From: Roseibium aggregatum
GTDB taxonomy: Bacteria; Pseudomonadota; Alphaproteobacteria; Rhizobiales; Stappiaceae
DNA: 64,000 nt
Reading direction: 5' to 3'
Assembly: GCF_014692675.1 (NCBI RefSeq)
Contig: NZ_JABFCZ010000012.1
Span: 62,001-126,000, forward strand
Both the position numbers and the translations under genes were made by a program. Shown in pieces: positions 1 to 64,000 of this stretch. Positions within the stretch are counted from its first letter, which is position 1, and the number at the start of each line of letters is the position of its first letter. The notes below the pieces were generated by a model, which was not told the origin of the DNA, did not search any database, and saw nothing but the letters and a program-made list of their open reading frames with translations.

Positions 1-673
1 GGAACAGATACTCATCCGGCCCGACCGAGCCGAGATACTGCATCTGCAGGTTCAATTCGCCGCCCGGATTGAGCGCGAACGGATCGAGACGGGCCGATGA
101 GGCGCCTTCTTCGCGGCCGAGCCACTCGCCCAGCGCGCCGGCAATTTCCTTCAACAGCGCATCACCGCTCGGCGTGGTGCCGATGAGCTGGTGCGTTTGC
201 GGCGTCGACCAGTGCAGGTCGCCTGCGCGGGAGACCGCAAGCAGGTGCCGGCCGGCGGCATCGAGTGCGATCCGCGCGCTTTGCACCGAGCGGGAATTGG
301 CCAGATGAACCCGGATGCGGGCCTGAAGCTCGTCGATGTTAATCGGCTTGGTCAGAAAATCGACCCCGCCGGATTCCAGCGCGTGGACGATATGTTCGGT
401 CTCGCTCAGGCCGGTCATGAAGATCACCGGCACGTGCTGAAGATGAGCCTTGGCCTTGATCTGCTCGCAGGTTTCGAACCCGGACAGGCCGGGCATGATG
501 GCGTCCATCAGGATCATGTCCGGCGTCACCCGGTCGGCAACGGACAGCGCCGCGGCCCCGCTGGTGGCCACAAGGACAGTCACGCCGGCATTTTCCAGGG
601 CCTGGGTCAGAAAGCCCAGGGTTTCGGGAGAATCGTCAACGACCAGGACAATGTCGCGCTGCTTTTCAGTCAT
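1..673 (-). CDS. Response regulator, receiver domain N-terminal (C-terminus cut by window edge)
   Basis: About 224 residues are visible, reading leftward from an ATG at 673. The first 120 residues form a canonical CheY-type receiver: acidic pair near residues 13-14 (VVDDS), phospho-acceptor Asp57 in ILMDAIMPG, the T-G-L-S switch and the FLTKP lysine motif. A linker/sensor-like segment without obvious homology follows, and the end lies outside the window. A LuxR-type HTH output domain is likely in this family context but is not visible. The start overlaps the stop of the upstream kinase by 8 bp (666-673), so the two are translationally coupled and this is probably the cognate regulator of that kinase. 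Confidence 0.85.
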   Translation of the reverse strand, partial: MTEKQRDIVLVVDDSPETLGFLTQALENAGVTVLVATSGAAALSVADRVTPDMILMDAIMPGLSGFETCEQIKAKAHLQHVPVIFMTGLSETEHIVHALESGGVDFLTKPINIDELQARIRVHLANSRSVQSARIALDAAGRHLLAVSRAGDLHWSTPQTHQLIGTTPSGDALLKEIAGALGEWLGREEGASSARLDPFALNPGGELNLQMQYLGSVGPDEYLF

Positions 674-3600
674 CGGCGGCAAGTCCTTCCAGGACCTTGG
701 TGTAGCTGTCGAAATCGAACTGTTTCAGATGCCCGCGCAAGGTGGTGACCAGCGGACCGTTTTCCGGATTACCGGAAAGCTCGGCAAGCTTGGCCTCGAT
801 TCCATGGATATAGCCGATTTCTCCCAGGCTGATCAGTTCGCGGACATGAATAGTCCCCGGATTGATGACCGGGTCGTCTGCAACATGGCCGTTGGCCTGC
901 GGCCTGTTCTTCACATCGTCTCCGGTCCAGGTCAGGTCCAGATGTTTCTGGATCTTGTCCAGAAGCTGGCGCAGATCGAACGGCTTTGCCAGCGTATCAT
1001 CGTGCAGGCTCGGCCCGTCCGGCCGTAGCGTCTGATCGCCGATATTCGCCGAGAGCATGATCACGGGCTGGTCCATGCCTTCTTCGCGCAGGCGTTTGAC
1101 GAGTTCCCAGCCGTTCATTCCGGGCATCAGGATGTCGATCAGGAACAGATCGGCTTCGCCTTTTCCAATTTCATCCAGGCATTCCGCGCCGCTATTGGCC
1201 TCCTTGAGGTCGAAGCCGAGCGGCGTCAGGATTTCGCGGATCAGCGCCCTGTGATCCGGATTGTCGTCGACGACCGCAATCGTGCGTCGCTCGCCCGCAT
1301 AGCCGCGGATCCGCTGTTCCGGCGGCCGCACCTTCACCGGCCGGGCCACTTCGGCCAGCATGAGCCGGACTTCGAAGGCACTCCCCTTGCCGGGCTCGCT
1401 GGACAGCGCAATCGCGCCGCCGAGGGTTTCGGCGAGGAGCTTGGTGATTGTCAAACCCAGACCCAGCCCCGGCGTCCGCTTGATTTTCTCGTCCTCGCTG
1501 CGCCCGAACGGCTCGAAGATCTTGGTCTGTTCGGAAAGCGGAATGCCCGGGCCGGTGTCGGTGACGGTAAAGGTCGCGACCTGCGACCGGTAACCGACCT
1601 CGAGGCTGACCGTGCCCGTATCGGTGAACTTGATCGCGTTGGACAGGAGGTTCACCAGGATCTGGCGCAGGCGCTTTTCGTCGGTGCGCACATAGACCGG
1701 CAGGTTCTTCGCCTTCGCGAACTCGAAGCCGAGCCCCCTGGCCGCCGCCTGCATCTTGAACATGTCCACGATCTGATCGAGGAACTCGTGGATGTTGACT
1801 TCGTTGGAATAGACCTGAAGGCGTCCGGCCTCGATCCGGGAAATGTCGAGCAACCCGTCGATCAGGCCGGAGAGATGCTCCGCGCTCCTTCTGATCGTGC
1901 TGACGTTGGATTTGCGGCTTTCCGGCAGAGCGTTGTCCCGCTCCAGCACCTGGGCATAACCCAGCACTGCATTGAGCGGCGTGCGCAATTCGTGGGACAG
2001 GCCGACCACGTAGCGGCTCTTGGCAAGGTTGGCGGCTTCCGCATCCTCCTTGGCCTTTTGCAGGGCGGCGTCGGTGATCCGGTGGGCGTCGATTTCCTTT
2101 TGCAGCAACGCGTTCTGGCGCGCCGATTCCTCCTCCGCCACCCGCCGGGTATCATGGGCAAGAACCAGGAACCAGGACGAGATCCCGGCAGCGACGGCAA
2201 ACACGAAAAAGACCAGCGCCACGGTCTGGCCGATGATCACTGCAGAGTCGGGAAACCGCTCCGCCGCCTGATTGTATATGACCCAGAGCACGAAACCGAT
2301 GGCCGCAATCGACGGCACCACCGTCAGCGCATAGCGGCCGAGACGGGTGTTCAGATGGGCAATCGTTCGCTCGGACAGAAACCTGGCTGCGACGACACCG
2401 ACCTGGTGATTGATGCGTGCGTTCGGCTTGCACAGGTCGTGACAACGGGCATCGAGCGAACAGCACAGCGAGCAGATCGGCGCCTGATAGGCCGGGCAAT
2501 AGGCCATGTCTTCCGGCTCGAACGGGTTTTCGCAGATCGAACAGGCGATCGTATCGGCATTCTGCCAGCTCTTGCGGGGCTTGCGCGCAAGATAGAAACG
2601 GCCCTTTGTCAGGGCCGCGATCGCCGGCACCGCCATGAAGGCGACACCCATGGCGATGAACGTGGACAGGGCTGCAGCTTCCTTGCCGAAATAGCCGTAA
2701 TAGGCAACCAGGGACAGGACGGCGGCAAGCACCATCCCACCGGTGCCCACCGGGTTGATGTCGAACAGATGCGCGCGCTTGAATTCGATGCCGGGCGGCG
2801 ACAGGCCGAGCGGCTTGTTGATGAAGAGGTCGGCGGAAATGGCGCTAAGCCAGGCCATGGCGATGATGGAAAACACGCCGAGCGTTTCTTCCAGAAGCTT
2901 GTAGATGCCAAGCTCCATCAACAGGAGCGCGATGCCGACATTGAACACCAGCCAGACGACCCGCCCCGGATGGCTGTGGGTCAGCCGGGAAAAGAAGTTC
3001 GACCAGGCAAGCGACCCGGCATAGGCGTTCATGACGTTGATCTTGAGCTGCGAGACAACCACGAAGGCGACCATCAAAAGCAGGGCCATCTGTTCCGACG
3101 GGATCATGTAGCCGAAGGCGACCGCATACATGCGCGACGGCTCGTCCGCCTGATCCACCGGGATCCCGGCCGAGAGCGCAAGGACGGCAAGGAACGACCC
3201 GGCGAGCATTTTCGGCGCACCAAGCACGACCCATCCGGGACCGGCGAGAAACAGGGCAAGCTTGTGCCGCTTGCGGGCAAAATCCTGTGCGGGGAGGAAG
3301 CGCAGGAAATCGACCTGCTCGCCGATCTGCGCCATCAGCGCCAGGATGACCGCCGACGCCGCACCGAAACTGATCAGGTTGAGGTCGGAAAAACCCGGTC
3401 CGGCGGCCTTCACCGCCCCTGTTGCGTGATCGACCCCGCCGAAGCCGAACCATGCCCCGACCGCCTGCCAGTCGGAAAAGGCGATCACGATGAACGGCAG
3501 GATGTTGAGGACGATCCAGAACGGCTGGGTGATCAGCTGGAACCGGCTGATCAGGGTGATGCCGTGGGTCACGAGCGGGATCACCGCCACCGCCGAGATG

Positions 3601-4061
3601 ATGTAGCCGATCCACAGCGGCACCCCGAACGCATAGTCCAGGGCGCCGGACATGATCGAGGCCTCGATGGCGAACAGGATGAAGGTGAAGCTGGCGTAGA
3701 TCAGCGAGGTAACCGTCGACCCGATATAGCCGAAACCGGCGCCGCGGGTGAGCAGGTCGATATCGACGCCGTAACGCATGGCATAACGGCTGATCGGCAC
3801 CCCGATGAAGAGGATGACGATGCTTCCGACCAGAATGGCGACAAAGGCATTGGTGGTCCCGTAGGACAGGGTGATCGCTCCGCCGATGGCCTCAAGCGCC
3901 AGAAAGGAAATCGCACCGATGGCCGTTTGCGAGATCCGGCGCGAGGAGAACCGGCGCGCGCTCTTGGCCGTGAAGCGCAACGCATAATCTTCCAGGGTCT
4001 GGTTGTTGACCCACTGATTGTACTGACGCCTGACAGGGATGATGCGTTGGCGTGCGGCCAT
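666..4061 (-). CDS. NCS1-type permease fused to hybrid sensor histidine kinase and receiver
   Basis: 1131 residues. The first ~490 are a multi-pass membrane domain resembling NCS1 cytosine/purine/allantoin permeases (N-terminal NNQTLEDYALRF and a long series of TM helices). A cluster of eight cysteines follows (about residues 509-544: CSIC, C, CSLCC, C, C), then two more TM segments, then a kinase core: H-box HELRTPLNAV (His near 691), N-box LLSNAIKFT, G-boxes DTGPGIP and GLGLGLTI. A receiver domain (about 928-1045, Asp near 975 in LIDILMPGMNG) and a ~90-residue tail complete it. It should sit in the inner membrane and phosphorylate itself and the overlapping response regulator. Lying next to the divergently read urt operon, it may sense urea or a related nitrogen solute (inference). 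Whether the permease still transports is unknown. Confidence 0.9.
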   Translation of the reverse strand: MAARQRIIPVRRQYNQWVNNQTLEDYALRFTAKSARRFSSRRISQTAIGAISFLALEAIGGAITLSYGTTNAFVAILVGSIVILFIGVPISRYAMRYGVDIDLLTRGAGFGYIGSTVTSLIYASFTFILFAIEASIMSGALDYAFGVPLWIGYIISAVAVIPLVTHGITLISRFQLITQPFWIVLNILPFIVIAFSDWQAVGAWFGFGGVDHATGAVKAAGPGFSDLNLISFGAASAVILALMAQIGEQVDFLRFLPAQDFARKRHKLALFLAGPGWVVLGAPKMLAGSFLAVLALSAGIPVDQADEPSRMYAVAFGYMIPSEQMALLLMVAFVVVSQLKINVMNAYAGSLAWSNFFSRLTHSHPGRVVWLVFNVGIALLLMELGIYKLLEETLGVFSIIAMAWLSAISADLFINKPLGLSPPGIEFKRAHLFDINPVGTGGMVLAAVLSLVAYYGYFGKEAAALSTFIAMGVAFMAVPAIAALTKGRFYLARKPRKSWQNADTIACSICENPFEPEDMAYCPAYQAPICSLCCSLDARCHDLCKPNARINHQVGVVAARFLSERTIAHLNTRLGRYALTVVPSIAAIGFVLWVIYNQAAERFPDSAVIIGQTVALVFFVFAVAAGISSWFLVLAHDTRRVAEEESARQNALLQKEIDAHRITDAALQKAKEDAEAANLAKSRYVVGLSHELRTPLNAVLGYAQVLERDNALPESRKSNVSTIRRSAEHLSGLIDGLLDISRIEAGRLQVYSNEVNIHEFLDQIVDMFKMQAAARGLGFEFAKAKNLPVYVRTDEKRLRQILVNLLSNAIKFTDTGTVSLEVGYRSQVATFTVTDTGPGIPLSEQTKIFEPFGRSEDEKIKRTPGLGLGLTITKLLAETLGGAIALSSEPGKGSAFEVRLMLAEVARPVKVRPPEQRIRGYAGERRTIAVVDDNPDHRALIREILTPLGFDLKEANSGAECLDEIGKGEADLFLIDILMPGMNGWELVKRLREEGMDQPVIMLSANIGDQTLRPDGPSLHDDTLAKPFDLRQLLDKIQKHLDLTWTGDDVKNRPQANGHVADDPVINPGTIHVRELISLGEIGYIHGIEAKLAELSGNPENGPLVTTLRGHLKQFDFDSYTKVLEGLAADD

Positions 4062-4311
4062 ACGGGACTTTCAACACCTTGGAAACGGTTTTGCTCTGCC
4101 TCCGGAGGTTCCCGGGGCAGGTCCGAATATGCAAGAAAAGGGCCATGGATAACTGTTGCAGCGTATTCGAGCTATCCTGGTAAGCTTCGGGAAAGCTGAG
4201 GATTCTATGATACCGCCTGTCAGCCAGATATCAGAACCCCTTTGCTAGTTTCCTCTCAGCGCCGGGGGACGGAGGCGCACCACGAAGAGGATCAGCAGAA
4301 AGGATCAGAAA

Positions 4312-4734
4312 ATGAAAAAGACACTTACAGCGCTCGCAACGATATTCGTTCTTACCCACGCATCTTCTGCAATGGCCTGGAGCCTCGGCGATGCGGTCAA
4401 GGGGGCCATCAGCGGCAACTTCTCCGGAGCCGGTGCCGGCACAAACTCCAGTGGGGCAGACAACGACACTGCGACCACCGGCACCCACGGCAACGACGAA
4501 CGCGCCGGCCATGACACAAATGACAATAACGGCGCCGGCGGCGACGACAGCGCCGACCACGACAGCAACGATCACGACAGCGCCGGGCATGACGGCTCGG
4601 ACAGCGGCGACTCCGGCAGTGACGGTGGCGACAGCGGCGGAAGCGACGGCGGAAGCGATGGCGGAAGCGATGGCGGAAGCGACGGTGGCGACGGCGGAAG
4701 CGACGGCGGAAGCGACGGCGGCGATCACGACTGA
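4312..4734 (+). CDS. Small exported acidic Asp/Gly/Ser-rich repeat protein
   Basis: 140 residues. A typical signal peptide (MKKTLTALATIFVLTHASSA, cleavage around AMA-W, residue 23) is followed by a short WSLGDAVKGAISG segment and then a low-complexity acidic region rich in D, N, H, S and G that ends in GGSDGGSD repeats and DHD. An AGGATC-type ribosome site lies just upstream of the ATG, and a strong terminator follows at 4770-4800, so the plus-strand frame is real rather than the long antisense frame. I do not recognise a family. The Asp/His-rich composition would suit binding of divalent cations in the periplasm or outside the cell (inference only). Confidence 0.7.
   Translation: MKKTLTALATIFVLTHASSAMAWSLGDAVKGAISGNFSGAGAGTNSSGADNDTATTGTHGNDERAGHDTNDNNGAGGDDSADHDSNDHDSAGHDGSDSGDSGSDGGDSGGSDGGSDGGSDGGSDGGDGGSDGGSDGGDHD
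4621..4733 (+). repeat. In-gene tandem 12-bp repeat (GGCGGAAGCGAY units)
   Basis: About seven imperfect copies of a 12-base unit, GGCGGAAGCGAC/T, encode the G-G-S-D repeat at the C-terminus of the acidic exported protein. The unit length is a multiple of three, so slippage would change repeat number without a frameshift. The same periodicity opens long meaningless frames on the opposite strand. Confidence 0.8.
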
Positions 4735-4769
4735 TCGGGATACGCGGTCGATTCTGAATATCACCGCAG

Positions 4770-4800
4770 CAGCCGGCCTCATCGAGGCCGGCTGTTGTTT
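4770..4800 (+). terminator. Rho-independent terminator after the acidic repeat protein
   Basis: A 10-bp perfect stem (CAGCCGGCCT / AGGCCGGCTG) with a 5-base loop is followed by TTGTTT. It lies 36 bp past the stop codon at 4734 and separates this gene from urtA. Confidence 0.85.
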
Positions 4801-5178
4801 CTGTCACCGGCCTCCGGACCGACGTCCGTTTCCAGGAACAGGCGGATGGGATGCCCCCTCAAGAAATACGCTGTTCTTACGATGGCACGACAGGATCTGA
4901 CTATTTTCTGATCATTTGCCCAAACAATAATCAAACGCAAAGCGAATACGGCCGATAAGCGGCGCTATTGCGCACCCTGCATCATTCCGAGTGCCGTTTT
5001 TCTACCCCCTTGTCAGTTCTCGGGAGATCGACCGGCTGCGCGTTTTGCGCAAAAGGCGCAGCCGACTACGTCATTCGACGTATGTTGCACTGCGGCAACT
5101 CCCCTCACGATCCTTCTCCGACGGCGGCTCATCGGCCTGCCGCAGCGCTTCCACAGGGATCACGCAGAGGGGAACAAC
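4801..5178. other. Non-coding region upstream of urtA
   Basis: No convincing gene. It must hold the urtA promoter. The left part (about 4900-4950) is AT-richer than its surroundings. The centre holds a palindrome TTTTGCGCAAAA (5043-5054), and a smaller inverted repeat ACGTC-N4-GACGT lies near 5068-5081. I looked for a sigma-54 -24/-12 element (GG and GC ten bases apart with TTGC) and saw no good match. The SD for urtA (AGAGGGG) ends just before 5179. Confidence 0.6.
5043..5054. promoter_or_regulatory. Perfect 12-bp palindrome upstream of urtA
   Basis: TTTTGCGCAAAA is a perfect palindrome, extended imperfectly to GCGTTTTGCGCAAAAGGC. It lies 125-136 bp upstream of the urtA start. It could be a regulator binding site for the urt promoter. 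It does not match the NtrC consensus I know, and no regulator is assigned. Confidence 0.3.
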
Positions 5179-6465
5179 ATGAAAACCAAACTGACTGGCC
5201 TGGCTCTCGCCGGGTTGATGGCATCCAACATGTTCAGCGGCGCTTATGCAGCAGACGACACGATCAAGGTCGGCATCCTGCATTCGCTTTCCGGCACCAT
5301 GGCCATTTCCGAGACCACGCTGAAAGACGCCATGCTGATGCTCATCGACGAGCAGAACAAGAAGGGTGGCCTGCTCGGCAAGAAACTCGAGGCCGTGGTC
5401 GTCGACCCGGCGTCCGACTGGCCGCTGTTTGCCGAAAAAGCCCGCGAGCTGATCGAAGTCGACAAGGTTTCCGCCGTTTTCGGCTGCTGGACCTCCGTAT
5501 CGCGCAAGTCCGTCCTGCCGGTGTTCGAAGAGCTGAACTCGATCCTGTTCTACCCGGTTCAGTACGAAGGTGAGGAATCCCAGCGCAACGTGTTCTACAC
5601 GGGTGCCGCTCCGAACCAGCAGGCCATCCCGGCCGTCGACTACCTCATGGAAAATGAAGGCGTCGAGCGCTGGGTTCTGGCCGGCACCGACTACGTCTAT
5701 CCGCGCACGACCAACAAGATCCTCGAAGCCTACCTGAAAGCCAAGGGCGTCGCTGAAGAAGACATCATGATCAACTACACGCCGTTCGGTCATTCCGACT
5801 GGCAGACGATCGTGTCCGACATCAAGGCCTTCGGTTCTGCCGGCAAGAAGACGGCCGTGGTTTCCACCATCAACGGCGACGCCAACGTGCCGTTCTACAA
5901 GGAACTCGGCAACCAGGGTATCAAGGCCGAAGATATCCCGGTCGTGGCCTTCTCCGTGGGTGAGGAAGAACTCGCCGGTCTCGACACCGGTCCGCTCGTC
6001 GGCCACCTGGCTGCCTGGAACTACTTCGAGTCCGCCGACACCGACGCCAACGCCCAGTTCATCGACACCTGGCACGCGTTCATCAAGGACGACAAGCGCG
6101 TGACCAACGACCCGATGGAAGCGCATTACATCGGCTTCAACATGTGGGTGAAGGCCGTTGAGAAGGCCGGCACCACCGATCCGGATGCGGTCATCGACGC
6201 CCTCGTCGGCGTGTCCGTGCCGAACCTGACCGGCGGCTACTCGGCCATGATGCCGAACCACCACATCACCAAGCCGGTCCTGATCGGCGAGATCCAGGCA
6301 GACGGCCAGTTCGAAACCGTGTGGGAAACCTCCGGCCTCGTTCCGGGCGACGCATGGTCCGATTACCTGGAAGGCTCCAAGGACCTGATCTCCGATTGGC
6401 GCGCACCGCTATCCTGCGGCAACTTCAACACCGCCACCGGCAAGTGCGGCGGTTCGGGCTCCTAA
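5179..6465 (+). CDS. urtA: Urea ABC transporter, periplasmic substrate-binding protein
   Basis: 428 residues, the usual UrtA length. A signal peptide (MKTKLTGLALAGLMASNMFS, cleavage after AYA near residue 23) precedes a type I periplasmic binding fold of the branched-chain amino acid/amide family: IKVGILHSLSGTMAISE at the start of the mature protein, then VFGCWTSVSRKSVLPVFEE and NSILFYPVQYEGEES, all typical of UrtA. It binds urea in the periplasm and delivers it to UrtBC. A good SD (GAGGGG) fixes the start. It is the first gene of urtABCDE and is separated from urtB by 100 bp that carry a strong hairpin, as expected when a binding protein is made in excess over its permease. Confidence 0.96.
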   Translation: MKTKLTGLALAGLMASNMFSGAYAADDTIKVGILHSLSGTMAISETTLKDAMLMLIDEQNKKGGLLGKKLEAVVVDPASDWPLFAEKARELIEVDKVSAVFGCWTSVSRKSVLPVFEELNSILFYPVQYEGEESQRNVFYTGAAPNQQAIPAVDYLMENEGVERWVLAGTDYVYPRTTNKILEAYLKAKGVAEEDIMINYTPFGHSDWQTIVSDIKAFGSAGKKTAVVSTINGDANVPFYKELGNQGIKAEDIPVVAFSVGEEELAGLDTGPLVGHLAAWNYFESADTDANAQFIDTWHAFIKDDKRVTNDPMEAHYIGFNMWVKAVEKAGTTDPDAVIDALVGVSVPNLTGGYSAMMPNHHITKPVLIGEIQADGQFETVWETSGLVPGDAWSDYLEGSKDLISDWRAPLSCGNFNTATGKCGGSGS

Positions 6466-6481
6466 GTCCCGGCGAACAGAC

Positions 6482-6508
6482 GGAGACGGGCCCTTTTGGC
6501 CCGTCTCC
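6482..6508 (+). terminator. Intra-operon hairpin between urtA and urtB
   Basis: An 11-bp perfect GC-rich stem (GGAGACGGGCC / GGCCCGTCTCC) with a five-base loop starts 17 bp after the urtA stop. No long T-run follows (CTGCTTCTCC), so it probably acts as a partial terminator or an mRNA-stabilising 3' end that raises urtA expression relative to urtBCDE. Confidence 0.7.
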
Positions 6509-6565
6509 TGCTTCTCCTCCCGGTAGCCCTATCGGGAAAAACAGACAGACAAACGCGGTGGACCC

Positions 6566-8197
6566 ATGTCCTTGCTCAGATCGCTTGCCCTTGTCATCGG
6601 ATTGCTTGTTGTTGCTCTCGGTGCCGGATCGGTCCCGGCAGCAGCCCAGAACGATACCGAAAGCCTGCGCCCGCTCATCAACGCGCTTGCGGACGGCAAA
6701 TACAAGGAGACCGAGAAGCAGATCGGCGACCTGGCCGCGACGGGAAATCCGGTGGTCGCTCCGGCGCTGGAAGCCCTTTCGGATGGCGACCTCTATTTCA
6801 GGAAGTCCGACAAGCAGGTGTTCATCACCAGCAAATCAGGCGAGGGCTATGCGCTGACCGACCCGCTGACGCTGGAAAGCGCCGGCGAAGCCGGAAAGCG
6901 AGAAGTCAGCAAGATCAAGGTCAACAACAGCCTGCGCCGGGTGATCCGATCGGCACTCGGATCCCTGACGCTGATGGCGGCGGACCCGAAGGTGCGCAAG
7001 GAGGCTGCCGAAGCGGTGTTCAAGGCCAAGGATCCGGATGCGATCGAAGGCCTCGATACCGCTATTGCAAAGGAGACGAATGATGAAGTCCGTTTGGTCA
7101 TGGAGCAGGCCCGGGCCGCGGCCGTTCTTAATTCCGACCGCAGTGACGGTGAAAAGCTTGAAGCCGTCGAAGTCCTGAGCAGCATGGGCAACAGGGACGC
7201 CCTGTCCCTTCTGATCGGTGTTCGCGACAGCTCGACAGGCGACCTGCAGGCGGCGGCGGCGACCGCGGTGAAGCGGATCGAAAAGACGCTGGCCCTTTGG
7301 GACAATGCCCAGAACATCTGGTACGGCCTGTCGCTCGGCTCCGTGCTGCTGCTGGCGGCCATCGGCCTGGCGATTACCTTCGGCGTCATGGGCGTCATCA
7401 ACATGGCCCACGGCGAAATGGTAATGATCGGCGCCTACGTCACCTTCATGGTGCAGGAGGTGATCCGCAATTCCGCCCCCGGCCTGTTCGACTATTCGCT
7501 TCTGATCGCGCTTCCGCTGGCCTTCCTCGTGTCAGGCGCCATCGGTGTCGGCATCGAACGCGGCATCATCCGCTGGCTCTACGGCCGGCCGCTGGAAACG
7601 CTGCTGGCCACCTGGGGCCTGTCGCTGATCCTGCAGCAGGCGGTGCGCTCCCTGTTCGGCCCGACCAACCGGGAAGTCGGCAATCCGGACTGGATGTCCG
7701 GCGCCTTCGAGATCGGCCAGATGACCGTCACCTACAACCGCATGTGGATCATCTTCTTCGCGCTCGCCGTGTTTGCAGGCCTGATGCTGGTTCTGAAGAA
7801 GACGCCCTTCGGCCTTTACACCCGGGCCGTCACCCAGAACCGGCGCATGGCCGCCTCCATGGGCATCCGCACGCCTTGGATCGACGCGCTGACCTTCGGC
7901 CTGGGCTCGGGTATTGCCGGGATTGCCGGCGTGGCCCTCAGCCAGATCGACAACGTGTCGCCCAACCTCGGCCAGGGCTACATCATCGACAGCTTCATGG
8001 TGGTGGTCTTCGGCGGGGTCGGCAATCTCTGGGGCACGCTGGTCGGCGCCATGACGCTCGGTGTCGTCAACAAGTTCCTTGAGCCTTATGCGGGAGCCGT
8101 GCTGGGCAAGATCTTCGTGCTCGTCTTCATCATCCTCTTTATCCAGAAGCGTCCACGGGGCCTGTTCGCCCTCAAGGGCCGGGCAGTCGAAGCATGA
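6566..8197 (+). CDS. urtB: Urea ABC transporter, permease UrtB
   Basis: 543 residues. An N-terminal signal-like helix (about 1-27) and a ~220-residue soluble segment, as in proteobacterial UrtB, come before a LivH-type permease of about eight TM helices from residue ~250 (LWDNAQNIWYGLSLGSVLLL). GVMGVINMAHGEMVMIGAYV is the characteristic LivH/UrtB motif. It forms the inner-membrane channel with UrtC, energised by UrtD and UrtE. The stop overlaps the urtC start by 4 bp (ATGA at 8194-8197), indicating coupled translation. Confidence 0.95.
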   Translation: MSLLRSLALVIGLLVVALGAGSVPAAAQNDTESLRPLINALADGKYKETEKQIGDLAATGNPVVAPALEALSDGDLYFRKSDKQVFITSKSGEGYALTDPLTLESAGEAGKREVSKIKVNNSLRRVIRSALGSLTLMAADPKVRKEAAEAVFKAKDPDAIEGLDTAIAKETNDEVRLVMEQARAAAVLNSDRSDGEKLEAVEVLSSMGNRDALSLLIGVRDSSTGDLQAAAATAVKRIEKTLALWDNAQNIWYGLSLGSVLLLAAIGLAITFGVMGVINMAHGEMVMIGAYVTFMVQEVIRNSAPGLFDYSLLIALPLAFLVSGAIGVGIERGIIRWLYGRPLETLLATWGLSLILQQAVRSLFGPTNREVGNPDWMSGAFEIGQMTVTYNRMWIIFFALAVFAGLMLVLKKTPFGLYTRAVTQNRRMAASMGIRTPWIDALTFGLGSGIAGIAGVALSQIDNVSPNLGQGYIIDSFMVVVFGGVGNLWGTLVGAMTLGVVNKFLEPYAGAVLGKIFVLVFIILFIQKRPRGLFALKGRAVEA

Positions 8198-9408
8198 TGA
8201 CCTCGTTTCTCTTCAGGGCCCTGGACGCCAGGGCCGGTCTGTTCCTGATCATCCTTCTGGCACTGACCGTCGCGATCCCGGCATCGAACCTTCTCCTGCC
8301 GGAGACCAGCCCGCTGCACGTTCCGACCTACGCGGTCACGCTGATGGGCAAGTACCTGACCTATGCGCTGCTCGCCCTGTCGGTCGACCTGGTCTGGGGC
8401 TACTGCGGCATTCTCTCGCTCGGCCACGGCGCGTTCTTCGCCCTCGGCGGCTATGCCATGGGCATGTACCTGATGCGCCAGATCGGCAGCCGCGGCGTCT
8501 ACGGCGACCCGCTCCTGCCGGACTTCATGGTGTTCCTGAACTGGAAGGAACTGCCGTGGTACTGGTATGGCTTCGACATGTTCCCGTTCGCGGCGATCAT
8601 GGTGTTGTTCGTGCCGGGCCTGCTTGCCTTCGTCTTCGGCTGGTTCGCCTTCCGCTCGCGGGTCACCGGCGTCTATCTGTCGATCATCACCCAGGCGCTG
8701 ACCTATGCGCTGCTGCTCGCCTTCTTCCGCAATGACATGGGCTTCGGCGGCAACAACGGCCTGACCGACTTCAAGGACATTCTCGGGTTCGACGTTCAGG
8801 CGGACAGCACCCGGGCCGGTCTGTTCATCGCCTCCGGGCTTGCCCTTGCCCTGTGCTTCCTGCTGTGCCGCGCCCTGACCCGGTCCAAGCTCGGCAAGGT
8901 GCTGGTTGCAGTGCGCGACGCGGAAAGCCGGACCCGCTTTCTCGGCTACCGGGTGGAACACTACAAGCTGTTCGTCTGGACCATCTCGGCCATGATGGCC
9001 GGCATTGCCGGTGCGCTTTACGTCCCCCAGGTCGGCATCATCAATCCGGGCGAGTTCTCGCCGGCCAACTCCATTGAAGTGGTGATCTGGGTGGCCGTCG
9101 GCGGACGCGGAACCCTGATCGGCCCGGTCATCGGCGCCGTGCTGGTCAACTTCGCCAAGACCTGGTTCACCGCCGCCCTGCCGGATATCTGGCTGTTCGC
9201 TCTCGGCGGCCTGTTCCTGGGCGTGACCCTGTTCCTGCCCAAGGGCATCGTCGGCACGGTTTCCCAGGGCTGGAGCGCACTGCGTCAACGGTCCGCCTCT
9301 GCCGCCTACGAGGCCGGATCGGACGAACCGCCCGGCAGCCCCGACGCGCCTGCCGACGTCTCCCACAAGAGGGCGTCTTCGGACGCCTCACCCCAGCCTG
9401 CGGAGTGA
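8194..9408 (+). CDS. urtC: Urea ABC transporter, permease UrtC
   Basis: 404 residues. A LivM-type permease with about ten hydrophobic segments: LVWGYCGILSLGHGAFFALG is the family signature, SRVTGVYLSIITQALTYALL lies in the middle, and NPGEFSPANSIEVVIWVAVG near residues 285-305 is typical of UrtC. A ~50-residue polar tail (PPGSPDAPADVSHKRAS) extends into the cytoplasm. It pairs with UrtB to form the translocation pore. It overlaps urtB by 4 bp and is followed after 4 bp by urtD. Confidence 0.95.
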   Translation: MMTSFLFRALDARAGLFLIILLALTVAIPASNLLLPETSPLHVPTYAVTLMGKYLTYALLALSVDLVWGYCGILSLGHGAFFALGGYAMGMYLMRQIGSRGVYGDPLLPDFMVFLNWKELPWYWYGFDMFPFAAIMVLFVPGLLAFVFGWFAFRSRVTGVYLSIITQALTYALLLAFFRNDMGFGGNNGLTDFKDILGFDVQADSTRAGLFIASGLALALCFLLCRALTRSKLGKVLVAVRDAESRTRFLGYRVEHYKLFVWTISAMMAGIAGALYVPQVGIINPGEFSPANSIEVVIWVAVGGRGTLIGPVIGAVLVNFAKTWFTAALPDIWLFALGGLFLGVTLFLPKGIVGTVSQGWSALRQRSASAAYEAGSDEPPGSPDAPADVSHKRASSDASPQPAE

Positions 9409-9412
9409 CACC

Positions 9413-10159
9413 ATGAGCCGCCAAACCAGCCTGCTTTATCTCGATGGCGTGTCGGTGTCCTTCGACGGCTTCAAGGCGCTGAACGACCTGTCCCTCGTGA
9501 TCGCCGAGGGGGAAATGCGGGCCATCATCGGCCCGAACGGGGCCGGCAAGACCACCATGATGGACGTCATCACCGGCAAGACCCGGCCCGATACCGGCGA
9601 GGTCTATTTCAACGGCGTCGTCGACCTGACCGGCGAGGACGAAGCCGCAATTGCGGAACTCGGCATCGGCCGGAAATTCCAGAAGCCGACCGTCTTCGAA
9701 AGCCATACGGTCTGGGACAACCTGGAGCTGGCGCTGAAAGCCCCGCGCGGACCGTTCGCAACACTGTTTCATGTCATCTCCGGCGGCGAGAAAAAGCGGA
9801 TCGAGGATTTGCTGGAGCTGATCCGGCTCGGTGACAAGCGGAACGAACTTGCCGCCAATCTCTCCCACGGCCAGAAGCAGTGGCTGGAAATCGGCATGCT
9901 GCTCGCCCAGGACCCGAAGCTCCTGCTCGTGGACGAACCGGCCGCCGGCATGACCGATGCCGAAACAGCAGAAACCGCTGAACTCCTGAAAGACATCGCC
10001 CAGACCCACTCCGTCGTCGTGGTCGAACATGACATGACCTTCGTGCGCTCGCTCGGGGTCAAGGTTACCGTGCTGCACGAGGGCTCGGTGCTGGCCGAGG
10101 GCTCGCTCGACCATGTTTCGGCCGACGAGCGGGTCGTCGAAGTCTATCTGGGCCGGTGA
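9413..10159 (+). CDS. urtD: Urea ABC transporter, ATP-binding protein UrtD
   Basis: 248 residues, a LivG-like ATPase. Walker A is GPNGAGKTT (about 42-50), the signature is LSHGQKQWLEI instead of the usual LSGGQ (normal for UrtD), Walker B is LLLVDEP, and the H-loop VVVEHDM is present. It powers the UrtBC permease from the cytoplasmic side together with UrtE. A GGAG ribosome site overlaps the end of urtC. Confidence 0.95.
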   Translation: MSRQTSLLYLDGVSVSFDGFKALNDLSLVIAEGEMRAIIGPNGAGKTTMMDVITGKTRPDTGEVYFNGVVDLTGEDEAAIAELGIGRKFQKPTVFESHTVWDNLELALKAPRGPFATLFHVISGGEKKRIEDLLELIRLGDKRNELAANLSHGQKQWLEIGMLLAQDPKLLLVDEPAAGMTDAETAETAELLKDIAQTHSVVVVEHDMTFVRSLGVKVTVLHEGSVLAEGSLDHVSADERVVEVYLGR

Positions 10160-10169
10160 GGAAAGACCC

Positions 10170-10865
10170 ATGCTGAGCGTTGAAAACATCGATCTCTATT
10201 ATGGCGCCGCGCAGGCTCTGAAGGGCGTATCCCTCAAGGCAGAAGTCGGCAAGGTCACCTGCCTCATGGGCCGCAACGGCGTCGGCAAGACCTCGACCCT
10301 GCGCGCGGTCGTCGGCCAGCACCCGGTCAGTTCCGGCAGGATCCTGTGGAACGGTGAGGACGTCTCCCGGCTCGCCCCCCATGCCCGGGCCAAGCGCGGG
10401 ATCGCCATCGTCCCCCAGGGCCGGGAGATCTTCCCGCTGCTCACGGTGAAGGAAAACCTGGAAACGGGCTATGCCTGCGTCCCCCGCAAGGACCGGAAGA
10501 TCCCGGAGACCATCTTCGAACTGTTTCCGGTTTTGAAATCCATGCTCTCGCGCCGGGGCGGCGACCTGTCCGGCGGCCAGCAGCAGCAACTGGCCATTGC
10601 CCGGGCGCTGATTACCCGACCGAAGCTTCTGGTGCTCGACGAGCCGACCGAAGGCATTCAGCCCTCGATCATCAAGGATATCGGCCGGGCGATCGAATGG
10701 CTCCGCGAACAGGGCGAAATGGCCATCGTTCTTGTCGAGCAGTATTTCGAGTTCGCGAGGGACCTTGCGGACGACTTTGCCGTCATGGACCGGGGGGAAG
10801 TCGTCATGGCCGGTGCGCGCGCCGACCTGGAGGAGACCCGGGTCCGCCAGCATCTCACGGTCTGA
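10170..10865 (+). CDS. urtE: Urea ABC transporter, ATP-binding protein UrtE
   Basis: 231 residues, a LivF-like ATPase. Walker A is GRNGVGKTS (about 35-43), the signature is LSGGQQQQLAIARAL, Walker B is LLVLDEPTEGIQPSI and the H-loop is VLVEQY. The open frame runs back to 10113 inside urtD, but the ATG at 10170 has a GAGGAAAG ribosome site and gives the standard UrtE length, so it is preferred. A short inverted repeat CCGGCA-GCT-TGCCGG (10868-10882) follows the stop without a T-run, so read-through into the M20 peptidase gene 101 bp downstream is possible. Confidence 0.95.
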   Translation: MLSVENIDLYYGAAQALKGVSLKAEVGKVTCLMGRNGVGKTSTLRAVVGQHPVSSGRILWNGEDVSRLAPHARAKRGIAIVPQGREIFPLLTVKENLETGYACVPRKDRKIPETIFELFPVLKSMLSRRGGDLSGGQQQQLAIARALITRPKLLVLDEPTEGIQPSIIKDIGRAIEWLREQGEMAIVLVEQYFEFARDLADDFAVMDRGEVVMAGARADLEETRVRQHLTV

Positions 10866-10966
10866 GCCCGGCAGCTTGCCGGCCAAAAGGACGCAGGGCT
10901 TTCGGCGATCGGTTTCAGTTGATAGGGTCCGGTGCATCACCCTCCCCTATCCGCTCGAGATACTCC

Positions 10967-12256
10967 ATGACCGAACCGCTTTCCCCTGCTGATATCGACC
11001 GCATCAAACAGGCCGTCGAGGCCAATTTCGAGACACAGGTTTCCTTCCTGCAGGACCTCGTTCGGACCGCTTCGCTCAGGGGGGAAGAGGCAGCCGTCCA
11101 GGCAACCGTCGCACGGGCACTGGTCGATCGCAGCTACGACGTCGAACGTTTCGGTGTCGACCCGGAAGCGGTCGACGAACATCCGGCCTATTCGCCGGCA
11201 ACCATCGATTATGCGGACACATTCAACGTATCCGGCATCAAGACGCCGAAAACGCAAAAGGGCCGTTCCCTGATCCTGAACGCTCATACGGATGTGGTGC
11301 CGACCGCTGATCCGTCCGCATGGACCTACCCGCCGTTTTCCGCCACCCGCGACGGCGACTGGCTTTACGGCCGCGGCGCGGGTGATATGAAGGCAGGACT
11401 GGTGGCCAATATCTTTGCCGTCGACGCGATTGAAGCTGCCGGCTTCCGGCTGACCGGTCCGCTTCAGATCCAGTCGGTGGTGGATGAAGAGACCACCGGC
11501 AACGGCGCGGCCGCTGCCATCCATCGCGGCTACACCGCCGATGCGGTGCTTATTCCCGAACCGACGGACGAGCAGCTCGTCTTCGCCAATGCCGGCGTGA
11601 TCAAGTTCAAAATCACCACACGGGGCGTTCCCGCCCATCCGCGCGATCCGGACTCCGGCCTCAGCGCCATCGATGCCGCCATTCAGCTCATCGGCCATCT
11701 GAAGAGGCTTGAAAAGACCTGGAATGAGGAACGGCACAAACACGCGGGCTTTGAAAACCTGCGGAACCCGGCAAGCCTGAATATCGGAACCATTTCCGGT
11801 GGCGAATGGCCGTCTTCGGTCCCCTTTGCCTGCGTCTTCGAAGGACGTATCGGCTTCTTCCCCGGCGAGGATCCGTGGGAGCGGGCAAGGGAAGTCGAAG
11901 ACAGTATCGCGGCGCTGCTGTCCGAGGACGCCCGCCTCGCCCGGTCCGCGCCGACGGTGGAATGGGTCGGCACCATGCAGGCAGGCTACCGCCTCGCCGA
12001 CACGTCGCCCGCGGAAGACGCGCTCCAGACGGCCCATGGCCTGGTGCATAACGGCGATCTTGGCCGCTACATCATGGCCTGCTATCTGGACGCCACGCTG
12101 TTCGCCAATCACGCGGGCATCCCGGCCCTGACCTACGGCCCGATCGCGGAAAACATCCACGGCATCGACGAACGCGTGAACCTGCCGTCGCTCAAGCGGA
12201 TCACGGAAACCATCGCGCTGTTTACGGCAAGCTGGTGCGGCATCGAGACGGCGTGA
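10967..12256 (+). CDS. M20 family ArgE/DapE-type deacylase
   Basis: 429 residues from the ATG at 10967; the open frame extends upstream without support. M20 metallopeptidase motifs are clear: AHTDVVP (first metal ligands), GRGAGDMKAGL (bridging Asp), DEETTGNG (catalytic Glu plus metal Glu), PEPTDEQLVFANAGVIKF and a C-terminal metal His in GPIAENIHGIDERVN. The family hydrolyses N-acyl or N-carbamoyl bonds of amino acids or small amides in the cytoplasm. Placement behind urtABCDE fits a role in amide nitrogen use, but the substrate cannot be read from sequence. A strong SD is not evident. Confidence 0.88.
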   Translation: MTEPLSPADIDRIKQAVEANFETQVSFLQDLVRTASLRGEEAAVQATVARALVDRSYDVERFGVDPEAVDEHPAYSPATIDYADTFNVSGIKTPKTQKGRSLILNAHTDVVPTADPSAWTYPPFSATRDGDWLYGRGAGDMKAGLVANIFAVDAIEAAGFRLTGPLQIQSVVDEETTGNGAAAAIHRGYTADAVLIPEPTDEQLVFANAGVIKFKITTRGVPAHPRDPDSGLSAIDAAIQLIGHLKRLEKTWNEERHKHAGFENLRNPASLNIGTISGGEWPSSVPFACVFEGRIGFFPGEDPWERAREVEDSIAALLSEDARLARSAPTVEWVGTMQAGYRLADTSPAEDALQTAHGLVHNGDLGRYIMACYLDATLFANHAGIPALTYGPIAENIHGIDERVNLPSLKRITETIALFTASWCGIETA

Positions 12257-12428
12257 CCTTTTGCGCCGTCGCATCCAACCGGGCCTGTCTGATAACGGCG
12301 ATGACCAGCGCTACGGAATCGCAAGGTTTTCATACTACTGCAATCGACGACTGTTAGCTGCCCCGCCTGAAGAAGGCTTGGACCATCCGGCGATATATCG
12401 CTGTTTCTGCTGAAGACTGGATTACAAA

Positions 12429-13736
12429 ATGCGCGTTGCAATGATTGGCACTGGATATGTCGGCCTCGTATCCGGAGCCTGTTTTGCCGATTTCGGCCAT
12501 GTGGTTACCTGCATCGACAAGGATGCAGGAAAGATCAATGCCCTGAACAACGGCGAGATCCCGATCTACGAACCCGGCCTGCAGCAACTCGTCGCCAAGA
12601 ATGTTGCAGAAGAACGCCTCTATTTCACAACAGATGCGAAGGACGCCATCCGCACAGCCGATGCGGTCTTCATCGCTGTTGGCACACCGACCCGTCGCGG
12701 TGACGGCCACGCCGACCTTTCCTATGTTTATGCAGCCGCCGAAGAGATTGCAGAACTGATCGAAGGCTTTACCGTCGTTGTCACCAAGTCGACCGTTCCG
12801 GTCGGTACCGGCGATGAAGTCGAGGCCATCATCCGCAAGACCAATCCCGATGCCAATTTCGCTGTCGTTTCCAATCCGGAATTCCTGCGTGAAGGTGCCG
12901 CCATCAGCGATTTCAAACGCCCGGACCGGGTCGTTGTCGGTACGGACAACGAAGAGGCGGTCAAGGTGATGCGCGAGCTGTACCGCCCGCTCTATCTCAA
13001 CGAGACGCCGATTGTCGTCACCCGGCGCCGGACGTCGGAGCTGATCAAATACGCGGCGAACGCCTTTCTGGCCGTCAAGATCACCTTCATCAACGAGATC
13101 GCCGATCTTTGTGAAAATGTCGGCGCCAATGTCCAGGAAGTCTCCCGGGCGATCGGTCTGGACAACCGGATCGGCGGCAAGTTCCTGCATGCCGGCCCCG
13201 GTTACGGCGGCTCGTGCTTCCCCAAGGACACGCTGGCCCTGTCGAGAACCGGTCACGACGCCGGGGCAGAGCTGAAAATCGTCAATGCGGTCATCGAGGT
13301 GAACGATGCGCGCAAGAAGAAGATGGCCGACAAGGTGATCGACTTCCTGGGCGGCGACGTGTCCGGCAAGTCGATTGCCCTCCTGGGCCTTGCCTTCAAG
13401 CCCAATACCGACGACATGCGCGACGCGCCGTCCATCGATATTGTCGCCAAGCTGCAGGAGGCGGGAGCAACCGTTCGGGCCTTCGACCCGGCCAGCATGA
13501 AAGAGGCCGGCCACGTCATGAAGGACGTGGTTTTCTGCGACGGTCCCTACCATGCCATCGAAAATGCCGACGCACTGGTGATCGTCACCGAATGGGACCA
13601 GTTCCGCGCGCTCGACCTGGACCGGGTCAAGGCAACGATGAAATCGCCGAACATTATCGATCTGCGCAATATCTATGACACCGAGGACATGCGCGACCGC
13701 GGCTTCAACTACATCAGCGTGGGCCGCGCCTACTAA
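12429..13736 (+). CDS. ugd: UDP-glucose 6-dehydrogenase
   Basis: 435 residues, standard length. The N-terminal NAD-binding Rossmann fold starts at once with MIGTGYVGLVSGACFADFGH (GxGxxG at residues 7-12). The middle carries NPEFLREGAAISDF, and the active-site cysteine is Cys263 in GYGGSCFPKDT. It oxidises UDP-glucose to UDP-glucuronate in two NAD-dependent steps for exopolysaccharide or lipid glycosylation. It stands alone with its own ~170-bp upstream region and a hairpin downstream. The SD is weak. The next gene, an ExoY-like transferase, fits the same surface polysaccharide pathway. Confidence 0.95.
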   Translation: MRVAMIGTGYVGLVSGACFADFGHVVTCIDKDAGKINALNNGEIPIYEPGLQQLVAKNVAEERLYFTTDAKDAIRTADAVFIAVGTPTRRGDGHADLSYVYAAAEEIAELIEGFTVVVTKSTVPVGTGDEVEAIIRKTNPDANFAVVSNPEFLREGAAISDFKRPDRVVVGTDNEEAVKVMRELYRPLYLNETPIVVTRRRTSELIKYAANAFLAVKITFINEIADLCENVGANVQEVSRAIGLDNRIGGKFLHAGPGYGGSCFPKDTLALSRTGHDAGAELKIVNAVIEVNDARKKKMADKVIDFLGGDVSGKSIALLGLAFKPNTDDMRDAPSIDIVAKLQEAGATVRAFDPASMKEAGHVMKDVVFCDGPYHAIENADALVIVTEWDQFRALDLDRVKATMKSPNIIDLRNIYDTEDMRDRGFNYISVGRAY

Positions 13737-13816
13737 ATTGCAGTTGTATGCACATGACCTTAAGTCAACTTATAGCTGCGCTATAATTTACCCTTTCCGA
13801 AAGTTCATGTTTCCAG

Positions 13817-13856
13817 CGCCTCCCCGCCACAAGGCCGGGAGGCGTAATTGTTTGTT
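13817..13856 (+). terminator. Putative terminator downstream of ugd
   Basis: The inverted repeat CGCCTCCC-C-GCC / GGC-C-GGGAGGCG (one internal mismatch) with loop ACAA is followed by the T-rich stretch TAATTGTTTGTTTT. It lies about 80 bp past the ugd stop. Confidence 0.65.
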
Positions 13857-13976
13857 TTATATAGTTTATTCGACCCATTCGTCCGTTAACCCTTTGTAAA
13901 CCTTTAACTGGCGGCGGAAAAAAGAGGAACCTAGTTTGTAAAACAGACAATGATTTCGTTTCGCATATTTTGATGA

Positions 13977-14852
13977 GTGTCTGCTGTGTCCCACGAAGCT
14001 GTTCCTTACGAGGTTGAGCCCAAGACGGTGCATGTGGAGCCGGACGCCAAAACGCCCGACGCACCCGCCCAGCCTGCAAACCGCCACTCTCCAAAGGCTT
14101 TGTCCCGCGGCCACAAGATCCGCCGCACCCTGGCAGGCCTGTCGCCCGCACCATCGACAGTCCGCTGGGTCGCCAATGCCGAACGCCAGACGCAGCTTGG
14201 GGAAGCGGACCTCTATCCAGCGGGCACAGTGCCCGCCAGTCCGTCAAAAGCCGGTCATGCGCTCAAGCGCACGGTGGACATCCTTGGAGCAACCACAGGC
14301 CTGGTTCTGCTGGCGCCGCTCCTGGTGGCGACTGCGGTGGCGATCAAGGTCAACAGCCAGGGACCGGTGGTCTTCCGCCAGAAGCGCCACGGCGCCAACG
14401 GGACCACATTCGAGATCTACAAGTTCCGCACCATGTATGTGGAGCAATGCGACGAGTCCGGTGTCAGGCAGACGGTCGAAAACGATCCGCGGGTTACCCC
14501 GGTCGGCCGGTTTCTGCGCCAGAGCAATTTCGACGAACTGCCTCAGCTGATCAATGTCCTGCGCGGAGAGATGTCCCTGGTCGGTCCCCGTCCGCATGTT
14601 CCGGGAATGCTGGCCGCAGGCGTTCCCTACGAGGAGCTGGATCCGCGCTACATGCACAGGCACAAGGTGAAACCGGGACTGACCGGCCTTGCCCAGGTCA
14701 ACGGATACCGGGGTGAAACCACCACCCGGCATGCCGCCCTGATGCGGCTCGAATTCGATCTGGCCTATCTGGAGCAGCGGTCCTTCCTGCTGGATATCAA
14801 GATCATTTTCAGGACCGCCGTGCAGGAATTCTTCAAGGGCAGCGGTTGCTAA
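13977..14852 (+). CDS. Sugar-phosphate transferase initiating exopolysaccharide synthesis (ExoY/WbaP-like)
   Basis: 291 residues from a GTG; other GTG starts just downstream are possible and no clear SD is visible. An unusually long polar, Pro-rich N-terminus (~85 residues) precedes one TM helix (GATTGLVLLAPLLVATAVAI) and the bacterial sugar-transferase catalytic domain: KFRTMY, FLRQSNFDELPQLINVLRGE, SLVGPRPH and KPGLTGLAQVNG are all present. Such enzymes transfer a hexose-1-phosphate from UDP-sugar to undecaprenyl phosphate at the inner membrane. It is neighboured by ugd. The ~240 bp in front are AT-rich and probably carry a dedicated promoter. Confidence 0.88.
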   Translation: MSAVSHEAVPYEVEPKTVHVEPDAKTPDAPAQPANRHSPKALSRGHKIRRTLAGLSPAPSTVRWVANAERQTQLGEADLYPAGTVPASPSKAGHALKRTVDILGATTGLVLLAPLLVATAVAIKVNSQGPVVFRQKRHGANGTTFEIYKFRTMYVEQCDESGVRQTVENDPRVTPVGRFLRQSNFDELPQLINVLRGEMSLVGPRPHVPGMLAAGVPYEELDPRYMHRHKVKPGLTGLAQVNGYRGETTTRHAALMRLEFDLAYLEQRSFLLDIKIIFRTAVQEFFKGSGC

Positions 14853-14868
14853 GGCGCGCGAAAGCGAC

Positions 14869-15306
14869 CTATCCCGCGAGCTTCATCAGCCGCATGAAGG
14901 CGAGCTCATAGCCTTGAATACCGCATCCGGCGATCACGCCGTCGGCGCGCAAGGACACATAGGACTTGTGCCGGAAGGGTTCGCGCTTGTGAACGTTTGT
15001 GATGTGGATCTCGAACACCGGAAAATCGCAGGCGTTCAGGGCATCGAGGATGGCGACCGAGGTGTGGGTGAGCGCCGCGGGATTGATGATCAATCCGCAA
15101 GCGCATTCGCGCGCTTCGTGGATCCAGTTGATCAACTCGTATTCGGCATTGCTTTGGTGGAACCGCAGTTCGACACCATGCTCGGCTGCATAGCGCCGGC
15201 AATTCGCCTCCACATCGGCCAGGGTCTCATGGCCGTAGATTGCCGGCTCGCGCTTGCCGAGCAGGTTAAGGTTGGGGCCATTCAGAATATAAACGATTTT
15301 CGACAC
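14869..15306 (-). CDS. aroQ: Type II 3-dehydroquinate dehydratase
   Basis: 145 residues from a GTG at 15306, chosen because GGAGGAGG sits at ideal distance before it; the open frame runs ten codons further without a ribosome site. [21 protein letters not shown] contains the conserved Asn and catalytic Tyr24 (one break from the exact text: V-Y-I-L-N-G...). [27 protein letters not shown] and [14 protein letters not shown] are standard type II motifs. The enzyme dehydrates 3-dehydroquinate to 3-dehydroshikimate in the shikimate pathway. It forms dodecamers in known cases. It converges with the ExoY-like gene, separated by only 16 bp. Confidence 0.95.
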
Positions 15307-15446
15307 GGCAAACCTCCTCCGGAATAGCGGTCGCATGAACGGTGCGTGGCCGGAGACTGATGACCGGACTGCGGCGTCCTTTAGACATGACTCGGCGGAT
15401 TATTTCCAGCGGTGGAAACGGATCGAAGCAGGAAAGCTCTTTTCTG

Positions 15447-15965
15447 CTAGCCGACGCTGGCGTTCTGTTCGGCCCCTTCACCACCTTGTTGGGGCCCACC
15501 CTGCCAGATCTTCTGGCGGTTGCGGATTTCCCGCGGCGCAGGGCCGAAATAGGTGGATGTCTTGATGAAATCGCGCGGGTGCAGAATGACGCTCGACACC
15601 CGCTGATACAGCGCCTTGGCGGAGATCGGCTTGGACAGCAACTCGTGCACGCCCAGACGGCGCGCTTCGACAATCCGGCTCCGCTCTGTATGGGCGGTCA
15701 CCATGATGATCGGAATATAGGCGAAGGGATTGTTGGGGCTGCGGATCATGCGCACCATATCCGCTCCGTCGAGGATCGGCATGACCCAGTCGAGGATAAG
15801 GATATCCGGATTTGCACGGTCCATCGCTTCCAGGCCCGATGCGCCATCTTCCGCCTCGACAATGCGCCGGGCGCCGAAGCCCTGCAGCATGGTCCGCAAG
15901 ATGGTGCGCATGTAGGCACTGTCTTCAACCAGCAAAAATGTCAACGAGGCAAGATCGAGGCTCAC
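15447..15965 (-). CDS. CheY-like single receiver-domain protein
   Basis: 172 residues from a GTG preceded by GGAG. Receiver motifs: acidic E14-D15 (LLVEDSAYMR), phospho-acceptor Asp59 in ILILDWVMPILDG, the T in MVTAHTE and the lysine in LLSKPIS. A ~45-residue tail (STYFGPAPREIRNRQKIWQGG, then Gln/Gly-rich) has no output domain. The STYFGPxxRR/EIR tail occurs on stand-alone receivers of alphaproteobacteria. No kinase is adjacent, so its partner is unknown. Confidence 0.88.
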   Translation of the reverse strand: MSLDLASLTFLLVEDSAYMRTILRTMLQGFGARRIVEAEDGASGLEAMDRANPDILILDWVMPILDGADMVRMIRSPNNPFAYIPIIMVTAHTERSRIVEARRLGVHELLSKPISAKALYQRVSSVILHPRDFIKTSTYFGPAPREIRNRQKIWQGGPQQGGEGAEQNASVG

Positions 15966-16308
15966 CTTTTTTCTCCATTTTGTAACGGCAACCTGCCATA
16001 AAAGTCTGAAAAGAGGGTTAGTGAGTTCAATTTGCGTAAAAATCGCTGCCCGGCCGCCCCGATTGCCGTCGCCGCCGCATGATTATCCGCGATACCTAGG
16101 CCGGATTTCGGGCACATGCCAGGCCGAAGACCGGAGGCGCCTTTTTTCCAAAAAGGCATTCTTAATGATACCTTACTTTACTTTACGGTAATATTGCCGA
16201 TAATTCATTATACGGAAGAACCGTTCTTAACCGGCCTTTTATAGTTGTGACGTTAATCCAGACACGTTGAAGTGTATCTTCTTCTTTCATTTGTCGGCGG
16301 GTGTATGT
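15966..16308. other. Non-coding region, AT-rich in its right half
   Basis: No gene seen. A small hairpin GCCTTTTT-TCC-AAAAAGGC (16139-16157) could end transcripts from either side. The stretch 16158-16260 is distinctly AT-rich (TACTTTACTTTACGG and similar) and probably contains the promoter for the small membrane protein at 16309. Confidence 0.5.
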
Positions 16309-16476
16309 ATGTCGAGCAGACAAATTCCAAAAGGTCCGGACAAGCCGCTAACCTTCGTGCAAGGTCCTCGCGCGGCCGGTAACTATATGCCGCTCCGGGC
16401 AAATTTCCTGTTGCTGTCAGGCATCGCGCTGGTGCTGATAGCGGCCACCATGATTATCGGGACACTGCTCGGCTGA
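16309..16476 (+). CDS. Small single-pass membrane protein
   Basis: 55 residues from ATG 16309; the frame is open back to 16267. A polar, basic N-terminus (MSSRQIPKGPDKPLTF) is followed by one strong C-terminal TM helix (ANFLLLSGIALVLIAATMII). The predicted topology is N-in by the positive-inside rule. I do not recognise a family. It is convergent to ccoS. Upstream AT-rich DNA and a shared downstream hairpin support an expressed gene, but the SD is poor. Confidence 0.5.
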   Translation: MSSRQIPKGPDKPLTFVQGPRAAGNYMPLRANFLLLSGIALVLIAATMIIGTLLG

Positions 16477-16496
16477 GGCATGACGTGCCTGAGCCG
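16470..16496. terminator. Bidirectional hairpin between the small membrane protein and ccoS
   Basis: CGGCTGAGGCA / TGCCTGAGCCG pair at 10 of 11 positions around a TGACG loop. It overlaps the stop of the plus-strand gene and lies 12 bp past the ccoS stop. No T-run, so termination efficiency is uncertain. Confidence 0.5.
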
Positions 16497-16507
16497 GCGG
16501 GTCTCCG

Positions 16508-16693
16508 CTACAGACCGTTTCGGTTTTCCGAGTACGGACGGTCCTCATCGGGCAGGTCGTCGTCATCGAGAATGCGCCACTTCGCCCCTTCCAGGTCGTC
16601 ATACTGACCGCTTTTCAGCGTCCACAGGAACGCCCCCAGTCCGAGAAGACCGAGGAAAAGCGCGATCGGGATCAGATAGATCAGGACGTCCAT
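16508..16693 (-). CDS. ccoS: cbb3 oxidase maturation protein CcoS
   Basis: 61 residues. One N-terminal TM helix (LIYLIPIALFLGLLGLGAFL) and an acidic cytoplasmic tail with QYDDLEGAKWRILDDDD, the hallmark of CcoS/FixS. It is needed to insert heme and copper cofactors into cbb3 oxidase. It directly abuts the ccoI stop with no gap, ending the ccoGHIS operon. Confidence 0.93.
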   Translation of the reverse strand: MDVLIYLIPIALFLGLLGLGAFLWTLKSGQYDDLEGAKWRILDDDDLPDEDRPYSENRNGL

Positions 16694-18907
16694 TTATTCC
16701 TCCCGGCCTTCCCGGAGCCCCTCGCCCCAGCGCAGCCTGAGTGCATTTGCCGTCACGACGATGGACGACGCGGACATGGCAACGGCCGCCATCAGCGGAG
16801 TCACGAAACCGGCGACGGCCACCGGTACGGCAATGACATTGTAAAGGGCCGAAATCCAGAGGTTCTGCTCGATCGCCCGCCGGGCCTTTTTCGAGATCCG
16901 AAGGGTGTCTGCAACCGGGGCCAGCCGGTCGCCGAGAAAGACGGCGTCCGCAGCCGTCTGGCTCAGGTGAACCGCCGTAACGGGTGACAGGGACACATAG
17001 GCACCGGCGAGCGCCGGCGCGTCGTTGAGCCCGTCTCCCACCATCAGCACCTTCCGTCCGGAGGCCTTAAGTTCGTTCAGGCGGGCAATCTTGTCGGCGG
17101 GGCGGACCTCCGCCTGCCAGCTCTCTATGCCCAGATCTTCGGCGGCCGCCCTCACCGCGTCCTGCCGGTCGCCGGACAGGATCTCAAGAGAATAGCCCAG
17201 CGCCTTCAAGGCGGTGACGGTTTCGATCGCATCTGACCGGAGTTTCTGGCTGATCGGCAACAGCCGGGGCGGGTTGTCGCCCAACCGGACGGCCAGAAGT
17301 GACACGCCCGGGTGTTGCGTCAGCACCTTGCAGACCTCGTCATCATCCGCACCGCAAAACGCCGGACTGCCGAGGCGCAACGGTTCACCGCCCACCCGTG
17401 TCTCGACGCCTGCACCGGCCATCTCCGTCACATGGTCGAAGGGCACAAGCGCGCCGCCGGCCCGAACCAGGGCCAGAGACAGCGGATGACGGCTTGAAAG
17501 GGCCAGGCGCCCGGCCAGATGGAGCAGGCTGTCCTCCTCCTTTCCCGGTTCCAGAAGCCGGGGTTCGGCGGAGGTGAGCGTTCCGGTCTTGTCGAAGACG
17601 ATCGTGTCCGCGTCCGCCAGCCGTTCGATTGCATCGCCTGCGTTCAACAGCACACCGGAGCGGAACAATTGTCCGGAAGCCACCACCTGAACCGCGGGAA
17701 CGGCCAGCCCGAGTGCGCAGGGGCAGGTGATGATGAGCACGGAAATGGCAATCACCAGAGACGGCTGCCATCCGAAACCCGCCAGCCACCAGCCGATGAA
17801 GGTCAGCGCCGCAGCGCCGTGAACCAGCGGCGCATAAAGCCGGGCGGCCCTGTCCGCAAGGCGGACGTAGGCCGACTTCGCCTGGGCGGCGGCTTCCAGA
17901 AGACGGTTCACCTCGTCCAGCAAGGTGGCCCCGGACGCCGCCCGCACGCGAACCTTCAGCGCGCCTTCGCCGTTCAGCGTTCCGGCATAGACTTCCCCCC
18001 CCTTGCGGACGGTCGCGAGGACGCTTTCCCCGGTCACCAGGCTCTGGTCGATTTCCGACACGCCTTCTTCGACCACCCCGTCGACCGGGACCCGTTCGCC
18101 GGCCGTGACCAGGACCAGATCGCCGGGCTGCACCTTGGAAAGGGGAACTTCGCGGACCGTTCCGTCCGCTCCGATACGGGCTGCAACTTCCGCCTTCAGG
18201 GCGGCAATGTTTTCGGCAAAGGAGCGGGTCTTGCCACGCATGTTGTGATCGAGATACCGGCCGACCAGCAGAAAGAACAGGAGCATCACCGCGGATTCGA
18301 AATAGGCCTCGTGCTGATGCTGCATTGTCTGGACGACGGACAGGATGACGGCCAGAAGCACCCCGATCATGATGGGCACGTCCATGTTCATCCGGCCCGC
18401 CTTCAGGGCGCCGATCGCGCTGCGGAAAAACGGCCGGCCCGAGTAGGCAATTGTCGGCAGGGCGATCAGGGCCGAGATCCAGTGAAAGAAATCCCGCGTT
18501 TCCGGCGTGATATCCGTTGCGTTCCCTGCCCAGACGGATATCGACAGAAGCATGATGTTCATGCCCGCAAAACCGGCGACGGCGAGCGCGCGCAGCAATT
18601 CCTTGCCATGCTTGTCCTGCCGTTCCCGCTGGCTTGCCGGATCGAAGGGGTGGGCCTTGTAGCCGAGACGGGAGAGCGCCGCGACAATATCGTCAGCGCC
18701 GGTTTCCTCCCGGACCCAGTCGACGGCAAGTCTCTGGTTGGTCAGGTTGACCCGGGCCTTGCGGATGCCCGGCAGGCGGGACAATCCGCGTTCGATCTCG
18801 CCCATGCAGGCGGCGCAGGTGATGCCTTCCACGGCAAGGTCCATGTGGACGGCACCGTCCTCCGCCGGAGTTACAAAGGCATCCCAATCGCGCATGTGGA
18901 CACTCAC
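16694..18907 (-). CDS. ccoI: Copper-transporting P-type ATPase CcoI/FixI
   Basis: 737 residues from a GTG (an ATG four codons in is an alternative). An N-terminal heavy-metal domain carries CAAC (Cys31/Cys34). Eight TM segments follow, with the CPC motif (TCPCALGLAVP, about residue 395), the phosphorylation motif DKTGTLT (about 437) and the hinge GDGLNDAPAL. It belongs to the slow CopA2/FixI group that supplies Cu to cytochrome oxidase assembly rather than copper resistance, as its place between ccoH and ccoS confirms. Inner membrane. Confidence 0.95.
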   Translation of the reverse strand: MSVHMRDWDAFVTPAEDGAVHMDLAVEGITCAACMGEIERGLSRLPGIRKARVNLTNQRLAVDWVREETGADDIVAALSRLGYKAHPFDPASQRERQDKHGKELLRALAVAGFAGMNIMLLSISVWAGNATDITPETRDFFHWISALIALPTIAYSGRPFFRSAIGALKAGRMNMDVPIMIGVLLAVILSVVQTMQHQHEAYFESAVMLLFFLLVGRYLDHNMRGKTRSFAENIAALKAEVAARIGADGTVREVPLSKVQPGDLVLVTAGERVPVDGVVEEGVSEIDQSLVTGESVLATVRKGGEVYAGTLNGEGALKVRVRAASGATLLDEVNRLLEAAAQAKSAYVRLADRAARLYAPLVHGAAALTFIGWWLAGFGWQPSLVIAISVLIITCPCALGLAVPAVQVVASGQLFRSGVLLNAGDAIERLADADTIVFDKTGTLTSAEPRLLEPGKEEDSLLHLAGRLALSSRHPLSLALVRAGGALVPFDHVTEMAGAGVETRVGGEPLRLGSPAFCGADDDEVCKVLTQHPGVSLLAVRLGDNPPRLLPISQKLRSDAIETVTALKALGYSLEILSGDRQDAVRAAAEDLGIESWQAEVRPADKIARLNELKASGRKVLMVGDGLNDAPALAGAYVSLSPVTAVHLSQTAADAVFLGDRLAPVADTLRISKKARRAIEQNLWISALYNVIAVPVAVAGFVTPLMAAVAMSASSIVVTANALRLRWGEGLREGREE

Positions 18908-18931
18908 CAGCGCCTCGCTGCAGTCTTTGTG

Positions 18932-19438
18932 TCAGTCTTTGAGGAACACGCGGTTTTCGGAACGGAACACCCGCTCCTCGCCGCTCTTGGCCTCCAGGAC
19001 CAGATACCAGTTTCCGGCCGGCACATCCGAAAGATCGGCGCTGTAACGACCGGAACCCCGTTCATCCAGCATGACGGAAATTTTGCCGTCATGCGCCGGA
19101 TGCTGCAAGGTTGCGGTAAAGGCGAGACCGGAGAGCGGAGACCTGGTCCGGTCCAGGGCGGTCACCTCCAGATGGGCGGCTGTTTCCTTCGTCCGGGACA
19201 GGCCCGCATCCACCTCCCAGCCCCGCGCGGCCTGTTCCCTGGCCGATGCGATGGACTGGTTGTAGGCCTGGCTCGCCGAATAGGCGCTTTCCACCGTAAC
19301 GCCGGGGAAGGACGACTCCGCGAGCCAGACGAAGACGCCGTTCGCCGCGAAGACGACGCCGAAAAAGCCGAACAGCCACAAGAGCATCGTCTTTCCGGTA
19401 AACGCCTTCCGGTGATGCATGCCGGATTGTGTCGTCAT
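18932..19438 (-). CDS. ccoH: cbb3 oxidase assembly protein CcoH/FixH
   Basis: 168 residues. An N-terminal TM helix (LLWLFGFFGVVFAANGVFVW) anchors a periplasmic domain with SYSASQAYNQSIASA-like family sequence and LHDVPAGNWYLVLEA-like C-terminal beta structure (here LSDVPAGNWYLVLEA). CcoH contacts the oxidase subunits during assembly. It lies 23 bp past ccoG and 24 bp before ccoI in the same operon. Confidence 0.92.
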   Translation of the reverse strand: MTTQSGMHHRKAFTGKTMLLWLFGFFGVVFAANGVFVWLAESSFPGVTVESAYSASQAYNQSIASAREQAARGWEVDAGLSRTKETAAHLEVTALDRTRSPLSGLAFTATLQHPAHDGKISVMLDERGSGRYSADLSDVPAGNWYLVLEAKSGEERVFRSENRVFLKD

Positions 19439-19461
19439 CTCACTCTCCTGAAACGCGCTTG

Positions 19462-20916
19462 TTACGGCGCCTTGAAGTAGTCGTCTGCGGTCACGACTTC
19501 ACCCATGACCGATTCCGTCAGGCGGAACTTCACGGGCGTGCTTGCAGGCATCTTAACACCTGGAGGCGACGTGACCAGAATGCGCACCTCACGGGTCGTG
19601 TCCGGGTCGACCTCGATAATCGGACGGTCCGCGAAGACGTTTTCGACACCGACAGCTTCCACCTTCGTGCCTGCCGGCATGCCTTCGACATGCAGCATGA
19701 AGTGGCGCGCATGCGAGCGTTTGTTCAGCAGGCGCACGGTGTAGCCGTTGCGCACCGATCCGTCGGACTGGGTCACGAAGATCGGGTTGCGGTCGTGCAG
19801 GACATTGATGCCCGCGAAATCCCGTGTCAGCAGGGCGAACAGCATGATTGCGCCGACGACGGCGATGATCGCCGCATAGACGACCGTGCGCACCCGGACG
19901 ATCTCGTAGACCGAATCCTTGCCGTCGATCCGGCGCTGGATGTTCTCGTCCGTGTCGTAGGCGATCAGGCCCGTGGGCTTGCCGATCTTGGTCATGACGT
20001 TGTCGCAGGCATCGATACACAGGCCGCACTGGATGCAGTCGAGCTGCAGCCCCTTGCGGATGTCCACGCCGGTCGGGCAGACGTATTCGCACTGATGACA
20101 ATCGATACAGTCGCCGGCAGGAAGGCCCTTGAGTGCGAGCGCCTGGTTCTGCTTGAGAGATCCGCGCGGCTCGCCCCGGTCCCAGCGATAGGTGACGTTC
20201 AGGGCTTTTTCATCCGTCAGGGCGGCCTGGATCCGCGGCCAGGGGCACATGTAGATGCAGACCTGCTCGCGCATGAAACCGGCAAGCAGATAGGTCGTGG
20301 TCGTCAGGATGCCGATCCACAGATAGGCGCTCCAGGGCGCCTGGAATGTCGCCAGGTCATAGACGAGCGTCGGCGCATCGGCAAAATAAAGAACCCAGGC
20401 GCCGCCGGTCCACCAGGCGATCATCAACCAGAAGAAGTGCTTGATGGCGCGCCGGGTGATCTTGTTGACCGACCAGGGCGCATTATCGAGCGCGATACGC
20501 TCGCGCCGGTCGCCTTCCACCTTGCGTTCGACCCAGAGAAACAGGTCCGTCCAGACCGTTTGCGGACACAGGTAGCCGCACCACACGCGTCCGGCCACCG
20601 CGTTCATCAGGAACAGGGCCACCGCGGCCAGGATCAGAAGGCCGGTGAGATAATAGACCTCCTGCGGCCAGATCTCGATAAAGAAGAAGTAGGCGCGCCG
20701 TGCCTGCAGATCGATCAGGAGCGCCTGTCCCGGCGCATCCGGTCCGCGGTCATAGCGGATGAAGGGAAGGAAATAGTAGAGTCCAAGAGTGATGAAGAGG
20801 ATCACCCATTTGATCGTGCGGAACTTTCCGTGCACGGCCATGGGGAAGATTTTTTTCGCTGAGGCGAACCATTCGTCCGGCTGCTCAGCATTGGCAGCTT
20901 CGGTCTCGGCGGTCAT
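19462..20916 (-). CDS. ccoG: cbb3 oxidase accessory ferredoxin-like protein CcoG/FixG
   Basis: 484 residues. Several TM helices with the conserved CGYLCPQTVWTDLFLW motif precede two 4Fe-4S ferredoxin motifs (CIDCHQCEYVCP and CIQCGLCIDACD, about residues 265-310), and a C-terminal immunoglobulin-like periplasmic domain follows. CcoG reduces Cu(II) to Cu(I) for cbb3 biogenesis in the species studied. First gene of ccoGHIS. A candidate FixK half-palindrome lies 123-136 bp upstream. Confidence 0.95.
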   Translation of the reverse strand: MTAETEAANAEQPDEWFASAKKIFPMAVHGKFRTIKWVILFITLGLYYFLPFIRYDRGPDAPGQALLIDLQARRAYFFFIEIWPQEVYYLTGLLILAAVALFLMNAVAGRVWCGYLCPQTVWTDLFLWVERKVEGDRRERIALDNAPWSVNKITRRAIKHFFWLMIAWWTGGAWVLYFADAPTLVYDLATFQAPWSAYLWIGILTTTTYLLAGFMREQVCIYMCPWPRIQAALTDEKALNVTYRWDRGEPRGSLKQNQALALKGLPAGDCIDCHQCEYVCPTGVDIRKGLQLDCIQCGLCIDACDNVMTKIGKPTGLIAYDTDENIQRRIDGKDSVYEIVRVRTVVYAAIIAVVGAIMLFALLTRDFAGINVLHDRNPIFVTQSDGSVRNGYTVRLLNKRSHARHFMLHVEGMPAGTKVEAVGVENVFADRPIIEVDPDTTREVRILVTSPPGVKMPASTPVKFRLTESVMGEVVTADDYFKAP

Positions 20917-21038
20917 GCCGTCCGTCCTTCTTGTTCCAGACCCCGCCCCACAGGGATCCCGTCGTCCTCCGGGCCGGATTGCCGCCGGCCCGGTTCTCTC
21001 ATTTGCTTTGAGTTTAATCCGGCGCGGGAAAGTTCCCT

Positions 21039-21052
21039 TTGCGCCGGATCAA
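21039..21052 (-). promoter_or_regulatory. Possible degenerate FNR/FixK box upstream of ccoG
   Basis: TTGCG-CCGG-ATCAA keeps one perfect half-site and three of five bases in the other. It lies between ccoP and ccoG, where a second microaerobic promoter would be expected. Weak evidence: ccoG could also be served by read-through from ccoNOQP. Confidence 0.35.
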
Positions 21053-21076
21053 TTTCGGCCCTGAAAAGCCGTCTTC

Positions 21077-21955
21077 CTACTGACCGCCACCGAAGGAGTG
21101 GACGTAGACAGCAAGCGACTTGATCGTCGCCGGATCCAGGCGGCCCACCCAGGCCGGCATCACGCCGTGACGGGGTGAATTCACCTGTGCCTTGATGGCC
21201 TTGAGCGACTTTCCATAAAGGTAGTTCGCAGACAGCAGGCTCGGTGCACCTGTGTCCTGGATGCCTTTCAGGTCCTCGCCGTGGCAGGCTGCGCAGTTGT
21301 CCGTGAAGACGGTTTCCCCGGCAGCCAGATCGACACCCGCTTCCGGTTCGAGACCGGCCTTGGAGGCGACGAAATTCGCCACCTGATCGATCTCTTCCTT
21401 CGTCAGGAGCTCATCCTTGCCGAAGGCCGGCATTTCAGCGATCCGGGCATCATCGTTGCCGGAACGGATACCGTAGAGCAACGTGGTCTGGATATCGTCC
21501 AGCGTTCCGCCCCAGATCCAGGAATCGTCCTGAAGGTTCGGATAACCGACCGCCCCTGTACCGCCGGAACCGTGGCAGGGCGCACAGTTGTCGCCGAACG
21601 CGGCCTGACCGTTTGCCAGAGCGAACTCCAGCAGTGCCGGGGTGCTCAGGATTTCGTCGAAGGACGCGTTGACCAGCTGGTCGCCCAGGTGAGACCGGTC
21701 GGCAATCGCCTTGTCATAGGTGGCGATTGCATCGGCCCGCTGGCTGTCGCCGAAAACCCCATGGGTATAGCCGGAAATCAGCGGCCAGGAGGGGTAGACC
21801 ACCCAGTAACCGATCGCCCAGACGATACACGCATAGAACAGATACAGCCACCATTTCGGCAGAGGGTTGTTGAGTTCCTTCAGTCCGTCCCACTCGTGAC
21901 CGGTGGTCTCGACGCCTGAAATTTCATCGATTTCCTTGTGATGGATATCGGCCAT
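21077..21955 (-). CDS. ccoP: cbb3-type cytochrome c oxidase subunit III (diheme)
   Basis: 292 residues. A short soluble N-terminus with TTGHEWDGLKELNNPLPKWW, the family signature, leads into a TM helix (LYLFYACIVWAIGYWVVYPS). Two class I cytochrome c domains follow with CAPCH (about residue 122) and CAACH (about 220); downstream Met ligands lie in the expected regions (MPAFG, MPAWVG). It carries electrons from periplasmic cytochromes to CcoO/CcoN. Last gene of ccoNOQP. Confidence 0.96.
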   Translation of the reverse strand: MADIHHKEIDEISGVETTGHEWDGLKELNNPLPKWWLYLFYACIVWAIGYWVVYPSWPLISGYTHGVFGDSQRADAIATYDKAIADRSHLGDQLVNASFDEILSTPALLEFALANGQAAFGDNCAPCHGSGGTGAVGYPNLQDDSWIWGGTLDDIQTTLLYGIRSGNDDARIAEMPAFGKDELLTKEEIDQVANFVASKAGLEPEAGVDLAAGETVFTDNCAACHGEDLKGIQDTGAPSLLSANYLYGKSLKAIKAQVNSPRHGVMPAWVGRLDPATIKSLAVYVHSFGGGQ

Positions 21956-21958
21956 GGA

Positions 21959-22114
21959 TCAGTCCTCCCGGAACGGGATCTGGGAAGCATCGTCGAAGGT
22001 CTTGCGATTCTTCGGCCAGAGTGCGTAGGCGAGCACGATGCCAAACAGGATCATGAAGTAGATAAGGCCCCACGTTTGTGCAAAGGCCGCGACTGCGGTG
22101 TATGTCTCGTCCAT
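21959..22114 (-). CDS. ccoQ: cbb3 oxidase small subunit CcoQ
   Basis: 51 residues, starting MDETYTAVAAFAQTWGLIYF with one TM helix (GLIYFMILFGIVLAYALWP) and a short polar tail (KNRKTFDDASQIPFRED). This length and the LWPKNRKTFDDA ending are typical of CcoQ/FixQ, which stabilises CcoP in the complex. It fits exactly between ccoO (4 bp away) and ccoP (3 bp away). Confidence 0.93.
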   Translation of the reverse strand: MDETYTAVAAFAQTWGLIYFMILFGIVLAYALWPKNRKTFDDASQIPFRED

Positions 22115-22118
22115 TGCC

Positions 22119-22853
22119 TTACCTCAGGTTTGCCTTGTCGTCGTAGATCGAGAAATCGACCAGCGTACCGAGCATCTGGAGATAAGCGACAAGCGCGTCC
22201 ATCTCCGTGACTTCGTTCGGATTGCCGTCGAAGTCGCGCACGGTGGCGGACGGATAGCGTTCCAGGAATGCGTCAGCCGCATCCGTGTCCGGATTAGCCT
22301 GGGCAAGAATGTCCTTGGCCGCTTCGCCGATCTGATCTTCGGTGTAGGGAACGCCGATGATCTTGTTGGTCTTCAGATGAGCCGCGATGTCACGCGTGTT
22401 CAGCTTGGTTTCCTTCAGGAAGGGGTAACCGGGCATGATCGACGCGGGAACGACCGAACGTGGATCGGTCAGGTGACCGACATGCCATGCATCGGAGTAC
22501 TTGCCGCCGACACGGGCGAGATCCGGTCCCGTCCGCTTGGACCCCCACTGGAACGGGTGGTCGTACATCGACTCCGCCGCCAGCGAGAAATGGCCGTACC
22601 GCTCCAGCTCGTCACGCATCGGACGGATCATCTGCGAATGGCAGAGATAACAGCCCTCACGGATGTAGATGTTGCGACCGGCCAATTCGAGCGGCGTATA
22701 GGGCCGCATGCCTTCGGTCTTTTCGATCGTGCTCTTCAGATAGAAGAGCGGGGCGATCTCGACCAGGCCGCCGATGGCGACCATCAGAAGGATGCCGAGA
22801 AGGAGGATGATCGAGTTCTTTTCAAGGATTTGGTGTTTAGCCCATACAGACAT
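22119..22853 (-). CDS. ccoO: cbb3-type cytochrome c oxidase subunit II (monoheme)
   Basis: 244 residues. An N-terminal TM anchor (about 15-40) precedes one heme c site at Cys68/Cys71/His72 ([13 protein letters not shown]), with [20 protein letters not shown] and SIMPGYPFL in the usual order. It passes electrons from CcoP to the catalytic subunit CcoN in the inner membrane. 15 bp separate it from ccoN. Confidence 0.96.
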
Positions 22854-22868
22854 TTCGTGTTCTCCCCC

Positions 22869-24524
22869 TTATTCGGCCGCAGCCAGGGAGCCCGCAGCGG
22901 TGGCTTCGGCTTCTTCAGCCTCGCCGTGGCGAACGGTCATCCAGAGATTGTAGGCCATGATCAGGGCGCCGGTGACGAAGAGGGCACCGCCGAGAGCACG
23001 GATGATGTAGAAGGGATGCATCGCCTCAACGGTTTCGATGAAGGAGTACTCCAGGAAACCGAGCTGGTCGTAGGCACGCCACATAAGACCCTGCATGATC
23101 CCGGACACCCACATGGAGCAGATGTAGAGAACGATGCCGATCGTCGACAGCCAGAAGTGCCAGTCCACCAGCTTCAGCGAATACAGGCCCCGCTTGTTCC
23201 ACAGCCACGGGATGAGGCAGTAGAGCGCGCCGAAGGAGATGTATCCCACCCAGCCGAGCGCACCGGAATGAACGTGACCGATGGTCCAGTCAGTATAGTG
23301 CGACAGCGAGTTGACCGAACGGATCGACATCAGCGGGCCTTCGAAGGTGGACATGCCGTAGAAGGCGACGGACACCACCATCATGCGCAGGACCGGATCC
23401 GTGCGGAGCTTGTCCCAGGCGCCCGAAAGCGTCATCAGGCCGTTGATCATACCGCCCCAGGACGGCATCCACAGGATGATGGAGAAGGTCGCACCCAGGG
23501 TCGATGCCCACTGCGGCAGAGCCGTGTAGTGCAGGTGGTGCGGGCCGGCCCAGATGTAGATGAAGATCAGCGCCCAGAAGTGCACGATCGACAGACGGTA
23601 GGAGTAGACCGGACGATCAGCACGCTTGGGCACGAAATAATACATGATCGCCAGGAAGCCCGCGGTCAGGAAGAAGCCCACCGCGTTGTGTCCGTACCAC
23701 CACTGCACCATGGCATCCTGCACGCCCGACCAGACGATGTACGACTTGGTGCCGAACACGGAGACCGGAACGGTCGCGTTGTTGACGAGGTGCAACATGG
23801 CGATGGTGACGATGAACGCGAGATAGAACCAGTTGGCCACATAGATGTGCGGTTCCTTGCGCTTCCAGATCGTGCCGAGGAACAGGAACAGGTAAGCGAC
23901 CCAGACGATGGTCAGCCACAGGTCGGCGTACCATTCCGGCTCCGCGTATTCCTTGGATTCGGTGACGCCGAGCAGGTAGCCCGTACCCGCGATGACGATG
24001 AAAACGTTGTAACCGATAATGACGAACCACGGCAGGACCTTGCCCGGCATCCGCGCCCGGCTGGTCCGCTGAACCACATACATGGAAGTCGCCAGCAGCA
24101 CGTTGCCGCCAAAGGCGAAGATCACCGCCGAGGTATGCAGCGGGCGCATGCGGCCGAAATTCGTCCACGGCAAATCGAAATTCAACGCCGGAAAGGCGAG
24201 TTGCGATGCGATGATCAGGCCGACCGTGAAACCGGCGATGCCCCAGAACATGGCAGCCACGGCGCCGAACTTGACCGGCCCCATGTTGTAGTTCGGTTTA
24301 CCGTCGATCTCCTGCGGGATCGGCATCCCGTCGCTGTCGAAGTAACTTTTGAAGATGACGAACACACTGACAGCGGCAGCCAGTGCCCCAATCCCGGTGT
24401 GGAAAGCCATCACTTGATCGTATGTCTTGCCTGCTATGATCAGGCAAGCGAATGCCAACGCTACGAGGAAAGCCGCAAAGAAGCCTTCTTCCAGCGAAAT
24501 GAATCTGGCCTTTGTCTGTGCCAT
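22869..24524 (-). CDS. ccoN: cbb3-type cytochrome c oxidase subunit I (catalytic)
   Basis: 551 residues with about twelve TM helices. Signatures include [20 protein letters not shown] (heme ligand His), [13 protein letters not shown] (CuB/His region) and [19 protein letters not shown]. It reduces oxygen at high affinity and pumps protons during microaerobic growth. It starts the ccoNOQP operon, and a perfect FNR/FixK box lies 80-93 bp upstream of its ATG. Confidence 0.97.
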
Positions 24525-24603
24525 ATTTCGCGCCCCAGTCTTTAAAATCGTTACAGAGTGCCAACGATGGCCCGACCATGCGCACGGCGGGATCGTCCTG
24601 ACG

Positions 24604-24617
24604 TTGATTCAAATCAA
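24604..24617. promoter_or_regulatory. Perfect FNR/FixK box upstream of ccoNOQP
   Basis: TTGAT-TCAA-ATCAA matches the FNR/FixK consensus TTGAT-N4-ATCAA at all ten positions. Centred about 86 bp before the ccoN start, it is well placed to activate this operon at low oxygen. The FixK-type regulator encoded at 28171-28884 is the obvious binder. Confidence 0.88.
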
Positions 24618-24722
24618 GAATGATTGAAACCGCTTAAGAAAGATCGCCGACACAATGCCGCTGGGTCAATTGGACCCTGCGACAATAAGGCTGGATAAGT
24701 CCGCGCTGCAGTGCGGGAAGCC

Positions 24723-25796
24723 TCAGTTTCGCCCCGTTCTGGACTCATTCGGTCTCCGGCCGAGCAAAAGGCCTGTGATAAAAGGTAGCAGCAGCACCAT
24801 CGAGATATAGCGCGCAAGCTGGTGCGCCGCGACGAAGGCCGGATCGAGGTTGAGCATGAAGGACAACAGTGTCATGACCTCCAGCCCGCCGGGCGCATAG
24901 GCAAGCAGCAGCTGGCCGAACGGCAGCCCCAGCAGAACGGATGCGATCCAGGCCACCGCCAGGGAAACGCAAAGCCCGACAACGATCGCCCCCAGGGATG
25001 CCTTGAGCATCCCCAGAAACAGGGAGAATGTCGTCGAGCTGAACCGGCTGCCGATGAAGCAGCCCAGCCCGATATAGCAGGGGACGAGGATCCATTGGGG
25101 CAGCGCGACCGGCATGAGACCGGTCACATTGATCGCGGAACTCATGAAAAAGGCTCCGGTCAGCCATCCGCCCGGCACACGCAGGCGCACCGCCAGAAGG
25201 CTTGCGGCCAGACAGGCAACAAGGAGAACGGCGCCGTCTGCCCAGCCCGGAAATGCCTCAGGAACGGCCGGTTGCTGCCCGTGGGAAGCCGTCGATGTAA
25301 TCACCAGCGGCAGAACGGAAACCAGAATCACCAGGCGCACCGTTTGCGAGGCGGCAATTCGCGCCTGGTCGGCCCTCCGTTCGGCCGCAATTGCCATGAC
25401 GAATGACAAGGCGCCGGGAATGGCGCCCAGAAAAGCCGATTCCCGATCCCAACGGGCGAATCGAAACAGGAAGACATAGGTCGCTGCGGTGACCAGCACG
25501 AGGGTCACCGCCAGCAGTGCCATCGTCGCAGGCCATTGGGCGACCCGGTCGATCACATCCGGCCTGACCCCTCCCCCCATTGACAGGCCGAGAATGACGA
25601 AAAAGCCGTCGCGCATCCTGTCCGGCAGATCGACCGGAACGCGTGCCAGTGCGGCTGCCGCCACGAAAATCATGGCGCCTGCAAGCCAGGAGGCCGGCAA
25701 CCCGATCGCATAAAAGAGCGTGCCGCCGAGCGCGCCCAGCGCAAATGTCAACCCGGTCCGGCGCAGCGCTGAGGCCACCGGCATTTTCTCACTCAA
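24723..25796 (-). CDS. AbrB-family integral membrane protein (putative transporter)
   Basis: 357 residues from a TTG at 25796, preferred because AAGGGGA lies 7 bp upstream; an ATG at 25784 is the alternative. About ten TM helices in two related halves (LGGTLFYAIGLPASWLAGAM near the start and VRLRVPGGWLTGAFFMSSAI in the second half) mark the AbrB/Gate duplicated family, often mislabelled ammonia monooxygenase. Its substrate is unknown. It sits upstream of ccoN in the same direction but the ccoN FixK box separates them. Confidence 0.82.
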   Translation of the reverse strand: MSEKMPVASALRRTGLTFALGALGGTLFYAIGLPASWLAGAMIFVAAAALARVPVDLPDRMRDGFFVILGLSMGGGVRPDVIDRVAQWPATMALLAVTLVLVTAATYVFLFRFARWDRESAFLGAIPGALSFVMAIAAERRADQARIAASQTVRLVILVSVLPLVITSTASHGQQPAVPEAFPGWADGAVLLVACLAASLLAVRLRVPGGWLTGAFFMSSAINVTGLMPVALPQWILVPCYIGLGCFIGSRFSSTTFSLFLGMLKASLGAIVVGLCVSLAVAWIASVLLGLPFGQLLLAYAPGGLEVMTLLSFMLNLDPAFVAAHQLARYISMVLLLPFITGLLLGRRPNESRTGRN

Positions 25797-25865
25797 CGAA
25801 AGATCCCCTTGCAGACACAAAGACGGTTACAGGCAAGATTCAACAAGAGTTCCAGATCGCTTTTC

Positions 25866-26597
25866 CTAGATTCCGGTCAGCGCCGCTGGATCGATGGCGG
25901 GCCGTTGCGGATCAAGAAACGCAGGACCGGGTATCTGCTCCATCTCCCTGGCGCGAATAACGGCGGGTCGGGTCTGCAGCTTTGCGATCATTGCCGTCAG
26001 CCGTGGCCAGGCACTTCGGTTGAACGCCTTAGGCTCCGGATAAAGCTGATACCATCTGGCGCACGTCGCGGCGTAAAAATCCACGATCGACGGCTCCGCG
26101 CCTAATACATAAAGCCCGCCCGACCGTTCGAACGCGCTTTCCAGTTGGTCGAACGCCTGGATCAACCTCCCCTCAAGCCCGGAAATCAGATGCCAACGGG
26201 CCGCTTCGTCGGCCACATAGCGTTCAGGGCGGAACGAGATGCGCAAGTCGGCATGGAGCGTGTTGGACAGGTAGAACAGCCATGTCAGAAGCCGGCCGCG
26301 CTCCGGCGAGGTAAATGGCGGCGCGAGCCCTTGTGCCTTGTCGGCGAGATAAAGGATGATGGCCGCCGTTTCGAACACCGGCTCGCTCAGGTCCGGATCG
26401 GCAAGAACCGGCAGCAGACCCTGCGGGTTCAGCTTCAGAAATTCCGGCGTCTTGTTCGCGCGGACGGCACGGTCCACCGCAATGAACCGGTAATCGAGCC
26501 CCAATTCCTCCAGGACAAAGCGAACCACCAGGTTCGCACTGTCGAACGAACCGTAGAGGCAAAGCCGGTCCGGGTCCGGTTTGAACGGGTCTGACAT
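25866..26597 (-). CDS. Glutathione S-transferase family protein
   Basis: 243 residues; GGAGGGG precedes the ATG. The N-terminal thioredoxin-like domain begins LCLYGSFDSANLVVRFVLEE and contains NPQGLLPVL and ETAAIILYLAD, the cis-Pro and glutathione Glu/Ser regions. The C-terminal helical domain has SIVDFYAATCARWYQLYPEP. Likely a soluble glutathione-dependent enzyme; substrate not predictable. It diverges from hemN, sharing a 106-bp intergenic region that holds an FNR/FixK-like box. Confidence 0.85.
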   Translation of the reverse strand: MSDPFKPDPDRLCLYGSFDSANLVVRFVLEELGLDYRFIAVDRAVRANKTPEFLKLNPQGLLPVLADPDLSEPVFETAAIILYLADKAQGLAPPFTSPERGRLLTWLFYLSNTLHADLRISFRPERYVADEAARWHLISGLEGRLIQAFDQLESAFERSGGLYVLGAEPSIVDFYAATCARWYQLYPEPKAFNRSAWPRLTAMIAKLQTRPAVIRAREMEQIPGPAFLDPQRPAIDPAALTGI

Positions 26598-26655
26598 TTC
26601 CCCTCCGACTGCGTTTGCCGGCAGGCCGATTTTTCAGCCGCGGTTTCCGGCGCTC

Positions 26656-26669
26656 TTGAGCGATATCAA
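26656..26669. promoter_or_regulatory. FNR/FixK-like box upstream of hemN
   Basis: TTGAG-CGAT-ATCAA matches TTGAT-N4-ATCAA at nine of ten positions. It is 35-48 bp before the hemN ATG and in the divergent GST/hemN interval, as seen for hemN in other alphaproteobacteria under FnrL/FixK control. Confidence 0.78.
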
Positions 26670-26703
26670 GGACACCCGTCGGAATGAACACCATTTTGGC
26701 GGC

Positions 26704-28068
26704 ATGACCGACACTGCTCTTACCTACGCCATGCGGACCGTTCCGCGCTACACGAGTTATCCGACCGCTCCGCATTTTCACAGCGGTATTACCGATGAGG
26801 TTTATGCGGAATGGCTGGAAAAGCTCGGGCCGACGGATACGCTGTCCCTTTATCTCCACGTGCCCTATTGCCGTGAGATCTGCCACTATTGCGGCTGCCA
26901 CACGAAGGCGACCCGCCAGGAGGCGCCGCTTGTGGCCTATGCACAGACACTGGGCCAGGAACTCGAACTCATTGCAAGACACCTGAAGTCCCCAGGTCCG
27001 GTCAAGCATATCCATTGGGGCGGCGGCACGCCGAGCCTGCTTCCGGAAGCAAGCCTCCGCGATCTTGCCGGACTGATGCGTGTCCTGTTCGACTTTGCGC
27101 CGGACATGGAACACGCCATCGAGCTGGATCCGCGCGTCGTCGGTTCATCGCTGGCCCATACGCTGGCGGAAATCGGCGTCAATCGGGCGAGCCTGGGCGT
27201 TCAGGATTTCGATCCCGAGGTTCAAAAGGCCATTGGCCGGATACAGCCCTATGAGATTGTTGAACAGGCCACCGCCCATCTGCGCGCCGCGGGTCTGGAA
27301 AACCTGAACTTCGACCTGATGTACGGACTGCCCGCCCAGTCGGTGGACACAATCCGCGACACGGTCGCCAGAACGGTCGGCCTCAAACCGGGACGTGTCG
27401 CGCTTTTCGGCTATGCGCATGTTCCCTGGATGAAGAAGCACCAGAAGCTGATCGACGAAGGCACCCTGCCGAGCCCTGCCGAACGTCTGGAACTTGCCGA
27501 CGTCGCACGGCGCGATCTCATCGACGCAGGCTATGTGGCCATCGGGCTCGATCATTTCGCCCGCGAGGACGATTCCATGGCAATCGCGATCCGTAACGGA
27601 GACCTGAGACGCAATTTCCAGGGCTACACGACCGATCAGGGCGAGCAGCTCATTGGCGCCGGCGTGTCCTCGATCGGCCGCCTGACCCAGGGCTACGTCC
27701 AGAACATTCCCGATGTCGGCAACTGGCGCCGCGCGATTCTCGCCGGCAAGCTGCCGGTCGCACGCGGGCTGGCGCTTTCGACCGAGGATCTGCTCAGAGG
27801 CCGGATCATCGAGCAGCTGATGACCGATTATCGCTGCGACCTTCAGGCCGTCTGCCGGAGTTATGGCACAGACATCGAAACCCTTAAGGGTTCGATAGCC
27901 GCACTCGGTGAACTCGTCAGGGACGGACTGGTCAGTCTGGAAGACGACGGCGTCGTGCAGATTACACGCGCCGGGCAACCCTATGTCCGGCTCGCCGCTG
28001 CGGCTTTCGATGCCTATCTCGCCGACAGTCACGCCAATACCGGCGCGCGCCACTCCATGGCTGTGTGA
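26704..28068 (+). CDS. hemN: Oxygen-independent coproporphyrinogen III oxidase
   Basis: 454 residues from ATG 26704 (the frame is open further upstream without support). The radical-SAM cluster motif is C56-x3-C60-x2-C63 in YCREICHYCGCHTK, preceded by RYTSYPTAPHFH. GGGTPSLL (SAM binding) and the C-terminal HemN domain follow. The enzyme makes protoporphyrinogen IX without oxygen, supplying heme for cbb3 oxidase at low oxygen. A FixK-like box upstream and the fix/cco neighbours support this role. Confidence 0.96.
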   Translation: MTDTALTYAMRTVPRYTSYPTAPHFHSGITDEVYAEWLEKLGPTDTLSLYLHVPYCREICHYCGCHTKATRQEAPLVAYAQTLGQELELIARHLKSPGPVKHIHWGGGTPSLLPEASLRDLAGLMRVLFDFAPDMEHAIELDPRVVGSSLAHTLAEIGVNRASLGVQDFDPEVQKAIGRIQPYEIVEQATAHLRAAGLENLNFDLMYGLPAQSVDTIRDTVARTVGLKPGRVALFGYAHVPWMKKHQKLIDEGTLPSPAERLELADVARRDLIDAGYVAIGLDHFAREDDSMAIAIRNGDLRRNFQGYTTDQGEQLIGAGVSSIGRLTQGYVQNIPDVGNWRRAILAGKLPVARGLALSTEDLLRGRIIEQLMTDYRCDLQAVCRSYGTDIETLKGSIAALGELVRDGLVSLEDDGVVQITRAGQPYVRLAAAAFDAYLADSHANTGARHSMAV

Positions 28069-28103
28069 AACGGTATTATATGCGATTTGCTGCGCAAACA
28101 GGA

Positions 28104-28125
28104 GAAGGCCGGAAAACCGGCCTTC
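28104..28125. terminator. Hairpin between convergent hemN and fixK
   Basis: GAAGGCCGG-AAAA-CCGGCCTTC is a perfect 9-bp stem with a tetraloop, 36 bp after hemN and 46 bp after the fixK-type gene on the other strand. No T-run in either direction, but position and symmetry suggest a shared terminator. Confidence 0.65.
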
Positions 28126-28170
28126 CACGGATCGATGGGGCTATGTGCTTTTCGTTAGGATCCCGAAATC

Positions 28171-28884
28171 CTAGTGGATTCCCGTCATCTGGCAGAGGCT
28201 GCAGACCTTGTTGAGATGGATCCTGTCCGCTCTGTCGATACGGATGACGCCGCGGCGCTTGAGTTCGGATACCACACGGCTGACCGTTTCGATCGTCAGG
28301 CCAAGGTAATCCGCGATTTCCTGCCGGGTCATGTGAAGATGGATGTCGCAGCCGTCGTTGTTTTCGTCAGCAGGACCGGTGCAACCGACGCCACCGCGGT
28401 TCGGCACGAGATACATCAGGAAACTGGCGACACGCTCGATGGCCGACTTGCGCCCAAGAAGCACGGCATGCTCATGCAGAACATGCATCTGATGGGTCAG
28501 GCATCTGGTCAGCTTGCGCTGCAGATCGACCGATGCCTCGACCTGCTTCAGATCGATTTCGTGGACTTCGGAAGGCGTCAGGGTTTCGGCCGTGCAGTCG
28601 TATTCGTCACCGTTCGACAATCCGAAGATGTCGCCCGGGCGCAGAACTTCGACCACCTGGCGGCGTCCGTCCGGAAGAAGCTTGAAAAGCATCACCGTCC
28701 CGGAGCCCAGTTCGTAAATCCGTTTTGCGGGATCGCCTTCGTAATAGATGACATCGTGAGCGTCAAAGCTCGCGCGCTTGGCTCCGAAGGACGCAAACGA
28801 TGCACCCGTCGTTTCCGATACGTGGTTGAAAGCATTGTGCCGGATGGCAGCCTGTCCGGTGGACTCATGCTGAAGATATGCCAT
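28171..28884 (-). CDS. fixK: Crp/Fnr-family regulator of FixK type
   Basis: 237 residues from ATG 28884, chosen for AAAGGAGGGG just upstream. A cyclic-nucleotide-like beta barrel (YYEGDPAKRIYELGSGTVML) is followed by a dimerisation helix and a Crp-type HTH (MTRQEIADYLGLTIETVSRVVSELKRRGVI) whose E-xx-SR recognition residues fit TTGAT half-sites. The N-terminal CxxC cluster of Fnr is missing, so oxygen is not sensed directly through that [4Fe-4S] site and FixK is the better name. Oddly, a CSLC pair stands at the extreme C-terminus. FixLJ next door probably controls it; it likely activates ccoN and hemN. Confidence 0.88.
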   Translation of the reverse strand: MAYLQHESTGQAAIRHNAFNHVSETTGASFASFGAKRASFDAHDVIYYEGDPAKRIYELGSGTVMLFKLLPDGRRQVVEVLRPGDIFGLSNGDEYDCTAETLTPSEVHEIDLKQVEASVDLQRKLTRCLTHQMHVLHEHAVLLGRKSAIERVASFLMYLVPNRGGVGCTGPADENNDGCDIHLHMTRQEIADYLGLTIETVSRVVSELKRRGVIRIDRADRIHLNKVCSLCQMTGIH

Positions 28885-29056
28885 TTTCCCCTCCTTTAAG
28901 AGGCAAGGCTCTGTCGAAAGAAACAGATCATCTTGGCAAGAATAGCCTTTTGCGACCCTTGCCGCTCTGAGGCACAACGTCCCGTCCGACGATTGTGCCG
29001 TCCCTGCATGATCTACGTTAGTGATAATATATGGCAGGAGTAATTCGGTCGACTGC

Positions 29057-29070
29057 GTAGGGTTAACTAC
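29057..29070. promoter_or_regulatory. Inverted repeat upstream of fixK
   Basis: GTAG-GGTTAA-CTAC, about 173 bp before the fixK start. FixJ activates fixK in rhizobia, so this could be a FixJ site, but I cannot match it confidently to a FixJ consensus. The surrounding 28885-29096 holds no gene and is where the fixK promoter must be. Confidence 0.3.
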
Positions 29071-29096
29071 ATAGCCTGAAACCCTGTTTTGGTTAG

Positions 29097-29486
29097 TCAG
29101 GCCTTAAGAAGATGTTCGGTCAGAGCCGCTAGCGACAAAGGCTTGCGCAAAAGGACATGATCGGGCAAGCCGGAAAGGCGGCGCTCGAGCGCATTCTTCG
29201 GCTTTCCGGAAATCGCTATGATCCGCGGAACATCCTGCATGGCATTGAGATGCAGGATCACATCGTCCCCGCCGATGCCGGGCAAGCCGACGTCGACGAT
29301 AACGACATCTTCGGACACCGGGGACGCGGTTTCCAAGAACGTTTCGCCATCCGGATAACATTTCACGGAATGGCCGAAATCGCTCAAGACTACCGAAAGC
29401 GCATCCGCAACGGCCGTATCATCTTCAACTATATGAACACGCAAGACGATGATTCTTTCAGCTTGAAACGACTGCAAGTGTCTCAC
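29097..29486 (-). CDS. Stand-alone receiver domain between FixJ and FixK
   Basis: 129 residues from a GTG without a clear SD (a start near residue 15 is possible). All receiver residues are intact: E21-D22-D23, phospho-acceptor Asp65 in VVIVDVGLPGIGG, Ser in IAISGKPKN and Lys in LLRKPLS. No DNA-binding domain. It most resembles the FixJ receiver (HIVEDDTAVADALSVVL) and is read in the same direction after fixJ. It could compete with FixJ for phosphate from FixL; that is inference. Confidence 0.82.
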   Translation of the reverse strand: MRHLQSFQAERIIVLRVHIVEDDTAVADALSVVLSDFGHSVKCYPDGETFLETASPVSEDVVIVDVGLPGIGGDDVILHLNAMQDVPRIIAISGKPKNALERRLSGLPDHVLLRKPLSLAALTEHLLKA

Positions 29487-29623
29487 GAAAATACATCATA
29501 TCGAGACTAAACGATGTACGCAGTAACACGGGCAGTAGATGACCTGCTGACAATGTGGGGGGAAATACCCCGGAGCGACAGTCCGGAATTTCCCGTACTA
29601 CCCGAGGCACGCAAGGCTTTTGG

Positions 29624-30226
29624 TCAGGCGCGTCCGAGGACAATACGAACCAGGTCTGCGGCATTCCGGGCGCCGAGCTTTTCCATGATCCGTGCCCTGT
29701 GCACTTCTACCGTTCTCGGGCTGATGCCCAGCTTGCGACCGACTTCCTTGTTCGAAGAGCCGTCGGTGATCTCCTTCAGGACTTCGCTTTCCCGGCGGGT
29801 CAGCAAATCCGCGCCGGAGAAATTCATCGGCATTTCGTCGGAACTTGTCCTTTTGACAGCCTCGATGCCCTGATTGATCCGTTCGACCACCTTGTCCGCG
29901 GTAAACGGTTTCTCGATGAAATCGAACGCCCCGTTGCGAATGGCTTCAACAGCCATCGGGATATCGCCCTGTCCGGAAATGATGAAGATCGGTGCGGGAT
30001 AATTTTCCGCATTCAGCGTTTTCAGAATATCGATTCCGGACCGGCCAGGCATGTGGACATCCAGAATCACGCATGCCGGGTGGGTTTTGCTGGCCGATTG
30101 CACAAATGTGTCGCCATCGGAAAACGTTTCCACGACGAAGCCTTCGAGATTGAACACGACCGATAATGCGTCCCGGACTGCCGGATCGTCGTCGACAATG
30201 TAAATGGCTTTCGCTTCGCTCGTCAT
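29624..30226 (-). CDS. fixJ: Two-component response regulator FixJ
   Basis: 200 residues. The receiver has IYIVDDDPAVRDAL, phospho-acceptor Asp56 in VILDVHMPGRSG, SGQGDIPMAVEA and FIEKPF. The C-terminal LuxR-type HTH includes LTRRESEVLKEITDGSSNKE and PRTVEVHRARIMEKL. FixL phosphorylates it at low oxygen, and it then activates fixK-type genes. It follows fixL after 57 bp in the same operon. Confidence 0.93.
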   Translation of the reverse strand: MTSEAKAIYIVDDDPAVRDALSVVFNLEGFVVETFSDGDTFVQSASKTHPACVILDVHMPGRSGIDILKTLNAENYPAPIFIISGQGDIPMAVEAIRNGAFDFIEKPFTADKVVERINQGIEAVKRTSSDEMPMNFSGADLLTRRESEVLKEITDGSSNKEVGRKLGISPRTVEVHRARIMEKLGARNAADLVRIVLGRA

Positions 30227-30283
30227 AAAGTCCGGCCCCTATTCAGTTCTTTTCATTTCATTCGCAGCGACTTGTCGCAACAG

Positions 30284-31441
30284 CTAGCTTTCCGACTCGG
30301 AATACATCGGTTTACCAGTCGGAAGTTTCAGGACAAAGGTTGCTCCCGGCTTAATTGCGTTTGTATCGAGGAACAAATCGCCGCCGTGATTCTGGGCAAT
30401 CGACCGGGAAATCGCGAGCCCCAGCCCCAGACCCTTCTGCTTCTTGCCGGAGAAGGCCCGGAACAGTTCGGGTACCACTTCCTCGGGCACACCGGGTCCG
30501 GTATCGCGCACCCGAAACTCGATAAAGCCCTCCGTACCGACCACCGACAGATGCACTTCCTGGATCTCGCTGTCGGACACGGCTTCACGCGCATTGCGCA
30601 GAAGATTGACCAGAACCTGGCGGATCTGAACCGGATCGGCCGGTAAAAACGGAAGGTTGGGCTCGACTTCATAGCGGATGATCGAGCGCTTCCCGCCCTG
30701 CCCCATCTCCACAAGATCGATGCAGGCCCGGGTGAATTCCTCCACATCGATGTCCGTGCGTTCCGGTTCCTTCTTTTCGACCAGCTCACGCATGCGCTGA
30801 ATGATTTCGCCGGCCCGTTCGGCTTCTGCCACCGCCTTTTCAATGACGCTGAGCAATTGCTGATCGAGTAAATCGTTTGCTTTCGCCTTGCGCGAAACGG
30901 CCTGCAGGTAGAGCAGAATGGCGGTCAACGGCTGATTCAGCTCATGGGCGATCGCAGCGCCCATCTCATCCATTGCGCTGATCCGCGTCATATGCACCAG
31001 CTGCGCCTGCGCCTGCGCCAACCGCTGCTCAACGGAGTGACGAGGCCGCAGGTCGCGCAAGATGCCGATGAACTGCCGTCCGTCCGGGGTCGACGCCTCA
31101 CCAACCGACAACTCCAAGGGAAATTCCGTCCCGTCCTTGTGACGACCGCTGACTTCGCGGCCGATGCCGATGATGCGTTTTTGACCGGTATCGAGATAGC
31201 GCTGAACGTAGCCGTCGTGCGCGGTTGCATAGTCCATCGGCATGATCTTGTTGACATTGTCACCGAGCAGTTCGCTCGCCTTGTAGCCAAAAAGATTCTC
31301 GCACGCCTTGTTGAAGGCAAGCACCTGGCACCGCTCGTTGATCACGACAATGCCGTCGACCGCCGTATCAAAAACGCTGGCAAGCCGTGCCTCGGACGTC
31401 GATGACGTAACTCCCAAGTTTGGCCTGACGGTATCATCCAT
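30284..31441 (-). CDS. fixL: Oxygen-sensing histidine kinase FixL (heme PAS)
   Basis: 385 residues, soluble (no TM helices, unlike S. meliloti FixL). The PAS domain (about 17-130) holds the heme FixL signature: AHDGYVQRYLDTG with proximal His near 75, then RIIGIGREVSGRHKDGTEFP. The kinase core has H-box AIAHELNQPLTAI (His166), NLLRNAREA, DTGPGVP and GLGLGLAISRSI. Oxygen bound to heme inhibits the kinase; loss of oxygen leads to FixJ phosphorylation. First gene of the fixL-fixJ-receiver-fixK series. Confidence 0.94.
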   Translation of the reverse strand: MDDTVRPNLGVTSSTSEARLASVFDTAVDGIVVINERCQVLAFNKACENLFGYKASELLGDNVNKIMPMDYATAHDGYVQRYLDTGQKRIIGIGREVSGRHKDGTEFPLELSVGEASTPDGRQFIGILRDLRPRHSVEQRLAQAQAQLVHMTRISAMDEMGAAIAHELNQPLTAILLYLQAVSRKAKANDLLDQQLLSVIEKAVAEAERAGEIIQRMRELVEKKEPERTDIDVEEFTRACIDLVEMGQGGKRSIIRYEVEPNLPFLPADPVQIRQVLVNLLRNAREAVSDSEIQEVHLSVVGTEGFIEFRVRDTGPGVPEEVVPELFRAFSGKKQKGLGLGLAISRSIAQNHGGDLFLDTNAIKPGATFVLKLPTGKPMYSESES

Positions 31442-31518
31442 TGTCGAATTCCCGGATCCAACGCAACATTTCGCATGCCTGCTTAAGGGTATTTACTTAA
31501 CCCAGTCAAGAAAAGCCC

Positions 31519-32697
31519 TTATCGGAAATCGCCCGCAGCCGAGGCAATCCGCTCCACAGCAACCTTCAACTGATCCGGGTTCCGCGCAAAGCACAGCCTC
31601 AGGAAGCCCTCGCCACCCGATCCGAAAGCGGACCCGGGAGCAAGGCCGACGCCGGTTCTGGCCACCAGATCGAGCGCCAGGCGACGGCAATCGTCGATGC
31701 CCTCGATGCCGAAAAACAGGTAAAATGCGCCGTCCGGCACCGACAACCGGATCCGGTTGGATTCCGACAGGCCGTCGACGACGATCCTCCGTCCACCTTC
31801 CGCCCGTTCGATTTGCTGTTTCAGGAAGCCGGCCCCTTCGGTCAGGGCGGCAATCGCCGCGCGCTGGCTGAAGACCGGCACGCCGGAGGTCGAGTACTGG
31901 ATGAGGTTTTCGATCACCTGTCCCATTTCCGGCGGCGCGGAAAGCCAGCCGATCCGCCAGCCGGTCATGGCCCAATTCTTGGAAAACGTATTGATGAACA
32001 GGATCCTGTCGTCCGGTTCCGCGATCTCGTAGAAGGAGGGGGCCGGACCTGTGCCCTGATAGGAAAACCGTCCGTAGACCTCGTCGGCCAGGATCCACAG
32101 GCCGCGCGCCCGCGCCTCCTCAAGGATGATATTCAGCAGTTGCCGGTCCGCGACCCAGCCGGTCGGATTGCTTGGCGAGTTCAGGTAAATTGCCCGCGTT
32201 TGCGGCGTCACCGCATCAAAAAGTTTTTGCGGGTCGAGCGACCAGCCGTCATCGCCATAATCCATGGCGACCGGCACGGCGCGCGCGCCCATGATGCCGA
32301 CACTGGCGGCGAGGTTCGGCCAGGCCGGGCTGGGGAAAACCACCTCGTCACCCGCGCCTGCAACGCATTGCACGGCAATCTGCATTGCCTGCATTCCCGA
32401 GCCGGTGACGAAAAACTGCTCGGGCGAGAACGGTTTGCGATAGAGGTCCTGATGGTAGCCGGCCAGAGCTTCCCTCAATTCGGGAATGCCCCTTTGATAG
32501 GTGTAGAAAGTCTCCCCGGCATCCATCGACGCCTTGGCCGCATTGCAGATGAAATCAGGGGTCGGCAGATCGCCTTCACCGACCCAGAGCGGAATGAGGC
32601 CTTCCCGGTTCCGCGCCGCATTCACGACTTCCACGATGCCGCTTTCAGGCGCAAGCCTCGCCTCGGCCCGAAGGCCTCCAATTACATCACGCGCCAC
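31519..32697 (-). CDS. Class I/II pyridoxal-phosphate aminotransferase
   Basis: 392 residues from a GTG at 32697 with GGAAAGG eight bases upstream; the open frame goes 60 codons further but that part does not resemble the family. Motifs include GLIPLWVGEGDLPTPDF, YLNSPSNPTGW, ILADEVYGRF and the PLP lysine in INTFSKNWAMTGWRIGWL. It transfers amino groups between an amino acid and a 2-oxo acid; sequence suggests the aspartate/tyrosine-type fold but the substrate is not fixed. No operon partner. Confidence 0.88.
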   Translation of the reverse strand: MARDVIGGLRAEARLAPESGIVEVVNAARNREGLIPLWVGEGDLPTPDFICNAAKASMDAGETFYTYQRGIPELREALAGYHQDLYRKPFSPEQFFVTGSGMQAMQIAVQCVAGAGDEVVFPSPAWPNLAASVGIMGARAVPVAMDYGDDGWSLDPQKLFDAVTPQTRAIYLNSPSNPTGWVADRQLLNIILEEARARGLWILADEVYGRFSYQGTGPAPSFYEIAEPDDRILFINTFSKNWAMTGWRIGWLSAPPEMGQVIENLIQYSTSGVPVFSQRAAIAALTEGAGFLKQQIERAEGGRRIVVDGLSESNRIRLSVPDGAFYLFFGIEGIDDCRRLALDLVARTGVGLAPGSAFGSGGEGFLRLCFARNPDQLKVAVERIASAAGDFR

Positions 32698-32880
32698 GTA
32701 TGCAGCCTTTCCAATAGTCAAGTCGTCATGAGAATGCCGAGAGGGTTTCGGACCAGTTTCTAACGGTTGGGAGACCGGTTTGAAAAGTCGACCTTCGGCC
32801 ACAGCACCCGGCGGCAAGACAAGTCCGGGCGATATCGATGGCGGACCGGCGTAAATCCGCCGGCCGGCCCCGCGCATTTT

Positions 32881-33306
32881 CTACTTTTTCAACAGGTCCC
32901 GGATTTCCTGCAGCAGCACGATATCCTGCGGGGGTGCAGGCGGTTCCTTGGGCGCCGCTTCTTCCTTGCGGCGCAGGTTGTTGACGCCTTTGACCAGGAT
33001 GAAGAGGGCGAAAGCGACGATGACGAACTTGATCAGAGCGTTGATGAACAGACCGAGGTTCCAGGTGACCGCGCCCGCTTCCTTGGCCGCGGCCACTGTC
33101 GCATAGGGACCTTCCGGCGTTCCCTGCTTCAAGATGATGAAGATCTCGGAGAAGTCGATGTTGCCGAGGATCAGGCCGATCGGCGGCATGATGATGTCAT
33201 CGACCATCGAGGAAACAATCGCGGAAAAGGCCGCGCCGATCACGATACCGACCGCCATGTCGAGCATGTTGCCCTTCATGGCGAATTCTTTGAATTCCTT
33301 AAGCAT
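32881..33306 (-). CDS. mscL: Large-conductance mechanosensitive channel
   Basis: 141 residues from ATG 33306, preceded by GAGGAAG; the frame continues upstream without support. [20 protein letters not shown] and the first TM helix ([20 protein letters not shown]) are textbook MscL, and the second helix ([20 protein letters not shown]) and a C-terminal helical bundle follow. It opens under membrane tension to release solutes on osmotic downshift. Divergent from the CrbS-like kinase. Confidence 0.96.
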
Positions 33307-33557
33307 CAGGTCTTCCTCACTGCGAAAGGGCCGGCGTCGAAGCGACGACTCGGCAACCTTCATGTAGTTTATCGCCGGAAATGACCCTGCGTTAAGAAAA
33401 AACGATCCGCGTGCCGGCGAGTTCTTCGGAAACGTCTTCGCCCCAAGACGAATGGACAGTCTGCCACAGTTGTGATCCGATCTCAGGGCGGCGGACATGA
33501 AAAAGCAGGAACAGGCCGACGGTCCTGCCGCATCCGGGAGGAAGGCGCAGACTTGAA

Positions 33558-36500
33558 ATGATGAATGAAGGTTGGGTCGTGATACTGGTTGCAGTGGGGT
33601 ATATTCTCCTGCTGTTTGCCATTGCCAGCTACGGGGACCGGATGCCGCGCCGCGTCATCCCCGGGCGGGGACGGCCGTTGATCTATGCGCTTTCGCTTTC
33701 GGTCTACTGTACATCCTGGACATTTTACGGCTCTGTCGGCGGTGCGAGCCGTAACGGCATCGAATTCCTGACGATCTATATCGGCCCGTTGCTTGTTTTC
33801 GGCCTCGGCTACACGCTCCTGCGCCGGATCATCCGCATCGCAAAGACGGAAAGCATCACCTCGATCGCGGATTTCATCGGCGCCCGCTACGGCAAGAGCC
33901 AGTCTGTCGCCGCCGTCGCCACCATCATCGCCGTGATCGGGATCATCCCCTACATTGCATTGCAGCTGAAAGCGGTCTCGCTTTCCATCACCACCATGGT
34001 CGGCCCGCTCATTACGCCGACTGAAGGCTATTTTCCCGTCTTCGACGACATCACCTTGCTGATCGCCATCGGCATGGCCGTTTTCACATGGCTGTTCGGC
34101 ACCCGGCATATCGATGCGACCGAACACCAGGAAGGCCTGATGCTGGCCATCGCATCGGAAGCGATCGTCAAGCTGGTCGCTTTCCTTGCTCTCGGCATCT
34201 GGGTGACCTTTACCCTCTACGACGGTCCCATCGACCTGGTGCGCGCCATCTCCGGGGCGCCCGAAGTGGCTGCCGTCTTCGATCAGCCTCTCAACCATGA
34301 AAACTGGCTGGTCATGACGGTGCTGTCGTCCTTCGCCGTTGTCATGCTGCCGCGCCAGTTCCACGTGATGGTGACGGAAAACAATTCCGAGGGAGAGTTG
34401 CGCCGGGCCGTCTGGCTGTTTCCGTTCTATCTGATCCTGATCAACCTGTTTGTGGTCCCGATTGCCGCTGCCGGCCTGCTGCGCTTCGGTCAGGACGTCA
34501 ATCCGGACACCTTCGTGCTGGCGCTCCCCCTCGATGCCGGTGAGCACTGGCTGGCGATGTTCGCCTTTATCGGCGGGCTTTCTGCGGCAACAGCGATGGT
34601 GATCGTGGCAACCGTCGCGCTTGCGATCATGATCTGCAATGACATCGTCGTGCCGCTGATCCTCCGCAGGCGCAGCGAAGAGGAACTGCTCGCCGGCGGC
34701 CGTGACATGAGCCGCCATCTGCTGAGCATCCGGCGCATGGCGATTTTCGGCATTCTGCTGCTTGCCTACGCCTATTACCGGGCGGCCGGCGACACGGCGG
34801 CGCTGGTCTCCATCGGCCTCTTGTCGTTTGCCGCCATAGCCCAGTTCGCACCCGCCTTCATCGGCGCCCTGGTCTGGCGCAGGGCAACGGCCCGCGGGGC
34901 GATCGCCGGAATGGTTGCGGGTTTCGCCTTCTGGTTCTACACGCTGCTTCTGCCCACTTTCGCAAAATCCGGCATCGTCTCCTCGACCATTCTGGACACC
35001 GGCCCGCTCGGCCTGGCCTTCCTGAAGCCGCAGTCGCTTCTCGGAATTCAGATGGATCCCTTCATTCACGGAACCATGTGGAGCCTGCTGATCAACGTCC
35101 TGTTCTTCGTGGCGGGTTCCCTGACACGGGCCCCGGAGCCGGCGGAAAAGCTGCAGGCCAATATCTTCGTGCCGGACGAGATCGCCCCGGCTCCAAGCCT
35201 CAGGCTCTGGCGCACCTCGGTCACGGCCGGTGACCTGACGGCGACGCTTGCGCGTTATCTCGGCGAGGAGCGGGCCAACCGCTCGTTCAACCGCTATGCG
35301 CAGGAGCGCGGCAGCGTTCTGGATCCGAATGCTCCGGCGGACGCCAGCCTGCTCAGGTTTTCAGAACAGCTGCTGGCCAGCGCCATCGGCGCGGCCTCCT
35401 CCCGCCTCGTCCTGTCCTTGATGCTCAAGCGCCATGACCCTTCCACGAAGGGAGCGGTCAAGCTGCTCGACGACGCCTCGGCCGCGATCCAGTACAACCG
35501 GGACCTTCTGCAGACCGCGCTCGACCAGGTTCGCCAGGGCATCGGCGTGTTCGACCGGGACCTGCGCCTGATCTGCTGGAACCGGCAGTTCCGCGATCTC
35601 CTCGAACTGCCGACCGAATACGGCCAGGTCGGCACGACGCTCGACGCCATTGTCCGCTACAATGCCAAGCGCGGCGAAATCGGAGACGGGCCGGTAGAGG
35701 CCGTCGTATCGGAACGCCTGGAAAAGCTGGTCGTCGCGCAGGAAACCCATCAGGAGCGCCTTGCCTCTTCGGGCACGGTTCTCGAGGTCCGGATCAGTCC
35801 GATGCCCGACGGCGGTATCGTGATCACCTATACGGACATCACCGAGCGCGTGCTCGCCGAAGACGCGCTCGCCCGCGCCAACGAAACCCTTGAACGGCGG
35901 GTTCGGGAACGCACCGAAGAACTGACCCATGTGAATGACCGCCTGCGGGAAGCGACCCATGCCGCGGAAGAGGCAAACATCGGCAAGACGCGCTTTCTCG
36001 CTGCCGCTGGCCACGACATTCTGCAGCCGCTGAATGCGGCCCGGCTTTATTCATCGGTCCTCGTGGAAAAGCTGAAGGACGGCGAAACCGGAACGCTGGT
36101 GCGCAATGTGGAAGGCGCGCTTGAATCGGTCGAGGACATCATCAGCGCGGTGCTGGATATTTCCCGCCTCGATACCGGCGCCCTGAAACCGGAACTGACG
36201 GTCTTCCGCCTCGACGTTCTTTTCCGCGCTCTGGAAACCGAATTCGAACCGGTGGCACGGGAAAGAAACCTCGAACTGACGTTCGTGCCGACTTCTGTTT
36301 CGGTGCGCTCGGACCGCAGGCTGTTGCGCCGCCTGCTTCAGAACCTGGTGTCGAACGCGCTCAAATACACGACAAAAGGCCGCGTCCTTGTCGGCTGCAG
36401 GCGCAAGAACGGTAAGGTGGTCATCGAAGTTCATGACACCGGCATGGGGGTTCCGGGAACCAAGCAGAAGGTGATCTTCCAGGAATTCCATCGCCTCGAC

Positions 36501-37079
36501 GACGGCATGCGGGTCGCCAAGGGGCTCGGGCTGGGTCTTTCCATCGTCGAACGTATCGCCCATGTCCTGGAGCATCCGGTCGATCTGCGGTCCGCTGTGG
36601 GCAAGGGATCCTGCTTTGCCGTCACGCTGCCGACCGCAGCTGCCGTTCCGCTCGAAACGCCCTTGCAGAGCACTGCGCCCGCGAAAGGACAACTCGACGG
36701 GCTATGCGTGCTGGCGATCGACAACGAACCGGACATCCTGAGCGGCATGCGTCATCTGCTGGAAAACTGGAACTGCAAGGTCATCACTGCGCGCGACGAC
36801 GCGGAAGCCATTGAAAGGCTGCTGGAAACCGGCGATACCCCGGATATCATCGTGATCGATTATCATCTTGACGACGGGAACGGCATCGATGCGGTCGTTC
36901 GTCTCAGGTGGAAATTCGGCGCCGGCATCCCGGCCCTGCTGGTGACCGCCGACCGGAGCCGGGCGGTCCGGGCCGCAGCCGCGGCCAAGAACATCGAGAT
37001 GTTCAACAAGCCGATCAAGCCTGCGGCGCTGCGGGCCCATCTGGCCCGCTGCCGCGCGGAGCATGTTGCCGCCGAATAG
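33558..37079 (+). CDS. SSS/SLC5 permease fused to PAS-hybrid histidine kinase (CrbS-like)
   Basis: 1173 residues. Residues 1 to ~500 form a sodium:solute symporter domain with about thirteen TM helices ([36 protein letters not shown]). After a linker, a PAS_7-like domain (about 650-760: [20 protein letters not shown]), a coiled coil ([16 protein letters not shown]), a histidine kinase ([12 protein letters not shown], His near 819; [25 protein letters not shown]) and a receiver (Asp near 1100 in [13 protein letters not shown]) follow. The layout matches CrbS/MxtR kinases that respond to acetate and control acs in gammaproteobacteria. The facing LuxR-type gene is the likely partner. Confidence 0.93.
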
Positions 37080-37114
37080 CGGCCGACCCCACCCCGCCTC
37101 AGGCTATAGTGCCG

Positions 37115-37801
37115 TTATCCGGAAGATGCAGCGGAATTATCCGTTTCCTGTCCCATCTGCCACTGCCCGGCCTCGATCTTGGAAGCCGCGATCACTGCCT
37201 GGGTGCGGCTTTCGACGCCGAGCTTCTGCAGAATTGCGGACACGTGGGCTTTCACCGTCGCCTCGGAGACGGACAGTTCATAGGCGATCTGCTTGTTCAG
37301 CAATCCTTCCGACAGCATCATCAGAACCCGGACCTGCTGCGGCGTCAGGGTCGCCAGACGCTGGACCAGATCGCCGGCGCCGTCATCGGCCCCGAGATCC
37401 ACGTCGGGCGGTGTCCACATGTTCCCGGCCATGACGGAGGAAATCGCCTCACGGATCACCTCGATCCCATGGGACTTGGGAATGAAGCCGGAAGCGCCGA
37501 ATTCGACACACCGGCGAATGGCCTGCGCTTCCTCGTTGGCCGAGACGATCACGACGGGAACGCCGGCATATTGGGCCCGCAGGTACATCAGTCCGGAAAA
37601 GCCGCGCATACCCGGCATGGTCAGGTCGAGCAGGATCAGATCGACGTCGCCGTCTTCCTCCAGGCGGGCCGTCACATCTTCCAGGGTACCGGCTTCGTCG
37701 ATACGCGCATCCGGATATTGCGTTTCAAGCGTCTGTCTCAATGCCCCCCGAAACAGCGGATGGTCGTCAGCGATAATAAATCGATATGCTGTATCCGGCA
37801 C
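37115..37801 (-). CDS. LuxR-type response regulator (CrbR/ErdR-like)
   Basis: 228 residues. The receiver has IIADDHPLFRGALRQTL, Asp59 in LILLDLTMPGMRGF, SANEEAQAIRRCVEFGASGF and the lysine in IPKS. The NarL/LuxR HTH is LTPQQVRVLMMLSEGLLNKQ with SEATVKAHVSAILQKLGV. It converges on the CrbS-like kinase gene with a 35-bp gap, the usual arrangement of CrbS/CrbR pairs or of regulators recognising the same cue. It probably acts on acetate or short-chain carbon use genes, none of which are in the window. Confidence 0.9.
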   Translation of the reverse strand: MPDTAYRFIIADDHPLFRGALRQTLETQYPDARIDEAGTLEDVTARLEEDGDVDLILLDLTMPGMRGFSGLMYLRAQYAGVPVVIVSANEEAQAIRRCVEFGASGFIPKSHGIEVIREAISSVMAGNMWTPPDVDLGADDGAGDLVQRLATLTPQQVRVLMMLSEGLLNKQIAYELSVSEATVKAHVSAILQKLGVESRTQAVIAASKIEAGQWQMGQETDNSAASSG

Positions 37802-38416
37802 GCTTGGTTTCCTCCCTCGCTCATGCGACTTCCCGACAAGACGGCGCGGGGACCGATTTATCCATCCCCATCCAATAGTGTCTCCCGGCGCATTCCGGTT
37901 TGACCTGGCTCAGGTCGTAAACCCCGGCGTCTATGTTTATTATCCTAGTTATCTCTAACAAGTCCCGGAGATTTTGTCCCGAAGCTTGCCTGTTGTGCAG
38001 GCTGACCATGTTTGCACTGCAATGTTTTAGAAAGTCAAACCCATATTCGCGTGGACATGACGCACTCTTTTCAAGCAAAAGCAACAAATTCCAAGGATGC
38101 GCTGCAGACAAGAATGCCACGGCAACCATCCCTCACCTTGTGAATCCGGGCACATTTCTAGACGCCGTTATTCGGCAACGCACAAACGTTTTCTACGTCA
38201 CATCGTTGCGAACTCTTATTCGAAAGTCTAATATAGACCAAAGTCTAAGGGTGAGTCGAATTTGCGGTTTCGCGCCCGTCACACGACGGAAACGGCAGGC
38301 CGCAAAGGATAAGTGCCTGGAGGATACGATTGCAGGACAAGGCCCCATCGACGCCTGCAAGACGCCACTCTTGCCCTTGCCGAAGGGGTGTTGCGCAAAC
38401 TTGAAGGAGTGATCGC
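37802..38416. other. 615-bp region without a convincing gene
   Basis: It holds the leftward promoter for the CrbR-like gene and the rightward promoter for the small protein at 38417. Open frames here (for example 37933-38412 on plus) lack a ribosome site and family resemblance. A direct repeat of AAGTCTAA-like sequence occurs near 38224-38250 (AAAGTCTAATATAGACC and AAAGTCTAAGGG), perhaps a regulator site. Confidence 0.55.
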
Positions 38417-38563
38417 ATGAACGTCTGGAGTTTGGCACTTGCCGTCATGATCGTTGCCGGCGCGGTTGCGGGAAAAATCGTCAACCCCGGCTACGCTGAT
38501 CATGGACAGACCACGTTGTCCGGAACCCCGATCACCACGCTGCATACGCCCGCCACCCCCTGA
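38417..38563 (+). CDS. Small exported or membrane-anchored protein, 48 residues
   Basis: MNVWSLALAVMIVAGAVAGK begins the protein, a signal-like hydrophobic helix, followed by a short polar Thr/Pro-rich tail (GQTTLSGTPITTLHTPATP). A near-perfect ribosome site GAAGGAG lies 8 bp before the ATG, which is the main reason to call it. No family recognised. Too short for most gene callers. Confidence 0.55.
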   Translation: MNVWSLALAVMIVAGAVAGKIVNPGYADHGQTTLSGTPITTLHTPATP

Positions 38564-39090
38564 GGCGACGCGCCGGGATCGTCGAAAACCCTTGCGGGTA
38601 TTCAAAAAAATACACGTCGGGCAACCGGTGTGCTGCCGGCGAGTGTTTCGGCATCGCCTCAAGCAGCACAGGTATCGTCCGCCTTTTGCTGAACTGTATC
38701 CGCGCCATCGGCCGAGCTGCCGGCAGCGGCCCCGCGGAAGCTGCGCCCCCACCTCCCGGAGGCTGCCCTCCCAGGATTTTTCCGCACAATAACTTTTCAC
38801 TTCAAACAGAAATCATGCAAAAGAGCGCGACAGTTGCAGGACCTCATCGCAACTACCCGACACACCTATTCTCCGGAAAGCATTGAAAAGAAAAACTACT
38901 ATAAAATGTAATAATATATGTGCACAACCGACAAAACTTGATTGCTTAACACAACATTAACGATCAAAATTTCTATGCAATTGAAATATTTTGTTTGAAA
39001 ATTGCCGCAAAGAAAGTATCCCTTTTAGAAATAACAGGCGATCGCGAGTCGCCAGACAAGAATCACGCATTGTGCGAGAAAAGATTTGTA
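38564..39090. other. Non-coding region upstream of the thioesterase gene
   Basis: No gene supported. The left half is GC-rich; from about 38860 to 39010 the DNA becomes strongly AT-rich (ACTACTATAAAATGTAATAA and similar), unlike anything else in the window. The promoter for the thioesterase gene is likely here. No box that I can assign. Confidence 0.5.
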
Positions 39091-39963
39091 ATGAGCACCG
39101 AAGAAACCCTGTTTTCATTTGTGAACCGATGGGAGTGCGACGAGAACGACCATCTGAACGTCCAGTTCTATTTCAGCCGTTTTGAGGAAGCCGACAGGCA
39201 GTTTCAGCTCATATCCGGCCTCAGCGAAGCGCTGGTCGGCGCCCGCCGCGTCCGGCACGTCCGGTACCACAAGGAACTCAGGACCGGTGATCTCGTCACC
39301 GTCCGCTCCGCCATTGCCTTCGACGGCCCTCACATGCTGACGGTCGTGCACGAAATGTACAACACGACAACCGGGGCGCTCGCCGCCACCGCGATCGACG
39401 GCTATGAGCCCAATGCCGGTTCCGTCAAGACGCTGCGCAGCCGGTTCAAGGATCACCAGTGCCCGATGATCGACGAGGCCGCGCCGCGAGGCATATCCGC
39501 GACGCCGGTCGGCACGCGCTTCACCCTGGACAATATTCTCGCATCAGGGGCGAAGATCTGTTTCCGCGGAACCGTGCTGCCGCGCCATCTCGGAGTAGAC
39601 GGTCGGGCGGATGACGGCTTTGCCCTGTCCTGCTTTACCGACGGCGTTGCCCATGTCTGGGAGCGGACGCCGATGACCCACGCCTTCATGAGCGAAAACA
39701 CCTTCGGCCGGGTCGCAGTGGAAATGAAACTGACCTGGGCGAGCCCTCTCAAGGCCGGCGACACTGTGGTCGTGGCAAGCGGGCTGACCTGCAGCAGCGG
39801 CAACAAGACCTTCTCCATGCGCCACCATCTGTTTGAGTCGCGCACCAAACGCCTGGCGGCCATCTGCGACGTCGTCGCGCTGGTCATGGATCTCAATGCC
39901 AGGACGGCGGTGGAACTGCCCGAAACGGCCATGAAGGATATTTCGCGCATCTCGATGCAGTAG
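39091..39963 (+). CDS. Tandem hotdog-fold acyl-CoA thioesterase
   Basis: 290 residues from ATG 39091 (an upstream TTG is possible but that part does not look like the family). The first hotdog domain has WECDENDHLNVQFYFSRFEE, the YbgC/4-hydroxybenzoyl-CoA thioesterase active-site region with its Asp and HLN. The second half (about 145-290) is another hotdog-like domain with less conserved catalytic residues. It should release CoA from an acyl thioester in the cytoplasm. No operon partner reveals the substrate. Confidence 0.75.
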   Translation: MSTEETLFSFVNRWECDENDHLNVQFYFSRFEEADRQFQLISGLSEALVGARRVRHVRYHKELRTGDLVTVRSAIAFDGPHMLTVVHEMYNTTTGALAATAIDGYEPNAGSVKTLRSRFKDHQCPMIDEAAPRGISATPVGTRFTLDNILASGAKICFRGTVLPRHLGVDGRADDGFALSCFTDGVAHVWERTPMTHAFMSENTFGRVAVEMKLTWASPLKAGDTVVVASGLTCSSGNKTFSMRHHLFESRTKRLAAICDVVALVMDLNARTAVELPETAMKDISRISMQ

Positions 39964-40027
39964 GCAAAGGCAAGTACTCCGCCCGTCAATGATCCGGTTC
40001 GTCTCAGGACGCTCCGGAACAGGGACC

Positions 40028-40666
40028 TCAGTTACTGCCGAATTCGGTTTGCAGGTCCTTCATCAGGCCGAAGAACCGGCGCATCGCCTTTTCGGAAAAC
40101 TGCATCATGCGTTCGAGTTGCTGCTCGTCCTCATCCGAGAGGCGCGAGGCCGACTTGTCCTTGTCGGCCGGCGGGGTCTTGTCCTCCGCCGTTTGATCCT
40201 CTGATGCTTTAGGCGGCTCGGCGGCCTTATCCTGAGCGGTATGCGGTGGTTCGGCAGGTTCCGCCCCGACCTGCGGCGCAGTTTCCTCCGGCCGGGCCGA
40301 CACCTGGGCCTCAAGGTCGCGAATACGGGCCTTCAGCCGGTCCACTTCCTGAGACAGATCCGCAATCTCGTTCTGATAGGCCTCCTCGGCCAGAGGCGCC
40401 GGCATGCAGCGCCAGGCGCCGTTGATCTTGCGGCAGAAGCTCACCGATCCCGCCTGCCGGTCGATTCGGAGAATGTCGCCATTTGCCTCGACCAGGCCGT
40501 AGCGCTGGTCAGTCGGAGACTGGTCGTCGGCAAGCTGAGCACCTTCGGCCGCGTTGCCGTCCGGCATAGCGGTTTGTGCAAATCCCGCCGAGGGCGCTGC
40601 CGCGAAGGCGGCGGACAGAACCAGGCAAGCGGCTGTCATGCGCATGAATTTCGGCAGGTTTTCCAT
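40028..40666 (-). CDS. Hypothetical periplasmic protein with coiled coil and Pro/Glu/Lys-rich linker
   Basis: 212 residues from ATG 40666. The signal peptide (TAACLVLSAAFAAAPSAGFA) is followed by a compact domain YGLVEANGDILRIDRQAGSV with paired cysteines (FCRKINGAWRCMPAP), a coiled coil (YQNEIADLSQEVDRLKARIR), a disordered P/E/K/D-rich stretch and a C-terminal helix (LERMMQFSEKAMRRFFGLMK). No family name comes to mind, though the first domain recurs in alphaproteobacterial secreted proteins. Function unknown. Confidence 0.75.
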   Translation of the reverse strand: MENLPKFMRMTAACLVLSAAFAAAPSAGFAQTAMPDGNAAEGAQLADDQSPTDQRYGLVEANGDILRIDRQAGSVSFCRKINGAWRCMPAPLAEEAYQNEIADLSQEVDRLKARIRDLEAQVSARPEETAPQVGAEPAEPPHTAQDKAAEPPKASEDQTAEDKTPPADKDKSASRLSDEDEQQLERMMQFSEKAMRRFFGLMKDLQTEFGSN

Positions 40667-40845
40667 CGGCTTGCCTTCTTTTCGGATCAACTGCAACACT
40701 CCGAGTTTATGAGCCAGCCCGGCTTCGATTGAAGCACCGGGCACTGCGATACTTGCCACAAAGACATGGCCAAAGCGCGACGGAACCGCCCTTTCCGGTA
40801 AAAAGGAATTTCCGGATCAGTCCGCCGCTTATCCGCTGGCGCTTC

Positions 40846-41466
40846 TCAAAGCGGTTTGTACGGCCCTCTTCCGCTTGTCAGCGCATCATCCAGCAGATCC
40901 AGCCGGTCCTGACCCCAGAACGGTTCGCCGTTCAACACGTAACACGGCGACCCGATCACGCCCAGCTCAATCGCGTCCGTCTGGTTCTGCTTGTAGATTG
41001 CGGTGATATCTTCCGAACGGGCGGCTGCGAGAACGGTTCCTGCATCCTGCTCCAGGTCCGAAAGCAAGTCTCCCAGAACCGCTTCCTCGGCGATATTCTT
41101 TTCATCCGCCCAGATCGCCTTGAAGGCCAGACCCGTAAAGTCGAGCGCCGGACCGCCCTGCTCCGCCAGTGCAATCGCACAGCAGTCGCAAAGCCCTGGA
41201 GGCGTGGGGAAAAATGCGGGTTTCAGCGTCAGCGGAAGAGCACGCTTTTCACGCCAGCGCTGCATTTCAATGAACCGGTAGGCCTGGCGAGTCGGATGGC
41301 GTTTACCCAGAGGCAGGCCGCCCGACGCGTCAAAGACGCCGGACAGATCGACCGGCCGGAGCCGGACCGTTGCCCCGTGCCTGGCCGCGATGTCCCGAAA
41401 GGCCTGATGGCCGAGATAGGCCCAGGGCGAGATATGCGTATAGAAATAATCGATTGTTACCGCCAT
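40846..41466 (-). CDS. 2-hydroxychromene-2-carboxylate isomerase family (DsbA-fold, kappa GST-like)
   Basis: 206 residues. IDYFYTHISPWAYLGHQAF carries the Ser of the SPWAY active site that replaces the thioredoxin CxxC, as in kappa-class GST and HCCA isomerases. GVIGSPCYVLNGEPFWGQDR is the C-terminal cis-Pro region. It may isomerise an aromatic breakdown product or act as a glutathione-dependent enzyme. Neighbours give no pathway. Confidence 0.85.
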   Translation of the reverse strand: MAVTIDYFYTHISPWAYLGHQAFRDIAARHGATVRLRPVDLSGVFDASGGLPLGKRHPTRQAYRFIEMQRWREKRALPLTLKPAFFPTPPGLCDCCAIALAEQGGPALDFTGLAFKAIWADEKNIAEEAVLGDLLSDLEQDAGTVLAAARSEDITAIYKQNQTDAIELGVIGSPCYVLNGEPFWGQDRLDLLDDALTSGRGPYKPL

Positions 41467-41755
41467 GACTTGAACCCTTCCCCGTTTCCTGTTTGCGCCA
41501 GAGCCTGCGCCGGGAGGAGACGCAAATCAACTGGGGTAGCGTTCAAAACAGGTTTAACACTTTCACCTCGAACAGCTTTCAGGGAACAGCTTTCAGGAAA
41601 CCGAAACAAATTCCGCCGAATTGCCCTTCCTGAGCGGTTTCGGTGGACCTGGCGCACATTCCTCTCTATACAGGCCGCAAAAGCTTGCGCGTTTAACCGA
41701 CATTTCTCACACTTTATGAGATTGTGGACAGCGCTGTTCCCACTGAAAGAAATGA

Positions 41756-43804
41756 ATGACTGACTTGAATTCCGTCGCACCGGCGCTCGCTGCCGCGTTG
41801 GCGAAAAAGGGCTATGACACCCTTACCTCCGTGCAGGAGAGCATCCTCAACGAGGCGCCCGCAGAGGCCGACCTCCTTGTCTCCGCCCAGACCGGTTCCG
41901 GCAAGACCGTTGCCTTCGGTCTGGCGCTGGCCCCGACCCTGCTCGGCGATCTGGACCGGCTCGGTCCTGCAGGCGCCCCGATAGCACTCGCCATTGCCCC
42001 GACCCGCGAACTGGCGCTGCAGGTGAAGGACGAGCTGACCTGGCTTTATGCGGAAACCGGGGCGCATACCGCCTCCTGTGTCGGCGGCATGGACCCCAGA
42101 ACCGAACGCCGCGCCCTGGAACGCGGCACCCATATCGTCGTCGGAACGCCGGGCCGCCTGCGCGATCACATCGAGCGCGGCGCGCTGGACCTTTCCGCGA
42201 TCCGCGCCGTCGTGCTCGACGAGGCGGACGAAATGCTCGACATGGGTTTCCGCGAGGATCTGGAATTCATCCTCGACGCGGCGCCTGAAAGCCGGCGTAC
42301 GCTGATGTTCTCGGCGACCATGCCGAAGCCGATCGTGGAGCTGGCCCGCCGCTACCAGAAGGATGCGGTCCGGCTGTCGACGGTCAGCCCCCGCGAACAG
42401 CACGGCGATATCGATTACATCGCCCATCCGGTCGCGCCCAACGAGCGGGAAAACGCCATCATCAACGTGCTGCGCCTGCACGAGGCGGAAAAGGCGATCC
42501 TGTTCTGCGCCACCCGCGAAGCGGTCAAGCGGCTGACCAGCCGGCTGGCGAACCGCGGCTTTTCCATCGTGTCGCTGTCGGGCGAGCTCAGCCAGGAACA
42601 GCGCTCCGCCGCGCTTACCGCCATGAAGAACGGCTCGGCCCGGGTCTGCGTGGCGACCGACGTCGCCGCCCGCGGTATCGACCTGCCTCATCTCGACCTG
42701 GTCATTCACGCGGACCTGCCGACCGGCAAGGCCGCCCTCTTGCACCGCTCCGGCCGGACCGGCCGCGCCGGGCGCAAGGGCACGTCGGTGCTGATGGTGC
42801 CCTACCCGCGCCGCCGCCAGGCGGAACGGGTGCTGCAATATGCCGGCGTCAAGGTGACCTGGAAACCGGCACCGACCGCCGACGATATCCGCGCCAAGGA
42901 CAAGGAACGGCTTCTTGCCGATCCGGTCCTTTCCGCGGAACTGGAGCCGGAGGAACTGGCCATTGCCCGTGAGCTGCTTGCAGCCCATGACGCCGAGCAG
43001 ATCGCGAACGCCTTCGTGAAACTCTACCAGTCCCGCCTGCCCGCGCCGGAAGACGTCTCGGCTGCAAGCGAAGACAGTCTCAGGGGCCGCGGTCCCGGCG
43101 AAAAGGGCGGACGTGTTGCGGAAATCCGCGGCAAGTTCGAAGACGGCGTCTGGTTCCGCCTGTCGCTGGGGCACAAGCACCGGGCCGATCCGCGCTGGCT
43201 TTTACCGATGATCTGCCGCGCCGGCCACGTGACCAAGAAGGAAGTGGGCGCGATCAAGATCTTCCAGAACGAAACCCGGTTCGAGATCGATGGCGCCCAT
43301 GCCGAACGCTATGCGGAGATCATCCGCCGCGACGGCTCCGGCGAAGACAAGGTCACCATCGCGCTGCTCGACGCGCGTGGCGGCAAGACCCCGCCGCCGC
43401 CCTCAGACGACCGTCCGCGCCGGGCACCGCAACGCGACCGCAAGCCGCAAGGCCGCCGCCGCGAGGCGCCCGACTACGAAACCATGGGCCGCGAGGACCG
43501 GATCGAGAGCGAAGGCAGAAGCGACAGCCGAAGCAAACGGCCTGCCCGCGACTTTGCGCCGAAGGGCAAAAAGCGCCGCCGGTTCGACGACGGCGAAGAG
43601 GCCCCGTTCCATCCGGCCTATGAGCCGCTGGACATGAAGGCGCTCGACCGCGCAGCGGGCGGCGATGAAGCCCCGCGCCGTGAGCGCGACGACCGCCCAG
43701 CGCGGAAGCCGGGCAAGGGCAAGAAACCTGTCGACAAGAAAAAGCCGAAGAAAAACAAGCCTTCACGCGCCGCACGCAAGGAAGCTCGGGCGAAACAGGG
43801 GTGA
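41756..43804 (+). CDS. DEAD-box ATP-dependent RNA helicase with C-terminal RNA-binding domain
   Basis: 682 residues. Q-motif region (YDTLTSVQESIL), Walker A AQTGSGKT (about 44-51), PTRELALQ, the DEAD box VLDEADEMLDMGF (about 155), SAT, and the second RecA domain with ATDVAARGIDLP and HRSGRTGRAGRKG. A DbpA/CsdA-type RNA-binding domain follows (about 455-540), then a ~140-residue basic, disordered tail rich in Arg, Lys, Asp. It probably acts in ribosome assembly or cold adaptation. Long divergent spacer (289 bp) upstream, with an AT-rich tract near 41680. Confidence 0.92.
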   Translation: MTDLNSVAPALAAALAKKGYDTLTSVQESILNEAPAEADLLVSAQTGSGKTVAFGLALAPTLLGDLDRLGPAGAPIALAIAPTRELALQVKDELTWLYAETGAHTASCVGGMDPRTERRALERGTHIVVGTPGRLRDHIERGALDLSAIRAVVLDEADEMLDMGFREDLEFILDAAPESRRTLMFSATMPKPIVELARRYQKDAVRLSTVSPREQHGDIDYIAHPVAPNERENAIINVLRLHEAEKAILFCATREAVKRLTSRLANRGFSIVSLSGELSQEQRSAALTAMKNGSARVCVATDVAARGIDLPHLDLVIHADLPTGKAALLHRSGRTGRAGRKGTSVLMVPYPRRRQAERVLQYAGVKVTWKPAPTADDIRAKDKERLLADPVLSAELEPEELAIARELLAAHDAEQIANAFVKLYQSRLPAPEDVSAASEDSLRGRGPGEKGGRVAEIRGKFEDGVWFRLSLGHKHRADPRWLLPMICRAGHVTKKEVGAIKIFQNETRFEIDGAHAERYAEIIRRDGSGEDKVTIALLDARGGKTPPPPSDDRPRRAPQRDRKPQGRRREAPDYETMGREDRIESEGRSDSRSKRPARDFAPKGKKRRRFDDGEEAPFHPAYEPLDMKALDRAAGGDEAPRRERDDRPARKPGKGKKPVDKKKPKKNKPSRAARKEARAKQG

Positions 43805-43841
43805 TGAGGTAAGCGGCGGGGACTTCGCCGCAAACTTTGAT

Positions 43842-43992
43842 GTCATCCCGGCCGAAGCGAAGCTGAGAGCCGGGACCTACTCGTTTCCAGAGCGTCTAAG
43901 GCAGGCACAATGGCTTTGCCTTTTGCGTGCTCCTACCCGCTATCCGTAATTACCGAGATGTGGATTAGGCCCCGGCTCAAGGCCGGGGTGAC
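43842..43992. repeat. Palindromic intergenic repeat element (~150 bp, MITE/REP-like)
   Basis: The ends are inverted copies: GTCATCCCGGCC at the left and GGCCGGGGTGAC at the right, 11 of 12 bases pairing. Internal sequence includes GAGAGCCGGGACCTACTCG and CCCCGGCTCAAGGCCGGGG, the latter a hairpin of its own. Palindromes of the form GTCATCCCGGCC...AGCCGGGACC are dispersed intergenic repeats in many alphaproteobacterial genomes. It lies just after the helicase gene and might help end its mRNA. No open frame. Confidence 0.75.
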
Positions 43993-44053
43993 GGTTGGTG
44001 GACGAGGCAAGGCCATGCCCGTTCATCGTCCCCGACTGCTTGAAGGCGTTGCC

Positions 44054-44479
44054 CTACTCGTTCACCACCATGGCGATGGCCCAGTCCTCGCCGTCCTGGA
44101 TCAGGTGGTAGTGGCAGGTGAATTCAAGCACCGCATCGCCGTCGTCGTTTTCCTGGTGCCAGTCCAGGGTGACGAGGGCGGCCATGCCGCTGATGTGGCT
44201 GGACGAGACATGGAAGTCGGAATAGGTCACGCCTTCCTTCTCAAGGGCTGCCAGCAGCGCCTCGATGTTTTCCATGAGCTCGTCTTCGTCGGAGAAGACA
44301 TGACCCTTCTCGTTCTGCCAGATGACGGCCGGCAAGGCGAAGCAATCGGCAATCCGATCCGCCTCGAAATCGTTGAACCCGGCCTGATAGTCGTCGAAGA
44401 GCTGCGCGATCGCCTCGGCAGCTTCCGCTTCCGGATCGGCGCCCGATCCGTTGGCCCCGCGCCCGTTGTCATCGGACAT
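44054..44479 (-). CDS. SnoaL/NTF2-like small protein
   Basis: 141 residues from ATG 44479 with AGGGGG upstream. An acidic N-terminal 20 residues precede an alpha+beta cone-like fold (LFDDYQAGFNDFEADRIADC, FALPAVIWQNEKGHVFSDED, ALVTLDWHQEN, FTCHYHLIQDGEDWAIAMVV) typical of NTF2-like proteins. Members include isomerases, hydrolases and ligand binders; no catalytic residues can be assigned. Stand-alone gene. Confidence 0.7.
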   Translation of the reverse strand: MSDDNGRGANGSGADPEAEAAEAIAQLFDDYQAGFNDFEADRIADCFALPAVIWQNEKGHVFSDEDELMENIEALLAALEKEGVTYSDFHVSSSHISGMAALVTLDWHQENDDGDAVLEFTCHYHLIQDGEDWAIAMVVNE

Positions 44480-44667
44480 GTCTTGCCCCCTGTGAACCCT
44501 GGCCTGCCAGTGCCGTGTCGTCCGGCTTGCCGGCATCCAGTTCCCGCCCGCCGGGGCTTTTGACGGCCCCGACGGCACCTCAGTCTATCATATTGACCGG
44601 ATGAACCTTTCGTCCATCCGCTTTGCAGCAGGTTTCCAGAGAAGAATAAATCCCGGAGTCGGCCACC

Positions 44668-45279
44668 CTAGCGAGGGATGTTCTGACAGGACGCGTAGAG
44701 GCCGACGAGTTGCCCGCCGTTGGAACACAGGATCCCGCCCCATTGAAAGCCACGCTGACCATTGTCGAGCACCACCTCGAACCAGTCGTAGCCGTCAAAG
44801 CTCACGCCGGTATTTGACAGAATGGTCAGGTAGGTGCCTTCCTCCAGGCTGCCGATCTGCGGGTAACTGGTGCCGGGCCCGGCGCGCAACCGGCCGCCCA
44901 GGGACTGGCCGACATGATTGAGCTGTTCCGGCCCGCCGAGGACCGTCGGCGGTGGTGGCGCCACCGGGGCGCGGGCGGTCGTCACCTGACACGGGAAGGA
45001 CACGTCGCCGAGCCACAGGGTGCCGCCCTGACCGGTCGTCTGGAACGAGATGCCGGAGTTGCCGCTGACGAAGGCGCCGTTCGGCATCGCCTGGAGCGAG
45101 GCGATGTCGTCGGGCCCGGTGTACTGGGCGCGGCCTTCCTCCGGAATGGTCTCGACATAGGCATCGACAGTGCCCGTCCGGCATTTGTAGGTGCGATTTT
45201 CCGAGGCCTCAGCGACGGATGCGCCAACGGCAACGCCGGTAAACGCAAGGGCAAAGGTCAGCAGCAAACCGAATCTCAC
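44668..45279 (-). CDS. Secreted SH3-domain protein
   Basis: 203 residues from a GTG at 45279 with GGAGG five bases away, preferred over the upstream ATG. A signal peptide (FGLLLTFALAFTGVAVGASV) is followed by a Cys-containing domain of unknown type (YKCRTGTVDAYVETIPEEGR ... FPCQV), a Pro linker and a bacterial SH3 domain (GQSLGGRLRAGPGTSYPQIG, TGVSFDGYDWFEVVLDNGQR). Such domains often bind peptidoglycan. Location periplasmic; function unknown. Confidence 0.8.
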   Translation of the reverse strand: MRFGLLLTFALAFTGVAVGASVAEASENRTYKCRTGTVDAYVETIPEEGRAQYTGPDDIASLQAMPNGAFVSGNSGISFQTTGQGGTLWLGDVSFPCQVTTARAPVAPPPPTVLGGPEQLNHVGQSLGGRLRAGPGTSYPQIGSLEEGTYLTILSNTGVSFDGYDWFEVVLDNGQRGFQWGGILCSNGGQLVGLYASCQNIPR

Positions 45280-45415
45280 TTTATCCTCCAAACCGAAAAT
45301 CATTGATCGAAATTCCAGCAGGATCTTACCTGAAGTGAGTTGCCACTGGCCACTGCTGACAGGAACCCTTCACCGGCATCTCGCCTTTCCCGGAGAGCCC
45401 CCTTAAAACAGGCAC

Positions 45416-47923
45416 ATGGACGCTGCGCTTCTTCCAAAACGTTTTCAGGACTGGTTCGCCACAAGGGGCTGGGCGCCCCGGGCGCATCAGCTGGCGCTGG
45501 TGGAGAAGCTTGGCCAGGGCCGTTCCACGCTGCTGATCGCGCCCACCGGGGCCGGCAAGACGCTGGCGGGCTTCCTGCCGAGCCTCGTGGAGCTGGAAGC
45601 GCGGGGAAAGAAGAAACCGGGCTCGGCCGGATCGAAAGGCGTGCATACGCTTTATATCTCGCCGCTGAAGGCCTTGGCCGTCGATATCGCGCGCAATCTG
45701 GAAGCACCGGTTTCGGAAATGGGTCTCGACATCCGGATCGAGACCCGCACCGGCGATACGCCCTCCCACAAGCGCCAGCGGCAGAAACTCAATCCGCCTG
45801 ACATGCTCCTGACCACGCCGGAGCAGATCGCCCTGCTTTTGTCGGACCCGGCATCGGAAAAGCTGTTTTCGTCGCTGAAGACCGTCATCCTCGACGAGCT
45901 GCATGCGCTGGTGACCTCCAAGCGCGGCGACCTTCTGGCGCTGGGTCTTGCCCGGCTGCGCTGTCTCGCTCCGGGCCTGAGGACCATCGGTCTGTCGGCG
46001 ACCGTGGCGGAGCCCGATGACCTCAGGGCCTATCTGGTCGGCCAGCCCGATCCCGAAGCCCGCGCCCTGTCCGACATGGTCGAGGTTGCCGGTGGAGCGG
46101 AACCGGATATCTCCATCCTAGCCTCGGAGGAACGGGTGCCCTGGTCCGGCCATTCGGCGCGCTATGCGCTTGATGACATGTACCGGCTGATCAAGGGCCA
46201 CCGGGTGACGCTGCTCTTCGTCAACACCCGCAGCCAGGCGGAGGCGATCTTCCAGGACCTGTGGCGGATCAACGACGACACGCTTCCGATCGCGCTTCAC
46301 CACGGCTCGCTCGACGTCGGCCAGCGGCGCAAGGTGGAAGCGGCAATGGCGTCGGGCGTGTTGCGCGCCGTCGTCGCCACTTCCTCGCTGGACCTCGGCA
46401 TCGACTGGGGCGATATCGATCTGGTGGTCAATATCGGCGCGCCGAAGGGCGCGAGCCGTCTGGCCCAGCGGATCGGGCGCGCCAACCACCGCATGGACGA
46501 ACCGTCCAAGGCCGTCCTCGTGCCGGCCAACCGGTTCGAGGTGCTGGAATGCCAGGCCGCCCTGCAGGCGTCCAAACGAGGCGACCAGGACACGCCGCCG
46601 CTGAGGAAAGGCGCGCTCGACGTTCTGGCGCAACACATCCTCGGGCTCGCCTGTTCCGCGCCGCTCGACGCCGACGACACCTTTGCCGAGATCCGTTCCT
46701 CGGAAACCTACCGGCATCTGGACCGGGAGAGTTTCGACAAGGTGCTCGATTTCGTCGCCACCGGCGGCTACGCGCTGAAAACCTACGAGCAATACGCCAA
46801 GCTGAGAAAGGGCAAGGACGGGCTGTGGCGGATCGCCCATCCCCGGATCGCGCAGCAATACAGATTGAACGTCGGTACCATCGTCGAGGCGCCGATGCTC
46901 AAGGTGCGCCTCGTCCGGTCCAAGGCGGACGGACGGCGCACCCCGGTCGGGCGCGGCGGGCGCCTGCTCGGCGAGATCGAGGAATATTTCATCGAGCAGC
47001 TGGAGCACGGCGACACCTTCCTGTTCGGCGGCGAGGTGCTGCGCTTCGAGGGACTGCGCGAAAATGAAGCCTATGTGTCGCGGGCGCGATCGGACGACCC
47101 GAAAATCCCCGCCTACATGGGCGGCAAGTTTCCGCTGTCCACCTATCTGGCGGAGGGCGTGCGCGCCATGCTGGCGACGCCTGCCACATGGCCGACCCTG
47201 CCGGAGCAGGTGCGCGAGTGGCTGGAGCTGCAGAAGCTCAAGTCGAAGCTGCCGGAGCGCAACGGACTGCTGGTGGAAACCTTCCCCCGCAATGACAAGC
47301 ACTACATGGTCTGCTACCCGTTCGAAGGCCGGCTGGCGCACCAGACGCTCGGCATGCTGCTGACCAGGCGGCTGGAACGGCTCGGCGCCCGGCCCATGGG
47401 CTTCGTCGCCAACGACTATGCGCTCGCCGTCTGGGGCCTGGGCGACCTGTCGCTTTATTTTTCCACAGGCAAAATCGACCTGAACGGGCTCTTTGAGGAG
47501 GACATTCTGGGCGACGATCTGGATGCGTGGCTGGCGGAATCCAGCCTGATGAAGCGCACGTTCCGCAACTGCGCGGTGATTGCCGGCCTGATCGAGCGCC
47601 GGCATCCGGGAAAGGAAAAATCCGGCCGCCAGGTCACGGTCTCCACCGACCTTATTTATGACGTTTTGCGCGCCCATGAACCGGACCACATTCTCCTTAA
47701 GGCCACGTGGAACGACGCGGCCGAAGGACTTTTGGATATCTCCCGGCTGAGCCAACTTCTTTCCCGGATCAAGGGTCGAATCACGCATACTCGCCTTAAC
47801 CGGGTATCGCCGCTTTCGGTCCCGATCCTTCTGGAGATCGGCCGGGAGCCCGTTTACGGCGAAGCCATGGAGAGCATTCTGGAAGACGCAGCCGAAGATC
47901 TTGTCCTGGAGGCCCTTGGATGA
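45416..47923 (+). CDS. Lhr-like DEXH helicase, ligase-associated DNA-damage type
   Basis: 835 residues. Helicase motifs: WAPRAHQLALVEKL, Walker A IAPTGAGKTLAGFLP, TPEQIALLLSDP, DELH box (VILDELHALVTSKRGDLL, about residue 160), GLSATVAEPDDL, then VATSSLDLGIDWGDIDLVVN and QRIGRANHRMDEPSKAVLVP. A winged-helix and the Lhr core and C-terminal regions follow. This subgroup is linked to ATP-dependent DNA ligase and two nucleases in many bacteria. Here only the phosphoesterase partner adjoins, overlapping by 4 bp. The ligase and exonuclease are not in the window. Confidence 0.92.
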   Translation: MDAALLPKRFQDWFATRGWAPRAHQLALVEKLGQGRSTLLIAPTGAGKTLAGFLPSLVELEARGKKKPGSAGSKGVHTLYISPLKALAVDIARNLEAPVSEMGLDIRIETRTGDTPSHKRQRQKLNPPDMLLTTPEQIALLLSDPASEKLFSSLKTVILDELHALVTSKRGDLLALGLARLRCLAPGLRTIGLSATVAEPDDLRAYLVGQPDPEARALSDMVEVAGGAEPDISILASEERVPWSGHSARYALDDMYRLIKGHRVTLLFVNTRSQAEAIFQDLWRINDDTLPIALHHGSLDVGQRRKVEAAMASGVLRAVVATSSLDLGIDWGDIDLVVNIGAPKGASRLAQRIGRANHRMDEPSKAVLVPANRFEVLECQAALQASKRGDQDTPPLRKGALDVLAQHILGLACSAPLDADDTFAEIRSSETYRHLDRESFDKVLDFVATGGYALKTYEQYAKLRKGKDGLWRIAHPRIAQQYRLNVGTIVEAPMLKVRLVRSKADGRRTPVGRGGRLLGEIEEYFIEQLEHGDTFLFGGEVLRFEGLRENEAYVSRARSDDPKIPAYMGGKFPLSTYLAEGVRAMLATPATWPTLPEQVREWLELQKLKSKLPERNGLLVETFPRNDKHYMVCYPFEGRLAHQTLGMLLTRRLERLGARPMGFVANDYALAVWGLGDLSLYFSTGKIDLNGLFEEDILGDDLDAWLAESSLMKRTFRNCAVIAGLIERRHPGKEKSGRQVTVSTDLIYDVLRAHEPDHILLKATWNDAAEGLLDISRLSQLLSRIKGRITHTRLNRVSPLSVPILLEIGREPVYGEAMESILEDAAEDLVLEALG

Positions 47924-48657
47924 CCGCGCTGAATTCGCATTCGCGCCAATTTGCCATTGCACCTGTGTGTCACGACATCCAGATCAACGGGCAACTGGTC
48001 GGTCTGCATGACAGCGGGGCGCTCTGGTGGCCGGAGGAAACCACCCTCATCGTCTCCGACCTGCACCTGGAAAAAGCCTCGTCCTACGCCCGGCGCGGCA
48101 CCCTGCTGCCGCCCTATGATACGGCGGTCACGCTGGAAAAACTCGCCGCGGTGATCGACGCCTTCGAGCCGACCCGGGTGATCTCGCTCGGCGACAGCTT
48201 CCACGACGAGAACGGCTCCGACCGGCTGCCGCCGGCCTACCGGGCCATGCTGACCTCGCTGCAGCTGAACCGGGAATGGATCTGGGTGACGGGCAATCAC
48301 GATCCGGTCGCCCCGGTGCGCCTGTGCGGCGAGACCGCGGACGAAGTCACCATCGGGCCGCTGACCTTCCGCCACGAGCCGAGCGAGACGATCAGCCCCG
48401 CTTTAAGCGCAGGCGAGGTCTGCGGCCATCTGCATCCGGCGGCACGCGTGCGCCGCTTCGGCCGCTCCATCCGCCGCCCCTGTTTCCTGACCAACGGCAG
48501 CCGCCTCATCCTGCCCGCCTTCGGCGCGCTCACCGGCGGGCTCAACGTCATGGACCGGGCCTTTTGCAGCTACTTCGAACCCCGCCGCTTCTCCGCCTTC
48601 CTGCTCGGCGAAAACCGGCTTTATCCGTTTACTGCGTCCCGGCTGATCGGGGATTGA
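47920..48657 (+). CDS. pdeM: Ligase-associated metallophosphoesterase (PdeM-type endonuclease)
   Basis: 245 residues. Calcineurin-like metal motifs are present: SDLHLEKASS (Asp and His), GDSFHDENG, GNHDP, CGHLHPAARVRR and LTNGSRLILPAFGALTGGLN. It probably cuts DNA, acting with the preceding DEXH helicase, whose stop it overlaps by four bases (ATGA at 47920). The C-terminus overlaps the end of the convergent small membrane protein gene by 37 bp. Confidence 0.88.
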   Translation: MTALNSHSRQFAIAPVCHDIQINGQLVGLHDSGALWWPEETTLIVSDLHLEKASSYARRGTLLPPYDTAVTLEKLAAVIDAFEPTRVISLGDSFHDENGSDRLPPAYRAMLTSLQLNREWIWVTGNHDPVAPVRLCGETADEVTIGPLTFRHEPSETISPALSAGEVCGHLHPAARVRRFGRSIRRPCFLTNGSRLILPAFGALTGGLNVMDRAFCSYFEPRRFSAFLLGENRLYPFTASRLIGD

Positions 48658-49007
48658 GAATTCCATAGATAAATCGTTCTGCCCGAAGAGGTCGTTTTTT
48701 TGGTGAGCGAAAGCGTTTCGCCCACCAACGGCGCCCGGCCGCTAGCTTGCGCCGTCGCGGTGACCCGCTCGCCGGTGTCCAGTTGCAGGAAAACCCAAAC
48801 GGCAGGAGACCCGGTTTCATCCAGGTTTCTGGACCATGAGAGCACCGTGCCTTCTGCCGCAGAATAATTCGCAGGCCCCACTCCGCTTTGAAGCGAAAGA
48901 AGACCGATCCCGACCACGATAAACCCTACGACGACGACAGCGACGGGGCTGATTTGCGGGATCTTTTCGCGGAGATTGAGGTAGGTCAGGCGCCAGTTTC
49001 GAGACAT
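48621..49007 (-). CDS. Small single-pass membrane protein (DUF3592-like?)
   Basis: 128 residues. One TM helix near residues 20-40 (PVAVVVVGFIVVGIGLLSLQ) is followed by a periplasmic beta-rich domain (AAEGTVLSWSRNLDETGSPA, WVFLQLDTGERVTATA, TLSLTKKTTSSGRTIYLW). That pattern resembles DUF3592-type proteins but the match is by eye. It overlaps the end of pdeM by 37 bp on the other strand, which is unusual for two real genes but tolerated at convergent ends. Confidence 0.6.
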   Translation of the reverse strand: MSRNWRLTYLNLREKIPQISPVAVVVVGFIVVGIGLLSLQSGVGPANYSAAEGTVLSWSRNLDETGSPAVWVFLQLDTGERVTATAQASGRAPLVGETLSLTKKTTSSGRTIYLWNSQSPISRDAVNG

Positions 49008-49083
49008 GGCGAAACACTATCCCGACAGGACGGAATACACAATCTGGGATAGAGTTCTCAGTTTCTTTGCGCGCCGGCAGCCC

Positions 49084-49839
49084 TCACCCGAACCCCTTGA
49101 TCCGCTTCGCCGTTTCCGGGTCCAGAAACCCCCTGACCGTCGCCTCCGTCTCCAGCGCCATGGCCATTTCCAGGCTGGCGCCGCCGGGTCTGGTGAGGAT
49201 GCGGCGGAGGTCCTGGAGGGGGCCTTTGGGGAGGGCGGCGAGGCGTTTGGCGAGGGCGGTGGATTTTTCCAGGAGGTCCTTATCGGGGACGACCTCGCGG
49301 ATCATGCCCCACTCGTGGGCCTGGGCGGCGTCGAAGCGGTCGCCGAACAGGATCATGTCGCGGGCGCGCTGGAGGCCGACGAGGCGGGGCAGGAGCTCGG
49401 TGACGCCGCCGGTGACGAACAGGCCCCAGGAGATTTCCGGGAAGAAGAAGCGGGTGCCCTCGGCGGCGAGGGCGAAGTCGCAGTTGATCACCCATTCCAG
49501 GCCGCCGCCGACAGCCCAGCCGCGGATCGCGCCGACCACCGGCGTGGTGCCGAGCACCATGGCGCGGGTGACGTCCTGGATGCGCTCCACGTAAGCCGTG
49601 GTCCCTGCCTCGTCGGAGACCTGGTCCTCGAAATCCTTCAGGTCGTCGCCGGAGCAGAAGGCGCGGCCCTCGCCGGTCAATACGATGGCGCCGACGGTCT
49701 CGTCCCGGTTCGCCTCGGTCAGCGCCTCCACCAGATCGTCCAGCAGCTCCGGCACGATGGCGTTGAGGCGCTCGGGCCGGTTGAGGGAAATCTTGCGGAC
49801 GCCGTCGCCCAGGTCTTCGGTCAGAACGGTTCCGGTCAT
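49084..49839 (-). CDS. Enoyl-CoA hydratase/isomerase family protein
   Basis: 251 residues. Crotonase motifs: ISLNRPERLNAIVPELLDDL, oxyanion loop residues around FCSGDDLKDF and AIRGWAVGGGLEWVINCDFA, with active-site Glu candidates in FFPEISWGLFVTGG. It hydrates or isomerises a CoA thioester. Its start overlaps the upstream acyl-CoA ligase stop by 4 bp, so the two enzymes form one translationally coupled unit that activates and then processes an unknown acid. Confidence 0.9.
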   Translation of the reverse strand: MTGTVLTEDLGDGVRKISLNRPERLNAIVPELLDDLVEALTEANRDETVGAIVLTGEGRAFCSGDDLKDFEDQVSDEAGTTAYVERIQDVTRAMVLGTTPVVGAIRGWAVGGGLEWVINCDFALAAEGTRFFFPEISWGLFVTGGVTELLPRLVGLQRARDMILFGDRFDAAQAHEWGMIREVVPDKDLLEKSTALAKRLAALPKGPLQDLRRILTRPGGASLEMAMALETEATVRGFLDPETAKRIKGFG

Positions 49840-51140
49840 GATTTATCCTCTCTGATTATTCTTCTGGTCTTGCCCTCGGTGCGCGGCAGGGTGTTGAAGG
49901 GCACGATGGTGACCCTGGCGGTGATGCCGATGTCGCGCTTGAGGCGGCTTTCCACCGCTGACGCGAGGCCTTCGTCCGTCGCGGTTCCTGTAGCAAGCTC
50001 GGCTTCCACCGGCAGAACGTCGTAGGGGCCGGGTCCTGGAAGCACGATGCGGTATTCACCGGAGAGATTTTCGAACTGGTTGATGGTCGCCGCCACCTGG
50101 GTCGGGAAGGCGTTGATGCCGCGGATGACGACCATGTCGTCGGCCCGGCCGACCACCCGGAAGCGCGGCGCGGTGCGACCGCAGGGCGCCCTGCCCGTTC
50201 CGGTCAGTTCGATGATGTCGCCGGTGCGGAAGCGGACCAGAGGCTGGCAGTGACGGCGCATGTGGGTCAGGACCAGTTCGCCCCGCTCGCCCTCCTGCCA
50301 GGGCAGGACTCTCGCGGTTTCCGGATCGATCAGCTCGGGATGAAGAACATCCAGCGCCACGAAATGAAGATCGTTGCTCTCGTCCGTCTGGCCGGCGAAA
50401 TTGCAGAAGACATCGGTAACGCCGTAATTGGCGTTGCGCACCTTGAAACCCCAGGTCTCCTCCATGCGGCGGCGGAAATCGGCGTTGTCGAGCCCGGCCT
50501 CGCCGCCGAACAGCCCGAGCCTCAGGCCGAGGTCACGCGGCTTCAGGCCGGGGAATTCCTCTTCGATCACCCGCTCCAGCACCGCCGGATAGGACGGGGT
50601 GCAGGAGATCGCGGTGATGCCCAGTTCCTGAATGGTGCGGATCAGAAGCCGCGTATCGCCGACGCCGAAGGGCACGACCGCGGCCCCCGTTGCCTCAAGC
50701 GTCATGTGGTCGGTCAACCCGCCCATCCACATGCGGTAGTTCAGGCAATGGACGACACGATGTCCGGGACCGAGGCCGCTTGCCGCCTGCGCCCTGCCGC
50801 CGACGACGGCCGTCTCGTGGGCATCCTGCGCCGACAGCACCAGGTTCATCGCCGTTCCCGTCGTTCCGGACGTCCGGTGCACGCGGGAGATCTCTCCCGG
50901 TTTCGCGGCCAGATAATCGCCGAAGGGGGGATGATCGCGCTGGCTCGTGCGCAGCATTTCCTTGTCGACCAGGGGCAGGTCCGGCAGGGCCTCCAGCCTT
51001 TCCGGTGGACGATGGGATCCCCAGGCCCGGCGATGGAGATCGGACCGGGCAAGCACATAGGCCCTTTGCGTCTCCCATAGGCGCTGGCGATGGGCGGCCA
51101 GCTCCGACAGATCTGCGAAATCGGCGCGGTGGTAGAGCAT
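49836..51140 (-). CDS. Phenylacetate-CoA ligase-type acyl-CoA synthetase
   Basis: 434 residues from ATG 51140 (GGAG seven bases upstream; the frame extends 14 codons further). AMP-binding motif RTSGTTGTAMNLVLS, FGGEAGL and NYGVTDVF, the hinge RFRTGDIIEL, and VVIRGINAFPTQV with GKTRRIIRE at the end place it in the PaaK group, which activates aryl or short acids as CoA thioesters. The promoter region contains a strong palindrome shared with the divergent TetR gene. Confidence 0.9.
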   Translation of the reverse strand: MLYHRADFADLSELAAHRQRLWETQRAYVLARSDLHRRAWGSHRPPERLEALPDLPLVDKEMLRTSQRDHPPFGDYLAAKPGEISRVHRTSGTTGTAMNLVLSAQDAHETAVVGGRAQAASGLGPGHRVVHCLNYRMWMGGLTDHMTLEATGAAVVPFGVGDTRLLIRTIQELGITAISCTPSYPAVLERVIEEEFPGLKPRDLGLRLGLFGGEAGLDNADFRRRMEETWGFKVRNANYGVTDVFCNFAGQTDESNDLHFVALDVLHPELIDPETARVLPWQEGERGELVLTHMRRHCQPLVRFRTGDIIELTGTGRAPCGRTAPRFRVVGRADDMVVIRGINAFPTQVAATINQFENLSGEYRIVLPGPGPYDVLPVEAELATGTATDEGLASAVESRLKRDIGITARVTIVPFNTLPRTEGKTRRIIREDKS

Positions 51141-51151
51141 CACCGTCTCCA

Positions 51152-51173
51152 AAAATGATACTGATATCATTTT
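51152..51173. promoter_or_regulatory. 22-bp palindromic operator between acyl-CoA ligase and tetR
   Basis: AAAATGATA-CTGA-TATCATTTT has 9-bp perfect arms around a 4-base spacer, 12 bp before the ligase start and 58 bp before the TetR start. A TetR-family dimer is the expected binder. Position predicts repression of both divergent promoters, lifted by a ligand such as the acyl-CoA product. Confidence 0.8.
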
Positions 51174-51231
51174 CATTTCCATATAACAGGTTTTGTGTCA
51201 ATATCCGTGTAAGCAAGGAGGCAATAACGAC

Positions 51232-51936
51232 ATGCAGGCCAGGACTGCCGAACATCCGCTACCGGCCGGGACAGACCTTCGCTTTTCAGTCGTTCTGATG
51301 AACCGGGCGCGGGAGGCGGAGCGCAAGACGGAGCGGACACGGAACCGGCTGCTTGCCAGTCTTGCGGAGCACCTGACGGCGGGCATCGACCGTCGCGACC
51401 TGAAAGTCGCTGCGGTGACGGCGGCGGCAGATCTCGCCCATGGCACCTTCTACCGTTATTTCGATGACATTCGCGCCGCAACCGATGCCCTGATCGAGGA
51501 CTTCGCCCAGTTTCTGCGCGCCACGCTTTCCCTTGAGCGCGACGGGGCACCCGGGTCCCGGGAACGGGTTCGGGGAACAAGCCTGATCTATGCGCGGCTT
51601 TTTGCCGACAATGCCGCGCTGATGAAATGCCTGTTCGACATGGGCAGCGAAAGTTCCGCCTTTGCCCGGTCCTATCAGGAGCTGAACCGTGCCTGGTACG
51701 AGCGGATGGCAGCGGCAATCGCGCGGCACAGGTCCGAGGCAGGCGTGGCATCCACGTCGGAAGAGACGCTTCCGATCGCCTATGCGCTCGGCGGCATGGT
51801 CGACGAGTTCCTGACCCAGATCTACTTACGCAAGGCGCCGGCCCTGGCGCATTTCGCGGACGATCCGGAAGCGGTCGCCGATCTCTTGACCGATCTCTGG
51901 CTGAAAGGCGCTTACGGGACTGTCAGTCCCTCTTGA
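51232..51936 (+). CDS. TetR-family transcriptional regulator
   Basis: 234 residues from ATG 51232, with AAGGAGG just upstream. An N-terminal extension of ~30 residues precedes the HTH (LASLAEHLTAGIDRRDLKVA, TAAADLAHGTFYRYFDDIRA). The C-terminal ligand domain is helical (YARLFADNAALMKCLFDMGS, YALGGMVDEFLTQIY). It is divergent from the acyl-CoA ligase/hydratase pair, which it likely represses. Its last 14 bp overlap the end of the convergent TIGR02186 gene. Confidence 0.9.
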   Translation: MQARTAEHPLPAGTDLRFSVVLMNRAREAERKTERTRNRLLASLAEHLTAGIDRRDLKVAAVTAAADLAHGTFYRYFDDIRAATDALIEDFAQFLRATLSLERDGAPGSRERVRGTSLIYARLFADNAALMKCLFDMGSESSAFARSYQELNRAWYERMAAAIARHRSEAGVASTSEETLPIAYALGGMVDEFLTQIYLRKAPALAHFADDPEAVADLLTDLWLKGAYGTVSPS

Positions 51937-52702
51937 AGATGACGCTGGCGAGCCAGCCGGTGAAGATCGCGAAGAACACGGCCAGGAGACCGTAGGCGAC
52001 CGGCATCTTCTGGGCCAGGTTGTAGGTCACCTGCTCGAAGCCGGTCTTGGCGACATGCATCTTCGCTTCCGTCTTGGAAAGCAGGCTTCCCTGGTGCAGC
52101 AGGAAGCTTTTGACTTTGTAGGTGCCGACGGGAATATTGGCCGGCAGGGGAACATTGGTCCGGAACATGGTGCTGGTCAGGAATTCGATGGCCCCGGGGC
52201 GTTCGGAAAACAGCCCCTGCTGTTGGCGCAGGCGCAAGAATGCCTGGCGGAAATCGTCCCGCTCCGACAGGGGCACGGAGGAACGGCGGGCAATGGCCAG
52301 GTTCAGGTGATTGAGCCCGATCCGATATTCGTCCAGCAGTTCCCGCGAGCCGAGATCGCTCACCTTCGCCGTGCTGGCCAGCGCGTAGAACGCAGGCACG
52401 TTCTCGAAGGTCTCGTAATAACGGTTGACCCAGACCCCCAGGAAACGGCCCTTGCGCCGCGTCGTGATTTCCTGGGGCGGCCCCTCGACGACGATCACCA
52501 GATCATAGTCCCCGCTCCGGCTGATGCTGTTAACATCGCGCGACACCTGGCCGAAAATGACGATATCCGTTCCGGTAAAGTTGGACCGGATCGAGACGAG
52601 GTCCGAAGAGATCGCGGTAACCAGTTCCTCCGCGTGAACCGCCTTCGCGGAGGCGAGGCCGGCGAGGAAAGCCGCGATCGCGAGGGCGAGATAACGGATC
52701 AT
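51923..52702 (-). CDS. TIGR02186 family membrane-anchored protein
   Basis: 259 residues. A signal peptide (YLALAIAAFLAGLASAKAVH) leads into an extracytoplasmic beta-rich domain (FTGTDIVIFGQVSRDVNSIS, YDLVIVVEGPPQEITTRRKG) and a C-terminal TM helix (AYGLLAVFFAIFTGWLASVI). This matches a conserved alphaproteobacterial family of unknown function (TIGR02186). Its start overlaps the stop of the TSUP permease by 4 bp, implying a joint function at the membrane. Confidence 0.82.
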   Translation of the reverse strand: MIRYLALAIAAFLAGLASAKAVHAEELVTAISSDLVSIRSNFTGTDIVIFGQVSRDVNSISRSGDYDLVIVVEGPPQEITTRRKGRFLGVWVNRYYETFENVPAFYALASTAKVSDLGSRELLDEYRIGLNHLNLAIARRSSVPLSERDDFRQAFLRLRQQQGLFSERPGAIEFLTSTMFRTNVPLPANIPVGTYKVKSFLLHQGSLLSKTEAKMHVAKTGFEQVTYNLAQKMPVAYGLLAVFFAIFTGWLASVIFKRD

Positions 52703-53682
52703 GACCCGGCCCCCGTCACGATCGCGATGGAATAGAGGTCTTCCGGCGTCAGCAGCAGATCGACGGCGAAGCGCATGCCAACGGCAAGTACCAGCAGCGC
52801 AAGCAGAAGGCGGAGCTGGTCGCCGCGCAGGTTCTGGCCCATGCGCGCGCCGAACTGCGCGCCGATCACCCCGCCGATCATCAGCGTCAGGGCAAGCACG
52901 ATATCCACGGTCTGGGTGCTGACGGCATGGAGGACCGTTGCCGACGACATGGTGAACAGGATCTGGAACAGGGACGTGCCGATCACCACGGAGGTCGGGA
53001 CGCGCAGGAGATAGATCAGCGCCGGGACCATCATGAAGCCGCCGCCGATGCCCAGCACCGTGCCGAGGAAGCCGATGATGCCGCCGAGCGCCAGGATCGG
53101 GATAACGCTGACATAGAGCTTGGACTGGCGAAACCGCATCTTGAACGGCAGGCCGTGGATCCAGTTGTGCTGGCCCGGACGGCGCGCGGTGACCTTCGCC
53201 CCGGTCTTGCGCCGGCGGATGGCGCGGATCGATTCAAACAGCATCAGGCCGCCGATGGTGCCCAGAAAGGTCACGTAGGACAGCGAGATCACGAGATCGA
53301 GCTGGCCGAGGGACTGCAGCAGATCGAACAGCATGACGCCGACGGTCGACCCGCTGACACCGCCGACCAGGAGCATGATGGCCAGCTTGAAATCGATGGC
53401 CCTGCGCCGCCAGTAGCTGATCACTGCCGATGCGGAAGAGGCGACGACCTGGGTCGTGACCGTTGCGACCGACACCGCGGGCGGAATTCCGGAAAAGATC
53501 AAAAGCGGCGTCAGCAGGAACCCGCCGCCGATCCCGAACAGACCCGACAGAAACCCCACGGCACCGCCCATGCCGAATATGACGAAGATATTGACCGGTA
53601 TCTCGGCGATGGGCAGATAAAGTTGCACGATGGGCTGCCGGAGTTCATCGCAGCGCACGGCCTGCGCTGCTGGTGATTTCAC
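52699..53682 (-). CDS. TSUP/TauE-SafE family transporter
   Basis: 327 residues from a GTG. Two repeated glycine-rich motifs mark the family: VGFLSGLFGIGGGFLLTPLL near the start and IGFLGTVLGIGGGFMMVPAL in the second half, with about eight TM helices. Members export sulfite, sulfoacetate or other sulfur anions. It is followed by the TIGR02186 gene with a 4-bp overlap. The N-terminal 30 residues are polar and a later start is possible. Confidence 0.88.
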   Translation of the reverse strand: MKSPAAQAVRCDELRQPIVQLYLPIAEIPVNIFVIFGMGGAVGFLSGLFGIGGGFLLTPLLIFSGIPPAVSVATVTTQVVASSASAVISYWRRRAIDFKLAIMLLVGGVSGSTVGVMLFDLLQSLGQLDLVISLSYVTFLGTIGGLMLFESIRAIRRRKTGAKVTARRPGQHNWIHGLPFKMRFRQSKLYVSVIPILALGGIIGFLGTVLGIGGGFMMVPALIYLLRVPTSVVIGTSLFQILFTMSSATVLHAVSTQTVDIVLALTLMIGGVIGAQFGARMGQNLRGDQLRLLLALLVLAVGMRFAVDLLLTPEDLYSIAIVTGAGS

Positions 53683-53751
53683 ACCCGGTTTAAGACCTTC
53701 CCTTGAAGATCTGTCAACCGGCGAAACTTGTTCAATACCGAATTGACGCGG

Positions 53752-56700
53752 TTAAATGGACTGGCTGTCCAGCTCCTTGATCAAATCCGCGTCAATCACC
53801 CCGGTTTCCTTGAGCCCGAGACTGCGCTGGAACGCCTTCACCGCGCTGCGGGTTCTCGGTCCCATCTGGCCGTCCGGCGTTCCGGTATCGAAGCCGAGCT
53901 GGTTGAGCTGGGTCTGCGCCTTGCGCACCATCGCCGTGTAATCGACCCGGTCCGAGCCACCGACCGAAGCGTTGGTCGCCCCGATCCCCGCATCCGCCCA
54001 TTCCGGATCCGTTGCCACCTTGTTGGCCGACGGGTCAGGCGCCTTCAGCTTGAAATTCTCCACCGCCAGCCGGGCCTTCGCCAGTCCGGCCTGGTCGAGC
54101 GAATTGGCGACGCCGTCGCGTTTCTTGGCGGCATCCTGATCGCCCTGTTCGGCGGCGATCGCGAACCACTTGTAGCTCTGGGTCAGATCCTTCTCCACCC
54201 CCAGACCCCGGGCATAGAGAATGCCCAGATTGAACAGGCTGTCCTTGATGCCGTAGATGGCGGCGCTCTCGAACCACTTGGCCGCCTTGGCGAAGTCCGG
54301 TGCGCCGTCGGCGCCTTCCGCGTAAAGCACGGCAAGATTATGCATGGCCTTGGCGTTGCCGGCCTCGGCCGCCTTGAGGTACCAGTCCTTGGCCTTCGTC
54401 AGATCCTTTTCGACCCCGCGGCCTTTCTCGTAGAGGCTGGCCAGACGGTACTGCGCCGGAGCCAGCCCCTGATCGGCGGCCTTCTGATACCATTTCGCGG
54501 CTTCAGCCAGATCCGCGGGCACCCCGTCGCCCTCGGTGTATTTCACACCGACCAGGAACTCGGCAGCCGCATTGCCGCTTGCCGCGGCGCTGCGCAGGGC
54601 CATGGGCCCGACCGCTTCCGGAGGCAGGCTGGCCACCAGGCTTGCCGGATGGGTATCGGCCTTGGTCCCGGGTTTGCCCGGTTCGAATTTCGTTTCCGGC
54701 TGGACCTTTTCGCCGCCGAAGCTGCTGCTGACGCCTGCTGGCGGCGCAAAGGCCAGGTCCTCGCCGCTTTCGGCAGGGGCCATGACGTTTTCGGGAGCCG
54801 CGGCAGCGGCTTGTGAGTGCGGCTTGGCCGCAGGACCGGGGGTTTCGGCAGAGGCTGTTGCGGCCCGGACGGGCGCTGGCTTGCGGTCTGCATCGCCGGT
54901 CGCCGTCAGGTCCTTGTTTTCAGCACCGGGCTTCGGCGCGCTGACCTTCCCGGGAGCCGCTGCGTGATCGGCAGCGCCTGGCGGCGCCTTGACAGCCTTG
55001 TCCGGCATCCCGGCGACCTTGACCGGCTTGGCACCTGCTGCCTTGACGTCCGGGGTTTTGGCATCCGGCACCTTGGCGGCCGTCACCTGCGGCGCAGGTG
55101 TCTGGGTCGTCGCGGCAACCTTGGTATCGCCTGCTTCCGGCGCCATGGCCATCTTGAACACCTGAAGGGTGCCGATGGCCAGGACGACGGCGGCCGCCGC
55201 GAACAGGAGCGCGCGGCGGCGTCCTCCGCCGGACGGTTGCGGTTCTTCCGGAGCCGGTCGGTCACCCGGCAGCACGTGGCCCGGATCGGCGGACGGCTGA
55301 GCGGGTTCGGCAGATGCTGCTTTTTCTTCCGCGACAGAAGCCTCTTCTTCCCGATCCTGTTTCTTCCTGCCGCGCTTCAGTGCGCCCTTGAGCCAGCCGA
55401 CACGCGCCTCGCTGCGGGCCTCGTCCCGTTCCGTGGACTGCGCCGCCATCGGGCTTTCGGCCTTCAGCTGCGCGGCTTCTTCCGAGGCGGCCTGGGCCGC
55501 CCGGCGGGCTGCGGCGATGAAATTCGCCTTGCGGTCACGGACCCGTTCCGACGGACGCTCCTTTGAGGCATCGACGGTCTCACGCGCGCCGGTATTTTCA
55601 GCGCCGGCACGCCCGCGTTTCGGAGCCAGGAAGGACCCTGCAGGCCGGCCGCTCGCGCTGCCTGACCGTTCCAGGCTTTCCAGGCGTTCCGTCAGGGAGC
55701 TGAGAACGGCCTGAACCCCGTCGAAGGTATTGCGCGTGCGTTCATCGGACCCTTCAGCGGCATCCAGCAGCCGTTTCAGATCGCCCTGGAGACCTTCGAT
55801 TGCCTCGTCATAGTCCGCTGAACGGGCGGCAGGTGCGCCGCTGACGGCTTCGCGCGCCGCCTTTTGCGCGATATCGACGACATCGCGCCGGGTTTCCTGG
55901 AGACCGCTTTCGATGCGCGCGAGAGTTGTCGCCACATCCGACATGTCGCCGGTGCGGTCCGATGAGGTTTCCAGTTGTTCGGCAAGGGCTGCGACCTTCG
56001 CACCGAGCTGTTCCAGCCGGCTCTCGTCCAGGCCCGTGCTGCCCTGCTGGATCGCTTGCGCCAGATCGTTGATCCTCTGCTCCAGAGCTTCGGTGGAAGC
56101 GGGCGCGGCGACGCTTTCGCGCATCGCGCCGATTTCCGCGCGCAATTTGTCCAGATCCGCGGTCGTAACAGAGTCCCTGGGCTGTTCAAGCTGCTCGGAC
56201 AGGACGTTCAGCCGTGCCTGCAATTGCGACAGGAGGCTCGTGTCAATACTGCTGCCGCGCGATGCGTCCGCGTCGAGCGCCGGGGCCGGCTTGGCGGCCT
56301 TTTTCTCGATCGCCTCGATCTTGCCGGTGATGGTGTCGAGCCGTTCGGCGATCGCGGAATAGGCGCCGTCATTCGCCGCTGCCGGTCCGGCCTGTTCCAT
56401 CCGCTCCAGCCGGCCGACGATTTCATCGAGCCGGTTGTCGACCCGGTCGATGTCGGCACCCGCATCACTGTGAGCGCGGTCGTCGGAGATCATGCCGACG
56501 ATTTCCTCAAGCCGGCCTTGCAGGCGGCTCAGGGTTTCCGGCGCCGGCATGCGCTCTTCCATGGCGCTCAGGCGGCTATCCAGTCCCTTCTGCTCGCGCG
56601 CCAGTTGCTCCAGGTCATCCAGACGATTGGAGACAAAGCGCATGCGGTCGTCGATGCCTTCGACCAGACCCTTGATGTCGATCTGCTCGATGAACTGGCG

Positions 56701-57879
56701 AACCTCCAGCAACTCGTTGCGCAGCGGTTCGATATCCGCATGGTTCTTGCGCTGAAGCAGCACTTCCATGCGTTCGGAAATGTCGCCGATCCGATCCTGG
56801 AGCACGAGAATATGCTCGCTGCGCGGCAAGGCGGCGAAAGCCTCCTCGATCTCGTTCAACCGGGAGGCCAGATTGCGCAGGGAGCGCGGATCGACCGCCC
56901 CCCGGGACAGCTCGTCGAGGCGCTGCAGGATATGGGCATAGCCGTGCTCCAGCGTCTGCAGGGAGCCTTCCACGTTTGTCCTGGCCATCATGGCCTTCAG
57001 ATCGGAAATCTCCTTGCGGATATCCTTGGCCAGCAGATCGTCGTGACGGTCGACGCGAAGACGCTCGACCATGTCGGCCAGGCGGCGCAGTTCCGCGTTC
57101 TGCCGTCCCACCTTTTCATGAGTGCCGCGGGAATAGCCGCCGAGCGCATCGCGCAGGGATCCCAGTTCCTCGCGCACCCGGCCGTAGGCCTCCTCCTGCG
57201 GCTGGCGCAGGGCCTCGATCCGACGGCCGAGGTCCCTGTAGATATGGATCGCCGGATCCGGAGACCGTCGTCTGGAGCGGCGACGCGGCTGCCGGCGCGG
57301 GCGCTCGTCATAATCGTCCTGTTCGATGTCATCGAAATCATCCGGCTCATAGGCATAGGATGCCGGCCTGGGATCTTCGTAACGCTCTTCCGGGTCGCGT
57401 TCGTAACCGTCTTCATAGTCGTCATCATAGTCGGAACCGCCGGTCAGGTCCTGAACCTGCCGGTCGAGGCGCTCGAGAGCGCCGAGCACGTCGTCCAGAC
57501 GGTCATTCGGGCGGTCGGCCAACCGATCATCCCGGCGGGGCGCTTCCGCCCGACGGCTGCGGCGGGGCTCCGGCCGTTCGCGCCGGACATCCCGGCCGGC
57601 CGGCCTATGGCGTCCGCCACGCTCGCGCGTGTCCAGCAGCCGGTCGAGTTCGTCGGCGACCGCTTCCAGTTCGTCTTCCCCGTTCGAATAATCCATGTGA
57701 CCCGGCCCGAGCGCGGTTGCGGTTCTGGTCAGCCGCTCGATGCGGTCGAGTTCCGCACGGCGGGATCGTCTGGGGCCCGAACCTTCGAAATCATCGCGCA
57801 GCGGACGTCCGCGCCGATCCTGCATTTCGAAACGTTCATGCCCGCGGCGTCCTGCATCGCGGTTTTTCCAACCCGGCAT
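53752..57879 (-). CDS. PodJ-like polar organising protein with Sel1 repeats and peptidoglycan-binding domain
   Basis: 1375 residues from ATG 57879 (AGGGTC upstream). The N-terminal ~250 residues are Arg/Asp/Tyr-rich and disordered; coiled coils run to ~780. An Ala/Arg/Lys/Glu-rich segment leads to one TM helix (RALLFAAAAVVLAIGTLQVF, about 887-910). The periplasmic part has a Pro/Ala/Lys linker, four Sel1-like repeats (about 1096-1283; EGDGVPADLAEAAKWYQKAA, KGRGVEKDLTKAKDWYLKAA) and a peptidoglycan-binding domain at the end (TQLNQLGFDTGTPDGQMGPR). This order is that of PodJ, a cell-pole factor in alphaproteobacteria. Confidence 0.85.
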   Translation of the reverse strand: MPGWKNRDAGRRGHERFEMQDRRGRPLRDDFEGSGPRRSRRAELDRIERLTRTATALGPGHMDYSNGEDELEAVADELDRLLDTRERGGRHRPAGRDVRRERPEPRRSRRAEAPRRDDRLADRPNDRLDDVLGALERLDRQVQDLTGGSDYDDDYEDGYERDPEERYEDPRPASYAYEPDDFDDIEQDDYDERPRRQPRRRSRRRSPDPAIHIYRDLGRRIEALRQPQEEAYGRVREELGSLRDALGGYSRGTHEKVGRQNAELRRLADMVERLRVDRHDDLLAKDIRKEISDLKAMMARTNVEGSLQTLEHGYAHILQRLDELSRGAVDPRSLRNLASRLNEIEEAFAALPRSEHILVLQDRIGDISERMEVLLQRKNHADIEPLRNELLEVRQFIEQIDIKGLVEGIDDRMRFVSNRLDDLEQLAREQKGLDSRLSAMEERMPAPETLSRLQGRLEEIVGMISDDRAHSDAGADIDRVDNRLDEIVGRLERMEQAGPAAANDGAYSAIAERLDTITGKIEAIEKKAAKPAPALDADASRGSSIDTSLLSQLQARLNVLSEQLEQPRDSVTTADLDKLRAEIGAMRESVAAPASTEALEQRINDLAQAIQQGSTGLDESRLEQLGAKVAALAEQLETSSDRTGDMSDVATTLARIESGLQETRRDVVDIAQKAAREAVSGAPAARSADYDEAIEGLQGDLKRLLDAAEGSDERTRNTFDGVQAVLSSLTERLESLERSGSASGRPAGSFLAPKRGRAGAENTGARETVDASKERPSERVRDRKANFIAAARRAAQAASEEAAQLKAESPMAAQSTERDEARSEARVGWLKGALKRGRKKQDREEEASVAEEKAASAEPAQPSADPGHVLPGDRPAPEEPQPSGGGRRRALLFAAAAVVLAIGTLQVFKMAMAPEAGDTKVAATTQTPAPQVTAAKVPDAKTPDVKAAGAKPVKVAGMPDKAVKAPPGAADHAAAPGKVSAPKPGAENKDLTATGDADRKPAPVRAATASAETPGPAAKPHSQAAAAAPENVMAPAESGEDLAFAPPAGVSSSFGGEKVQPETKFEPGKPGTKADTHPASLVASLPPEAVGPMALRSAAASGNAAAEFLVGVKYTEGDGVPADLAEAAKWYQKAADQGLAPAQYRLASLYEKGRGVEKDLTKAKDWYLKAAEAGNAKAMHNLAVLYAEGADGAPDFAKAAKWFESAAIYGIKDSLFNLGILYARGLGVEKDLTQSYKWFAIAAEQGDQDAAKKRDGVANSLDQAGLAKARLAVENFKLKAPDPSANKVATDPEWADAGIGATNASVGGSDRVDYTAMVRKAQTQLNQLGFDTGTPDGQMGPRTRSAVKAFQRSLGLKETGVIDADLIKELDSQSI

Positions 57880-58289
57880 GTCTTGACCCTGAACTGACGG
57901 TCTTCTGACCGCTGAAAAAGACGCGCTGCGTTGCGCCGAAACAAGGTACAAGTGGCATTGCAGCAGTTGGTGAATCTTTGTCCCTTCAGGGTAAACAGGG
58001 CGTTAATCGGAATAGCCAAATGCAAAAACTGCGGGTGCAAGCCTCCGCAAAATGTGCAGAAAGCCTGACCTGACGTCATTTCCAGCGTTAACGTAATTAA
58101 ACGGTTATCGCCTTGCCCACTGGACGGTGACGTAAACGTAAGCTACACATAACCCCAACGGAAGCGGCTGCCATCCTGCGGTATCGCGATGCGTGAGCGG
58201 CTTCCGACACGATCAATCTCAGATACCTCGAGATCATTACGGCCGGCCCGGCCGCAATAAGCAACAATGTGAACACAGGCGAATACCCG
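57880..58289. other. Divergent intergenic region between podJ-like gene and merR
   Basis: 410 bp without a gene. The right half carries the MerR-type motif described at 58128-58141. Two other short elements, AACGTAATTAAACG near 58090 and GCAATAAGCAACAATG just before the MerR start, have no assignment. Both flanking genes must have promoters here. Confidence 0.55.
58128..58141. promoter_or_regulatory. LiuR-like MerR motif upstream of merR
   Basis: TGACGTAAACGTAA; its complement contains TTACGTTTACG, the same 11 bases found in the palindrome at 60959 upstream of the acyl-CoA dehydrogenase gene. The second half-site is degenerate. About 150 bp before the MerR start, consistent with autoregulation. 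Confidence 0.6.
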
Positions 58290-58754
58290 ATGAGCGAAGC
58301 CCTCTCCATCCTGAGCGACAATGAACTGGTCGATGTCGTCGCGGCGCGAGACGAAAGCACCAAGAAAACCCAATTCACGATCGGCGACCTCGCCAAGGAA
58401 TTCGGCTGCACCTTGCGCACCCTGCGCTTTTACGAAGACAAGGGCCTGTTGAACCCAAAGCGCGACGGCATGAACCGGATCTACAACCGGCGCGACCGGG
58501 CGCGGCTGAAGCTGGTCCTGATGGGCAAGCGGGTGGGCTTTTCGCTGACCGAAATCCGCGACATGCTCGATCTCTATGACCTGCGCGACGGCCAGGTGAC
58601 GCAGCTGCGCGTCGCGCTCTCGCGTTTCAACGAGCAGATCGCCATCCTGGAAGTCCAGCGCAAAGACATCGAACAGGCGATCGAGGAACTGTCGCGCACG
58701 GTCGAAATCGTCTCCGGCATGCTGAAGCAGAAAGAAGCCGAAGGCGAGGAATAA
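58290..58754 (+). CDS. MerR-family regulator (LiuR-like)
   Basis: 154 residues from ATG 58290; a GTG seven codons earlier is possible. A ~30-residue N-terminal extension precedes the MerR HTH (FTIGDLAKEFGCTLRTLRFY, EDKGLLNPKRDGMNRIYNRR) and a long dimerising coiled coil. No metal-binding cysteines in the C-terminus. This size and RTLRFYEDKGLL sequence are those of LiuR-type regulators of branched-chain amino acid or fatty-acid breakdown. Matching motifs occur upstream of this gene and of the acyl-CoA dehydrogenase at 61015. Confidence 0.85.
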   Translation: MSEALSILSDNELVDVVAARDESTKKTQFTIGDLAKEFGCTLRTLRFYEDKGLLNPKRDGMNRIYNRRDRARLKLVLMGKRVGFSLTEIRDMLDLYDLRDGQVTQLRVALSRFNEQIAILEVQRKDIEQAIEELSRTVEIVSGMLKQKEAEGEE

Positions 58755-58775
58755 GGCCCCGCAGCTTACCCGTTT

Positions 58776-59681
58776 TCACACCGAAACCTGGCAGCTGTCC
58801 GGAAGAATGTCTGCCAGGGTCTCGCATAACATCGAAGCCAGGTGCTCAGCCGTCGGGCTCAAGGTCTTGCCGGCACGATGAAGCGTCAGCCCGAGCGACG
58901 GCAGTTCGGGAAGATCATGGGCGGCCGGATCCAGGACCCGCACCCCGTTCGGCAGGCCGATGGCTGTGCGCACGGAGATCCCGAGCCCCGCTGCGACCGC
59001 AGCGCCCAGGCCGGCAAGGCCCGGGCTCACGAACGCCAGGCGCCATGACCGGCCCTGCCGGTCCAGCCGATCGCAGGCGACCGACCTGAAAAGGCACGGC
59101 GCCTCCAATGCGGCCAGCGCCACCGGACCGCCACCGTCCGGGCGCCAGTCAGCATCCAGATCAGCCGCTCCCAGCCAGCACAACGGGACCTCGGCAATGC
59201 GCCGGGCGAAAGGCAATGTCTCCTCACCCGCCCAGGCAATGGCAAGGTCAAGATCGCCAGACCTGACCTTTTCGATCAGTTCGCTGTTGCGGGCGATGCG
59301 CCCCTCGATACTGACCCGGGGATGGGAACGGGCAAACCGGCCCAACACCTGGGGCAGAAGCGCGTCGCCGAAATCCTCCTGCAACCCCAGGCGCACCCAC
59401 CCTTCCAGATCCGCATCCTTTACCGCACCGACCGCCTCGTCGTTCAGATCCAGGATCCGGCGGCCGTAAGACAGAAGCAACTCGCCGCTCGTCGTTGGTG
59501 CCAGCCCCCTCCCCGACTTGCGCACGAGGGACACGCCCGCCTGCTCTTCCAGCTTTTTCAGTTGCGCACTGATTGCCGATGTCGACCGGCCGAGACGGTC
59601 AGCGGCACGTGCGAAGGAGCCAAGTTCCATGCCGGTCACAAAGCTGCGCAGGGCATCCATGTCGAGATTGGTGAAGCGCAT
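58776..59681 (-). CDS. LysR-family transcriptional regulator
   Basis: 301 residues. N-terminal winged HTH (LDMDALRSFVTGMELGSFAR, RSTSAISAQLKKLEEQAGVS) and a periplasmic-binding-like effector domain. It is divergent from the cupin/DUF4865 pair, which it is likely to control, with the 115-bp AT-rich gap (59682-59796) as the shared operator region. The effector is unknown. Confidence 0.93.
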   Translation of the reverse strand: MRFTNLDMDALRSFVTGMELGSFARAADRLGRSTSAISAQLKKLEEQAGVSLVRKSGRGLAPTTSGELLLSYGRRILDLNDEAVGAVKDADLEGWVRLGLQEDFGDALLPQVLGRFARSHPRVSIEGRIARNSELIEKVRSGDLDLAIAWAGEETLPFARRIAEVPLCWLGAADLDADWRPDGGGPVALAALEAPCLFRSVACDRLDRQGRSWRLAFVSPGLAGLGAAVAAGLGISVRTAIGLPNGVRVLDPAAHDLPELPSLGLTLHRAGKTLSPTAEHLASMLCETLADILPDSCQVSV

Positions 59682-59796
59682 TCAATCATCCATTTTTTCA
59701 GGACTAATAATCAAATATTTCCTTATTTTCCGGATAATACTGCTGCTCTAGGGTGCCCGTGTCAATCAATGTCCCCGTTTATCCGGAGAGGAACCC

Positions 59797-60231
59797 ATGA
59801 GCGTTGAATTTGGAATGAGCGACGCCTGTCCGCCCGAAATGAAGATTTTTCGTCCAGGCGCCGGCGTCAGCGAAGTTCCCGCGGGCATGTCGAACAAACC
59901 GTTCTGGTACGAGATGCTTCTCGGCAGCAAAACGGACGGGGAGAACACCGTCATGCGCGGTTTTGCCGGTCCGGGCGTTGTTACCCACTGGCACAGACAT
60001 CCGCGCGGACAGGTCCTGATCGTGGTCGACGGTGTCGGCCAGGTGCAGCGGGACGGCGGCGACATCTGCGAAATCCGCGCCGGCGACTGCGTCTGGATCG
60101 CTCCGGGCGAACGCCACTGGCACGGCGCCGCACCAACGGCGCCTTTCAGCTACATCAGCATCCAGGGCGTCAAGGACGGCAGCGCCGTGGACTGGCAGGA
60201 ACCCGTCGACCTTTCGGAGGCAGCACAATGA
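59797..60231 (+). CDS. Small cupin-domain protein
   Basis: 144 residues; GAGAGGAA lies before the ATG. The conserved cupin motif 1 is HWHRHPRGQVLIVVDGVGQV (His ligands) and motif 2 is GDCVWIAPGERHWHGAAPTA. A metal-binding jelly-roll of unknown reaction; carboxymuconolactone-type or quercetinase-like chemistry cannot be assigned. It overlaps the DUF4865 gene by 4 bp. Confidence 0.9.
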   Translation: MSVEFGMSDACPPEMKIFRPGAGVSEVPAGMSNKPFWYEMLLGSKTDGENTVMRGFAGPGVVTHWHRHPRGQVLIVVDGVGQVQRDGGDICEIRAGDCVWIAPGERHWHGAAPTAPFSYISIQGVKDGSAVDWQEPVDLSEAAQ

Positions 60232-60788
60232 TGGCGATGCAATACCACTTCGTGCTGCCGGCAGACTATGACATGGAGATCATTGCCCGGCGCATTCGCG
60301 ACAAGGGACATCTGCTTGACGGGTTTCCCCACCTGCGTTTCAAGGCCTATCTCTTCGCCGACCGCAATGACTGCGATATCGGGACCTGCGACAATCTCTA
60401 TGCACCGTTCTATCTCTGGGATGCGCCGGCGGGCGCCGACCAATTCCTCACGGGCCCCGGGTTCGACGTGCTGTCGCGGGACTTCGGCCGGCCGAGCGTG
60501 GAGACCTGGATCGGCTGGCATGCGGAGCTGGGCGACGATCTCTCCCGGGCGCGTTTTGCCAGCCGGGAGATCCGGCCGATCCCTGCATACAGCGACCTGC
60601 AGGCCCTGCGCGCCCGGACCGTCGAGGAGACGCAGACCGCGCTGACGGACAGTCAGGCCGTCGCCTGTCTCACTGCCTTCGATCCAACAAGCTGGAATAC
60701 CTTGCGATTTTGCCTCTGGCAGTCACCGCCGGAACGCGGATCGGAGGAGACACGACTCTACAGGGTCGGCTACGTCGCCCTGCCCTAA
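60228..60788 (+). CDS. DUF4865 family protein
   Basis: 186 residues. It begins MQYHFVLPADYDMEIIARRI after a short MMA leader and contains GFPHLRFKAYLFADRND and VETWIGWHAELGDD, both typical of DUF4865. No signal peptide or TM helix; biochemical role unknown. The divergent LysR gene and the overlapping cupin gene are its usual neighbours, so the three form a conserved module. Confidence 0.85.
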   Translation: MMAMQYHFVLPADYDMEIIARRIRDKGHLLDGFPHLRFKAYLFADRNDCDIGTCDNLYAPFYLWDAPAGADQFLTGPGFDVLSRDFGRPSVETWIGWHAELGDDLSRARFASREIRPIPAYSDLQALRARTVEETQTALTDSQAVACLTAFDPTSWNTLRFCLWQSPPERGSEETRLYRVGYVALP

Positions 60789-60958
60789 CTAAGGACAGCG
60801 CGCCTTCCGATCCTTTCAACAAGCTGAAACCGGGAAGAAATCTCCGGTTTTTCCATTGCTGATTTCAATCCCGCGCTATTATTCAAAAAAAGAGCACAGG
60901 TTGACGTTAGGACATCACTTGTTTCCCAGATGACAAACGCGTATCTGTCTCGCGAGGT

Positions 60959-60978
60959 TTACGTTTACGCAAACGTAA
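60959..60978. promoter_or_regulatory. Palindromic LiuR-like operator before acyl-CoA dehydrogenase gene
   Basis: TTACGTTT-ACGC-AAACGTAA is a perfect 8-bp inverted repeat with a 4-base spacer, 37-56 bp before the start at 61015. It closely resembles the LiuR-type MerR consensus TTTACGTTTACGTAAAC and shares eleven bases with the site upstream of the MerR gene at 58290. Confidence 0.82.
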
Positions 60979-61014
60979 TGTAGCAATCATGCGGAAACGT
61001 TCAGGGAGGATTTC

Positions 61015-62811
61015 ATGCCGAGCTACAATGCCCCCGTCGAAGATACGCTCTTCCTGCTCAATGACGTCCTCGGGTTCGAGCGTTACAGCAATCTTCCCGG
61101 CTTCGAAGATGCCACGCCGGATCTCGTGGAGGCGATCCTGCGCGAAGGCGCGAAATTCTGCGAGGAAATCGTCCAGCCGCTGAACCGTACGGGCGACCTG
61201 GAAGGCTGCAAACGGGCCGACGACGGCACCGTGACCGCGCCGAACGGTTTCAAGGACGCCTATTCGGCCTTTTGCGAGGCCGGCTGGGGCAGTCTTTCCG
61301 CGTCTGCCGAGTTCGGCGGACAGGGCCTGCCGCACACGCTTGCCGCGATCATGAACGAGTATCTGTCTTCCGCGAATATGGCCTTTGCCATGTATCCGGG
61401 CCTGACGGCCGGCGCGATCGCCGCCCTCACCCTGCACGGGACGGACGAGCAGAAGGCGAAATACCTTCCCAACATGATCGCCGGAACCTGGACCGGGACG
61501 ATGAACCTGACCGAACCGCATTGCGGCACGGATCTCGGCCTGATCCGGACCAAGGCGGTTCCCCAGGCGGACGGCAGCTACCGGATAACCGGCACGAAGA
61601 TCTTCATCTCCGCCGGCGACCACGACCTGTCGGAAAACATCATCCACCTGGTGCTGGCGCGCATCGAAGGAGCGCCGGAAGGCACCAAGGGCATTTCCCT
61701 GTTCGTGGTGCCGAAGAAGCTCATCGGCGAGGACGGAACGCCGGGCGACGCCAACGGCGTTTCCTGCGGCGCGCTGGAACACAAGATGGGCATTCACGGC
61801 AATGCCACCTGCGTCATGAACTACGACGAGGCGAAAGGCTGGCTCGTCGGCGAGGAAGACAAGGGCCTGCGTGCCATGTTCACCATGATGAACGAAGCGC
61901 GCCTCGGCGTGGCGATCCAGGGCCTGGCCCAGTCGGAAGTCGCCTACCAGAACGCGGTGACCTATACCAAGGACCGCCTGCAGGGCCGGTCGCTGTCGGG
62001 ACCCAAGGAACCGGGCAAGGCCGCCGACCCGATCATCGTCCATCCGGACGTACGCCGCGTGCTGATGGGCATCCGGGCCTTCAACGAGGCCGCCCGCGCA
62101 CTGGTCTTGTGGACCGCGCTCAACGGCGACATCTCCCATCGGTCGGAAGACGAAAAGGCGCGGCAGGCCGCCGACGACATGATGGGCCTGATGACGCCGG
62201 TGCTGAAGGGCGTTCTGACCGACACAGGCTTTGCCAATACGGTCAACGCCCAGCAGATGTTCGGCGGTCACGGTTATATTGCCGAATGGGGCATGGAGCA
62301 GTTCGTCCGCGACGCCCGTATCGCCATGATCTACGAGGGCGCGAACGGCATCCAGGCACTCGACCTGGTCGGCCGCAAGCTGCCCGCACAAGACGGCCGC
62401 GCGGTCATGGGTTTCTTCAACGAGGTCGGATCCTTCCTGCAGGAAAACGCCGAGAATGCGGAACTCGCCGCCTTTACCGGCCCGCTGAAGAACGGCCTGG
62501 AAGATCTGCAGAAAGCCACCATGTGGTTCATGAACAACGCCATGACCAAACCCGACAATGCCGGCGCCGGGTCGACCGACTACATGCATCTCTTCGGCCT
62601 GGTCGCGCTTGGCTACATGTGGACCAAGATCGCAAAAACCGTGCAGGACAAGCTCGCTGCAGGCGCCGGAGACAAAGAAGACTGGCTCAAGGCCAAGCTG
62701 ACCTTCGGCACGTTCTTCATGGAGCGGCTGATGCCGGAGACCGGGGCGCATCTGGCCCGGATTTCGACCGGCGCCGACACGATGATGGCGCTGCCCGCGG
62801 AGGCCTTCTAG
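61015..62811 (+). CDS. Acyl-CoA dehydrogenase with C-terminal extension (DmdC/FadE-like long type)
   Basis: 598 residues; GGGAGG precedes the ATG. FAD-dependent dehydrogenase motifs: [20 protein letters not shown] (FAD/substrate loop), [13 protein letters not shown], and [20 protein letters not shown] with the catalytic region [16 protein letters not shown]. The extra ~120-residue C-terminal domain is that of the long subfamily that includes 3-methylmercaptopropionyl-CoA dehydrogenases. It probably desaturates a short- or medium-chain acyl-CoA. The LiuR-like palindrome before it suggests control by the MerR protein. Confidence 0.9.
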
Positions 62812-62879
62812 TCTGCGTCGCGGGCAGGAGGAACAGGATGCCCGTGAAATAAAGAACAGAGAATTCGGGAGAAGCAGCC

Positions 62880-64000
62880 ATGGGTGTTCTGGAGGTTCCG
62901 GCACCGTCCTATCAGGATGAGGAAATCAATCTTCTGGACGAAGCGTTCGCACGTTTTCTGGAACAGGAGATCGCGCCGGACTACGAGGACTTCGTCACGG
63001 CCGGAAGCGTCAGCCGGGAGGCCTGGAAGAAGACCGGTGACGGCGGTTTCCTGTGCCCGGCCATCCCGGAAGCCTACGGCGGCGCCGGCGGCACCTTTGC
63101 CCATGAGGCGGCGATCATCCACCGTCTGGGCGTCGACGGCTTCGACCATTTCGGCATCGCGCTGCATTCGGCAATCGTCGCCCCCTATATCCTGCACTAC
63201 GGATCGGAGGACCAGAAGAAGCGCTGGCTCCCCGGTCTCGTCTCCGGCGATCTCGTCGGCGCCATCGCCATGACCGAGCCGGGGGCCGGTTCTGACCTTC
63301 AGGGCGTAAAAACCACCGCGCGCAAGGACGGCAATCACTACGTCATCAACGGCAGCAAGACCTTTATCACCAACGGCCAGCTCGCCAACCTGATCATCGT
63401 CGTCGCCAAGACCGATCCCGCCCAGGGCGCCAAGGGCATATCCCTGTTCGTCGTCGAAACCGAACACGTCGAAGGGTTCAAGCGCGGCCGCAATCTGGAC
63501 AAGCTGGGGCTGAAGGGCAACGACACGTCGGAGCTCTTTTTCGAGGACGTGCGCGTTCCCGCCGACGCCCTGATCGGGGCGGAGGAAGGCCGGGGGTTCT
63601 ATCAGCTGATGGAGCAATTGCCGCAGGAACGGCTGCTGGTCGCCTGTCAGGCCATGGCGGCGATCGAACGGGCGCTCAAGGTCACGCTCGACTACGTCAA
63701 GGAGCGCAAGGCGTTCGGCAAGTCCATCCTGGACTTCCAGAACACCCAGTTCAAGCTGGCGGAAGTCAAGACCGAGGCCACGATCGGCCGGGTGTTCGTC
63801 AACGATTGCATTCAGCGCCACATCGAAGGCAAGCTCGACAGCGTCACCGCCTCCATGGCCAAGTACTGGACAACCGATCTTCAATGCAAAGTGATGGACG
63901 AGTGCCTCCAGCTTCATGGCGGATACGGTTACATGAACGAGTACCCGATCGCCCGGCTTTACGCGGATGCCCGCGTGCAACGCATCTACGCCGGGACGAA
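62880..64000 (+). CDS. Acyl-CoA dehydrogenase, classical type (C-terminus beyond window)
   Basis: About 373 residues are visible from ATG 62880, no stop before the edge. Motifs: GFLCPAIPEAYGGAGGTFAH, AIAMTEPGAGSDLQGVKTTA, TFITNGQLANLIIVVAKTDP, LGLKGNDTSELFFEDVRVPA and QLHGGYGYMNEYPIARLYAD, then RVQRIYAGT with the usual active-site approach. The family length is ~380-390, so only a few residues are missing. It lies 68 bp after the long dehydrogenase in the same direction; the two probably share an operon and the LiuR-like site. Confidence 0.92.
   Translation, partial: MGVLEVPAPSYQDEEINLLDEAFARFLEQEIAPDYEDFVTAGSVSREAWKKTGDGGFLCPAIPEAYGGAGGTFAHEAAIIHRLGVDGFDHFGIALHSAIVAPYILHYGSEDQKKRWLPGLVSGDLVGAIAMTEPGAGSDLQGVKTTARKDGNHYVINGSKTFITNGQLANLIIVVAKTDPAQGAKGISLFVVETEHVEGFKRGRNLDKLGLKGNDTSELFFEDVRVPADALIGAEEGRGFYQLMEQLPQERLLVACQAMAAIERALKVTLDYVKERKAFGKSILDFQNTQFKLAEVKTEATIGRVFVNDCIQRHIEGKLDSVTASMAKYWTTDLQCKVMDECLQLHGGYGYMNEYPIARLYADARVQRIYAGT

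Follow-up and report, generated by a model that had tools for sequence, protein, structure and literature searches.

A probable NCS1-type, permease-fused sensor kinase for urea or short-chain amides beside the urt operon of Roseibium aggregatum

Introduction

Urea and small amides are major nitrogen sources. In the 64,000-nucleotide stretch of Roseibium aggregatum DNA analysed here (the window), the urea transporter operon urtABCDE lies beside a gene whose product joins a permease-like domain to a histidine kinase, which raises the question of what this protein senses and whether it controls urea uptake. The literature searched shows no bacterial sensor dedicated to inducing urt, formamidase or urease genes via a transporter-like receptor. 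Among the matches listed, with subscription papers mostly outside the scope, titles and abstract openings name neither an NCS1-type sensor kinase nor a two-component system for urt or fmd. The fusion itself is already recorded in JGI names ('signal transduction histidine kinase/.../purine-cytosine permease-like'). We propose that the protein is probably a sensor kinase derived from a transporter, which responds to urea or related short-chain amides and acts via a LuxR-type regulator on urt.

Results and Discussion

Domain organization of the kinase and its neighbors

The reading frame starts with ATG and encodes 1131 residues. It is far beyond chance, because many genomes encode relatives, whose identity over residues 1-660 ranges from 97% to about 46%. 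The features of the kinase gene and of the overlapping regulator gene are as follows.

666..4061, minus strand: permease-fused hybrid sensor histidine kinase, 1131 aa (ORF, Pfam domains, relatives)
2577..4004, minus strand: NCS1-fold permease domain, residues 20-495 (hhalign, AlphaFold model, fold searches, conservation)
2430..2543, minus strand: eight-cysteine stretch, residues 507-544, C-x2-C-x11-C-x7-C-x2-CC-x5-C-x3-C (invariance across aligned members)
2154..2345, minus strand: two long helices, residues 573-636 (model secondary structure; hydrophobicity by eye)
1824..2021, minus strand: HisKA, residues 681-746 (PF00512)
1356..1685, minus strand: HATPase_c, residues 793-902 (PF02518)
948..1280, minus strand: receiver domain, residues 928-1038 (PF00072)
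678..866, minus strand: short C-terminal helical region, residues 1066-1128 (partly conserved; helices in the full-length AlphaFold model)
1..682, minus strand, cut by the left window edge: LuxR/NarL-type response regulator (PF00072, PF00196)

The phosphoacceptor H690 is assigned from the motif SHELRTPLN, and both H690 and receiver D976 are invariant in 18 aligned rows. With HisKA, HATPase_c and receiver domains, the conserved H and D and a cognate regulator, the protein is a hybrid histidine kinase. Pfam finds no PAS domain in it and no domain above cut-off in residues 1-680, including residues 496-680 between permease and kinase. We interpret residues 573-636, helical in the model, as an additional transmembrane pair that connects to the kinase. 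The regulator frame starts at 682 on the minus strand and overlaps the kinase frame by at most 17 bp, as had been noted from the sequence. In the whole genome the regulator is complete, with 308 aa, a receiver and a GerE/LuxR domain (L009:9756-10682). ORF, Pfam and hhalign results all agree with the original prediction of one 1131-residue protein combining permease, eight cysteines, kinase and receiver. The neighboring operon is also as predicted, with each urt gene above its own NCBIfam cut-off.

5179..6465, plus strand: urtA, urea ABC transporter substrate-binding protein (TIGR03407, 573 bits, cut-off 493)
6566..8197, plus strand: urtB permease subunit, with N-terminal extension (TIGR03409)
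8194..9408, plus strand: urtC permease subunit (TIGR03408)
9413..10159, plus strand: urtD ATP-binding subunit (TIGR03411)
10170..10865, plus strand: urtE ATP-binding subunit (TIGR03410; start is an internal ATG chosen by eye, longest frame from 10113)

The permease domain is of NCS1 type by profile and fold

In local hhalign comparison the permease domain matches an NCS1 alignment (23 of the 25 fetched rows, the long ones dropped) at 98.2%, with an E-value of 5.7e-14 over 384 columns. Two NCS1 subsets, each used alone, reach 92.6% over 118 columns and 95.5% over 362 columns. The SSS alignment reaches 1.3%, which rules out an SSS origin, and UrtC reaches 0.6%; PF00474 has no match in Roseibium's own genome. 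Fold searches with an AlphaFold model of good quality (residues 1-660, 64 alignment rows) place CodB (cytosine) and Mhp1 (hydantoin) as top structural matches, and the NCS1 fold is closer than other LeuT-fold families. The full-length model (18 rows) is poor in the permease, with pLDDT mostly below 50, and was kept out of the fold claims. CodB and Mhp1 are just 14-16% identical to the permease domain, which, unlike them, has no PF02133 match and is linked to urea/amide genes. PF02133 finds nothing in the kinase protein, nor genome-wide at E<=10. A relative from Klebsiella, with 41% identity over 530 aa, passes this model with 38.1 bits (cut-off 23.5), and the free-standing relatives from Arthrobacter and A. 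baumannii fall below the cut-off. Against PDB sequences, the family profile retrieves no NCS1 chain, its one match (E 3.1) being unrelated, and the 60 matches listed for a wider profile are kinases and receivers. Thus the predicted NCS1 character of the permease part holds for residues 20-495 by profile and fold, though no curated model detects them.

Nine polar residues (E57, E133, Q245, E248, Q249, D251, K340, N342 and N345) are identical in 78 of 78 aligned members. At residue 406, 41 of 43 amide-linked members carry G, whereas five of six urea-linked lineages carry something else. This position was selected out of some 620 columns, and with three independent pairs on supported branches a sign test cannot reach significance, so that as a specificity residue it is a lead only.

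Linked genes point to urea and short-chain amides

Across 78 loci, which are related to one another so that the counts are not independent events, a response regulator adjoins the kinase in 75 and a urt or urt-like ABC operon (>38% identity) is linked in 68. Formamidase is found in 42/78 loci, aliphatic amidase in 13/78 and urease genes in 16/78, with any of the three in 58/78; four loci have neither an ABC operon nor an enzyme of urea/amide type in reach. The wiring in relatives includes an amide-type Urt operon with formamidase or amidase, urease genes, or a free-standing homologous permease. On the permease tree, 7 changes suffice to explain the urea and amide contexts, compared with 27.9 when these are shuffled; no fewer than 3 (amide) to 4 (urea) of the changes are forced by well-supported branches. 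The family is present in hundreds of genomes, rhizobia included, and also on conjugative Klebsiella plasmids. In Sinorhizobium meliloti ml21, pSymB carries the kinase, its regulator and urtABCDE.

The proposal of a transport-coupled nitrogen sensor beside urea uptake is thus supported by the NCS1 match and the conserved urt linkage. Its list of candidate solutes (urea, allantoin or another nitrogenous compound) can be narrowed: urea is favored, joined by short-chain amides, and allantoin is not, with no allantoin gene among the labelled conserved neighbors. Urea can be obtained from allantoin or purines. A nucleobase, hydantoin or allantoin ligand, with urt linked through catabolism of these compounds to urea, would accord with this route and with CodB and Mhp1 leading the structural matches. 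We consider it very improbable, as the conserved neighbors are formamidase, amidase and urease, and no purine, allantoin or hydantoin gene is recognized by inspection of the larger neighbor clusters.

The kinase co-occurs with a palindrome upstream of urtA

5067..5082, no strand assigned: palindrome TACGTCATTCGACGTA, 97 bp before the urtA ATG and predicted to be bound by the response regulator

The palindrome was discovered de novo, with exact TACG-N8-CGTA in 24/43 amide-type and 8/31 urea-type upstream regions; the control, one shuffle per set, gave at best 5 (amide) and 4 (urea). A different four-base dyad, TGCC-N9-GGCA, did equally well in the urea set taken by itself (8/31). The long consensus is TACGTCA-N2-TGACGTA. 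TACGTCATTCGACGTA differs from it at one base and is the sole exact TACGT-N6-ACGTA match in the 64 kb. In the 5.66 Mb genome the exact palindrome occurs at two places. The second (C22:3816), which has a sigma-32-like gene (identified by eye) nearby, is three bases off the long consensus and was taken as chance. Looser patterns are at chance level: allowing up to 2 mismatches, the window has 6 matches where 6.5 are expected, and with up to 1 mismatch there are 22 places genome-wide, compared with 65 for the reversed control.

Of 140 loci, 113 have the loose form of the palindrome no more than 450 bp upstream of their UrtA match, compared with 25/1000 random windows from the same loci. This includes loci where the kinase is kilobases away (L117, L122). 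Among the 27 loci that lack it are urea-linked groups in their entirety (L086, L087, L089; L067), along with several that are amide-linked. In kinase-less genomes none of 26 UrtA upstream regions carries the palindrome, although UrtA is 69-90% identical in 24 of them; these are 26 of 30 loci, leaving out L300-L303 (<=36% identity), and five further matches without loci were also dropped. Again, on plasmid records, 8/9 loci with the kinase have the palindrome and 0/11 with only the free-standing permease do. Since the palindrome upstream of urtA tracks the kinase, urt is likely a direct target of the kinase/regulator pair. The family offers a candidate urea/amide sensor for which a DNA site is predicted and, in the Roseibium genome, one target stands out clearly.

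In the mechanism that we favor, the ligand, which we infer to be urea or a short-chain amide, would bind in, or pass through, the NCS1-fold domain and alter the kinase state through the extra transmembrane pair and a coiled helix. Phosphate would move from H690 to D976 and on to the LuxR-type regulator of the overlapping gene, or directly to the regulator. The phosphorylated regulator would then bind the palindrome about 100 bp upstream of urtA and switch on high-affinity uptake.

Free-standing relatives and a possible transporter origin

Free-standing permeases are 39-43% identical to the permease domain (7 measured of 11). They flank urea/amide enzyme genes in 7/11 loci: urease in Klebsiella and Acinetobacter, formamidase in Moraxella and Tsukamurella, and aliphatic amidase in Arthrobacter; 4/11 have no urea/amide gene in reach. 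One such homologue is that of Arthrobacter U41 (L307:6935-8611). Members of this branch carry the annotations cytosine permease, allantoin permease or hypothetical. In A. baumannii and Methylovirgula, sensor and free-standing homologue adjoin. The two groups differ early in the first membrane helix: residue 56 is L, C or M and residue 57 is E in 78/78 kinase-fused members, while 9/9 free-standing relatives compared carry D56 followed by F or Q. This contrast hints at an altered coupling site in the fused members.

The same wiring could also operate with the permease as an active transporter, so that transport would be sensed and not mere ligand occupancy, as proposed for CbrA. The fold and most polar residues are retained, and histidine transport is reported for the CbrA SSS domain (PMC13022988, PMC7918813). 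The consistent difference at residues 56 and 57 argues against such activity; a dedicated ABC transporter is also usually present, therefore a second uptake route is not needed. We regard this version as possible but distinctly less likely than not. A more specific and still tentative idea, somewhat short of an even chance, is that a urea/short-chain-amide NCS1 branch exists and that the sensor family is such a transporter turned receptor: loss of D56 and gain of E57 would uncouple transport, and the occupied, frozen transporter would drive the kinase. If so, in A. baumannii and Methylovirgula a dead transporter copy would tell the cell when to make the live one. The idea proposes a substrate for the probably misnamed 'cytosine/allantoin permeases' beside urease, and the sensor/transporter pairs with their two-residue difference make the transporter-to-receptor question directly testable.

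Cysteines 507, 510, 522, 530, 533, 534, 540 and 544 are all invariant in alignments of 13 and of 78 members and form a probable metal site; the AlphaFold model is less certain here (block means 59-84). They are degenerate in 8/9 free-standing relatives and intact in 1/9, and therefore seem to belong to the C-terminal end of the permease and not to serve as an input to the kinase.

Comparison with known sensor kinases

The SSS(SLC5)-STAC sensor kinases of CbrA/CbrB, CrbS/CrbR (MxtR/ErdR) and RpuS/RpuR likewise combine a LeuT-fold transporter with a histidine kinase. CrbS and RpuS are reported as hybrids with a LuxR-type regulator, and CrbR targets as marked by an inverted repeat, comparable to the palindrome here. 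However, the transporter here is NCS1 and not SSS, Pfam finds no PAS, the cysteine stretch and two helices occupy the place of STAC, and the linked genes concern urea/amides instead of acetate, pyruvate or histidine. The CbrA SLC5 domain is reported to be non-essential for signal perception, with sensing probably cytoplasmic (PMC9100948); an analogous situation in the present protein could leave its permease without a sensing role.

AmsS/AmsR of Acinetobacter baumannii (ABUW_2427/2426) is described as a hybrid kinase with 14 predicted transmembrane helices and a LuxR/NarL regulator immediately downstream; a PAS domain is unmentioned in the authors' description, in line with the kinase here (PMC10112286). 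The A. baumannii record L305 contains a 1157-aa family member with HisKA, HATPase and REC only and a LuxR regulator downstream. Its gene order, katE - hydrophilin - ... - permease - kinase - regulator (katE and hydrophilin named by eye), agrees with the locus tags DtpC 2437, DtpA 2433 and AmsS 2427, and apart from this member just one frame >1000 aa in that genome has a HisKA match, and it carries PAS. From synteny and domains in this record, which is not AB5075, AmsS is probably a member of the NCS1-type family, giving a published kinase a proposed domain identity. The AmsS mutant shows broad energy-metabolism changes with an effect on membrane potential, its promoter is induced by CCCP, and the main text nowhere mentions urea, amidase, permease or symporter (PMC10112286).

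These observations, the invariant cysteines and the reportedly non-essential CbrA domain would fit a general or cytoplasmic signal (membrane energy, redox or metal, perhaps via the cysteines) with urt as one output only. This is unlikely in our view: linked genes are mostly urea/amide, the exact palindrome occurs at only two genome places, and the cysteines degenerate in most free-standing relatives.

Two further known systems are similar. The ammonium sensor kinase of Kuenenia stuttgartiensis also joins a nitrogen-solute transporter fold to a kinase, though of Amt/Rh type and for ammonium (PMC5764959). FmdCABDEF of Methylophilus methylotrophus, a formamide- and urea-induced formamidase with a high-affinity short-chain amide/urea transporter, has a gene set much like the amide-type loci here, and its regulator is called merely a 'putative positive regulator' (PMC10781810). 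Comparative evidence suggests that a widespread, barely studied family induces the import and degradation of urea or small amides.

The kinase gene and its neighborhood

The kinase gene of the window is as follows.

666-4061, minus strand: permease-fused sensor kinase ORF, 1131 residues

A Pfam search of the protein identifies HisKA, HATPase_c and receiver domains. The residues before 681 give no Pfam match over the cut-off, and PF02133 has no match across the whole 5.66 Mb genome. The end of the gene is overlapped by that of a 308-residue receiver-GerE (LuxR) regulator, whose sequence was taken from the genome because the window edge truncates it. On the other side lies urtABCDE, and all five products exceed the NCBIfam cut-offs. 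UrtB (6566-8197, plus strand) carries about 248 residues ahead of its TIGR03409 match. A 140-residue secreted-looking protein with SDGG-type repeats and no Pfam match is encoded between the kinase and urtA (4312-4734, plus strand). An M20 ArgE/DapE-type deacylase gene follows urtE (10697-12256, plus strand) and is retained in two near relatives (L112 and L118). A further kinase region (35841-36953; G000:C33:97841-98953) lies inside a 1192-residue open frame.

Distribution of the family

Counting the genome of the window itself in each set, 20 of 289 genomes from the same class and 39 of 61 relatives contain a match at E ≤ 1e-10. At E ≤ 1e-3, 65 of 398 genomes drawn from the phylum match, 52 of them with E values under 1e-100; the remaining 13 matches are weaker and fall in frames no longer than 623 residues. 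The scan of GTDB contigs gives at least 586 confirmed stretches, of which 80 were kept. In PLSDB, 524 of 72,556 records match a 660-residue query at E ≤ 1e-30 (342 Klebsiella, 78 Sinorhizobium), some of them free-standing permeases. One conjugative Klebsiella plasmid has the kinase alongside formamidase and an amide-type urt operon (L306:5909-15381). Two members of about 890 residues (loci L099 and L100) lack the receiver domain and an adjacent same-strand family regulator, and lie near fmdA/fmdB. In four urease-linked members (L101-L104) the match is interrupted between the permease and the cysteine stretch (residues about 494-506) by inserts of roughly 20-60 residues.

Linkage to urea and amide genes

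The 80 fetched regions were picked for diversity, not at random; three hold unfused permeases, and with the window's own locus 78 contain a family member. A LuxR regulator adjoins the kinase in 75 of the 78. The original prediction asked for a survey of the fusion's linkage to urt, and that linkage is conserved: 68 of 78 loci have a Urt-type ABC transporter within reach. Formamidase is found in 42, aliphatic amidase in 13 and urease genes in 16, at least one of these enzymes in 58, and neither transporter nor enzyme in four. Representatives of the enzyme clusters were verified by model (FmdA, aliphatic amidase, FmdB zinc ribbon, urease alpha). The linked operons are of two kinds, both taken in by the NCBIfam UrtA model. 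One is a true Urt operon, with UrtA about 64-97% identical to that of the window; the other, amide-type, is about 40% identical, encodes a UrtB without the N-terminal extension, and in most cases has fmdA/fmdB or amiE downstream. On a quick permease tree with long branches, the urea/amide label changes 7 times versus 27.9 in shuffles; each of the two large clades includes urea-linked members, and the supported branches require 3 to 4 changes.

A palindrome upstream of urtA

An inverted-repeat search of upstream regions finds a single clear palindrome, TACG-N8-CGTA. Its exact form is present in 24 of 43 regions of the amide type and 8 of 31 of the urea type; after one shuffle per set the best dyad reaches 5 and 4, respectively, and a second four-base dyad also scores 8 in the urea set, which is small. 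Across 46 sites the consensus reads TACGTCA-N2-TGACGTAT, in which the outer four bases on each side are uniform by construction because they served as search key. TACGTNNNNNNACGTA has a single exact match in the window, at 5067-5082, where it precedes the urtA ATG by 97 bp; with up to two mismatches allowed its matches are at chance level (6 vs 6.5). The exact pattern has two occurrences in the whole genome, and with up to one mismatch allowed it is less frequent than its reversed control (22 vs 65).

A UrtA-like gene is present in 140 of 158 loci. A loose site lies within 450 bp upstream in 113 of the 140, mostly at 75-180 bp, compared with 25 of 1000 random windows, and the strict form in 71, the discovery and test sets being related and partly overlapping. 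In two loci (L117 and L122) the kinase is far from urtA, yet the site precedes urtA. Two controls do not share these limits. Among 48 kinase-less genomes, 25 have a UrtA match, and the site is absent from all 26 upstream regions read, 24 of which have a UrtA 69-90% identical. Among plasmid-record loci fetched later, the site occurs in 8 of 9 with the kinase versus 0 of 11 with a free-standing permease only. Seven of these eight sites lie either upstream of a linked gene or in the interval separating it from the kinase; that of L322 is far away and is assigned to no gene. The urease-linked, kinase-bearing plasmid locus L323 has no site. In Methylovirgula the site precedes both fmdA and amiE. 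In the urt locus L066 a porin-like gene (PF07396, 11266-12552) stands between kinase and urtA, with the palindrome upstream of it.

Proposed mechanism and known relatives

Most likely, a ligand would occupy the NCS1 fold, the signal would pass via the helix pair and coiled linker into the kinase, and a phosphorelay would continue to the LuxR regulator, which would activate at the palindrome; the part shown is anatomy and co-occurrence only. The permease domain may act as a transporter besides being a sensor.

The SSS-type kinases CbrA, CrbS and RpuS are nearest in architecture. The SLC5 domain of CbrA is described as not essential for signal perception (PMC9100948), which by analogy weighs against a simple sensing role for the transporter domains of such kinases. 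In an Acinetobacter baumannii record (L305), a 1157-residue member and its LuxR regulator are encoded divergently from a free-standing homolog of the permease; katE and a hydrophilin (both identified by eye) lie nearby. The gene order agrees with published locus tags: DtpA ABUW_2433, DtpC ABUW_2437 (adjoining katE) and AmsSR ABUW_2427/2426. The sole other HisKA match of L305 in a frame above 1000 residues carries PAS domains, unmentioned in the published description of AmsS; AmsS is therefore probably a family member. Its reported phenotypes include CCCP induction and broad metabolic change but nothing on urea or amides (PMC10112286), which either speaks against a narrow role or reflects the conditions used.

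Free-standing permeases

The permease domain also occurs without a kinase, carrying the full set of cysteines, part of it or only a few. In Arthrobacter sp. U41 its neighbors are an aliphatic amidase and an acetate-CoA ligase; in Klebsiella and Acinetobacter they are urease genes, and in Moraxella and Tsukamurella a formamidase. Within 5-7 kb on each side, 7 of 11 free-standing loci (two pairs from similar loci) have a urea or amide enzyme neighbor, and L309, L311, L318 and L319 have no amidase, urease or formamidase. For the class of ligand, the strongest evidence comes from these enzyme neighbors. E57 is present in all 78 kinase-fused members, with L, C or M at position 56; D56 is present in all nine free-standing relatives compared. 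A Klebsiella 'cytosine permease' is encoded directly after urease genes (L313:6971-8578, L317:5971-7578). This position, and the 41% identity between the L313 protein and the permease domain of the window, make it likely that the protein is a urea permease under a wrong name. The Moraxella permease/formamidase pair (L314) is on a plasmid, amid insertion sequences and genes for aminoglycoside-modifying enzymes.
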